From Candidatus Solibacter sp. (GTDB lineage Bacteria; Acidobacteriota; Terriglobia; Bryobacterales; Bryobacteraceae), in contig JANYAH010000322.1 of the NCBI GenBank assembly GCA_025361425.1, positions 1 through 38,034 on the forward strand: a stretch of DNA of 38,034 nt, in the 5' to 3' direction. A program made the position numbers and the translations under genes. Under the pieces are notes generated by a model that was given only the letters and a program-made list of their open reading frames with translations, was not told where the DNA came from and made no database searches. Positions 1-38,034 of this stretch are shown one piece after another; within the stretch, counting starts at the first letter, position 1, and every line of letters begins with the position of its first letter.

Positions 1-74
1 TCGCTCTTGAGCACTCTGGTAAAGCACACGAAGCCTCGAAGGCGGCAAACGACAAATCCGGACAGCAGAAGTAA
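1..74 (+). CDS. 3' end of an unidentified gene (partial)
   Basis: The window opens inside a reading frame (third frame) that ends at TAA 72-74. The 23 visible residues end in a very hydrophilic Lys/Ala/Ser/His-rich tail (KAHEASKAANDKSGQQK), which looks like the end of an amphipathic helical protein. A strong hairpin at 92-127 follows the stop by 17 bases, as expected for the end of a transcription unit. The other two forward frames give an early stop or an unconvincing Arg-rich peptide. The gene cannot be identified from this fragment. Confidence 0.5.
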   Translation, partial: ALEHSGKAHEASKAANDKSGQQK

Positions 75-91
75 CCTGTAGCTCGAATAAC

Positions 92-127
92 CCTTACGGT
101 GGCCATACAGGTTTGGCCACCGTAAGG
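92..127. terminator. 14-bp perfect inverted repeat, probable terminator or mRNA 3' stabiliser
   Basis: The left arm CCTTACGGTGGCCA (92-105) is perfectly complementary to TGGCCACCGTAAGG (114-127), with an 8-base loop. It lies just after the stop codon of the partial upstream gene. There is no T-run after the right arm, so it is not a canonical intrinsic terminator. It may block 3' exonucleases or act bidirectionally. Confidence 0.55.
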
Positions 128-881
128 CCATCAGCGACGAAATGGCACCCCCCACGGGGAGCCACGCGATCATTCAGAAGCCAGGGCTGGCTCAATTTCG
201 CGGGCCGGCGCGTCCAGCAGGCTGGCATTCCGCAGCTCCGGTAGTGTGCCCCGGACGTTTTCGCACAACTCTGCGGCGCTCCAGGTGGCGCCCGTCGGGA
301 TAGCACAAGTCAAAGCGGAAAATCCCCCAGTGCTGCAGCGCAGGAATTGCCATAGGGAGAAGTACTTTCTGCCGTCGCGGTCCTGCCGGGTGCCATTCCA
401 GACGGCCAACTAGCCGGAGCAGGTTGTTTCGGTGGACAGAGGCGCAACCTACATCGCGCGGCGCTGGATGCGGTCAGCAGCCGTGCTGCTCGCAGTGGGT
501 CAGAAACCTCGCCCGCAGAGAGTAGCAAAAGTTGCGAGCCGTTTCCGCGGACTTCCGCGCGTGCTGGCGTTCGCCCTCGCTGGCCGCGAGTTCAAGGTCT
601 TCGGCCGCGATATTTCCTTCGTTCGCGGCCAGTGCGAATGCCAGAATGATGTGGTCTCTTTCCGTGCAACTCATCAGGTGTCAATCTCCCGCCTCTCGCG
701 ATCGGGGCGAGGCATTTCGAATTTTGCCGCGAATTGTCATAAGCGGCAAGTCCTCAAAGGAGTGAGTGGATATGTACTGCTTGGTTAACAGGGTTCTACG
801 TTAATCGGATATGGGTGTACCGGTAGCGGCGTGGTGTGCTTGCACTTGGGTTTTGAGATTAGCACACTGGAGGGAATGCAC
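128..881. other. gene-poor stretch upstream of the GH127 gene
   Basis: About 750 bases lie between the hairpin and the GH127 gene. Short frames on both strands overlap each other and mostly lack a convincing ribosome-binding site or family signature. The only one with some merit is the minus-strand frame at 474-674, listed separately. The last 100 bases before the GH127 start presumably hold its promoter, but I see no convincing -35/-10 pair. No RNA gene or further long repeat is visible. Confidence 0.5.
474..674 (-). CDS. possible small acidic helical protein (66 aa), hypothetical
   Basis: An ATG-initiated frame has a GGGAG stretch about ten bases upstream of the start. The product would be small, Ala/Glu-rich and mostly helical, opening with MSCTERDHIILAFALAAN, then Glu-rich, and ending Arg/His/Cys-rich. 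Short proteins that start with a Ser/Thr-x-Glu-Arg segment are, as I remember it, common in Acidobacteriota, but I do not recognise this family. Overlapping frames on both strands are nearly as long, so coding status is uncertain. It would be transcribed away from the GH127 gene. Confidence 0.3.
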   Translation of the reverse strand: MSCTERDHIILAFALAANEGNIAAEDLELAASEGERQHARKSAETARNFCYSLRARFLTHCEQHGC

Positions 882-2798
882 ATGCGATCTCTCTTACCGT
901 TCTTAGCGATTGCCGCGATTGCCACACCGGGCGCGCAGGCGGCGTCCGCGCCAGTGGCCAACCGGAGCCCGCTGCAGCCCAACGCGTTCAACGCCCTGCC
1001 GCTGGGCTCTGTGATGCCGCAGGGGTGGCTGCGGGAGCAACTGCGCTTGCAGGCGCTAGGGCTGAGCGGGCATCTCGACGAGTTCTGGCCGGACCTCGGC
1101 CCACAGAGCGCCTGGCTGGGCGGGAGCGGCGAGGGGTGGGAGCGCGGGCCGTATTTCCTGGATGGCCTGGTGCCGCTGGCCTATCTCACCAAAGATGCGG
1201 TGTTGGTCGCCAAGGTGAAGAAGTGGATGGATTGGGCGCTGGAACACCAGCAGCCCGATGGCGCCATCGGCCCCGTGAAGAATCTGGACTGGTGGCCGAA
1301 CTACGTGATGCTCAAGGCGCTGATGCAGTACCAGGAAGCGTCGGGCGACGCGCGCGTGATTCCGCTGATGGAAAAATACTTCGCCTATCAGGCGCGTCAC
1401 ATGGATGAGCGCCCGCTCAAGGAGTGGGCCATCTTCCGCTGGCACGATGAAGTGTTGAGCGTGCTCTGGCTCTACAACCGCAACGGGGACCGCGCGCTGC
1501 TGGACCTGGCCCGCAAGCTGCATACCCAGGGGCACGATTGGCAGGCGCAGTTCGCGGACTTCAAAACCAAGGAGAGGGTGGCGCGTGCCGCGACGAACCT
1601 CTCGACGCACGGCGTGAACAACGCCATGGCCATGAAGGCGGCCGCGGTGTGGTGGTTGGTCACCGGCGAGAAAGGCGACCGCGCCAGCTTGTACCAGATG
1701 CTCGACGCGCTGGACCGCTACCACGGGCAGCCCTCGGGAATCTTCAGTGCGGACGAACATTACGCCGGGCGCGACCCCTCGCAGGGAACGGAGTTGTGCG
1801 CCGTGGTGGAAGCCATGTTCTCGCTGGAGACGGATATGGCGATTCTGGGCGACGCGGCGTTTGGCGACCGCCTGGAAAAAATCGCCTACAACGCACTGCC
1901 GGCGACGCTGAGCGCGGACCTATGGTCCCATCAGTACGATCAGCAGGCCAACCAGGTAATGTGCTCGATCTCCAATCGGCGGTGGGCCACCAACGGTCCG
2001 GAGAGCAACATTTTCGGATTGGAGCCGAATTTCGGCTGCTGCACGGCGAACATGCATCAGGGTTGGCCGAAACTCGCAGCCAGCCTGTGGATGGCGACGG
2101 TGGATGGCGGGCTCGCGGCGGTGGTGTACGGTCCCAGCGAAGTCACCACCACGGTGCGCGGCGGCACGGCGGTGACCGTCGAGGAAGTGACGGACTATCC
2201 GTTTCGCGAAGCGGTATCGCTGGCGGTGAAGATGTCCGGTACGGCGCGCTTCCCGCTTGTCTTGCGGATTCCGGGGTGGGCCGCGGCGGCGAGCGTTACG
2301 GTGAACGGGCAGCCGGTCGCCGGGGTAAAGGCGGGCGAGTTCCTGCGCGTCGACCGCGAGTGGAAGAATGCGGACCGCGTGGAATTGCGTTTTCCCATGG
2401 CGGTGCGGACCTCCACGTGGTTCAACAATTCCGTGGCCGTGGAGCGCGGCCCGCTGGTGTACTCGCTGAAGATGGGCGAAAGCTGGCACAAGATCAAGCA
2501 GACGGGTCCGGCGGCGGATTGGGAAGTGTACCCCACCACTCCGTGGAACTACGCTTTGGTGAAAGGGCCTTTTCAAGTGACGGAGAAGGCGATTGCGCGG
2601 CAACCGTATACCGCCGATGCGGCGCCGGTGGAGATCACGACGAAGGCGCGGCGCTTGCCGCAATGGACTCTGGTGGACGATTCGCCGGGCGTGCTGCCCG
2701 TGAGTCCGGTGACCACCAAGCGGGCGGAAGAAACCGTGACGCTAGTGCCCTATGGTGCGGCGAAGCTACGCATCACCGCGTTCCCGTGGATGGAGTGA
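882..2798 (+). CDS. secreted glycoside hydrolase family 127 (DUF1680), beta-L-arabinofuranosidase-like
   Basis: This is a 638-residue protein of the DUF1680/GH127 family, retaining enzymes that release beta-L-arabinofuranose from plant glycans and hydroxyproline-linked arabinans. The chosen ATG (882) has GGAGGG at 869-874; the ATG at 876 is too close to it. Residues 1-22 form a signal peptide (MRSLLPFLAIAAIA, Ala-x-Ala cleavage region), so the enzyme is exported. The body is an (alpha/alpha)6 barrel. The family's unusual cysteine centre is present: Glu304-Leu-Cys306 (ELCAVVE) and the Cys386-Cys387 pair (FGCCTANMHQGWPK). These correspond to the Glu/Cys and paired Cys ligands known from HypBA1, where Cys is the nucleophile. 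The C-terminal half is the beta-sandwich part. It stands alone, followed by a repeat hairpin. The substrate could differ within the family. Confidence 0.9.
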   Translation: MRSLLPFLAIAAIATPGAQAASAPVANRSPLQPNAFNALPLGSVMPQGWLREQLRLQALGLSGHLDEFWPDLGPQSAWLGGSGEGWERGPYFLDGLVPLAYLTKDAVLVAKVKKWMDWALEHQQPDGAIGPVKNLDWWPNYVMLKALMQYQEASGDARVIPLMEKYFAYQARHMDERPLKEWAIFRWHDEVLSVLWLYNRNGDRALLDLARKLHTQGHDWQAQFADFKTKERVARAATNLSTHGVNNAMAMKAAAVWWLVTGEKGDRASLYQMLDALDRYHGQPSGIFSADEHYAGRDPSQGTELCAVVEAMFSLETDMAILGDAAFGDRLEKIAYNALPATLSADLWSHQYDQQANQVMCSISNRRWATNGPESNIFGLEPNFGCCTANMHQGWPKLAASLWMATVDGGLAAVVYGPSEVTTTVRGGTAVTVEEVTDYPFREAVSLAVKMSGTARFPLVLRIPGWAAAASVTVNGQPVAGVKAGEFLRVDREWKNADRVELRFPMAVRTSTWFNNSVAVERGPLVYSLKMGESWHKIKQTGPAADWEVYPTTPWNYALVKGPFQVTEKAIARQPYTADAAPVEITTKARRLPQWTLVDDSPGVLPVSPVTTKRAEETVTLVPYGAAKLRITAFPWME

Positions 2799-2808
2799 AC
2801 CTTCGAGC

Positions 2809-2845
2809 GTAGGACAGGCCTCCGGACCGGCCTCCGGACCTGTCC
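2809..2845. repeat. intergenic hairpin containing a 2 x 12-bp tandem repeat
   Basis: The 12-mer GGCCTCCGGACC occurs twice in tandem (2817-2828, 2829-2840). The unit is enclosed by the inverted pair GGACAGG (2812-2818) and CCTGTCC (2839-2845). It begins GTAGGACAGG (2809-2818), the same ten bases that start the repeat at 12828. It lies 11 bases after the GH127 stop and may end that transcript. It looks like a small dispersed, REP-like element. Confidence 0.6.
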
Positions 2846-2909
2846 CTGGAGTTTCTCAAGGTCTTTCGCATTCTCACAGTACTAGACGATACAGGTACTC
2901 CGACGGGTT

Positions 2910-3422
2910 GTGCGGCGCGGATTGGCGCGGCCTAATGGACTGGTGTTCGCACTGATTCTACTTTTTGCGGCGGCGGCAACCACGCGGCCGGCGGTGGTAC
3001 CACGGCCCGCGCCAGCCAAGGCTCTGGGCGCTTGTTCGGCAGTGACGGCGGCCGACCTGGAGCGCGCGCTGGGACTCGGGTTCGGGCGCGGGCAGGAGGA
3101 GAGCCGCGGCGCCGAATCGACCTGCGACTACGGAGCGGGGAATGGACAGGTCTCGATTACGATTCAGCGCCTCAGCGCCAAGCTGAACATTCCGGCGGAG
3201 ATCGAGAGCCTGAAGGAGAGCATTCCGGAATCCACCGTACGCATGAGTTCGGGATTGGGCAGCACAGCGTTCTTCCTGGACATCGCGGGCGCGGGGACGC
3301 AGTTGCACGTGATTCGAGACGATCGCGATTACGTGATGGTCTCGATTCTAGGCTTCGGCGACGCAGCGGCGGTCTCCGCGGCGGCGGAGCGAATGGCGCG
3401 CGCGGCGCTCGGGCGGATATAA
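2910..3422 (+). CDS. small secreted protein, conserved hypothetical (DUF3558-like fold possible)
   Basis: The product is 170 aa from a GTG start. An Arg-rich n-region (MRRGLARPNG) is followed by a hydrophobic stretch (about residues 11-23), consistent with an uncleaved anchor or signal peptide. The mature part has two widely spaced Cys (ACSAVTAADL and STCDYGA) that could form a disulfide, then an alternating beta pattern (QVSITIQRL, LHVIRDDRDYVMVSIL) and a final helix. A 'C-x-T/S ... ALG ... CxY' layout is shared by many small exported proteins of the DUF3558 type, but the match is weak. Its end faces the convergent 1100-aa gene 62 bases away. Confidence 0.6.
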   Translation: MRRGLARPNGLVFALILLFAAAATTRPAVVPRPAPAKALGACSAVTAADLERALGLGFGRGQEESRGAESTCDYGAGNGQVSITIQRLSAKLNIPAEIESLKESIPESTVRMSSGLGSTAFFLDIAGAGTQLHVIRDDRDYVMVSILGFGDAAAVSAAAERMARAALGRI

Positions 3423-3484
3423 CCCAGCGGCAACCCGCCGAGGTTCTTCTTTTATTCGCTTATTGCGGTCCATGGACCGGCACC

Positions 3485-6400
3485 TTACCGCCACGCGCAG
3501 AGCGAATCGGTATAAGCGGCGGAGCCATCGCGCAGCCAGGCGTCGAGTTGCGCGGGCTCTTTCAATTGCTGGCCGCGCCGTCGCGGCACCGCGATGAAAC
3601 GGCAGTGCAGTTCCGGGAGCGCGGTCATATCGCCCCACAGCTTCTCAAATTGCACCACGGGGAAGACGTCCTCCTGCCCCTTCCCCCAGCGCTTCTTCAC
3701 GTCCTTGAGAGTGATGTAGGTGGGCATGCGCGCGGCCACGGCGCGCACCGCATGGTTGACCCGGGCGCTATCGGCGAGCGCCTCGCGCGTCAGGCCGAAG
3801 ACATCCAGCAAGCAGTCGATATCCACCCAATAGGTGGCGCTGTTGTAGTAAGAAAGGCGGGATTCCAGTTCGTCGTCGGGCAGGGCCAGGCCCTCCACCA
3901 GGCGCGCGCGACCATCCACCCGGGCCAGTCCGCCGCCGCGATCTTCCAAATGGCGCGCGATCACTTCGGTGGTGAGTCCCGCGCCGCTGGCGATGTGCTG
4001 GCCCAGCAGCGCGGCGTCCACATCCACCGCGGCGGTATCGACGTTGTGTACCAATAGATAGTTCAGGCGCGGGCGCTCCGCGAGAAGGCGAAGCAGCGTG
4101 CCGTTGCGCAGCAGGTTGGGCACTTCATACCAGTGCCCCACCGGATGCAGGCACTGCATCGGCAGATTGTCCGTATAGTTGGAGCCCTCGCCCGCCTGCG
4201 CGGCCCACTTGATGAGCGCGGCGTGCAGGCCCTCGCGCACCTTCTGCGCCTGCTCATCCAGCATCTGTTGCGGCATCTCTTCCCAGGCGAAGCGCAGGTC
4301 GCGCTCCATGGGGACCATGCGCAGGCCAATGATGCGCCCGGGCGAGAGCAGCAGCGGCCCGGGGTAATGGTAGTTGTCCTCGCTGGCGAGATGCTGCGCA
4401 ACGGCATCATGCGTCAGGTAGCTGGTGGTGACGATGTGCGGTAACAGCGTGCCGCATTCGCGGCCCACGCGCAGGCTCTTGGCCAGATGCGTTTCGATGA
4501 AGTTGCGATGCCGCCCGCCGAGCTTGCAGAACGGGTTGAGCGCCTTGACCGCGCCCGCGCCCTTAGTCCAACGGCTGCCCACCCCGCCGGCGAGAGTGAC
4601 CACGGCGACACGTCCTTCGGCCAGCGCCTGCATGCCGAGCGCGTGATGCCGGGCGTCGAGATCGTCCGGCCCGGCATCTTCGATGCGGCTGGTGACCGGC
4701 AGGCGATTCTGCGCCAGGCCAATGCGGCCGGCACGCAGATCGGTTTGGATCTGCTCGTGCTGTACGCGGTCGAACCCGTGGGTTTCGAGCAATGCCTCCA
4801 GGCTCAGAGCGCGGCCAGCCTGCCCACCCTGCGCGCGCGGCAGCAGGTGATCGAAGAGGTTGTGCACCATGCCGGAAAACTCTTCCACGGTGCGGCAGGC
4901 GGCGGTGAAGCGTTCCAACTCGGCGCGGCGTCCGGCGGAAAGGTTGCGCGCTTCGGTGCGCAACAGCGGAGGCACGGCCAGCGTGTAATACCCGGCGGGC
5001 ATGAGGGCGCCCTCGCCGGTGAGCATCCCGGCCTGGGTGCCGCGCTCGTTGATGGCGAAGTTGTAGACCACCGGTTCCATGGCGAACGGTACGCTGTGCT
5101 CCATGGCGCGTTTGGTTTCGCTCATGATCGCCTGCATGCGCTGCTGCGCTTCGGGCTTGCGGCGCGGGCTGAAGAGGAACCCCATGCCGCCGCCGGACAT
5201 GCCGCCAAGCATCCAGAAGCCCCAGAAATCCTCGCCGAATTCGGCGCGCGCGCGGCGAATCAGCGTGTCGGTATAGAGGTTGCCGGCCCAGGGAATGATG
5301 GCCTGTATGGGCCCGTCGAAGTTCTTCTGGGTACACGCCCCCACGGCGCCGATATCGCCCTGCTCCAGGTGGCTCACCACTTCATCGAGAATGCCGATGG
5401 CCTGCTTGCGGCCCTGCCATTCGGTATCCGAGCGCAGCAGGTATTTCTCGGTCACCATCTCCAGAATGGGCCCCACATCCTGCGCCATGCCGCCATGCAC
5501 CAGCACCAGGCTCTGCTGCAATTTCTCGCGCGTCGCTTGCGGAACCCGGTCAGTGGTGAAGATCTCATGGTTGGGCAGCAGACGTCCGCGGCTGATGCCG
5601 AATTCCGGGTCGCCCTCTCCCGCCTTCACTCCGTGGATCAACTTGATGCCGGGCCATACGCCGCCGGAATCCTGCCAGCCGCCGCCGCTGCCGCCGAGCC
5701 ATTCCCCGAGGATGGCGCGCGCGGCCACCAGGCGGCGGTCGTGCTCCTCAAGCGAACCGGTGAGCGAATGGATCTGGTTGGTGGCGCGCATGCACACCGC
5801 AATCAGGCAAGCCAGCAAATTGGTGGAGACAGCGAGGCGCGAGCCCTTCGGAATGTCGTTCACCTTACTGACAATTTCGATGCCGTGGCCGGGCTTGCCG
5901 GTGAGCCGCGCCAGCAGCTCGGAGAGCGGCTGCGTTGCGCCCTCCATGCCCGGCGGCACGAGTCCGCTAGAAATCACGGCGGCCTTCAACAGGCCGAGAT
6001 AGTCGCGCGCGAAATCGAAGACTTCGGCGATCGAGGTGACGTCGGCAGAGGCTCCCAGATCCACGCTGGTGAGGCGCAGCACGGGCTCGTCGATGACGCG
6101 GAAGTAGGCTTCCACTGGCGGTTTCGGCAGCGCATCCGGCGCGGCCGCACTGCGCACGGCGAGATCGATCGAGATGTTCAGCACCCTGGCGCCTTCGGGG
6201 AAATCCATTCCCAGGAAGAAAATGTCACTCCAGCCGCTGTGGGTCAGGTCCATACGGACGGGCGTGGTTTCGCGCAGGATGGGAAAGATGGGCGCGCCGG
6301 CGAGCAGTTCGGGGCGGAGGCAGAGCGGGTAATCGGCGGGATGTCCGGCGCGGAACATCCACTGGTTGCCGCGCACGCCGCGCACGCTGCGACGCACCTG

Positions 6401-6787
6401 GTCGGCCAGCGTCTGGAAGGCGAGCGAACGGTAGCCGGCGGCGAGGGCGCTAGAGATGGCGGCGCTGGGGCCGTGTTCAGTTTGCGCGGCCAGGAAGACA
6501 TCGATGGCCTCTTCGAAGCGGCGCTGGAGCAGGTTGGAATATCCGGCGAAGGGAATCTGCGCGGGCCTTTGGGCGGCGGGGCGCAGCGGAATGTGGAAGC
6601 GGTGGATGGCGTAGAGAAAGAAGAGCGCGCGCACGCGTTCGTAGAGGTTGTCGCTGGTGCGGCGGAAGCGGTCGAGCGCCTGGCACTCGGCGAGTAACTC
6701 TTCGAGTGGTAAGGGGCGGCACAGGGCATCGAGCGAGCGGTCGCGCGGCTCGCCGCTGGCAGTAATCACGTCGCTGAGCAGGCTCAC
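3485..6787 (-). CDS. fusion of fucokinase-like GHMP kinase and UDPGP-family nucleotidyltransferase (1100 aa)
   Basis: This appears to be a bifunctional sugar-1-phosphate/nucleotide-sugar enzyme. Residues 1-150 are an unassigned helical region. About 178-660 resemble the GHMP kinase part of L-fucokinases and Fkp: [11 protein letters not shown] near 178-188 parallels the 'DLAGGWSDTP' sugar-binding opening, [11 protein letters not shown] follows, and [12 protein letters not shown] near 525-535 parallels the C-terminal Gly-rich motif. The ATP loop, usually PxGSGLGTSS, reads [10 protein letters not shown] (from Pro313), a strong departure from consensus. About 700-1100 look like the UDPGP family, with the nucleotide loop [12 protein letters not shown] from Leu732. 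In Bacteroides Fkp the pyrophosphorylase is N-terminal, so the order here is reversed. The GTG start overlaps the upstream gene's stop as GTGA, implying coupling. The substrate is unknown and kinase activity is uncertain. Confidence 0.65.
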
Positions 6788-7632
6788 TGGCGGGTTCCTT
6801 CCGCGGCGGCATGCAATTCGCGGTCGGCCAGGAGTTCGAGCATCTGGGAGAGCACCTGCGCGCGATCCCGCCCGTTGAGGGCCAGCGCCAACTGGGCCAC
6901 CAGCAGACCGTAGCGCGCACCCAGATCGTAGCGGCGGCCTTCGTCTTCCAGCGCGAGGTACTGTTCATGCCGCGCCAGTTCGGCCAGCGCGGCGGAAAGC
7001 GTGGGCGCGCCCTTTTCCAGCAGTTCCATCACCGCGGGGGTGAGCACGTGGATGCCGAAGAAGCAGAGGTAGTAGCCGGCGCGAATACCGGGCACCATGA
7101 GACGCTGCTCGGCTTCGGTGGGGGTGGGCTTCTCGATGACGGTATCGATGCGGTAGAGGTCGCTGCGGCCTGTGACGCGGCGTCCGGCGACGGTGCCGAA
7201 GCGCGGCAGCAGGCTCTCACGCGTGGGCTGCACGCCGGAGACGGAGCACTCCGCGGCTTCGGCGAGAGAGACCAGGCGGCGCGTGGAGGGCTCCGGCCCC
7301 GCGGAAACGTAGAGATGGTCGCCCACCATGTGGAGGAAGGCGTCGGCGCCGGTGAAATCGCGGGCACACAGGATGGCGTTGCCATAGCCCGCGGGCGCAG
7401 GCTGGGGGACGAAGCGCACGGCGGACGCGTGCCGGCCGGCGGCGTCGGCGTAGCGGGCCTCGTCGCCCGGCCAGACGACTACACAGATCTCCTCGACGTT
7501 GGCCGCGAGGGCCTGCTCGATCAGGATGCAGAGTACGGGCTTTTCCTGCCCGTCGCGGTCGATCAGGGTCTGTAGCGGCAGCGCGCGCTGGCTCTGGCCG
7601 GCGGCGGTAATGACAGCTCTTTTGATGCGCAA
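6784..7632 (-). CDS. NTP-transferase (GalU/RfbA-like sugar-1-phosphate nucleotidyltransferase)
   Basis: This is a 282-aa protein of the nucleotidyl transferase superfamily, which makes NDP-sugars from sugar-1-phosphates. I chose the TTG at 7632 because the conserved first strand and loop ([18 protein letters not shown]) begin there and GGGAG lies about six bases upstream; longer versions add unconserved sequence. Visible family features are the N-terminal AAG loop (AAGQSQR, with Gly-x-Gly-x-Arg degenerate), [16 protein letters not shown] (GalU-like 'QxxxxGxGxA'), and VGDHLYV, the metal/substrate Asp motif. The C-terminus carries a helix ([21 protein letters not shown]). It ends in a GTGA overlap with the kinase/pyrophosphorylase gene, so the two are probably one operon on one sugar pathway. 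The sugar is not predictable. Confidence 0.75.
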
Positions 7633-7883
7633 AGAAGCTCCCGTGTGGGCAGATCCAAGATCTGCCCCGAAGACAATTGTAGCCTTGCGGGGCAATTCGT
7701 AAACAGAAGTACGGCAAAGGCGCAGCCGTTGGTGCTCCGGACCCGCGTCGAGCACGCCGCCGCCATTCTTCCCACCCGGCCAGGCTCTTCTCTTCTAATC
7801 TTCTCCAAACCGGACGCAGCGGGTGCGCGGCTCTACTGCGCAAATTGTGCTACGTTTAGTCTTTCACCTGTATCGGAGGCAAC
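7633..7883. promoter_or_regulatory. divergent intergenic region between the sugar-nucleotide unit and the BMC unit
   Basis: This 251-base non-coding region must hold promoters for both directions. On the plus side GGAGG sits just upstream of the BMC-H ATG (7884), in a clearly AT-richer context than the surrounding genes. On the minus side GGGAG precedes the TTG at 7632. I see no convincing operator palindrome and no unambiguous -35/-10 pair. Sharing one control region suggests the two units could be co-regulated. Confidence 0.5.
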
Positions 7884-8165
7884 ATGGAGGCTCTAGGTCT
7901 CATTGAAACAAAGGGTTTGATCGGCGCAATCGAGGCTGCCGACGCCATGGTCAAGACTGCCAACGTGGTCCTGATCGGCAAGGAATTCGTCGGTGCGGGC
8001 TTGGTCGTAGTGCAGGTTCGCGGCGACGTCGGCGCAGTCAAGGCTGCTACGGACGCGGGCGCGGCCGCGGCCCGTCGCGTCGGTGAGCTGGTGGGCGTCC
8101 ACGTGATTCCCCGCCCGCATGAGGAGGTCGAGAAAATCCTCCCTACGGGCAACAGCAAGAAGTAA
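7884..8165 (+). CDS. BMC-H bacterial microcompartment shell protein
   Basis: At 93 aa it has the exact size of a canonical single-BMC-domain (PduA/EutM/CcmK type) protein, which forms cyclic hexamers that tile microcompartment facets. It opens with the family signature [43 protein letters not shown] and [18 protein letters not shown] then complete the fold. The pore loop would lie in the '[18 protein letters not shown]' region. A strong GGAGG precedes the ATG. The aldehyde dehydrogenase gene starts six bases after its stop, so the two are surely cotranscribed. It is the only shell gene in the window: no BMC-T and no BMC-P/EutN vertex protein is present, so a complete shell would need genes elsewhere. 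Confidence 0.96.
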
Positions 8166-8171
8166 CGGCAC

Positions 8172-9848
8172 ATGCTCGAAGACAACGATCTCCTGTCCAT
8201 ACAGGAGGTCCGCACCAAAGTCGAAAAAGCGTTCGCCGCCTGGCAGAAATACCGCACCTATTCGCAGGAGCAGGTTGATGCCATTGTAGAGCGCATGGCC
8301 GCGGCAGCGCGCGCCAATGCCAAACGCCTTGCCGAGTTGGCCGTCGAAGAGACCGGCTATGGCAACGCCAAAGACAAGTACATCAAAAATCTGCTGACCT
8401 CCGACTGGCTGCCGCGGCGCATGCGCGGCGTGAAGACGGTCGGCATCCTCCGCGAACTCCCCGACGAAAAGATTGTCGAGATCGGCGTGCCGCTGGGCGT
8501 AGTGGCGGCCATTCTGCCCACCACCAACCCCACGTCCACTGCCATCTCCAAGACGCTGGTCTGCCTCAAGGCAGGTAACGCCATCGTCATTAGCCCGCAT
8601 CCTCGCGCCTTCAAGTGTACTTGTGCGACGGCCGCCATCCTCTATCAGGCGGCGCTTGAAGCCGGCGCCCCCGAAGACATCATTCAATGCGTGGACCGCG
8701 CCACCATGGAAGGCATCAACGCCCTCATGCGGCATGAGCGCGTCTCTGTGATTCTCGCCACCGGCGGACACGCCATGGTGAAGGCTGCCTACTCCAGCGG
8801 CAAACCGGCGTTCGGCGTGGGACCGGGCAACGTGCCCGTCCTGGTGGACACCTCGGCCGACCTGGAAGACGCCGTGGCCAAGATTGTCGCTGGAAAATCC
8901 TTCGATTACGGCACCGTCTGCTCCAGCGAACAAGCCCTCGTAGCCGAGTACTCGCTGCGCGACCGCATCCTGGCGCTGCTCAAACAGCACAAGGCCTACC
9001 TCTGCAACGACCAGCAGTCGGACGCGCTCGGCAAGCTGCTAATCACGCCCAATTGGACCGTGAATCCGCAGTGCGTCGGACAGGCGCCTACCAGGATTGC
9101 CCAGATGGCGGGCTTCGAAGTGCCGTCCGATACCTCCATCATCTGCTGCGAAATCGCGGGCGTCGGCAAAAAGTTCCCACTTTCCGCGGAGAAGCTCTCG
9201 CCGGTGCTTTCGCTGATCTTCGTGGCCGATTACAGCGCGGCTCTCGACACCTGTTTCGGCTTGCTCAAGTTCGGCGGCGCCGGACACACCGCCGTCATCT
9301 ACGCCAAGAACGATACGCGCATTCGCGAATACGGCCTGCGCATGCCGGCCATGCGGGTACTGGTTAACACGCCGGCTCCGCAAGGCTCCACGGGCATCAC
9401 CACCAACGTCTTCCCTTCGATGACGCTGGGCTGCGGCGCCATGGCCGGAAACAGCACCTCCGACAACGTCGGCCCGCTGCATCTGATCAACATCAAGCGG
9501 TTGGCCTATACCGTGCGCACACCCGAAGAGGCGTTTGAAATGCCCCTGGATTACGACAAGGCGCAGGATGGCCCCATGCCCGCCACCGGCGGTGGCGCAA
9601 TCGACCGCGCGGCCGTAGTCTCCGCGGTGGAACGCTACCTCGCCTCGCGCGGCATCGCCGTATCGGCGCCGGCGGTCGCGGCGGCCCCATCCTGCGGATG
9701 TTCCACGGCGGCCCCGCCGCCATCCGCGGTCCAGCAGTCCGTGGCGGCCAGCGCCGCGGCCGAAGTGGTGGACCGCTTTCTGGCCCGCCGGGGCACCGCA
9801 ACGCCCGGTTCGCAGGGCGGCCCGCGGAAATCCGGCGGCTATACATGA
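8172..9848 (+). CDS. BMC-associated CoA-acylating aldehyde dehydrogenase (EutE/PduP-like) with two encapsulation-type tail helices
   Basis: This 558-aa protein would oxidise an aldehyde to acyl-CoA with NAD inside the compartment. The core (1-460) is ALDH superfamily, EutE/PduP branch: VPLGVVAAILPTTNPTSTA for cofactor binding and the catalytic Cys250 in DYGTVCSSEQ. The KFGGAGHTAVIYA and GSTGITTNVFPSMTLGCG segments are typical of this branch. Unlike PduP, whose encapsulation peptide is N-terminal, the tail (460-558) holds two similar amphipathic helices, about 480-494 (AAVVSAVERYLASRG) and 528-541 (AAAEVVDRFLARRG), separated by an Ala/Pro linker with a Cys-Gly-Cys. Both fit the encapsulation-peptide pattern. 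The TGA stop is followed in frame by the small BMC-type domain at 9849. Which aldehyde is used (acetaldehyde, propionaldehyde or lactaldehyde) is not visible. Confidence 0.92.
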   Translation: MLEDNDLLSIQEVRTKVEKAFAAWQKYRTYSQEQVDAIVERMAAAARANAKRLAELAVEETGYGNAKDKYIKNLLTSDWLPRRMRGVKTVGILRELPDEKIVEIGVPLGVVAAILPTTNPTSTAISKTLVCLKAGNAIVISPHPRAFKCTCATAAILYQAALEAGAPEDIIQCVDRATMEGINALMRHERVSVILATGGHAMVKAAYSSGKPAFGVGPGNVPVLVDTSADLEDAVAKIVAGKSFDYGTVCSSEQALVAEYSLRDRILALLKQHKAYLCNDQQSDALGKLLITPNWTVNPQCVGQAPTRIAQMAGFEVPSDTSIICCEIAGVGKKFPLSAEKLSPVLSLIFVADYSAALDTCFGLLKFGGAGHTAVIYAKNDTRIREYGLRMPAMRVLVNTPAPQGSTGITTNVFPSMTLGCGAMAGNSTSDNVGPLHLINIKRLAYTVRTPEEAFEMPLDYDKAQDGPMPATGGGAIDRAAVVSAVERYLASRGIAVSAPAVAAAPSCGCSTAAPPPSAVQQSVAASAAAEVVDRFLARRGTATPGSQGGPRKSGGYT

Positions 9849-10040
9849 CTGGCGAATCCCGGCGCAAAAACGCCTCCACTTCCGGCCGCTCCGCTTCCCA
9901 AAGCGGCGGAGTTCGTCTGCGAGGCGGATGTGCGCCAGGCCATTAAAGAGAACCGCAAGATATACATCGGGCCGAAGACGATCATCACGCCTTCCGCCCG
10001 CGACTTGGCCAATTCCTCTGATATTCTGGTGTTGGCCTAA
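9849..10040 (+). CDS. small EutQ/EutT N-terminal-like domain, in frame after the aldehyde dehydrogenase stop
   Basis: An open frame of 63 codons starts at the codon right after the dehydrogenase TGA and ends at TAA 10038-10040. It opens with an Ala/Pro linker and continues with CEADVRQAIKENRKIYIGP, then KTIITPSARDLAN. The 'hydrophobic-Thr-Pro-x-Ala-Arg-Asp/Glu' segment after a 'V/I-R-x-A' helix is what I know from the N-termini of EutQ and EutT, and it recurs in other BMC-locus proteins. There is no ATG, GTG or TTG before the domain; CTG (9849) is the only near-start and it has a poor ribosome site. It is therefore either reached by TGA readthrough (TGA-C context), started at CTG, or the remnant of a longer fused gene. 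It could also be inactive debris, though the frame is clean. Confidence 0.5.
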   Translation: MANPGAKTPPLPAAPLPKAAEFVCEADVRQAIKENRKIYIGPKTIITPSARDLANSSDILVLA

Positions 10041-10055
10041 AGCTGAGGAAGCGAC

Positions 10056-10547
10056 GTGGACCTGAATCTCGATACACTTAAGCGCGAAATCCTGGACTAT
10101 CTCGAATCGCGCGACCTGGCCGTTTTCCGCAGCACTCCGGGAACTCTCGAAGACCCCCAGATGGTGCTCTGGGACACCGAACATTATCCCGACTACCGGA
10201 TGTTCCTGGATACCGCCATCAAGACCGGCGTCAAGATGATCCTCTTCGCCACCCGCGAATTCGAGGCCGGCGATATCGACGACCTGCTGGGGCAGGTCGA
10301 GGATCTCAGCATCGACCGCGACCAGCAGCGCGACTACCAAACCCGCCTGCGCAAGCTGCGCATCTACGAAGGCGTCACCTGCTCGCTCGAACTGGCGTTT
10401 AACCACGATTCCATCCTCTACATGTATGAACTCCAGCCCGACTGGTACGAGGAATTCCTGGTCGCGGAAGACGATATCGCAAGTGCCATGGCCGAAGACG
10501 ATCCGGACGAAGGCGAGTCGCTTGGCGGGTATTACTCCAAGAATTAG
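10056..10547 (+). CDS. conserved hypothetical acidic protein (163 aa)
   Basis: The GTG start has GAGGAAG about five bases upstream, 15 bases after the preceding frame ends. The protein is soluble, acidic (especially the tail AEDDIASAMAEDDPDEGES) and has no signal peptide or membrane segment. It seems alpha/beta: a helix (LKREILDYLESRDLAVF), then VLWDTEHYPDYRMFLDTA, VKMILFATREFEAGDIDDL, and a strand region (SLELAFNHDSILYMYELQP). I do not recognise a named family. Its 3' end overlaps the recJ start, so it may be translationally coupled to recJ. Its position between BMC genes and recJ could be accidental. Confidence 0.8.
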   Translation: MDLNLDTLKREILDYLESRDLAVFRSTPGTLEDPQMVLWDTEHYPDYRMFLDTAIKTGVKMILFATREFEAGDIDDLLGQVEDLSIDRDQQRDYQTRLRKLRIYEGVTCSLELAFNHDSILYMYELQPDWYEEFLVAEDDIASAMAEDDPDEGESLGGYYSKN

Positions 10548-12267
10548 CCCGCTGGCGCGCTGGGTGCTACCCACGCCAGACGCCAACGCTGTCTTCGCTC
10601 TGTCCGCCGCCCTCGAAGTCGGGCCGCCGGCCGCTAAGGTGCTGGTGCACCGCGGATTCTCCGACCCCGCGGCCGCCAACCGCTTCCTGCACCCTGCCTT
10701 CGAAGAACTGCACGATCCGCTCTCCATGCGCGACATGCCAATCGCCGTCGAGCGCATCGCGCGCGCCATCCGCGACGGCGAGCGCATCCTCATCTACGGC
10801 GATTACGACGTGGATGGCACCACCAGCGTGGTGCTGCTGACCAAGGCCTTCGAACTCGCCGGAGGCATCGCCACCTATCACGTGCCGCACCGCCTGAAGG
10901 ACGGCTACGGCATGCGCTCCGAAGTGGTGGAAGCCGCCGCCGAACAGGGGGTGAAGTTGATTGTCAGCGTGGATACCGGCATCCGCGCCGCCGAAGTGGT
11001 GCGCCGCGCCAACCAACTCGGCATCGACGTCATTGTCACCGACCATCACCTGCCCGAGGCCGGCCTCCCGCCCGCGCTCGCCGTGCTCAATCCCAATCGC
11101 CCGGATTGCCCGTACGTAGAAAAGAACCTGTGCGGCGCCGGTGTGGCCTTCAAGTTGATCCAGGCGCTTTTGCCGCACATGGGCTGGCCCGCCGGGAAGG
11201 TCCGGCGCGTCTCGGAATCGTTCCTCAAACTGGCGGCGATTGCCACCGTGGCCGACGTGGTTCCGCTCACCGGCGAGAACCGCATCCTGGTGGCTCACGG
11301 CCTGCGCGGACTGGCTACGGTACGCAACGCCGGGTTGCGTGCCCTGCTCGATGTGGCCGGATTCACCGTGGGCGCCGCACCGCCCAACGCCCGCCAGGTG
11401 GCCTTCCAACTCGCGCCGCGGCTCAACGCCGCCGGCCGCATGGATACCGCCAAGATAGTGGTGGAACTCTTCCTCACCGGCGACGCCGCGCGGGCCCGCG
11501 ACCTTGCCCAACAGCTTCAAGAGCAGAACACCGAACGCCGGCAGGTGGAAGCGGAGATCCGCGACACCTGCGAACAGATCGCCGTCGGCGATGCCGAATG
11601 CGCGCTGGTCTATTACGCCGAAAACTGGCATCGCGGCGTGCTCGGCATCGTAGCCAGCCGCCTGGTGGAGCGCCTGCACCGCCCCGTCTTCGTGCTGGGG
11701 CGGAATCCGGACGACGGCCTGGCGCAGGGCTCGGGCCGCGGCATCCCTACGTTCCACCTACTGGAAGCGCTGGAATCCATGTCCGAACTCTTCGTGCGAT
11801 TCGGCGGCCACGCGCACGCCGCCGGCCTCACCATGGAAGTCTCCAAGGTCGAGGAGTTCCGCCGCCGCTTCGATGCGTTCACCGCCACGCGTCTCTGCGC
11901 TGAAGATTTTCTGCGCCGCCTGGAGATTGACGCCGTGCTGGAACTGGGCGAGATCACCGGGCAGGCCATCGACGAACTTTTCATGCTGGCCCCGTTCGGT
12001 CACGGCAACCCGCCGCCGCTCTGCGCCGCGCTCGGCGTGGAAGTGGCCGCGCAACCCACCATCATGAAGGAGAAGCACCTCAGAATTACGGTGCGCCAGA
12101 ATGGGCGCAGCCTGGTGCTCAAGGCGTGGAACCTGGCCCATCGCGCCCTAGAGCTCGCGCCCGGCGTCCGCGTGGATGTGGCCTTCAATCTGGAGGAGGA
12201 CGCGTACGCAGCCGCCCGAGGCCAGCCGCCCTGGGCCGCTATCCTGCGCGATTTCCGCCCCGCCTGA
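10522..12267 (+). CDS. recJ: single-stranded-DNA-specific 5'-3' exonuclease RecJ
   Basis: RecJ trims 5' ssDNA ends in recombination and mismatch/base-excision repair, using Mn/Mg. The chosen TTG (10522) gives 581 aa, normal for the family (about 570-580), and lies inside the end of the upstream gene with GGCGAG before it; GTG 10564 is an alternative. The DHH phosphoesterase motifs are present: Asp94-Tyr-Asp96-Val-Asp (GDYDVDGTTS), Asp174-His175-His176 (VTDHHLPE), and the DHHA1 motif near 428-433 (GGHAHAAGL). The C-terminal OB domain (about 450-575) follows. It is a housekeeping gene at the end of the plus-strand unit. Confidence 0.95.
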   Translation: MAGITPRISPLARWVLPTPDANAVFALSAALEVGPPAAKVLVHRGFSDPAAANRFLHPAFEELHDPLSMRDMPIAVERIARAIRDGERILIYGDYDVDGTTSVVLLTKAFELAGGIATYHVPHRLKDGYGMRSEVVEAAAEQGVKLIVSVDTGIRAAEVVRRANQLGIDVIVTDHHLPEAGLPPALAVLNPNRPDCPYVEKNLCGAGVAFKLIQALLPHMGWPAGKVRRVSESFLKLAAIATVADVVPLTGENRILVAHGLRGLATVRNAGLRALLDVAGFTVGAAPPNARQVAFQLAPRLNAAGRMDTAKIVVELFLTGDAARARDLAQQLQEQNTERRQVEAEIRDTCEQIAVGDAECALVYYAENWHRGVLGIVASRLVERLHRPVFVLGRNPDDGLAQGSGRGIPTFHLLEALESMSELFVRFGGHAHAAGLTMEVSKVEEFRRRFDAFTATRLCAEDFLRRLEIDAVLELGEITGQAIDELFMLAPFGHGNPPPLCAALGVEVAAQPTIMKEKHLRITVRQNGRSLVLKAWNLAHRALELAPGVRVDVAFNLEEDAYAAARGQPPWAAILRDFRPA

Positions 12268-12363
12268 ACAGCGGCCCGGCGGCATCCACTCGGAGGCGGC
12301 CACTAAATCGGCTGAAACAAATCCGCCTTCACCTCCGTATCTTTTATCGTCCGGAGGTGAGAC

Positions 12364-12831
12364 ATGTTTTGCGATCGTTGCGGCGCCAACTTGCAGGGTC
12401 CCGTGAGCTTCTGTCCTCACTGCGGGAGGCAGTTCACCGGCGCGCCCCCGCTGCCGGTGGGCAACCGCGTCAACGGCCATCTGCGCAACGTCGCCATCCT
12501 ATGGCTGGTGTATTCCGCTTTGCGGGTGCTACCGGGTCTATTTCTGAATTCGTTCTCGAACTGGGATTTTCCATTCGCCGGCGACGTGCCTTACTTCGTC
12601 CGCGGAATTGTGCGGACCGTCGGCGGCATTTTCATCGCGACCGGCGTAATCGGCGTGATCGCCGGTTGGGGGCTGTACGAACGCCGCTCCTGGGCGCGCA
12701 TCCTGGCCATCGTGCTGGCGTTCCTGAACCTGCTGCATCCGCCGCTGGGCACAGCGATCGGCATCTACACGCTGTGGGTACTGCTGCCCGCCGCCTCGGA
12801 AGCGGAGTACCAACGCATAGCCCGCACGTAG
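12364..12831 (+). CDS. zinc-ribbon integral membrane protein (155 aa)
   Basis: A clear GGAGGTGA ribosome site precedes the ATG. Residues 1-25 form a zinc ribbon with two CxxC knuckles (MFCDRCGANL and FCPHCGRQF). The rest is hydrophobic with about three to four membrane helices: near 42-58 (VAILWLVYSALRVLPGLFL), 75-100 (GGIFIATGVIGVIAGWGLY), 108-125 (ARILAIVLAFLNLL) and 130-145 (AIGIYTLWVLLP). This 'zinc ribbon plus DUF4064-like or other small membrane domain' layout is common in Acidobacteriota, with unknown function. It is a monocistronic gene flanked by repeat sequence. Confidence 0.85.
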   Translation: MFCDRCGANLQGPVSFCPHCGRQFTGAPPLPVGNRVNGHLRNVAILWLVYSALRVLPGLFLNSFSNWDFPFAGDVPYFVRGIVRTVGGIFIATGVIGVIAGWGLYERRSWARILAIVLAFLNLLHPPLGTAIGIYTLWVLLPAASEAEYQRIART

Positions 12832-12944
12832 GACAGGGTCGAAGAACCACCCCGCCCATCGGAGAATCCCCGGGGCTCGGCCAGTTCTTCATGGGATTTC
12901 GCGGGCCGAAGGCCCATCACAACAGGCTAGGAGGCCTGTCTTAC
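12828..12944. repeat. inverted-repeat-bounded intergenic element
   Basis: The spacer between two convergent genes is bounded by GTAGGACAGG (12828-12837) and CCTGTCTTAC (12935-12944), which pair at 9 of 10 positions. The left arm overlaps the end of the zinc-ribbon gene and the right arm overlaps the rmuC stop codon. The same left ten bases start the element at 2809. It may act as a bidirectional terminator or be a small non-autonomous mobile repeat. Confidence 0.5.
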
Positions 12945-14182
12945 TCGCCCTGTAGCACACGCACGCTTTTCTCCACGGGCTCGAGCGGTGCGATCTCCAC
13001 GCCCATGGGCGCGGTCTTCAAGTCCGCAAAGCGGCGCGCGCTCACCATCACGCGGCTTTCCAGCGACCCCACCGCGCTGTTGTAAGCTTCCACCGCGCGC
13101 CCCAGGTTGACGCCCACCTTGTTGAAGTGGTCGCCCATATCGGAGAGGCGCTTGAAGAGTTCCTTGCCGAGCGCGCTGATCTCCACGGCGTTCTCCGCCA
13201 GTTTCTCCTGGCGCCAGCCGTAGGCCACGGCGCGCAGCAGCGCGATCAGAGTGGTGGGGGTGGCCAAAATGATGTTCTGCTCCACGCCGAACTCGATCAG
13301 GCTGGGGTCGCTCTCCAACGCCGCGCTGAAGAAACACTCGCCGGGCAGGAAGAGCACGGCGAATTCGGGCGCCTGATCGAACTGGTCCCAATACGCTTTG
13401 CGCGCCAGTTGCGTCATGTGTACGCGCACCTGCCGCGCGTGGTCGGCCAGGCGCGCCTTGCGCGTGACCTCGTCGGGCGCCTCGATAGCTTGCAGGTAGC
13501 CCTCCAGCGGCGTCTTGGCATCCACCACAATGGTCTTGCCGGCGGGCAACTTCACCAGCAGGTCTGGCCGCAGCCGGCCATCCTCGCCAAACAGCGTGGT
13601 CTGTGAACTGAAGTCGCAATACTCCAGCATGCCGGCCATTTCCACCACGCGGCGCAACTGAATTTCGCCCCAGCGGCCGCGCGCGCTCGGCGTGCGCAGC
13701 GCGGTTACCAGCTTGCCCGTTTCGCCGCGCAATTGCGATTGGGTCTCGATCAGGCTGCGCACCTGCTCGTTGAGCCCGGCATAGGCGCCGGCCCGCGCCT
13801 TCTCCAGTTCCTGGATTTTGTGGTCCACCTTGTCGAGCGATTCGCGCACCGGGGTCACCATGTCGGCAATGGCCTGCTGGCGCAGTTCCAGATCGCCACG
13901 GGCGGTCTCCTGGGTCTTGGCGAGGGTGGCGCCGGCCAGTTCCAGGAAGGACTGAGAGTTGCGCGCCAGGGCGTCGGCGGAGAGGGCCTTGAAGGCATCG
14001 GAGAGCTTCTGCCTCGTGTCTTCGAGAAGGGCCATTTTCTCGTCCGCGCTCTTGCGCTCGGTTTCCAGGCGCGCCGTTAGATCGGCCGCGCGCGCGGCGC
14101 TCCGGCCCTGCCAGATCAGCCACGCCAGGGCGAAGCCGGCGATAAAACACAGGACCGGCAAAACGTTTTGCATTGGCTCCAT
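12941..14182 (-). CDS. rmuC: RmuC family DNA recombination protein
   Basis: This 413-aa protein belongs to the RmuC family, thought to limit inversions at short repeats and predicted to have a restriction-endonuclease-like fold. It has an N-terminal membrane helix (residues 6-24, [18 protein letters not shown]), a coiled coil (about 30-165, Glu/Lys/Arg/Ala-rich) and a C-terminal catalytic-like domain. That domain contains [36 protein letters not shown] (the Asp...Asp-x-Lys pattern) and [20 protein letters not shown], all hallmarks of the family. The ATG lies 61 bases downstream of the PMT-like gene. It is the last gene of the long minus-strand series. Confidence 0.94.
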
Positions 14183-14243
14183 TATCGCGCGGTGGGGGGC
14201 TGGATAGGCAGTGCGCGGGATCGCGTGGCATTTGAGGGATGCT

Positions 14244-16409
14244 CTACTTCACGCGCAACAAATAGAAGCGGCCGGCCTCGCCGGCGCGTTCCATGCCCCA
14301 CTCGGCTTCGTGGCCCACCAGGACATTGCCGATGGGCGCATTGCCGCCCTGGCCGGTGGGAACGAGTAAGTAACGGAAGCCGGCGCGTTTGAGGGCGCGC
14401 GCCGCGTCCAGGCGGATATCCCGCGGGGAACGCGGAATGGCTTGTGGCGTGTTGGAAAGCAGATGCCACTGGCCCTTCACGTCGAGGCCATAAATCTCCA
14501 GCGGCACGCGGAAGGCCGGGGTGTGGGTCACCAGGACGGCCGCGGTGAGGCGCTGCGGATTGCCCAGTTCAACATCCAGGTACATGCCCTCGCGCACGGT
14601 TTCCCAAGTGCGCCAGCGAGTGGCCAGATTGCCGTCGAAAGCCAGCGGGCCCTCCCAGCGATTGGGCCATCCTTTGAGCGTCCACTGCGGGCTGTTGAAG
14701 ACGCGGTCCTCGCCCGAGAAGAGTTGCACCTCGCTGATATCCCACTCGCCCGGGTAGGCGGCCGGCATGCGGAAGCGGAGGGTGCGCACGGCGCGTTCCG
14801 GCCAAGCGGCCTTCCAGTCGAAAGTGGGACTGGTGGAGTACAACGATGCCAGGCGCAGGGTGTCCGTCAACTGATCGGCCTCGGCGGATTGCCAGCTTAC
14901 GGCGACTTCGCGGTCGAGATAGGCGTTGGCCACGGTGAGGAGCGCCAGGGTGCGGGCGTCCGCGGGCGTCACGCGCTGGACCATGCGGGCGACATTATAT
15001 TCATTGAAGCGGCGCTTGCAATAGTCGGCCTCGGATTCGGCGCCGACGGCCGCGGCGAGGGGGAATTCGTGGAGGCGGAAGCTGTAGCGGGTCTCCCAGG
15101 CGTTGAGCACGTGGGGCCAGCAGAGGATGGCTTGGAGCGCGATGGCAGCCCAGGCGGCCGGACGCGGCAGCACCATGCCGAGCGCGATGGCGCCGAGCGC
15201 CACGGCGGGCATGAGGAAGCGCGCGCCGGTGTTGGTGAGCCAGGGCAACGCGAGCAGGAGCGCCGCCGCCCACAGGAGGCGGCCCCCGAACCGGCCCCCG
15301 CTGCGGCGCAGGGCGAGGAGTCCGATGGGCAGCGCCAGCAGAACCGGTCCGAAGGTGCCGGTGAGACGGTCGCCGAACGCCAATTCCCAGGGCACTTGCG
15401 CGGGGTGTACGTCACCGAGAGAGCGCATGCCGGCGGCCAGTTCCCGTTCGGTGGCGATGTGGAAGTTCGGGTTGGGAAACACGCTGTTCATCAGCGGCGC
15501 GACGGGGTTTCCGGTGAGCACCGCGGCGCGTACGATCCACGGAGCCATCATCAACGCGGCGCCGGCCGCCACGACGAGGACGGGTTTCCAACGCCGCTGC
15601 GTGGCGACGAAGAGCACCGCTCCGGCCACCACGAAAACGCCGGGGAGCTTGATGGCGTAACAGAACCCCGCGAGCGCGCCGACAGGCAGCAGGTAGCGGG
15701 GGTCCGCGAGCAGCAGGAGATAGAAGGCCGCGAACATGAAGAAGACGCCCGCGGCATCGTTGTAAGAGGACGAGCCGGTGATGCCGGCCACGGGCGCGCA
15801 GAAATAGAAGACCGCGGCGACGAGGCAGGCCAGATCGGTGGCGCCCAGGCGGCGGCCGACGCGGAAAATCAAAGGCAGGGTGGCAAGGAAGAAGGCGAAC
15901 TCCACCAGCTTGGCGGCGGCGTGGCGGCCGAAGGCGAAGGCCACGGTATAGAGCATCTCCATGCCCTGCGGCACGACGTCGTAGAAGGTGATGTGGTCGG
16001 GAAAGCCGCCCAGGCGGAGATATTCGTTGGGCAGTCCCAGGTGATAGGCGATGCCGTCGGCAATGGTCTCCGGGGCCAGCGCGTTGACCAGATACCAGAC
16101 GCCGTAGGCGGCAAAGATGACCCATGCCGCGCGGGGAATGCGAATGGGGTCGGACGCGGCGGGCGCACCGCCGTTGGTGATGGCGCCGCGCCACGCGGCG
16201 AGGATGGCGGCGGCGCCGAGTGCGAGGAAGACGCCCCAGTGCGCCAGATGGAGAAGGAGAAGGAGGAAGACGAAGATGCTCTCGGCGGCGGCGCCGATGG
16301 CGAGGACGGTCTCCGGAGGCGCGGGGCGTCGGCGCATGAAAAGGGTGCCGAGGGCGTAGGCGGTGGCGAGGGTGAAGGCGGCTCCGAACAGGCTGGAGAG
16401 GAGGGGCAT
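14244..16409 (-). CDS. PMT/ArnT-like membrane glycosyltransferase with a C-terminal carbohydrate-binding-like domain
   Basis: This 721-aa polytopic protein has about 11-12 hydrophobic helices in residues 1-430. The first periplasmic loop carries [20 protein letters not shown], the layout of GT-C (PMT/ArnT/GT39/GT83-like) enzymes, with acidic residues that bind metal or polyprenyl-phosphate sugar. Such enzymes move a sugar from a lipid-phosphate donor to protein or lipid outside the inner membrane. The C-terminal soluble part (about 480-720) includes [15 protein letters not shown] and a beta pattern ending [15 protein letters not shown]...MYLDVELG, which strongly resembles an F5/8-type (discoidin, CBM32-like) domain. 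It starts 12 bases after the BlaI-like stop, so it is in the same operon. Donor and acceptor are unknown. Confidence 0.75.
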
Positions 16410-16421
16410 CGGTAGGGCAGC

Positions 16422-16805
16422 TTACAGCAGGACGGTGTCGATTTGGCGGTCTTCGTGAGCGTGCGGAGCGGGCGGGGCGGGCATTACGACGGGGCGGAGG
16501 AACTCCAGCAACGCAGGTTCAGAACCATCGAAGAAGCCGTCGAGCAATTCGCGGACGGCGGCGCGACGCATGGAATCGCGGGAGGCTTCCGGGGAATAGA
16601 CGAAGGCGCGGCCCACTTTGCGGCGCGTCAGCTTGCCTTTGCGCACCAGCCGGTCCAACACCGTCATGATGGTGGTGTAGGCCAGGGGGCGGGAGAGCGC
16701 AACCACCTGTTGTACCGCCCTGACGTTACCTTCCTGCAAAGACCAGAGCGCCTTTAGACACGCCAACTCCAGAGGCGGAGGAACGTCGCGCGCGGTCCTG
16801 GACAT
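16422..16805 (-). CDS. BlaI/MecI/CopY-family transcriptional regulator
   Basis: This 127-aa protein has an N-terminal winged helix: LELACLKALWSLQEGNVRAVQQVV and the recognition part LAYTTIMTVLDRLVRKGKLTRRKVGRAFVYSP. These are diagnostic of penicillinase-repressor-type regulators, dimeric repressors released by proteolysis in the BlaR1/MecR1 systems. No BlaR1-like membrane protease gene is adjacent, so the inducing signal is unclear; many Acidobacteriota have such orphan copies. Its ATG overlaps the YhaM-like stop (TGATG), indicating coupling. The tail ends in a Pro/Ala/His-rich stretch. Confidence 0.9.
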   Translation of the reverse strand: MSRTARDVPPPLELACLKALWSLQEGNVRAVQQVVALSRPLAYTTIMTVLDRLVRKGKLTRRKVGRAFVYSPEASRDSMRRAAVRELLDGFFDGSEPALLEFLRPVVMPAPPAPHAHEDRQIDTVLL

Positions 16806-17911
16806 CAGTTTGCCTGCTTGGGACGGAGCACCCCGGCCTGCAACATTTTCTCGGCCATGAGGGAATTGCCAGCCGCGACGGGCGGTCGTGGCGCAGGCGT
16901 GAGAAGCGGAGCGGAGGGTTTGGCGTCCGCGGTGGCGGTGGGGACCGGCGCGGGGTTCAGGTAGCGATCCTTCTTCAACGCGGCGCGCTCGAGCGCCGGG
17001 TTATAGGTGGTAAAGCAGCCCTCCAACTGGCGATCGTTTTCGATCAGCGCGCGCATGGCTTCCATCTTGGAATCGAGGTCGTCCAAGTAGTGCAGCAGCA
17101 CCGCTTCGGGAAACTGCGGCACCTTGGGCGAACCGAATTCCAGCTTGCCGTGATGGCTCAGGATCATGTGCTCCACCAGAGAGCGCACCAGCGGCGGAAA
17201 ATTGGGCAGGCCGCGCAGTTTGTCGCCCACCATCCGCATGGCGATGGAGATGTGGCCGATCAACTGGCCTTCGTTGGAATAGGAAAAGCCGCGCTCGTAA
17301 TTCAACTCGTAAATCTTGCCGATATCGTGTAGCAAGACGCCGGTGAGCAGAAGGTCGTAATCGATGTTGGCATAATGGGCGGCGGCGGATTTAGCCATGA
17401 CGCACATGCTGAGAACATGCTCGATTAAACCACCCAGAAACGCATGATGAATCTGCTTGGCGGCCGGCGCCAGACGGTAGCGGCGGGCGATATCGTCATC
17501 GTCCAGCACAGCCTCCAGCAGTCCCTTGAGGTGCGGATTGCCCATGTTCGCCACGATGCCGCGCAACTCAAGCCACATTTCGCCGGCATCGCGTTTGGAC
17601 GAAGGGAAGTAATCGTTGAACTGGACTTCGCTTTCGTCCATGCGCCGCACTTTGTGGATGGTCATCTGCGGCTTGTTGTGGAACACCTGGATGATGCCCT
17701 TCACCTTCACGAAATCGTCGCGTTCGAATTCGTTGAGGACGTCGGACACGTTGTCCCACATCTTGGCATCGAGTTCGCCGGTGCGGTCGGCGAGGAATAG
17801 CGAAAGATACAACTCGCCGCCCTTCTTCTGCCGGATCTCCTTGGATTGCACCAAAAAACTGGTCTCGACCAACTGATTGGGCTTCAGCTCGTTTACGTAG
17901 GGCGATTTCAT
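16805..17911 (-). CDS. YhaM-like 3'-5' exoribonuclease (OB fold plus HD domain)
   Basis: This 368-aa protein combines an N-terminal OB-fold nucleic-acid-binding domain (about 15-90; ELYLSLFLADRTGELDAKMW, FVKVKGIIQVFHNKPQMTI) with an HD metal-phosphohydrolase domain (about 150-300). The HD residues are seen as His165 (GGLIEHVLSM), His195-Asp196 (LLHDIGK), His258-type HMILSHHG and YLDDLDSKM. This is the layout of YhaM/Cbf1, a manganese-dependent 3'-5' exoribonuclease first described in Bacillus. The C-terminus (320-368) is a low-complexity Pro/Ala tail. The start overlaps the SurA stop as ATGA. Activity on RNA versus DNA is not visible. Confidence 0.85.
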   Translation of the reverse strand: MKSPYVNELKPNQLVETSFLVQSKEIRQKKGGELYLSLFLADRTGELDAKMWDNVSDVLNEFERDDFVKVKGIIQVFHNKPQMTIHKVRRMDESEVQFNDYFPSSKRDAGEMWLELRGIVANMGNPHLKGLLEAVLDDDDIARRYRLAPAAKQIHHAFLGGLIEHVLSMCVMAKSAAAHYANIDYDLLLTGVLLHDIGKIYELNYERGFSYSNEGQLIGHISIAMRMVGDKLRGLPNFPPLVRSLVEHMILSHHGKLEFGSPKVPQFPEAVLLHYLDDLDSKMEAMRALIENDRQLEGCFTTYNPALERAALKKDRYLNPAPVPTATADAKPSAPLLTPAPRPPVAAGNSLMAEKMLQAGVLRPKQAN

Positions 17912-19167
17912 TTTTTCTCGGGAACGGCGGCGGCGTCGGGTGCCTTGTCGGCTGGCTTATCGGGGGCCTTCTCGGCGGCGGGTGCGGGGGTCGCGGGTGC
18001 CGCGGGGGCGGCGGTGGGGGCCATCTTGCCCTTGGTCCGGGTGTCCTTCACCGTGCCGAACGGAATCACCCACAGCAGATGTTTCTTGCGGCGCGCGGCC
18101 ACTTCTTCCTTGGTGATGGTCTGGGGCTTCAGCTGGGCAACGTCTTTCCAGCGCGTGTCCTTGCCGGGCGCGGCGCCGTTATCGACGTAGCCGTCCTTGA
18201 TTTCGAGGAACGCGTCCTCGCGGAGCGAGGTGAGGAAAATGCGCACCTTGCCCTCCGTTTTGGGCTGGGAGAGGCGCTCTTGAAGCTCGCTCTTCACTTC
18301 GTCGAAGGATGCCTGTCCGGCTTCGAAACGCTCGTCCACTTTGAGGATCAGGAAGGAATTTGGCCGACGGATAGGGTCGCTGACGAAGCCCTTCTTCTCC
18401 TTGAACACCAGGTCTTCGATGGGCTTATCCATCAGGCCCCTGGACATGGGTCCAATCTGGCCGCCGTTCTTGGCGGTCTCGACGTCATCGGAGTTATCCC
18501 GCGCCAGCTCGGGGAACTTCTCGCCCTTTCTCGCACGCACTACCAGATCCTTGGCTTTCTTTTCGGCGACCGCCACCTGCTCCGCGGATTTGCCTTCGGT
18601 GGAGATCACGATCTGGCTGAGGAACACCTGCGATTCCTTGCGCATGAAGTCCGCTTTGTGCTCCTCGTAGTACTTCTGCATATCGCCTTCGGGCACGGTA
18701 ACGTTGCGCATGACCTCCTGTCCGATGACGCGCTGGGTCAGCATCTGGTTCTTCATCTGGAGCTTGAAATCTTCATAGCTCATGCCCGTGTTTTCACGGA
18801 TGAAGGCCTGGAATTTATCGGGGTCGGAGATCTTTTGCTGCACCTGGATTTCGGCGAGGCGGCGTGTCACTTCCGGATCCACGTTGATGTTGAGATCCTT
18901 GCCCTTTTGCACCAGGAGCAAGGTATCGATCTCATCGCGCAGTGCGTTGGCTGAGTATTCGGTCACCGCCTGCTGGAGGCGGGGTCCGCTCAGGCCCTGC
19001 CGCTTGGCCTCGGCATCGATCTCTAGACGCTTTCTGGCAAGTTCGCCGCGCGTGATGATGTCGCCGTTAACTTTGGCGGCGATCTCTTCGACCACCTTGA
19101 CGTTGTTGTCTGCCGCGGCGCAAACCGCGAGGTTGAAAGCGATGAGTACTACAAACCTACGAAACAT
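17908..19167 (-). CDS. periplasmic peptidyl-prolyl isomerase / chaperone, SurA-like
   Basis: This 419-aa protein has a signal peptide (MFRRFVVLIAFNLAVCAAA), a SurA N-terminal chaperone domain (about 25-165; AAKVNGDIITRGEL is the family start) and one parvulin rotamase domain (about 180-285). That domain includes FLSQIVISTEG, FPELARDNSDD and GGQIGPMSRG. It would fold outer-membrane proteins in the periplasm. E. coli SurA has two parvulin domains, this one has a single one. The C-terminus is a long Ala/Pro/Lys-rich low-complexity tail (about 365-419). AAAGGA precedes the ATG. It sits between mfd and the YhaM-like gene, with a short hairpin upstream. Confidence 0.88.
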   Translation of the reverse strand: MFRRFVVLIAFNLAVCAAADNNVKVVEEIAAKVNGDIITRGELARKRLEIDAEAKRQGLSGPRLQQAVTEYSANALRDEIDTLLLVQKGKDLNINVDPEVTRRLAEIQVQQKISDPDKFQAFIRENTGMSYEDFKLQMKNQMLTQRVIGQEVMRNVTVPEGDMQKYYEEHKADFMRKESQVFLSQIVISTEGKSAEQVAVAEKKAKDLVVRARKGEKFPELARDNSDDVETAKNGGQIGPMSRGLMDKPIEDLVFKEKKGFVSDPIRRPNSFLILKVDERFEAGQASFDEVKSELQERLSQPKTEGKVRIFLTSLREDAFLEIKDGYVDNGAAPGKDTRWKDVAQLKPQTITKEEVAARRKKHLLWVIPFGTVKDTRTKGKMAPTAAPAAPATPAPAAEKAPDKPADKAPDAAAVPEKK

Positions 19168-19189
19168 GGTTGTTCCTTTATTTTAGCAA

Positions 19190-19205
19190 AGCCTGGGGGC
19201 AGGCT
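19190..19205. terminator. short G/C hairpin between mfd and surA
   Basis: The minus strand reads AGCCTG-CCCC-CAGGCT followed by TTT, a perfect 6-bp stem with a 4-base loop that begins inside the mfd stop codon. Only three T follow, so it is at best a weak terminator or attenuator that lowers mfd readthrough into surA. Confidence 0.4.
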
Positions 19206-22200
19206 AGGTACGCAGTTGGGAGAGTTTCTCTGTGAGGAAGCGGAGAATGTCGCCTGCCGCGGTTTGACCATCCAAAGGCAGTAGCAATACGCCTGCCGGA
19301 GTGAACTGCGCGCCGCGGGTTTTGCTGACGATATTCATGAGCCGCGCCGGATCCACCCGAGTATCCGCGTGGAACTTTATATTCAATAGGTTATGGCGGC
19401 GGTCCACGGCCTCAATGCCGATCTGCTCGGCCAACGTCTTGAGCGCCGAGTAGACCACCAGGTTGTGTACCGGCTCCGGCACTGGGCCATATCGATCCTC
19501 CAGTTCCTTTTCGGCACGGTCGCGGCCAGCGTCGTCGGTCGCATTGGCGATCTGCCGGTAGGCGCGGAGGCGCTGGTTTTCGTCGGCGATGTACTCCGGC
19601 GGAATGCGGATATCCAGGCTCAGGTTGAGCGCCGAACGGATCTCCGGCACCACTTCCTCGCCCTTGAGTTCGCGGACGGTCTCATCCAGCAGGCGCACGT
19701 AGGTGTCGAAGCCGACGGAGTTGATCTGCCCATGCTGCTCTCCGCCCAAGAGGTTGCCGGCGCCGCGCAGCTCCAGGTCCAGGGCGGCGATCTTAAAGCC
19801 GGCTCCTAAGTCGCTGAATTCCTTGAGGGCAGCCAGACGCTTGCGTGCGATTTCGGTGAGCTCCGTATCGGGCTGGACCAGCAGGTAGGCATAGGCGCGC
19901 CGGTTCGACCGGCCGACCCGTCCGCGCAATTGATAGAGTTCCGAGAGGCCGTAGCGCTCGGCATTCTCGATGATCATGGTGTTGGCGAGCGGGATATCTA
20001 ATCCATTTTCTACGATTGTCGTACACACCAGGATGTCGAACTCATGGCGCATAAACTGGAGCATCGTTTTCTCCAATTCGGCCTCGCCCATCTGGCCATG
20101 TCCCACGCCGATGCGCGCGCCGGGCGCCAGTTCCTGGATGGCGTGGGCTCGCGTCCAGATGGAGTCCACCCGGTTGTGCAGGAAATAGACCTGCCCGCCG
20201 CGGGCTAGCTCCAGTTCTAACGCCTGGCGGATGAGTTCGGGTTGGAATGGCGCCACTACGGTGTGGATGGCGAGGCGATCCTTGGGTGGCGTCTCGATCA
20301 CCGACATGTCGCGCAGGCCCAACAACGACATGTGTAGTGTACGGGGAATGGGCGTGGCGCTCATACTAATAACACCCACGGCCTTTTTGAGGTGTTTGAG
20401 GCGCTCCTTATGTTTGACCCCGAAGCGCTGCTCCTCATCGACGACCACCAAGCCCAAGTCTTTGAACTGGACGTCGGGTGAAAACAGGCGGTGGGTGCCA
20501 ATGGCAACGTCGATTCTGCCTTCGGCTAAGTCTGCCACCGCGGCCTTTAACTCCTTGGGAGAGCGAAACCGGCTGAACATCTCCACGCGTACCGGGAAGG
20601 GCTGGAAGCGGCGCTTGAAGGTTTCGAAGTGCTGAAATACTAAAACTGTAGTAGGTGCCAGAATGACGACCTGCTTGCCATCGCCGAGGGCTTTGAAGGT
20701 GGCACGCATGACGACTTCGGTCTTGCCGAACCCGACATCGCCACAGAGCAGGCGGTCCATGGGCTGAGGGCTTTCCATATCCCGCTTGATCTCGGCAATC
20801 GCGGTCAACTGGTCGCGGGTGGGGGAGAATTCGAAGGCGTCTTCAAACTCGCGCTGCCAATTACTATCCGGCGAGTAGATGAAGCCTTCGGTCAACTTGC
20901 GAGAGGCGTAGAGCTTGAGGAGCTCATCGGCCATGTCGCGCATTTTGGCTTTGATACGCGATTTGGTGCGGGTCCAGGTAGCGCCGCCCATGCGGTCCAG
21001 TGCAGGTTTGGCTTCGCCCGCGCCGCGGAAGCGCTGTACCAGGTTCATGCTGGTAAGCGGCACCCAGAGCTTGGTCCCCCCCGTATACTCCAAAACCATG
21101 TAATCGCCCTTGTTCTCACCGCCGGAGATCTCGCGCAGACCCAGGTACTGGGCGACGCCGTGCTCGGAGTGGACCACGTAGTCGCCGGGCTTCAGGTCGA
21201 TAATGTCGGCGGAAAAGGTTTCACGCGCAGTCTTGGACGAGGGGCCGCGGGAGACCAGTTCGGAGGTTTCGAAGAGATCCTCCGACCCGAATAGTACAAG
21301 CTTGGAATCGTGAAAAGCGGTGCCGTGGCGGACCTGCCCTTTGACCAGGTAGATGTGGGCGGACGTGCCGGACATGTAGGCGCGCTGCGCCAGGTAAGCC
21401 GGTGTGGATTCGAACTGTTCCAGGCCAAGCTGGTAGGGAATCGTGTACTCATTAAAAATGTCCGCCAAGCGTTCTACTTCACCTGTAGCAGAAGCGAAGA
21501 AGGCTACCTTGTTACCCGCTTCCACCAACGTCCGGGCTTCGGCGACTGCCACCTGAATGTTCCCGTGGAAGCTCATGGCGGGGCGGGTGGCGATGTGGGT
21601 GCTGGTCTCGCGGCCCGAGGGTGACCACCCGATATCCAATTGCTGGAAAAGCACTTGCGGCCCACCGAGCGCCTGGCGCTCTAGTTCCTCCCAGCGGAAG
21701 AAGATGCGGTCCGGATCGTAAGCCGGGGAGCGCTCGATCTGTTCCAATCGGGTCCACAGCCGCTTGACCGCCGACTGCACCTGATCCGGCTCATCCCAGA
21801 TCACGACCGGGTTCTCCATCAGGGAGAAGACCGAGGCGTTGCGGGGACGGAGCATCGGGGCGACCAACTCCCAGCCGGGGAACGCCTCGCCGGGAGATGG
21901 CAGGTCGCGGCCGGGAATCTCGGCTGCCCGCATGAGGTCGTACAACTGGCTCAGCAGGGGGCGTGACTTCTGATACTCCGTCAATGGTAGTAGCAGGCAG
22001 TCTTCCACGTTCAGGACGGAGCGTTGCGACTCTACGTCGAAGCGGCGGATAGATTCCACCTGATCGCCAAAGAGATCGATGCGCACGGGTTTTTGCGATT
22101 CAGGAGAAAACACGTCCAGAATTCCGCCGCGCACGGAGTATTCGCCGACCATCTCGACGGGTTCGCGGCGTTGGTACCCGATGCTCTCCAGGTGGGAGAC

Positions 22201-22689
22201 CACCTCCTCCAGCGGCAGCTCCTCTCCGGCGCGAAGTCGGAGGCTGAGCTGGCGGTAATAGTCAGCGGGCTCGATACGCAGGAGGGCGGATGCCACGGGC
22301 AGGATGGTGATGGGCGTCCGGTGGGTGGCTAAGCTCCACAGGCCGATGGCGCGCTGCTCGCAGATTTCGGCGTGGGGTGAGAGGTTCTGCATGGGCAGAA
22401 CATCTAGAGCGGGAAGGAGTTGCGGGCCATGGCGATCTTCGGCCACCAGCAGGCTGAAGAAGCTGTTAACCGCTTCGGAAAGGTCTTCCGCCTGTTTGTT
22501 GCCATCTACTACAATAACCAGAGGACGTCCTGCGGATTGCCACAGGAGGACCGCATACACAGCCTTCGCGGTAGTCGTCAGCCCGGAAAGGGATGCGTTG
22601 CCGCCGGCGCTGACGCGCTGCAACACGTCCTGGAATCCAGGGTGACGGCCCAGGTCGAGGAACAAGTCTCGAACAACAGGATGAATCAA
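19204..22689 (-). CDS. mfd: transcription-repair coupling factor Mfd
   Basis: This 1161-aa protein has the normal size for Mfd, the ATP-driven translocase that removes RNA polymerase stalled at DNA damage and recruits UvrA. In order it has the UvrB-like N-terminal region (about 1-380), the RNA-polymerase-interaction domain (about 505-590; LKPGDYVVHSEHGVAQYLGL) and the helicase core with Walker A Lys656 (GDVGFGKTE) and DEEQ box Asp751. RecG-like motifs (RGRVGRSNRRAYAYLL) and the C-terminal TRCF domain follow. The TTG start overlaps the rfaE2 stop as TTGA. Confidence 0.98.
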   Translation of the reverse strand: MIHPVVRDLFLDLGRHPGFQDVLQRVSAGGNASLSGLTTTAKAVYAVLLWQSAGRPLVIVVDGNKQAEDLSEAVNSFFSLLVAEDRHGPQLLPALDVLPMQNLSPHAEICEQRAIGLWSLATHRTPITILPVASALLRIEPADYYRQLSLRLRAGEELPLEEVVSHLESIGYQRREPVEMVGEYSVRGGILDVFSPESQKPVRIDLFGDQVESIRRFDVESQRSVLNVEDCLLLPLTEYQKSRPLLSQLYDLMRAAEIPGRDLPSPGEAFPGWELVAPMLRPRNASVFSLMENPVVIWDEPDQVQSAVKRLWTRLEQIERSPAYDPDRIFFRWEELERQALGGPQVLFQQLDIGWSPSGRETSTHIATRPAMSFHGNIQVAVAEARTLVEAGNKVAFFASATGEVERLADIFNEYTIPYQLGLEQFESTPAYLAQRAYMSGTSAHIYLVKGQVRHGTAFHDSKLVLFGSEDLFETSELVSRGPSSKTARETFSADIIDLKPGDYVVHSEHGVAQYLGLREISGGENKGDYMVLEYTGGTKLWVPLTSMNLVQRFRGAGEAKPALDRMGGATWTRTKSRIKAKMRDMADELLKLYASRKLTEGFIYSPDSNWQREFEDAFEFSPTRDQLTAIAEIKRDMESPQPMDRLLCGDVGFGKTEVVMRATFKALGDGKQVVILAPTTVLVFQHFETFKRRFQPFPVRVEMFSRFRSPKELKAAVADLAEGRIDVAIGTHRLFSPDVQFKDLGLVVVDEEQRFGVKHKERLKHLKKAVGVISMSATPIPRTLHMSLLGLRDMSVIETPPKDRLAIHTVVAPFQPELIRQALELELARGGQVYFLHNRVDSIWTRAHAIQELAPGARIGVGHGQMGEAELEKTMLQFMRHEFDILVCTTIVENGLDIPLANTMIIENAERYGLSELYQLRGRVGRSNRRAYAYLLVQPDTELTEIARKRLAALKEFSDLGAGFKIAALDLELRGAGNLLGGEQHGQINSVGFDTYVRLLDETVRELKGEEVVPEIRSALNLSLDIRIPPEYIADENQRLRAYRQIANATDDAGRDRAEKELEDRYGPVPEPVHNLVVYSALKTLAEQIGIEAVDRRHNLLNIKFHADTRVDPARLMNIVSKTRGAQFTPAGVLLLPLDGQTAAGDILRFLTEKLSQLRT

Positions 22690-23156
22690 GGCTGGTTGAT
22701 CATTCCTTCTACAATATTAGTAGTCGAATAGCCGGGTTCTAGGGAGATGGTCAGCACCCTCCCGCCGGCCGCCTCCACTTCCTCGCGTCCGGCAATAAAG
22801 TGCGACCAATCGGCTCCTTTGATAAGCACGTCGGGAAGAACCTGGGCGATGAGTTCACGCGGCGTATCTTCGTCAAAGATGGTGACTGCGTCCACGGCGG
22901 CGAGGGCCAGGGCCAGGGCGGCGCGATCTTTCTCGCAGATCATGGGGCGCGACGCACCTTTCATGCGGCGCACGCTGGCGTCGGCATTCAGCGCCAGGAT
23001 GAGGACGTCGCCGAGGCTGCGCGCCTGTTCGAGAAGGCGAACGTGGCCGGGGTGGAGCAGGTCATAGCAGCCATTGGTGAAGACCACAGTCTTGCCTTGG
23101 CGTTTCCAAAGGGCACGCTGTTCGACCAATTCCACGCGGCTATAGAATAGTCCCAC
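22686..23156 (-). CDS. rfaE2: D-glycero-beta-D-manno-heptose 1-phosphate adenylyltransferase (RfaE2/HldE C-terminal type)
   Basis: This 156-aa cytidylyltransferase-like protein would form ADP-heptose from heptose-1-phosphate for lipopolysaccharide core synthesis. The HxGH nucleotide motif is His35-Pro-Gly-His38 (TNGCYDLLHPGHVRLLE). The end motif YSTTNIVEGM matches the family's Ser/Thr-Thr-x-Ile pattern. LILALNADASVRRMKG and VDAVTIFDEDTP are also typical. The GTG start at 23156 precedes the family core directly. It is the stand-alone form; a separate kinase (rfaE1) would be needed but is not in this window. It is coupled to mfd by a 4-base overlap. Confidence 0.93.
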   Translation of the reverse strand: MGLFYSRVELVEQRALWKRQGKTVVFTNGCYDLLHPGHVRLLEQARSLGDVLILALNADASVRRMKGASRPMICEKDRAALALALAAVDAVTIFDEDTPRELIAQVLPDVLIKGADWSHFIAGREEVEAAGGRVLTISLEPGYSTTNIVEGMINQP

Positions 23157-23300
23157 CAGAAATCCAGTTTAGCAGTCGGCACCACTCCGCCCGCTATCTT
23201 GGTCCAAGGCGTTTCCGCCGAAGGCCGGCTGCCGCCAGGGTTGGCTGCCCCACGGTCAAGTGCATACTCGCTATTCTGCTTGCCGCGGACCATTAGTTGC

Positions 23301-23336
23301 GGCGCGGCGCATGATCCGGCCCGTCGGCGCCGCGCC
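23301..23336. terminator. 10-bp perfect GC inverted repeat between the lyase gene and rfaE2
   Basis: GGCGCGGCGC (23301-23310) pairs perfectly with GCGCCGCGCC (23327-23336) across a 16-base loop. It lies 48 bases beyond the alginate-lyase-family stop on the minus strand and upstream of rfaE2. No T-run follows on either strand. It may partly separate the lyase transcript from the rfaE2-mfd operon. Confidence 0.45.
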
Positions 23337-23383
23337 TCTGGGAGAGACCCGGGCCACCCTACCCTTGCACGCTCGCGCAATGA

Positions 23384-24619
23384 CTAATGGCGGGTTTGGT
23401 GGCCAGCGGCTTCATAGCGGCCAACGATGAGGTCGGTGAGGCTGAGCCATGCGCTTTCGGGGCGTTCCAGCTTGCGGAAGAGGGCGATATACTCGGGTTT
23501 CTTCATGCCCATGCCGGCGTAGGCAAGGAAGTAGAGGCCCTCGTTGGAGAAATCGGTGATCTGTTCCTTGGTCCACTTTTTCGGATCGGAGAGGTAGGGT
23601 TGAAGGTACTCGACGACAGTGGCGAGGGTGGCGCCGCCCTTGGCGCGCACGGTCCACAGGTCGACGCCTTTAATCTGGGCGATGCGGCAGGTGGTGGTGA
23701 GGGCTTCCAGGTTGAAAGTGGAATACCACAGGCCTCTGGTGCGGGACTCCTCGCGGGGGGCGCTGCCATCGGGCTTGATCTGGCGCGGCAGGATGCGGTC
23801 GCGGTAGTAGTTGAACGCGGCCTTCTGTTGGGCGTCGTCTTCCACGAAGGTGGCGATGGCGGCGACCTGGGCGGTCCACCAGGAGGCATGATTGTTGCCT
23901 GCACGCTTCTCGTTGTTGCCGTTGTCGCTGGTGGTGAGCCAGTGGAGGTAATCCTCAAACCACTTTTTGACGGCGGCTTGGTCCTTGGGATCCCAGTTGC
24001 CGGTTTGGGCCAGGAAGTCCATGCCCTGGATGGCCCGGATGAAGGCGCGTCCATCGATGATGCCCGCGCCCCGTCCGCTGTTGAAGTTGCGGATGGCCTG
24101 GGAATAGTCCAGGTGCGGGTTCATCCGGCTCCTGGGATTAATGAACCAGGTATTGATGTCGCGGGCGGCGCGCTGGGCGTAGCGCGGATCGTCCAGGAGG
24201 TAGGCGGCCGTGCCGAGGGTGAAAACGGCATCGGACATGGCCACCAGCGCGTTCTTGTTCGCCACGAAGCGGTTGGGGTTGGTCTGGCCGTCGCGGCGCA
24301 CGTAGGGGGCTTTCGGGTCGCCATCCTGGGGCCACCAATAGGGGGCCTCGCTGTAGAATTCGTGGACGTCCATGGCGATACCCTGGGGGCGCTCGGTGGT
24401 GACGCTCCAGGGGCCCTCTTTGATGCGGTGCTCGGCGTCCGCGCGGAGGTGGCGGACGGAATCGAGCGTCCAGGCTTCCTTGCGGACAATGGCAGAGTGC
24501 AGGGCTTCGGCTTCCGCGTCGGAGACCAGGGTCATGGAAAGGCTCTCGGCATGGGCACACGACACCAGCATTACGACGAGGACGGCGCTTTTCACTATAC
24601 AAATTGTAGCGGATACCAC
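23384..24619 (-). CDS. secreted alginate-lyase-family (PF05426-type) polysaccharide lyase
   Basis: This 411-aa protein has the alpha-toroid fold of the alginate lyase family (PL5/PL38 and relatives), which cleave uronic-acid polymers by beta-elimination. Visible motifs are SEAPYWWPQDG, a DINTWFINPRSRMNPHLDYSQ segment, NNHASWW with His244 (the Asn-His pair is catalytic in PL5 enzymes) and RTRGLWYSTFN carrying the Arg and Tyr. A second GTG at 24595 starts a clean signal peptide (VKSAVLVVMLVSCAHA), so the real start may be there; neither has a good ribosome site. It is exported. With the GH127 gene it suggests plant or microbial polysaccharide use. The substrate (alginate, glucuronan or other) is not determined. 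Confidence 0.85.
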   Translation of the reverse strand: MVSATICIVKSAVLVVMLVSCAHAESLSMTLVSDAEAEALHSAIVRKEAWTLDSVRHLRADAEHRIKEGPWSVTTERPQGIAMDVHEFYSEAPYWWPQDGDPKAPYVRRDGQTNPNRFVANKNALVAMSDAVFTLGTAAYLLDDPRYAQRAARDINTWFINPRSRMNPHLDYSQAIRNFNSGRGAGIIDGRAFIRAIQGMDFLAQTGNWDPKDQAAVKKWFEDYLHWLTTSDNGNNEKRAGNNHASWWTAQVAAIATFVEDDAQQKAAFNYYRDRILPRQIKPDGSAPREESRTRGLWYSTFNLEALTTTCRIAQIKGVDLWTVRAKGGATLATVVEYLQPYLSDPKKWTKEQITDFSNEGLYFLAYAGMGMKKPEYIALFRKLERPESAWLSLTDLIVGRYEAAGHQTRH

Positions 24620-24655
24620 CTGGGGAGATGGGGCTGGCTTGTGCGCGGGGCGCGA

Positions 24656-25507
24656 CTATCCGGCAGTGCGCTCATGGGTGGCGTTGAACTCGCAGCCGAT
24701 CAGGGCGATCAGGGCGATCAGGTACATCCAGACGAGAAGCGCAATGCCGGCGCCGATAGAGCCGTACATCACGTTGTAGCCGGCGAGGTGGCGCACGTAC
24801 CAGGCGAATCCCAGGGTGGCGAAGAACCATAGGACGGTGGCCATGGTGGCGCCCCGCCAGACGAACTGCCACCGCTGTTTGCGGTAGGGGCCGAAGTAGT
24901 AGAGCGATGAAGTTACGGTGATGGTGGTGACGAAGGCGAGGATGTAGCGGGCGATGCGGCTGGCGCCCTGCCAGACCCAGGCGAATGGGGTGAGGAAAGG
25001 GTCCACCTTCATCCAGTTGAGGACGGCGCGCTCCACCTGTCCGCCGAAGACGATGAGGAGGGAGGCGCAGATCAGGGGCATGGCGGAGAGCAGGACGAGC
25101 GACATGGCGACGCCGCTCTGGCGGAAGAAATCGCGGTTACGGGGCACGCGGTAGGCGGCCTGGAATCCCTCAATCAGGCTCTTGATGACGCCGGAGGCGG
25201 CCCACAGGGAGATGATGCCGGCGCCGATCAGGAAGCCGATGGGGCGCTCGCCCATGACGCGGAACTGCTGGACGACCAGGTCTTCGGTGCCTGGGGGGAC
25301 AATCTGGGAGAGGAAGTTTTGCAGCGTGGCGGCGACGAACTCGGCGCGGGTTTGCACCAGGATAGCGGCGGCGCTGGTGAGCACGGGGAAGAAACTGAGC
25401 AGCGCGGAATAGGCGGCGGCCTTAGCGAAGCCGAAGCAGCCGTCGTCCAGGGTGGAAATGAGGCTTTGGCGGAGCAGCCACGCAAAAGTCCCGAGAGTCA
25501 TCCGCAT
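24656..25507 (-). CDS. YihY/BrkB-family inner membrane protein
   Basis: This 283-aa protein has six membrane helices in the BrkB/UPF0761 pattern: AAAYSALLSFFPVLTSAAAIL, IGFLIGAGIISLWAASGVI, GVAMSLVLLSAMPLICASLL, ARYILAFVTTITVTSSLYYF, MATVLWFFATLGFAWYV and GAGIALLVWMYLIALIALIGCEFNA. The family motif Y-x-x-A/G-R/K-Y appears as YYFGPYRKQRW. It was once called ribonuclease BN, but that is not supported, and its function is unknown. I chose the ATG at 25507 because the upstream extension is not family-like; no good ribosome site precedes it. Confidence 0.88.
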   Translation of the reverse strand: MRMTLGTFAWLLRQSLISTLDDGCFGFAKAAAYSALLSFFPVLTSAAAILVQTRAEFVAATLQNFLSQIVPPGTEDLVVQQFRVMGERPIGFLIGAGIISLWAASGVIKSLIEGFQAAYRVPRNRDFFRQSGVAMSLVLLSAMPLICASLLIVFGGQVERAVLNWMKVDPFLTPFAWVWQGASRIARYILAFVTTITVTSSLYYFGPYRKQRWQFVWRGATMATVLWFFATLGFAWYVRHLAGYNVMYGSIGAGIALLVWMYLIALIALIGCEFNATHERTAG

Positions 25508-25560
25508 TACGGCCAGTATAGCGAGGGGCTGCGGAGTTGGCTGGCAGGGCAATCGCCAGG

Positions 25561-27030
25561 CTAGCGGCCCTCGGCGATTCGCAAAGCTTCGCGTTGAATA
25601 CCCAGTAACATGCCGCGGAAGACAATGTGGTGAAGGGGCGCCACCGTGTACCAATAGAGCAGGCCGGCCAGGCCGCGCGGCTGGAACAGGGCTCGTTGGC
25701 GCAGCGTGCACTGGCGCGCGTCCGGCGCCTGGATGGTGAACTCCAGCATGGCTTCGCCGGGCAATTTCATCTCCGCGCGAAGGGCTAGCTTGCGGTCGCG
25801 TTCGAACCCCACGACGCGCCAGAAATCCAGCGCTTCCCCAAAGCCGACCTGCTCCGGATCGCGGCGTCCACGGCGCAGCCCGGGGCCGCCGGCCAGCAGG
25901 TCCATCCAGCCGCGAAGCTTCCACAGCCAGCTGGCGGCATAGTATCCGTGGCCGCCGCCCACGCGGCAGACGGCGCGGAAGACGGCGGCGGCGGGAGCGA
26001 GGACGATGAGTTGACGGTCGTCGCGAAAGACGGTGCCGCCCGCCCAATCGGGATCGCCGGCGATGGGGCCGGCCATCGACCAGTTGGTCTCCACCTGATT
26101 TCCCACCATCTGGGAGAGTGCCGCGCGGATGGCTTCGCGCACGTTGAGCAGCTTCTGCGGAATCAACCGGGTGATGCGGTCTTCACGGCACACCACGGGG
26201 TTCTTCAGGCCCTCCGCCAAGGGTCCGGCGATATCGTGACTGAGGGGAGTTACTAACTGGATCCAATAAGAACTCAGTCGTGGCGTGAGCACGGGGATGG
26301 GAATTACGCAGCGCGGCCGTAGGCCGAGTTCTTCCGCCATCACGCTCATGATGTCGCGGTAGCAGAGCGCTTCGGGGCCGCCGATATCGAATACGCCGCC
26401 GACGGTTTCAGGGACGGAGAGAGACGCCACCAGGTAGCCGATTACGTTTTGGACGGCAATCGGCTGGCAGGGGGTGCTCACCCATTTGGGCGTGATCATC
26501 ACTGGCAGGCGTTCCACCAGATAGCGCAGGATTTCGAAGGATGCCGAGCCGGAGCCGATGATCATGGCGGCGCGCAGCACAGTTACCGGCACGCCGGTGG
26601 AAGCCAGCGCCGCCTCCACATCGCGGCGCGAGGAGAGGTGCCGGCTGAGGCCTGGGCCGGTTTCGCCGAGGCCTCCGAGATAGATGATGCGGCCCACGCC
26701 GGCCTGCCGCGCAGCGGCGGCGAAGGTCTCCGCCAGGTGTTGGTCGCGGCCGACATATTCGCTACCGGCGGACGTCATGGAGTGAACCAGGTAGAACGCC
26801 GCCTGGCAGCCCTCCAGATTACGCGCTAAAGATGCGGCGTCGGCGAGATCGGCCTGGACGATTTCCACGCGGGGATGGGCGGCCCATTCGCGGGCCTGGA
26901 GTTTGCCGGGCGAGCGCACCAGGCAACGCAGCGCGAAGCCAGCTTCCAGCAGACGCGGCGCCAGACGGCCGCCAATGTATCCGGTGGCTCCCGCGATGGC
27001 GATGCGCTGCGGTTTGGGAATTTCACTCAC
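25561..27030 (-). CDS. SDR-family NAD(P)-binding protein fused to DUF2867
   Basis: This 489-aa protein starts with an atypical/extended SDR Rossmann domain (residues 9-330). Its glycine motif is AIAGATGYIGGRLAPRLL and it resembles NmrA/complex-I-subunit-like epimerases: YLGGLGETG, VLRAAMIIGSGSASFEILRYLV. The C-terminal part (about 335-489) matches DUF2867, with a hydrophobic WKLRGWMDLLAGGPGLRRGRRDP, LEFTIQAPD and LYWYTVAPLHHIVFRGML. This fusion is widespread and often annotated as 'DUF2867 domain SDR'; the reaction is unknown. The GTG start is preceded by a 349-base non-coding region. Downstream is the BrkB-like gene. Confidence 0.88.
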   Translation of the reverse strand: MSEIPKPQRIAIAGATGYIGGRLAPRLLEAGFALRCLVRSPGKLQAREWAAHPRVEIVQADLADAASLARNLEGCQAAFYLVHSMTSAGSEYVGRDQHLAETFAAAARQAGVGRIIYLGGLGETGPGLSRHLSSRRDVEAALASTGVPVTVLRAAMIIGSGSASFEILRYLVERLPVMITPKWVSTPCQPIAVQNVIGYLVASLSVPETVGGVFDIGGPEALCYRDIMSVMAEELGLRPRCVIPIPVLTPRLSSYWIQLVTPLSHDIAGPLAEGLKNPVVCREDRITRLIPQKLLNVREAIRAALSQMVGNQVETNWSMAGPIAGDPDWAGGTVFRDDRQLIVLAPAAAVFRAVCRVGGGHGYYAASWLWKLRGWMDLLAGGPGLRRGRRDPEQVGFGEALDFWRVVGFERDRKLALRAEMKLPGEAMLEFTIQAPDARQCTLRQRALFQPRGLAGLLYWYTVAPLHHIVFRGMLLGIQREALRIAEGR

Positions 27031-27379
27031 GGGGTTTCCCTCTCTATTTCCCTCATTGGATGCCGGGCCCGGAGCGGGCGATGGAAATGATTACTCCGCC
27101 GGTGGTCAACCCGTTCGATCCGGGCGCTCCTTGAAAAGGTGGGAAAGAATCGGCTGGCCCAATGCCACGTGGTTTTGCCAGTACGGCACCGTCCGCATTA
27201 ATTGTGGGGCGGACCCCCCGGTCCGCGGCCGACGCCCCCGTCGGCCTGTTTGCGCCCTGCAAGATGCTGATAACGTGGTTCCAACCGCTGGACAGGGCGT
27301 CCGCTCCACGGTTTCCGCAGGCGGAGGCAAGATTGCCGACCCCACAGCCATTCTCAAAGAAGGCAATTCTCAGACGTCT
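27031..27379. other. non-coding stretch between the SDR gene and the lytic transglycosylase gene
   Basis: This 349-base region separates two minus-strand genes and must contain the SDR promoter and the end of the ctaA-transglycosylase transcript. It holds two adjacent perfect hairpins (27209-27246, listed separately). Overlapping short frames on both strands show no ribosome site or family signature. I see no further features. Confidence 0.6.
27201..27246. repeat. REP-like element with two adjacent perfect hairpins
   Basis: The element starts ATTGTGGGGCGGAC (27201-27214). Hairpin one is GCGGACC-CCCC-GGTCCGC (27209-27226) and hairpin two is GGCCGACG-CCCC-CGTCGGCC (27227-27246). The two have the same loop and no spacer. 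A 14-base lead differing at one position recurs inverted at 29053-29066, and a looser version lies at 30952-30967. It may end the upstream minus-strand transcript. Confidence 0.65.
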
Positions 27380-28030
27380 TCACCGTATTTTTTTCATAAT
27401 CCTTTCCACGTAATCTTGAGTTTCCTTAATATCCGGAATCCCGCCCGTCTTATCGACGTTGCCGGACCCCGCGTTGTATGCCGCCAGCGCCAGCTTGAAA
27501 TCGCCTTTGTATTTATCCAGCAACTGGCGGAGAAACGTCGCGCCCGCCTCAATGTTCTGTTCCGGGTCGAATACGTCGCCGACCTTGAACTGCTCGATGG
27601 TGTCCGGCATCAGTTGCATCAGCCCCTTGGCGCCTTTCGTGGAAATCGCGCAGGGGCGGAACGCCGATTCCTGCTCCATCACGCCGCGAAGCAGCCTGGT
27701 GTCGAGCTGGTGCTGCTGCGCCGCGCGATCGATCAGCGGAGTGAGCTCCACGTCGGCGATCGGGTCGCAATCCGAGGCAGGCACCTCGATTCCGGGTGTT
27801 GCCGCGCGCCACTGAATCGCCATTTCGCTCTGCTTCCGCACCGCTTCGCGCTGAATCTCGATGGCCGCGCGCTGTTTCTCCATGGAAGACTGGAACGTCT
27901 CTGCCGGCTTGGCCGGCACAGCAATCTTGTCTGCACCCGGCACCACTGCAGGTTTGGTCGCACTCGGCGGCGTTGCCGCAGTCTGGGCCAACGCGGCCCC
28001 CGCGAACAGAATCCAGAGAAAAGCCGTCAC
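27380..28030 (-). CDS. lytic transglycosylase (SLT domain), exported
   Basis: This 216-aa protein cleaves peptidoglycan between MurNAc and GlcNAc. The start is GTG with a signal peptide (MTAFLWILFAGAALAQ), then a charged helical linker (about 48-75). The SLT lysozyme-like domain (about 95-216) has the catalytic Glu121 (GVMEQESAFRP), the GLMQLMPDT motif and AYNAG. It is small, without other modules. It overlaps the heme A synthase stop (GTGA), so the two are cotranscribed, although the functions are unrelated. Confidence 0.94.
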   Translation of the reverse strand: MTAFLWILFAGAALAQTAATPPSATKPAVVPGADKIAVPAKPAETFQSSMEKQRAAIEIQREAVRKQSEMAIQWRAATPGIEVPASDCDPIADVELTPLIDRAAQQHQLDTRLLRGVMEQESAFRPCAISTKGAKGLMQLMPDTIEQFKVGDVFDPEQNIEAGATFLRQLLDKYKGDFKLALAAYNAGSGNVDKTGGIPDIKETQDYVERIMKKIR

Positions 28031-28959
28031 ATGGACTTATCGGCCAAAACCCCGTCCGGCTCTAGTGTCCCGGCGCACAAAAGTACCAGCGAGATCCACA
28101 ACGCGTCGGCCAGTAGCAGGTGGACCATCTGCATCCAGACCGGGGCGCTCAGCAGCAGGTTCGCGACCCCGACGGCGATCTGCCCGGCCAAGATCGCGAG
28201 CACCATCCAGGCGCGCACGCGCAAGGCCGGCCGCCGTGCCGCCGTGGTCACGGCATAGAACGCCAGCCACCCGCCGGCGAGGGCCGCAATCATCGGGTGC
28301 AGGATGCGCAAGCGCACGAAGACGCTGGCCGCCGGATCGAAATCCCGAGCCAGGCCTTCGGCCAGCGAGCGGGAAGGGAAGAGCGTGTCGCCCAGCGCGG
28401 CGATGGCGCCGCTGACACCCAGAATCATCACCACGCCCAGACTGCATGCGGCCATCCACACTGCGCGCCCGCCCACCCGGACGGGCGCTGCCCGCGTCGC
28501 CCACCACGCTGTGAGCGTCAGGCAGGCCAGCAGAGTCAGTGTATTCAGAAGGTGCGCGGAAAGCGAGTACGCCCGCGCCGAGGACTGGTTTTTAGCGACG
28601 TGCTCCAGCAGCACGAGCGCCGCGCCGAGCAGTGCCTCGCTGATCAGGAAGACGGCCGACAGCGCAGCCCCTTGCCGCACCGCGTGGCGCCGCGGAAACG
28701 CCCGGAAAGCCCAGAACACCAGCAGCGCCACCAGCACCAGATCGATTCCACTGGTGACCCGATGGGTGAACTCGATAATGGTATTCAAGCTCGGCGAGCG
28801 CGGCAGCATCTCGCCGTTACAGAGCGGCCAGTGCTTGCCGCACCCGGCGCCCGCTCCCGTGGCGCGCACGAAGGCGCCCCACAGAACCACAGCGACGTTG
28901 AACGCTAAAACGCTCCACGCATAGCGCGCGAACCGGCGGGCAGAGGAAGGGTTATGCAA
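28027..28959 (-). CDS. ctaA: heme A synthase CtaA/COX15-like
   Basis: This 310-aa membrane protein has about eight helices in two similar halves. It converts heme O to heme A for cytochrome aa3-type oxidases. Key features are AFVRATGAGAGCGKHWPLCNG (the first-loop Cys pair region), FTHRVTSGIDL (heme-ligand His with Glu before it) in the first half, and HPMIAALAGGWLA and QMVHLLLADALW with the second-half His. It implies aerobic respiration. No ctaB, cox or sco gene is adjacent. It is divergent from the amidase gene; the 129-base gap holds a repeat. Confidence 0.93.
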   Translation of the reverse strand: MHNPSSARRFARYAWSVLAFNVAVVLWGAFVRATGAGAGCGKHWPLCNGEMLPRSPSLNTIIEFTHRVTSGIDLVLVALLVFWAFRAFPRRHAVRQGAALSAVFLISEALLGAALVLLEHVAKNQSSARAYSLSAHLLNTLTLLACLTLTAWWATRAAPVRVGGRAVWMAACSLGVVMILGVSGAIAALGDTLFPSRSLAEGLARDFDPAASVFVRLRILHPMIAALAGGWLAFYAVTTAARRPALRVRAWMVLAILAGQIAVGVANLLLSAPVWMQMVHLLLADALWISLVLLCAGTLEPDGVLADKSM

Positions 28960-29052
28960 ATTTCATTGTATTCCCCCTTGGACAGCCGCCGGCTGTGGTG
29001 CGACCTTAGCACCATGCACCATGCCGCCTATTTCAGCCTGCGGGGCAGAGTT

Positions 29053-29066
29053 GCCCGCCCCACAAT
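29053..29066. repeat. inverted copy of the ATTGTGGGGCGG repeat lead
   Basis: On the minus strand this reads ATTGTGGGGCGGGC, differing at one base from 27201-27214. It continues into GGGCA-loop-TGCCC (29043-29056 on the plus strand), a short hairpin. It lies between the divergent ctaA and amidase promoters, 23 bases before the amidase ATG. Confidence 0.5.
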
Positions 29067-29088
29067 CGGTGCCGCTACAATGTGATGC

Positions 29089-30897
29089 ATGACGAAATCG
29101 CGCAGGCAATTCTTAAACCGTGCCTCGCTCACCCTGATGGCCTCGGCCGCCGCGTGCCGCCGGGCCGCGCAAAACCCCGCCGCTCTGCCGCCCGGGGCAC
29201 CGCCCGCCTTCGGCACCGCGCCCCCCGTCGGACCCGCGGTGTCGCCCGCCACCTTCGCTGAGGCCCAAAAGCTCGTCCAGGTTCCACTCACTCCCGCCGC
29301 CCGCCAGATGGCCGCCGGCAACTGGCGCAAGGCCATGGCGCCCCTCTACGAACGCCGCACCGGACCGCGCAAGCTCGCTCTCGCGCCATCGCTGGCACCC
29401 GCGTCGCGCTGGGACCCCGTGTTGCCCGGTCAGCCCGGGGCGACCGCCGAGCCCCCCGCCCGCGATCGATTCCTGCGCACCAAAGCCGCCCCGGACCCGC
29501 TGCCCGCCGCCGATCGGGACCTTGCCTTCGCCCCCCTGACCCAGCTCGCGCGCTGGGTCGAGACGCGCAAGCTCACCTCTGAGCGCCTGACCCGCATTTA
29601 TCTGGAGCGCCTGGAGCGTTTCGATCCCAAGCTGCGCTGCGTCATCACTCTCACCCGGGACCTGGCCCTGGCGCAGGCCAAACAGGCGGATCTGGAGATC
29701 GCCGCCGGCAAGTACCGCGGCCCGCTGCACGGCATCCCGTGGGGAGCCAAGGATCTGGTGGATACCGCCGGGATCCCCACCACCTACGGCGCCGAACCTT
29801 ACCGCAGCCGCCTGCCCGCCCAGGACGCCGCCGTGGTCCACCGCCTCCACCAGGCAGGCGCCGTACTCGTGGCCAAACTGAGCATGGGGGCGCTGGCGCT
29901 CAACGACATCTGGTTCGGCGGCCAGACCATGAACCCGTGGCTGCTCGAAGAAGGCGCGTCCGGTTCCAGTGCCGGTCCCGGGGCCGCCACCGCGGCCGGC
30001 CTGGTGGCCTTCTCCATCGGCAGCGAGACCGGAGGCAGTATCGTGAGTCCCGCCATGCGCTGCGGCATCACCGGTCTGCGGCCCACCTATGGCCGAGTGC
30101 CGCGCACCGGCGCCATGACCCTCTGCTGGTCGCTCGACAAGCTTGGCCCCATGACCCGCGGCGTGGAGGACGCCATGCTGGTACTCCAGGCCATCCACGG
30201 CCCCGACCCTGGCGACGTGGCCAGCCGGCCCAGCCGCCTCGACTTCGATTCCGCCGCCCCAGTCCAAGGGCTCCGCGTCGGCTACTTCCCCGGCTGGATG
30301 AAGGAAAGCCCCGCCACCGATGTGGATCGCGCGGCCCTCCGGACGGCCGCCAAACTGGGCATGGTCCCCGTGGAGGTGGCGCTGCCCGACTGGCCCTATG
30401 GCTCGCTCAACGTGATTCTCTTCGCCGAAGCCGCCGCCGCCTTCGAGGAACTCACCCTTTCTGGCGGTCTCAATCAGCTCAAGGTGCAAGTCCCCGATGC
30501 CTGGCCCAACCTCTTCCGTCAGGCACGCTTCCTGTCCGCGGTGGATTTCGTCCAGGCAGACCGCTTGCGCCGCGGCGTCGCCCAGGAAATGGCCCGCATC
30601 TTCTCCCAGGTGGACCTGCTCCTGGCGCCTTCACTGCGCGACGAAATGCTCACCATCGGCAATTTCACCGGACATCCCTCGCTGACTTTCCGCGCGGGCT
30701 TCGTCGAAGTCTCCGAGGCGCGCAGCGATTGGGCGCCCGATCCAGCCAACCCCCTCCCCAAGTTTTCGCCGCCCCGGCGCGTGCCCCATGGCGTCACGCT
30801 CATCGGCCGCCTCTTTGATGAGGGCACGCTGGCCCGTGCCGGCCTGGCTTTCGAGCGTGCCCTCAACGTAGCCGCGGAACGCCCGCCAGGCTTCTAG
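29089..30897 (+). CDS. Tat-exported amidase-signature enzyme
   Basis: This 602-aa amidase-signature protein hydrolyses an amide or ester. The catalytic triad of the family is complete: Lys221 (GAKDLVD), cis-Ser294 (GASGSSAGPG) and nucleophile Ser317 (ETGGSIVSPA). The N-terminus has a twin-arginine signal (SRRQFLNRASLTLMASAAA), with a Cys near the end (AACRRA). After it comes a Pro/Ala-rich linker and about 100 extra residues before the catalytic core, so it is longer than GatA (about 480). It is therefore a secreted relative, not the tRNA amidotransferase subunit. The substrate is unknown. It is followed by a good intrinsic terminator. Confidence 0.92.
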   Translation: MTKSRRQFLNRASLTLMASAAACRRAAQNPAALPPGAPPAFGTAPPVGPAVSPATFAEAQKLVQVPLTPAARQMAAGNWRKAMAPLYERRTGPRKLALAPSLAPASRWDPVLPGQPGATAEPPARDRFLRTKAAPDPLPAADRDLAFAPLTQLARWVETRKLTSERLTRIYLERLERFDPKLRCVITLTRDLALAQAKQADLEIAAGKYRGPLHGIPWGAKDLVDTAGIPTTYGAEPYRSRLPAQDAAVVHRLHQAGAVLVAKLSMGALALNDIWFGGQTMNPWLLEEGASGSSAGPGAATAAGLVAFSIGSETGGSIVSPAMRCGITGLRPTYGRVPRTGAMTLCWSLDKLGPMTRGVEDAMLVLQAIHGPDPGDVASRPSRLDFDSAAPVQGLRVGYFPGWMKESPATDVDRAALRTAAKLGMVPVEVALPDWPYGSLNVILFAEAAAAFEELTLSGGLNQLKVQVPDAWPNLFRQARFLSAVDFVQADRLRRGVAQEMARIFSQVDLLLAPSLRDEMLTIGNFTGHPSLTFRAGFVEVSEARSDWAPDPANPLPKFSPPRRVPHGVTLIGRLFDEGTLARAGLAFERALNVAAERPPGF

Positions 30898-30976
30898 CAA
30901 GCAAGCCGCGCCGGGTGAGTGCTAGTGTAGTGCGGCCGAAGTCCTGCCGGTTTTGTGGGGCCGGCAAGCTTGCTCG

Positions 30977-31002
30977 AAGCCGCTTTTTCAGGCGGCTTTT
31001 TT
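30977..31002 (+). terminator. intrinsic terminator after the amidase gene
   Basis: AAGCCGC (30977-30983) pairs with GCGGCTT (30992-30998) around an 8-base loop, followed by TTTTTT at 30997-31002. It lies 80 bases after the amidase stop. This is the clearest intrinsic terminator in the window. Confidence 0.85.
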
Positions 31003-31157
31003 CGGGCGGAGTGCGCGCCTGCGTGCTCTGCAAGTGCCGGCTGAAGGCCGACTGCCGCCGGGCAGCCTGGATGGCAAGCAGTGACCCCGCATAATCTAAC
31101 CATGTTTCCCCGTGGTGACGGGGCGCGGTGCGTTATCCTCCTGTAAGAGGAACTATC

Positions 31158-31691
31158 ATGAAAACCATTTTGATCGGTACCGGAGTGCTCATCGCCGCGG
31201 CGTGTCTAGCTTCCGCCGAAACCAAGAGCGGCATCACGGAATCCGTCGCCATCGGCGGCAAGACCATCAGCATCAAGTATTCCGCGCCCGCGGTGAATGG
31301 GCGCGTGGGGAAGCTATTCGGCAAGGACGGCACCATCGGCTCGGATAAGAACTATCCTGTCTGGCGCGGGGGTGCGAATGCGGCTACCGCGTTGCATACG
31401 GATGCCGATCTCGACCTGGGCGGGCTAGCGGTGCCGAAGGGCGACTACACGCTGTTCATCAACCTGGCGAATCCGGCGAGTTGGGAGCTGATCGTCAATA
31501 AGCAGACCGGCCAATCGGGGCTGGCGTTCGATGCCAAACAGGAACTGGGCCGCGTCAAGATGACCGTGGGCAAGCCGCCGGCCCTGGTGGAACAGTTGAA
31601 GTACACGCTGTCCACCGCGGGCGGGAACAAAGGCAAACTCGAGTTGGCCTGGGAGAACGTGGTGGCGTCGGTGAATTTTACCGTCAAGTAA
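31158..31691 (+). CDS. exported DUF2911 protein
   Basis: This 177-aa protein starts at ATG 31158, chosen for its AAGAGGAAC ribosome site and because the signal peptide (MKTILIGTGVLIAAACLASA) begins there. Family features: VWRGGANAATALHTDADLDLGG, PKGDYTLFINLANP and WELIVNKQTGQSGLAFDAKQELGRVKM, typical of DUF2911, a beta-rich domain of unknown function common in Acidobacteriota and Bacteroidota. It ends FTVK. It is probably a stand-alone gene, convergent with the sphingolipid-type cluster 178 bases away. Confidence 0.9.
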   Translation: MKTILIGTGVLIAAACLASAETKSGITESVAIGGKTISIKYSAPAVNGRVGKLFGKDGTIGSDKNYPVWRGGANAATALHTDADLDLGGLAVPKGDYTLFINLANPASWELIVNKQTGQSGLAFDAKQELGRVKMTVGKPPALVEQLKYTLSTAGGNKGKLELAWENVVASVNFTVK

Positions 31692-31869
31692 GGGCTGCGT
31701 CAGACGCGCGAGAACCAGCCGCGGCGAGGGGCATACCGTGTCGGTGATGGTGCAACCGTACCACTCGGCATGCTCCAACCGAGGGTACGAGTCACGGCTG
31801 CTGCCGACAACGGGGGCGCATGCCGTTTCAGGGTACGGGTTCCTCGCATTTGCGCGAACCCCCTCTGGC

Positions 31870-33108
31870 TTAGCGCTCGATGCCGAGTTCTTCGGCCACC
31901 CTTACCAGGGTAGTAACCAGGCGGTCCACATGCTTTTCAGTGTGCGCCGCGGTGCACGAAATGCGCAGCAGGTTTTGCGTCGCGCCCGGACGCAGCACCG
32001 GATTGATGTAGATGCCTTCTTCGAGCAATCGCTTGCACAGGCGGCACAGATCGAGTTCATCCTGGATCACCACCGGCACGATCGCCGTCTCGCCGGGGAG
32101 CACGTTGAACTCGCGCGAGCGCAGCTCATCACGCAGTAACTGCGCGATGCGCAGCAGATGCACGCGGCGCTCCGGTTCCTTCTTCATAATCTGCAACGCC
32201 TGCCCCGCCGCAGCCAGGCTAGCCGGCGGCAGACTCGCCGAAAACATGAACGGCCGCGCCGTATGCTTCAGGTAATCCACTACCGAACGCTCGCCGGCAA
32301 TAAAGCCGCCCACCGATGCCAGTGACTTAGAGAACGTACCCATCACGATATCGACGTCGTCCAGCACGCCCAAATGTTCGGCCGCGCCCGCGCCCGTGGC
32401 GCCCAACACGCCGATGCCGTGCGCCTCATCCACATACGTGCGCGCTCCGTAGGGCTTGGCCAGCTTCATGATGCCTCGCAGGTCGGCGATATCGCCTTCC
32501 ATGCTGAACACGCCTTCGCTGACGATGAAGATCTTTTCTTCCGGCGGGCAGTTTTCCAGGCTCCGCTCGAAGTGATCCATGTCGTTGTGCCGGAAACGGA
32601 CCGTGCGCGCGGACGACCGCAATGCGCCTTCCACCAGACTGGCGTGCAGGTTGTGGTCGCAGATCATCACGTCGCCCTTCTCGGTCAACGCGCTGAGTGC
32701 CCCGTAGTTGGCCTGGAACCCGGTGCCGAAAGTAATCGCGGCTTCTTTATGGACGAATGCGGCGAGTTCGGCTTCCAGCTTGACGTGAACATCCAGCGTG
32801 CCGTTCAGAAGGCGAGATCCGCTGCAGCCACTGCCGTACTTCTTGACGGCTTGCACGGCGGCTTCCTTCACCTTTGGATGGGTGATCAGGTCCAGGTAAT
32901 CGTTGGACCCGAACATCAGTACTTTGCGGTGCCCCATGCGCACTTCGCCAGCCCCACACCCTTCGCGGTCCCCAAAAACCTCGAAGTACATGTATAGCCC
33001 TGCGGACTGCAAGTCACTCGGACGAGTGAAATTTCGGCATTTCTCGAAGATGTCGTTCGAGCCGCTACCCTTTTTTTTGCCGGTGATGTCGCTAGTCGAT
33101 ACGCGCAT
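31870..33108 (-). CDS. spt: serine palmitoyltransferase-like alpha-oxoamine synthase
   Basis: This 412-aa PLP enzyme of the alpha-oxoamine synthase family would condense an amino acid with an acyl thioester. For serine palmitoyltransferase the product is 3-ketosphinganine. I chose ATG 33108, with GAGG from the upstream stop region before it. Motifs: MFGSNDYLDL, GSGCSGSRLLNGTLDVHVKLE, TYVDEAHGIGVLG, and the PLP Lys261 in GTFSKSLASVGGF, which is the SPT-type version. BioF and Kbl are alternatives by sequence alone. The gene is the last of a cluster containing an acyltransferase, a reductase and an Aur1-like enzyme, which favours SPT. I see no ACP or acyl-ACP synthetase in the window. Confidence 0.8.
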   Translation of the reverse strand: MRVSTSDITGKKKGSGSNDIFEKCRNFTRPSDLQSAGLYMYFEVFGDREGCGAGEVRMGHRKVLMFGSNDYLDLITHPKVKEAAVQAVKKYGSGCSGSRLLNGTLDVHVKLEAELAAFVHKEAAITFGTGFQANYGALSALTEKGDVMICDHNLHASLVEGALRSSARTVRFRHNDMDHFERSLENCPPEEKIFIVSEGVFSMEGDIADLRGIMKLAKPYGARTYVDEAHGIGVLGATGAGAAEHLGVLDDVDIVMGTFSKSLASVGGFIAGERSVVDYLKHTARPFMFSASLPPASLAAAGQALQIMKKEPERRVHLLRIAQLLRDELRSREFNVLPGETAIVPVVIQDELDLCRLCKRLLEEGIYINPVLRPGATQNLLRISCTAAHTEKHVDRLVTTLVRVAEELGIER

Positions 33109-33113
33109 GGTCC

Positions 33114-34229
33114 TCAGTTCCAATTATAGATTCGATATGTCTTGTACCGCGTGGCTCCCATCACTTCTAGTGAGCGATTCATGAGCACGTTGTCTTCAAG
33201 AATCCAGGACATCTCGCAGTCGCCAAACCCCAATTTCCGTGCGTTGCGGACCAACGTGGCGTAGAAACCCGCCGCGAGACCCGCAGCCCGGTACTCCTCG
33301 ACGACCCCGAGGGCCAGGACCCGTACATTTTTGATCAAACGTTGATGATACAGGATTTTGAGCAGCCCCGTGGGGAACAGGCTTCCGTTGGCCGGTTTCA
33401 GCGCCTGATTCACGTCTGGTAATGCCAGCGCAAACCCCACTACCCGGTCCCCCACTTCTCCGATCAGTACCAGATCGGGCTTGAGAATCATCTTCATCTC
33501 TTTGCCCATCAGAAAAAACTCTTCCCGCGTCATCGGGATGAATCCCCAGTTGCGCTGCCACGCCGCTCCGTAGATTTCCCAGATGCGCTCTACATCGTTC
33601 TGGAAGTCCTTCATGTTGATGGGACGAACGCGCACTCCGGTAGTCTTTAAGACTTTTTCGGCTACGCGATCGATCTTTTTCATTTCGATCGTGTTGGCGT
33701 TGCTCAGGTAGGCGTAGAGATCCCTAGCCTTGGATAGGCCCACCCGATCCATCAGCCCGGGGTAATACCGGGGGTTGTAGCTAGTCATCACCATCGGCGC
33801 AGAATCAAATCCGTCCACCAGCATGCCGCATTCGTAGTTGGTGGATGGGTTCACCGGGCCGCGCAGGAACGTCGCGCCCCGATCGAAGACCCATTGCCGC
33901 GCCCGGTCGAGCAGCGCGCGTGCCACATCCACGTTGTCTACACTCTCGAAGAAGCCGAAAAAACCGGCGTTCTCGCCATGGAACCGATTATGGTTCCGAT
34001 CGATGATGGCGGCCACGCGGCCCACCACCCTGCCACCCTCCCGCGCCAGGAAGAACTCCGCTTCCGCGTTGGCATAAAAAGGATGCTTCTCGCGGTCCAA
34101 TAACTCTTTGACCGCGATGCGCAATTGCGGCACCCAATACGGATCGTTACGGTAGATTGTGAAAGGCAGTTCCACAAACTCATTCAGCGCCTTCTTGTCT
34201 TCTACTGCCTTGACTTCAATACCTACCAA
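33114..34229 (-). CDS. GNAT-fold N-acyltransferase, candidate bacterial ceramide synthase (bCerS)
   Basis: This 371-aa soluble protein opens with IEVKAVEDKKALNEFVELPF and YRNDPYWVPQL, the start of a family I know from E. coli YghO-like and Caulobacter bCerS-like proteins. Middle and end segments include FFLAREGGRVVGRVAAIID (GNAT beta strand), GFFGFFESVD, RGPVNPSTNYECGMLVDGFD, and the acetyl/acyl-CoA loop VLALGVVEEYRAAGLAAGFYATLVRNARKLG. In Caulobacter bCerS N-acylates the sphingoid base or its 3-keto form. The TTG start follows the PAP2 stop with no gap and has AGGGG about six bases before. The next gene downstream is spt. Substrate and assignment are inferred from context and resemblance. 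Confidence 0.6.
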   Translation of the reverse strand: MVGIEVKAVEDKKALNEFVELPFTIYRNDPYWVPQLRIAVKELLDREKHPFYANAEAEFFLAREGGRVVGRVAAIIDRNHNRFHGENAGFFGFFESVDNVDVARALLDRARQWVFDRGATFLRGPVNPSTNYECGMLVDGFDSAPMVMTSYNPRYYPGLMDRVGLSKARDLYAYLSNANTIEMKKIDRVAEKVLKTTGVRVRPINMKDFQNDVERIWEIYGAAWQRNWGFIPMTREEFFLMGKEMKMILKPDLVLIGEVGDRVVGFALALPDVNQALKPANGSLFPTGLLKILYHQRLIKNVRVLALGVVEEYRAAGLAAGFYATLVRNARKLGFGDCEMSWILEDNVLMNRSLEVMGATRYKTYRIYNWN

Positions 34230-35117
34230 TCATAGCCCCTTTGGAGACAGTTTTTGGTACAGCTTGGGTGCCGCTAAAATCAAAACGGCAGCCGTAATAA
34301 TCCCGGCCAGCAGGTCAACAGTATAGTGGTATCGAAGATAAACTGTAGCAAAAATGATGCATGGAGTGTAGGCCAAATAGATCCGGAACCACCGTTTCGA
34401 GACCATCCGGCTGCCCCACCACGCCAGGATGGTGAGTTCCGTGTGCCCGCTCGGGAAGCAATCATAATGAGCGGATTCCAGGCGGTCGAGGGCGCCTTGC
34501 ATGGTCTGAAACAACCATAAACCTTGCAGCGGGAAGTGCTGCAAATGTTTTAGAAGAAAGCGTGGCCCACGGGCTGGGACAAGGATATACCCGATATACG
34601 AGGTCAAAAATCCCAGCGCGATTAAGAAAGCATAATATTGGAAATCCCGCGTACGCCCCTTCCGCCACAGCACCCACGCGATATATAGTACGGCCGGTAT
34701 AAAAAGCGTGTAGATCGCTTGCAGAAGTTCGGTGAGCGCGGGCGTGTGAACGCGCTCCAGCCAGACGGACGGGTGCGCTCCCCAGATGCGGAAATCCAGA
34801 TCTGCCAACCATTGATCCGCATCCGAACTCCGCACCGCCGGTATAAACAGCGCCATCTCCTTGTAGCAGGCAGCGACGTAGGGCAGCGCATACCAGTTAC
34901 GGAAGCGCCACGAGGTGGCATTGGGCCGCTTCACCTGGTAGACGATCGCCGCGCCGCCAATCAGGTTGGCGGCCAGCAGGAGGAACGCGTCCGGCAGCGT
35001 GCTCCACCACCCCAGAATCACCACCACCGCGCCGGCAAAATAGGCGAGGATGACCTTGTCGATCGCCCAGAAGCGCGTGTCTGGTTTCAACAGGCCGGGC
35101 TTTAATACGTCAACCAA
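34230..35117 (-). CDS. Aur1/PAP2-like membrane enzyme, candidate phosphosphingolipid head-group transferase
   Basis: This 295-aa polytopic protein has about six helices, with the PAP2-type catalytic set in its second half: RGPRF, then CFPSGHTELT with His225, and RYHYTVDLLAG with His264 and Asp268. The layout resembles the inositol-phosphoceramide synthase (Aur1/PAP2_3) branch more than classical lipid-phosphate phosphatases, which have KX6RP at the first motif. Such enzymes transfer a head group from a phospholipid to ceramide. Here it lies between the epimerase (16-base overlap, TTG start) and the acyltransferase genes, so a role on ceramide is likely. A simple phosphatase remains possible. 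Confidence 0.65.
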   Translation of the reverse strand: MVDVLKPGLLKPDTRFWAIDKVILAYFAGAVVVILGWWSTLPDAFLLLAANLIGGAAIVYQVKRPNATSWRFRNWYALPYVAACYKEMALFIPAVRSSDADQWLADLDFRIWGAHPSVWLERVHTPALTELLQAIYTLFIPAVLYIAWVLWRKGRTRDFQYYAFLIALGFLTSYIGYILVPARGPRFLLKHLQHFPLQGLWLFQTMQGALDRLESAHYDCFPSGHTELTILAWWGSRMVSKRWFRIYLAYTPCIIFATVYLRYHYTVDLLAGIITAAVLILAAPKLYQKLSPKGL

Positions 35118-36067
35118 CCCGCCTCCTTATACCAGGCCAGCGTTGCGGCCAGGCCCTCATCCAGTGAAGTGGCAGCGACGAACCCGAGTTCCTGCGCGGC
35201 GCGCCCGGTATCGCAGGTCCACGCCATGCATCGCGCCTCGGCCATCTTGTCGCGCGAGATGATCCCCGGCCTGCCGCGTAACCGCGCCCAGATTTCCTCG
35301 CAGGCCCCCACCGCATTGGCCACGGCGAACGGCACCGTTACCACCCGCGGCGTGCGCGCCATGGTGCGTGCCGCCGCGGCCCCCAGTTGGCGCCACGATG
35401 CTGGTTTGGCATGCGCCAGGAAATACGCCCGCCCCGCTGCCCGTGGCGTACTGGCCGCGGCCAGCAAGCCCTCCACCAGGTCCTTGACGTAGATCGCGCT
35501 GAACCAGCGCTCGCCGCCGGAAATCTCCAGCACCAGCCCTTTGGAGATCGATTTCAGCAGTTGAAAGACATCCGTATCGCCTGGCCCGTATACCACCGGC
35601 GGCCTGACGATCACCGCATCCGGCGCCAGGCGGCGCACAACGCGCTCCGCCTCCAGCTTGGATTTCCCATAGTGCGACAGCGGGTGCGGTTCGGCGTCCT
35701 CCGCCAGCGGCGCGCCGGCCGTCGCCGGCCCCATCGCGGCCAGCGAGCTTACATGGACCAGACGCATCCCCCGCCCAACCATGGCGTGCGCCAGTAGCTC
35801 CGTAGCCCGTACATTGCCGGTGTAGTAGTCCCGCGGGTGCAGCGCTTTGGTGATGCCCGCCAGATGGATCACGACATCGGCCCCCCGCAGTGCCTCGGCA
35901 ACGCCCGCGCCGCTCGCCAGATCGCCGTAGACGGTCTCCACGCCCAGCGGCAGCAAGCGCGGCGCACGGGTGCGGCGTACCAGGGCGCGCACGGCCTCAC
36001 CCTTGGCGACGAACTTTTCCAACAGGTGCGTACCGATGAAGCCGGTACCGCCAGTGACCAGGGTCAT
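35102..36067 (-). CDS. NAD(P)-dependent epimerase/reductase, candidate ceramide reductase (CerR)
   Basis: This 321-aa extended SDR protein has the Rossmann motif TGGTGFIGTHLL (Gly6-Gly12), the catalytic Tyr133-x3-Lys137 (HYGKSK), and VIHLAGITKALHP and VRPPVVYGPGDTDVFQLL. This branch includes 'dihydroflavonol-4-reductase-like' and 3-beta-HSD-like enzymes, as does the Caulobacter CerR that reduces the 3-keto group of ceramide. I chose the ATG at 36067 because it overlaps the DUF3047 stop as ATGA and starts right at the family core; the longer version adds 54 unconserved residues. Its context with Spt and the acyltransferase supports CerR. Other sugar-epimerase roles are possible. Confidence 0.65.
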   Translation of the reverse strand: MTLVTGGTGFIGTHLLEKFVAKGEAVRALVRRTRAPRLLPLGVETVYGDLASGAGVAEALRGADVVIHLAGITKALHPRDYYTGNVRATELLAHAMVGRGMRLVHVSSLAAMGPATAGAPLAEDAEPHPLSHYGKSKLEAERVVRRLAPDAVIVRPPVVYGPGDTDVFQLLKSISKGLVLEISGGERWFSAIYVKDLVEGLLAAASTPRAAGRAYFLAHAKPASWRQLGAAAARTMARTPRVVTVPFAVANAVGACEEIWARLRGRPGIISRDKMAEARCMAWTCDTGRAAQELGFVAATSLDEGLAATLAWYKEAGWLTY

Positions 36068-36714
36068 TCCTGCAAAGCACTGCGGAACGCAACCTCGCCG
36101 AAATAACTCTCGGCGATGGTGCCCGTATGTTGGGAATTGATCTGGAGGCGCAAACCCGTCACGCGCGGCGCAGTCTTGCCATAGGCGCGCGCATAATCGG
36201 CGGCGATGTTGCGGCTCTCCGCGACCCACTTGTTCACTTCCGCGGCGCCGGATTGGCAGACCACGGCGAAAATATGCACCAACGGAATATTGCTGGCGCT
36301 TTGCATGGTTCCCTTGGGCGCGCTGCTATCCCAGATGTAGGTGAGAATCCGTTTATCGGAAAATGCTACCAGCACCTGGGCAGCCTGGTCGTCGGTAGAG
36401 GCGCGGCGAAAATCGCCTCCGCCCGGCAGTTGAGCCACCTTCCAGCGCCAAGTCAAAAAAGGCATCAGGGCGGGGTCCACATCCACCGGGTGCTGCAGCG
36501 CAAAGGAACTCTGGACGCTCTTCAGACGCAGGCAACTTTCGGTTTCTTTGCAGACAGAAATGTCGGGCTTGCCGTGGATCATCTTAATCTGCCAGTCCGC
36601 GGGCAGACGTCCCGAACCCCAATTTGCGGTATTCAAGACGATGAAAGCCAACTGCGAGGTACGTGCCTGGAATATGAAAATAAGAAAGCTACAGGCCAGC
36701 AGATACTTTTTCAA
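36064..36714 (-). CDS. exported DUF3047 protein
   Basis: This 216-aa protein starts at TTG, with AAGAGG four bases upstream. A signal peptide is present (MKKYLLACSFLIFIFQARTS). The mature part resembles DUF3047: WQIKMIHGKPDISVC, FLTWRWKVAQLPGGGDFRR, TDDQAAQVLVAFSDK, and LRLQINSQHTGTIAESYFGEV. The DUF is a beta-rich, probably ligand-binding fold of unknown function; two Cys (CKETESC) may form a disulfide. It heads the cluster and is coupled to the epimerase gene by ATGA. It could be a periplasmic lipid-handling protein, but that is speculation. Confidence 0.85.
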   Translation of the reverse strand: MKKYLLACSFLIFIFQARTSQLAFIVLNTANWGSGRLPADWQIKMIHGKPDISVCKETESCLRLKSVQSSFALQHPVDVDPALMPFLTWRWKVAQLPGGGDFRRASTDDQAAQVLVAFSDKRILTYIWDSSAPKGTMQSASNIPLVHIFAVVCQSGAAEVNKWVAESRNIAADYARAYGKTAPRVTGLRLQINSQHTGTIAESYFGEVAFRSALQE

Positions 36715-36945
36715 GGGACCTCTTACGCGCCGCCGTGCTGTTCACTACTATCGCATGAATGGCGTGGCTTTCGCCAGGGGCAATGGCTTCACCCTGATCC
36801 GTCGATAAGGAATGGGCCGCGGTGGTGGGTGGTAGATCAATGACTACGCCGAGGCCGGTAGATCGAGGTGGGGAGAGCGATGCCCGGGGACAGGGTGTGG
36901 AGTCTTTTCGCACCGGCGGGGTGAGCGGGCCGTTAAAATGAGCGG

Positions 36946-38034
36946 GTGCGCAAGTCCCCAAAGCCCTCCCCCACCGAGTCCCCACTGCTTTTCGAAGTCG
37001 ATCCCGAGCCGCTGCCGGAAGTTCTGACGGCGCTGGGTGGCGTGCCGCTGGTGGTACAAGCGTTCCGATCCCTGGGCTTGCCTGGACTGGTGAAGGAGCA
37101 CGTGCGGATCAAGGAGCGTCAGCGCGGCTACGACGAAGCCACGTTGGTGGAGAGTTTCGTGATCCTGAACGCGGTAGGGGGCGAGTGCCTCGATGACTTC
37201 GTGCGTCTGCGTGAAGATGCCGGTCTGAGCGAAATGGTGGGGCATCAGATGCCGTCTCCCTCGGTGGCGCGCAAGTTCCTGTACGAGTTTCACGAGGAAG
37301 CCAAGATCGAGGAGGCCAAGCAACAGCGCACGGCGGAGCAGATTGCCTACATACCTGAAGAAACGGAAGCGTTACGGGGACTGGGGCTGGTCAATCGCGA
37401 ACTGGTGCGGGAGTTGGGGCGGCGTTGCCCCGACCAGCGAATTGCCACGGTGGATCAGGATGCCACCATCATCGAGAGCAAAAAGCAGGAAGCCTTGCGG
37501 ACCTACGAAGGAGAGCGGGGGTATCAGCCGATGTTGGCGGTATGGGCCGAGATGAATGTGGTGTTGGCGGATGAGTTCCGGGATGGGAATGTGCCGGCGA
37601 TGATGTCGCCGTTAACATCCGCCAAACAGGCCTATGCGGCACTGCCGGAAACGGTGACGGAGTATTACTATCGGGGCGATTCGGCGAGCCACGAAAGTCA
37701 TTTAATCAACTGGCTGCGGAACCCGGAGCGGGAAGACGGTCCGCGGGGATTCATCGGGTTTGCGATCAGCGCGCGGATGAGCGAGGCGTTGCACAAGGCG
37801 ATCTTGAAGGTTCCCGAGGAAGGCTGGGAAATCTACGGAGAAGCGCCCACCAGGGAGATACGGGAATGCGCCGAGGTGAACTTTGTGCCGGCTGAGAAAT
37901 CGGAACATAAGGATACGCAGCCCCTACGATACGTGGCGATTCGGATTCGGCAGCGGCAGGAGACGTTGTTTGAGGATGGCAGCAAGGTGAAGCACTTTGC
38001 GGTGGTGACGAACCTTGGAGAGTGGAAAGCAGGA
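36946..38034 (+). CDS. IS1380-family DDE transposase, 5' part (runs off the window)
   Basis: 363 codons are open from GTG 36946 to the window end without a stop. TAA at 36934 closes the frame upstream, so the start is near here. The protein reads like an IS1380 (DDE_1/ISL3-related) transposase: N-terminal helical region (RIKERQRGYDEATLVESFVI, LNAVGGECLDDFVRLRED), first catalytic Asp in IATVDQDATIIESKK (Asp170/Asp172) and second in EYYYRGDSASHES (Asp245). IS1380 transposases are usually about 430-450 aa, so the missing third acidic residue and C-terminus lie beyond 38034. No interruption is seen. The left terminal repeat should be within about 36720-36940, but I cannot identify it without the right end. 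Confidence 0.85.
   Translation, partial: MRKSPKPSPTESPLLFEVDPEPLPEVLTALGGVPLVVQAFRSLGLPGLVKEHVRIKERQRGYDEATLVESFVILNAVGGECLDDFVRLREDAGLSEMVGHQMPSPSVARKFLYEFHEEAKIEEAKQQRTAEQIAYIPEETEALRGLGLVNRELVRELGRRCPDQRIATVDQDATIIESKKQEALRTYEGERGYQPMLAVWAEMNVVLADEFRDGNVPAMMSPLTSAKQAYAALPETVTEYYYRGDSASHESHLINWLRNPEREDGPRGFIGFAISARMSEALHKAILKVPEEGWEIYGEAPTREIRECAEVNFVPAEKSEHKDTQPLRYVAIRIRQRQETLFEDGSKVKHFAVVTNLGEWKAG

Follow-up and report, generated by a model that had tools for sequence, protein, structure and literature searches.

A compact five-gene operon in Candidatus Solibacter as a candidate short route to phosphorylated ceramide

Whether soil bacteria of the Acidobacteria type make sphingolipids is an open question, and the locus described here makes it directly testable. 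The 38,034-nucleotide stretch of contig JANYAH010000322.1 from Candidatus Solibacter sp. (GenBank assembly GCA_025361425.1), referred to below as the window, carries an operon of five minus-strand genes running from 36714 to 31870 (Table 1). Judging from sequence comparisons, we consider it likely that these genes encode a short route to phosphorylated (dihydro)ceramide. The operon and its named MAG relatives supply genes with which sphingolipid production can be addressed, and they form a compact set for asking whether phosphoceramide can be made by an Aur1-type enzyme encoded beside a bacterial ceramide synthase (bCerS), with no need for the kinase route seen in Caulobacter.

All five reading frames lie where the initial annotation had placed them, and their positions, together with the junctions read on the sequence, agree with its description of genes that overlap or abut. 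The stop codon of the DUF3047 gene and the start of the SDR gene share ATGA (36064-36067), the SDR gene (end 35102) shares 16 bases with the PAP2 gene (start 35117), the GNAT TTG start at 34229 directly follows the PAP2 stop at 34230 with zero gap, and five bases separate the GNAT stop (33114) from the Spt ATG (33108). An alternative Spt start, TTG at 33123, would give a 10-base overlap with the GNAT gene. Ribosome-site-like sequences precede the PAP2 gene (AAGGAGG) and the GNAT gene (AAAGGGG), and two promoter-like sites were found in 31600-37050, with 2.2 expected from shuffles. The five genes presumably form one transcript. Pfam and NCBIfam matches across the operon are to Aminotran_1_2, GNAT, PAP2_3, Epimerase and DUF3047. 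Neither a dedicated acyl carrier protein (ACP) nor an acyl-ACP synthetase is among the five genes, and since these abut there is no room for a further gene within the operon.

Table 1. Genes of the operon in the order of reading, with their proposed roles.
Gene	Position	Strand	Product and remarks
DUF3047 gene	36064..36714	(-)	216 aa, TTG start; first in operon
CerR-like SDR/epimerase	35102..36067	(-)	321 aa, ATG start; candidate ceramide/3-ketosphinganine reductase
Aur1-type PAP2_3 membrane enzyme	34230..35117	(-)	295 aa, TTG start; candidate ceramide phospho-head-group transferase
bCerS-like GNAT acyltransferase	33114..34229	(-)	371 aa, TTG start; candidate bacterial ceramide synthase
Spt-like alpha-oxoamine synthase	31870..33108	(-)	412 aa from ATG 33108, or 417 aa from TTG 33123; last gene

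The pathway would open with the Spt-like enzyme, which would use serine and a fatty acyl thioester to give 3-ketosphinganine. Its best NCBIfam match is SerpalmtaseCFB (456 bits, vs 375 for bioF) and its best PDB matches are the Sphingobacterium SPT structures 8guh/3a2b (345 bits). The scores lie under every curated SPT cut-off (SerpalmtaseCFB 456 vs 640, SerpalmtaseBetaP 366 vs 500, SerpalmtaseAlphaP 279 vs 670) and also under those of bioF and Kbl. In the careful tree the enzyme falls in a 48-row clade (support 98/97) with two bacterial SPTs of solved structure, from Sphingobacterium (3a2b) and from Sphingomonas (2jg2), a clade that leaves out BioF, Kbl and CFAT (cysteate acyltransferase). 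The earlier view of this protein as an Spt, and not a member of the BioF/Kbl group, is supported by the tree; AU tests fail to reject a grouping of the window Spt family with BioF/Kbl (p 0.232) or with CFAT (p 0.343) or, on a reduced set, with Kbl (p 0.054). Long branches met in the first tree, and the careful tree therefore leaves out 13 of 72 rows; the last AU test leaves out 12 more, and one sequence (L120) was too short for the SPT tree. The motif G[SA]RxxNG[TSN], derived here and picked after the alignment had been inspected, occurs in 62 of 63 SPT-clade-type rows (four being duplicates) and in 0 of 13 others, and the window Spt carries it together with the PLP-lysine motif GTFSKS. In the careful tree the nearest group to the window Spt family is a Sphingomonas/E. 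coli pair (92/90), whose own branches are long, even though the best family model and best PDB match are both of the Bacteroidetes type.

The Spt family sits on its own long stem (length 1.19) inside the SPT clade, and this, the unrejected grouping with CFAT and the scores below the SPT cut-offs would also fit a synthase whose substrate is alanine, glycine, cysteate or a different amino acid, in which case the operon would yield a 1-deoxyceramide- or sulfonolipid-like N-acylated long-chain amine and no normal ceramide. Spt is described as able to use alanine, with other amino acids proposed (PMC11334938). We regard such a product as unlikely: the CFAT clade, of which one member was identified by a 567-bit match to the solved CFAT 28eh, is separate at 98/97, and the CFAT members checked do not carry the motif of the window Spt. 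An Aur1-type phosphotransferase moreover requires a free hydroxyl at position 1, and deoxy bases and sulfonolipids have none.

From serine-derived 3-ketosphinganine, N-acylation by the GNAT would give keto-ceramide and the SDR would reduce the ketone, although the order of acylation and reduction could be swapped. The GNAT is a candidate bacterial ceramide synthase. Its Pfam match is weak (29 bits); it is 32.4% identical to K-12 YghO over 370 positions (E 4e-73) and 33% identical to BL21 YghO over the full length, and YghO in BL21 is part of a ceramide cluster. This full-length homology supports the bCerS assignment that had been proposed, and further homologues are the GNATs encoded close to Spt in Sphingobacterium and across many phyla. 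The SDR, a candidate ceramide/3-ketosphinganine reductase, belongs to Pfam PF01370, has the motifs TGGTGFIG and YxxxK, and is 27.5% identical to the epimerase of the BL21 cluster (E 1e-30). In a quick tree with many open forks it falls in a 40-row clade (SH-aLRT 91) with the BL21 epimerase and the SDRs of GNAT loci, apart from six paralogues of its own genome, in line with its CerR-like identity. No bCerS or CerR NCBIfam model is among the matches to the operon proteins. The SDR starts at its Rossmann motif, with neither N-terminal extension nor export signal, and the BL21 homologue starts likewise; CerR of Caulobacter is periplasmic (PMC11087976).

The last step, transfer of a phospho-head group from a phospholipid donor to ceramide, would fall to the PAP2 protein (PF14378, 64 bits) and proceed through a His-His-Asp triad (His225, His264, Asp268) that is invariant in 22 sequences and aligned to AUR1, the fungal inositol phosphorylceramide synthase. 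The structure model (pLDDT 91.9) matches AUR1 best (9vj4, Z 19.8, rmsd 3.6, 260 aligned; 9ivc, Z 19.3, rmsd 4.0, 271 aligned), followed by LpxE (Z 15.9 over 160 residues) and PgpB (Z 13.9). A profile built from 22 PAP2 proteins, all encoded in loci with this type of GNAT, aligns to AUR1 at positions 13-282 of 293 (E 2.5e-7), so that the earlier Aur1-like guess gains a whole-length match by both profile and fold. Identity in the fold alignments is 18-19%, and, in a further difference from AUR1, the PAP2 protein is encoded here beside a bCerS-like gene.

Many members of the PAP2 superfamily are phosphatases, with the same catalytic residues, and LpxE has the lowest E-value with the PAP2 profile, similar to that of AUR1, over a shorter stretch. 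The ceramide core could thus be right and the PAP2 protein be a phosphatase of ceramide-1-phosphate, phosphatidic acid or prenyl phosphate, with no head-group transferase in the operon; we hold this to be improbable, if worth keeping in view. By sequence, PgpB, LpxE and acid phosphatases align with the profile over the C-terminal, catalytic third only, whereas AUR1 is the full-length match by profile and fold, and of 22 loci, 21 have the PAP2 gene next to the bCerS-like gene, while in the remaining one a contig end intervenes. A head-group transferase is thus the reading we prefer. BT_1522, a Bacteroides Aur1 homologue to which the PAP2 protein can be likened by description, is proposed to be a phosphoinositol-dihydroceramide synthase (PMC9246714). 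Inositol was considered as the head group and set aside: the genome has a PF07994 inositol-phosphate synthase family gene, but such a gene occurs in 142 of 150 genomes of the order and is therefore no pointer to inositol. Five CDP-alcohol phosphatidyltransferase genes are present in the genome, one passing the pgsA and one the pssA cut-off, and none of the five passes a phosphatidylinositol-phosphate synthase model.

How does this arrangement compare with known systems? In Caulobacter crescentus the genes described are CC_1162 (spt), CC_1154 (acyltransferase), CC_1164 (epimerase) and CC_1160 (kinase) (PMC11324152; PMC9386255). There spt and the epimerase gene lie beside ACP and acyl-ACP synthetase genes, the acyltransferase gene lies at a distance of eight genes, the whole region comprising 17 genes in four operons and two cistrons, and building the head group involves a ceramide kinase along with further genes (PMC11324152). 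Compared by description, the window operon shares the Spt, acyltransferase and reductase roles and, putatively, a phosphorylated ceramide as end product, but it has an Aur1-type gene instead of ACP, ACP synthetase or kinase genes; it likewise differs from the Rhodobacterial ACP-dependent ceramide cluster in having no ACP or acyl-ACP synthetase. The E. coli BL21(DE3) cluster (yghO, fatty acyl-AMP ligase, epimerase, acyl carrier protein, spt, lptG, lptF) has homologues of the three core enzymes (GNAT 33%, SDR 27.5%, Spt 39% identity), but it brings its own ACP, ligase and transport pair, its yghO is divergent from spt, and there is no PAP2-type annotation in the cluster stretch. In Sphingobacterium, Dyadobacter, Runella, Rufibacter, Taibaiella and many MAG phyla, Spt, GNAT and SDR genes are direct neighbours on a single strand. 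The GNATs of the five named genera are 43-48% identical to that of the window; the order is Spt-GNAT-SDR, vs SDR-PAP2-GNAT-Spt here, and DUF3047 was not found in the loci examined.

The initial annotation had also hinted that the tight clustering is special, which is not supported. Spt lies in the same examined locus as GNAT in 54 of 80 named loci; outside L097-L107 it does so in 43 of 69, Spt and SDR together in 32 of 69, and an Aur1-like gene (50 bits or more) in 10 of 69. With 13 of the 80 loci under 7 kb these neighbour counts are lower bounds, and absences in the short loci are therefore weak. Ceramide-synthesis genes are often clustered in bacteria (PMC11334938). The core is of a known kind, and what is new is that the operon includes an Aur1-type gene and DUF3047 but no dedicated acyl carrier protein.

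Of 22 other genomes of the order with a GNAT orthologue (48% identity or more), 16 show the same five-gene order, which is therefore not due to chance. In three of these 16 loci (L051, L054, L058) the contig stops within the Spt gene. Among the remaining six, a contig end truncates one, another is without the SDR only, two have PAP2-GNAT and an Spt that is adjacent (L060) or lies on a different contig (L061), and the last two have PAP2-GNAT without Spt. Genome G086 keeps DUF3047-PAP2-GNAT-Spt, and no close CerR was found in it. Genomes G137 and G037, each 99% complete, keep PAP2-GNAT with no Spt or close CerR orthologue found; the oxoamine synthases that match Spt best in them share 40% and 39% identity with it and have GAVRTITGT and GGVRMLTGT in place of the Spt motif. 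These two genomes raise the thought that the PAP2-GNAT pair is a real functional unit with another acceptor, to which Spt and CerR were added in most lineages without being needed. We judge this very unlikely, as Spt accompanies GNAT in most of the loci counted above outside L097-L107, and the state of G137 and G037 fits a later loss of Spt. That state may be a single event, because their GNATs form a sister pair in the GNAT tree, a quick tree with many open forks from which 20 loci were dropped for thinning and in which two (L067, L069) were too short.

The analysis establishes the family relations and the kept gene order, whereas the substrates, step order, head group and product are inferred, as is the self-contained phosphosphingolipid pathway that the initial annotation had suggested. 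Counted against the proposed pathway are the AU results and the Spt scores, the genomes with PAP2-GNAT only, G086 without CerR, LpxE matching the PAP2 profile, and an SDR without export signal vs the periplasmic Caulobacter CerR. A more ambitious reading gives Bryobacterales a phosphoceramide route that is independent, of Aur1 type and contained in a single operon, as the bacterial equivalent of the fungal pathway, with head-group transfer genetically welded to N-acylation and DUF3047 as a dedicated exported factor for handling ceramide; taken as a whole, we find this doubtful.

The DUF3047 protein (PF11249, 110 bits) would act as an exported accessory protein. It is probably exported: the model (pLDDT 64.8) has a hydrophobic, secretion-signal-like N-terminal helix at 2-19, followed by strands (predicted beta-sandwich). 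Its fold matches are many jelly-roll domains, and given these many resemblances and the weak model no function was read from them. A tie between DUF3047 and CerR was considered and rejected, as G086 has DUF3047 but no CerR, and L102 and L105 have CerR but no DUF3047; in two genomes with CerR elsewhere, DUF3047 was not found within 1.5 kb either side of it. A second copy of the operon, for which duplication was considered, lies on contig C214 with 88.6% DNA identity, and the long similarity stops at the operon end; in a bin with 3% contamination, this copy may come from a related strain. A carboxylase near the operon has a 92% twin on contig C106, in a different setting.

The ceramide core of the five-gene operon is the known bacterial pathway, and clustering of its genes is already described in PMC11334938; what sets the operon apart is its gene order, the Aur1-type gene between those for CerR and bCerS, and DUF3047. 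The window (contig C194, 38,034 bases) belongs to a 5.3 Mb genome bin (completeness 95%, contamination 3%), and the data are MAG data in which strains may be mixed. Among named genomes, that of Candidatus Solibacter sp. Chersky.14_27 has the nearest counterpart of the operon (identity 92% for GNAT and 95% for Spt). The genes had been described as overlapping or abutting, and their junctions, read on the sequence, agree. Since the five genes also share one strand and promoter-like sites are not in excess (2 vs. 2.2 by chance), they likely form one transcription unit. An IS1380-type transposase gene lies approximately 230 bases upstream of DUF3047, the first operon gene.

Location of the operon, its second copy and neighboring features
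Feature	Location	Strand	Remarks
DUF3047-SDR-PAP2-GNAT-Spt operon	36714 to 31870	minus	gene calls and domain matches
DUF3047	36064-36714	minus
IS1380-type transposase	36946-38034	plus	truncated by contig end; divergent from operon
Second operon copy	L003:9300-12792 (contig C214, same bin)		DNA identity 88.6%; PAP2 frame broken, SDR truncated by contig end

The initial annotation named a grouping of Spt with BioF or Kbl as one result that would speak against a ceramide pathway. Careful tree building with 59 rows instead put the window family inside the SPT clade (98/97) and left Kbl, BioF and the CFAT clade outside it; the CFAT clade was identified via one member scoring 567 bits to the solved enzyme 28eh. 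The best NCBIfam match was the Bacteroidetes-type SPT model (456 bits), followed by bioF (375) and Kbl-type models (at most 342), all of these scores being under the cut-off of the respective model, and the best solved relative was Sphingobacterium SPT (345 bits; others about 250 or less). A motif in the N-terminal part, picked only after viewing the alignment, is present in 62 of 63 SPT-clade rows (four duplicates included) and in none of 13 other rows. Phylogeny by itself is not decisive, because AU tests of alternative placings gave p values of 0.232 and 0.343 with the full set and 0.054 with a reduced set. The enzyme is an SPT-like alpha-oxoamine synthase whose amino-acid substrate is probably serine. 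Taibaiella helva (G160; loci L177 and L129) carries two Spt-type genes, each 44% identical to that of the window.

The proposal that the acyltransferase is bCerS-like was supported by a match of the window GNAT to K-12 YghO over 370 positions (32.4%, E 4e-73). The E. coli BL21(DE3) cluster comprises yghO, a fatty acyl-AMP ligase, an epimerase, an acyl carrier protein, spt, lptG, and lptF. Two BL21 genes, ECD_02850 and ECD_02852, which we take by position to be yghO and the epimerase (the locus tags compared are newer ones), are proposed as N-acyltransferase and keto-sphinganine reductase in PMC9386255. Identity to these BL21 proteins is 33% for the window GNAT and 27.5% (E 1e-30) for the SDR. 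Named genomes scanned with the GNAT alignment yielded at least 567 confirmed relatives. At the best 80 of these loci (thresholds: SDR 100 bits, PAP2 50 bits), an Spt-profile match was present at 54, Spt with SDR at 41, and Spt with both SDR and PAP2 at 14; leaving out the 11 Bryobacterales-type loci, the counts were 43, 32, and 5 of 69. As Spt is thus common at GNAT loci, and the first tree places 42 of these 43 Spt matches in its SPT clade (the other, at L120, is a fragment too short for placing), the GNAT family is a regular companion of Spt. Some of these loci are from Sphingobacterium, and their Spt clusters in the trees with the solved SPT of that genus. The GNAT tree places YghO within the large family and, with weak support (79), leaves outside it three GNATs of 26-29% identity that come from the order. 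The window SDR shares a 40-row clade (SH-aLRT 91) with GNAT-locus SDRs and the BL21 epimerase, and six SDR paralogues of its own genome lie outside. The contig at L156 bears the title Williamsia sp. (Actinomycetota), and all three of its proteins (Spt, GNAT, SDR) are placed among Bacteroidota, so the bin is probably mislabelled.

The PAP2 protein gave a confident structure model (pLDDT 91.9), for which two AUR1 structures were the top Foldseek hits and the sole matches with E < 0.001. VIA-align returned Z 19.8 (260 residues, 3.6 A) and 19.3 (271 residues, 4.0 A) for AUR1, vs. 15.9 over 160 residues for LpxE, the next match. A profile combining 22 PAP2 sequences of GNAT loci matches AUR1 at E 2.5e-7 over nearly the full length and aligns with phosphatases in their last third only; LpxE has an E-value similar to that of AUR1, therefore it is coverage, not score, that separates AUR1 from the phosphatases. 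Invariant residues among the 22 include D101, Y136, P181, G184, P185, F221, P222, S223, H225, H264, and D268. For inositol sphingolipid synthesis in Bacteroides, PMC9246714 reports a bacterial homologue of AUR1, BT_1522. Based on the AUR1 fold, the full-length profile match, these residues and the BT_1522 report, we read the PAP2 protein as a candidate ceramide phospho-head-group transferase; inositol is a possible head group but is not indicated.

Within the order, distribution is patchy, with a GNAT match in 28 of 150 sampled genomes (an orthologue of at least 48% identity in 23, own genome included, and a distant match only in five) and none in 122. The identical five-gene order recurs in 16 of the 22 other orthologue-bearing genomes, Spt leaving the contig in three of them. 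Among the remaining six, a contig end truncates one locus and another is without SDR; the other four show PAP2-GNAT, in two of them with Spt (adjacent in one, on a different contig in the other) and in two with no Spt. PAP2 adjoins GNAT in 21 of 22, the sole exception being a contig end. A CerR orthologue is located elsewhere in G077 and G130 (identity 52 and 54%), and a search of the G086 genome found no close CerR. No Spt or CerR orthologue was found in the two genomes, each 99% complete, that carry the Aur1-like and bCerS-like pairs of L063 (G137) and L064 (G037), and the ceramide reading leaves both of these PAP2-GNAT-only genomes unexplained.

The remark that Caulobacter lacks this tight order agrees with PMC11324152, where the three genes share one region, not one tight operon, and the head group is added via a kinase and further genes. 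Unlike the Caulobacter and E. coli types, the operon is without a dedicated ACP and ACP synthetase. Searches on sphingolipids, ceramide, and SPT in Acidobacteria/Acidobacteriota, covering mainly open-access papers, gave nothing on Bryobacterales sphingolipid genes among the papers listed; earlier listings of Acidobacteriota, e.g., in supplements, may exist. Whether Acidobacteriota produce sphingolipids is posed as a question in PMC9969633. The three genes are not near each other in sphingolipid-producing Bacteroidota according to PMC11334938, whereas Spt, GNAT, and SDR adjoin at seven loci from Rufibacter, Taibaiella, Runella, Sphingobacterium, and Dyadobacter (L124, L129, L135, L152, L161, L162, L172).

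DUF3047 is mentioned in one paper, as having no known function, and its family HMM found no match in the 69 GNAT loci outside the Bryobacterales-type ones (among the best 80 of at least 567). The protein likely carries an export signal, judging by its sequence, and is modeled with low confidence as a beta-sandwich. Top fold matches include ciliary doublet microtubule proteins, carbohydrate-binding modules, and a complex I assembly intermediate, which look like one common jelly-roll type. The second operon copy, on C214, is perhaps that of a related strain inside the bin. Long similarity between C214 and the window stops where the operon stops, and a carboxylase near the C214 copy has a 92% twin on contig C106 too.
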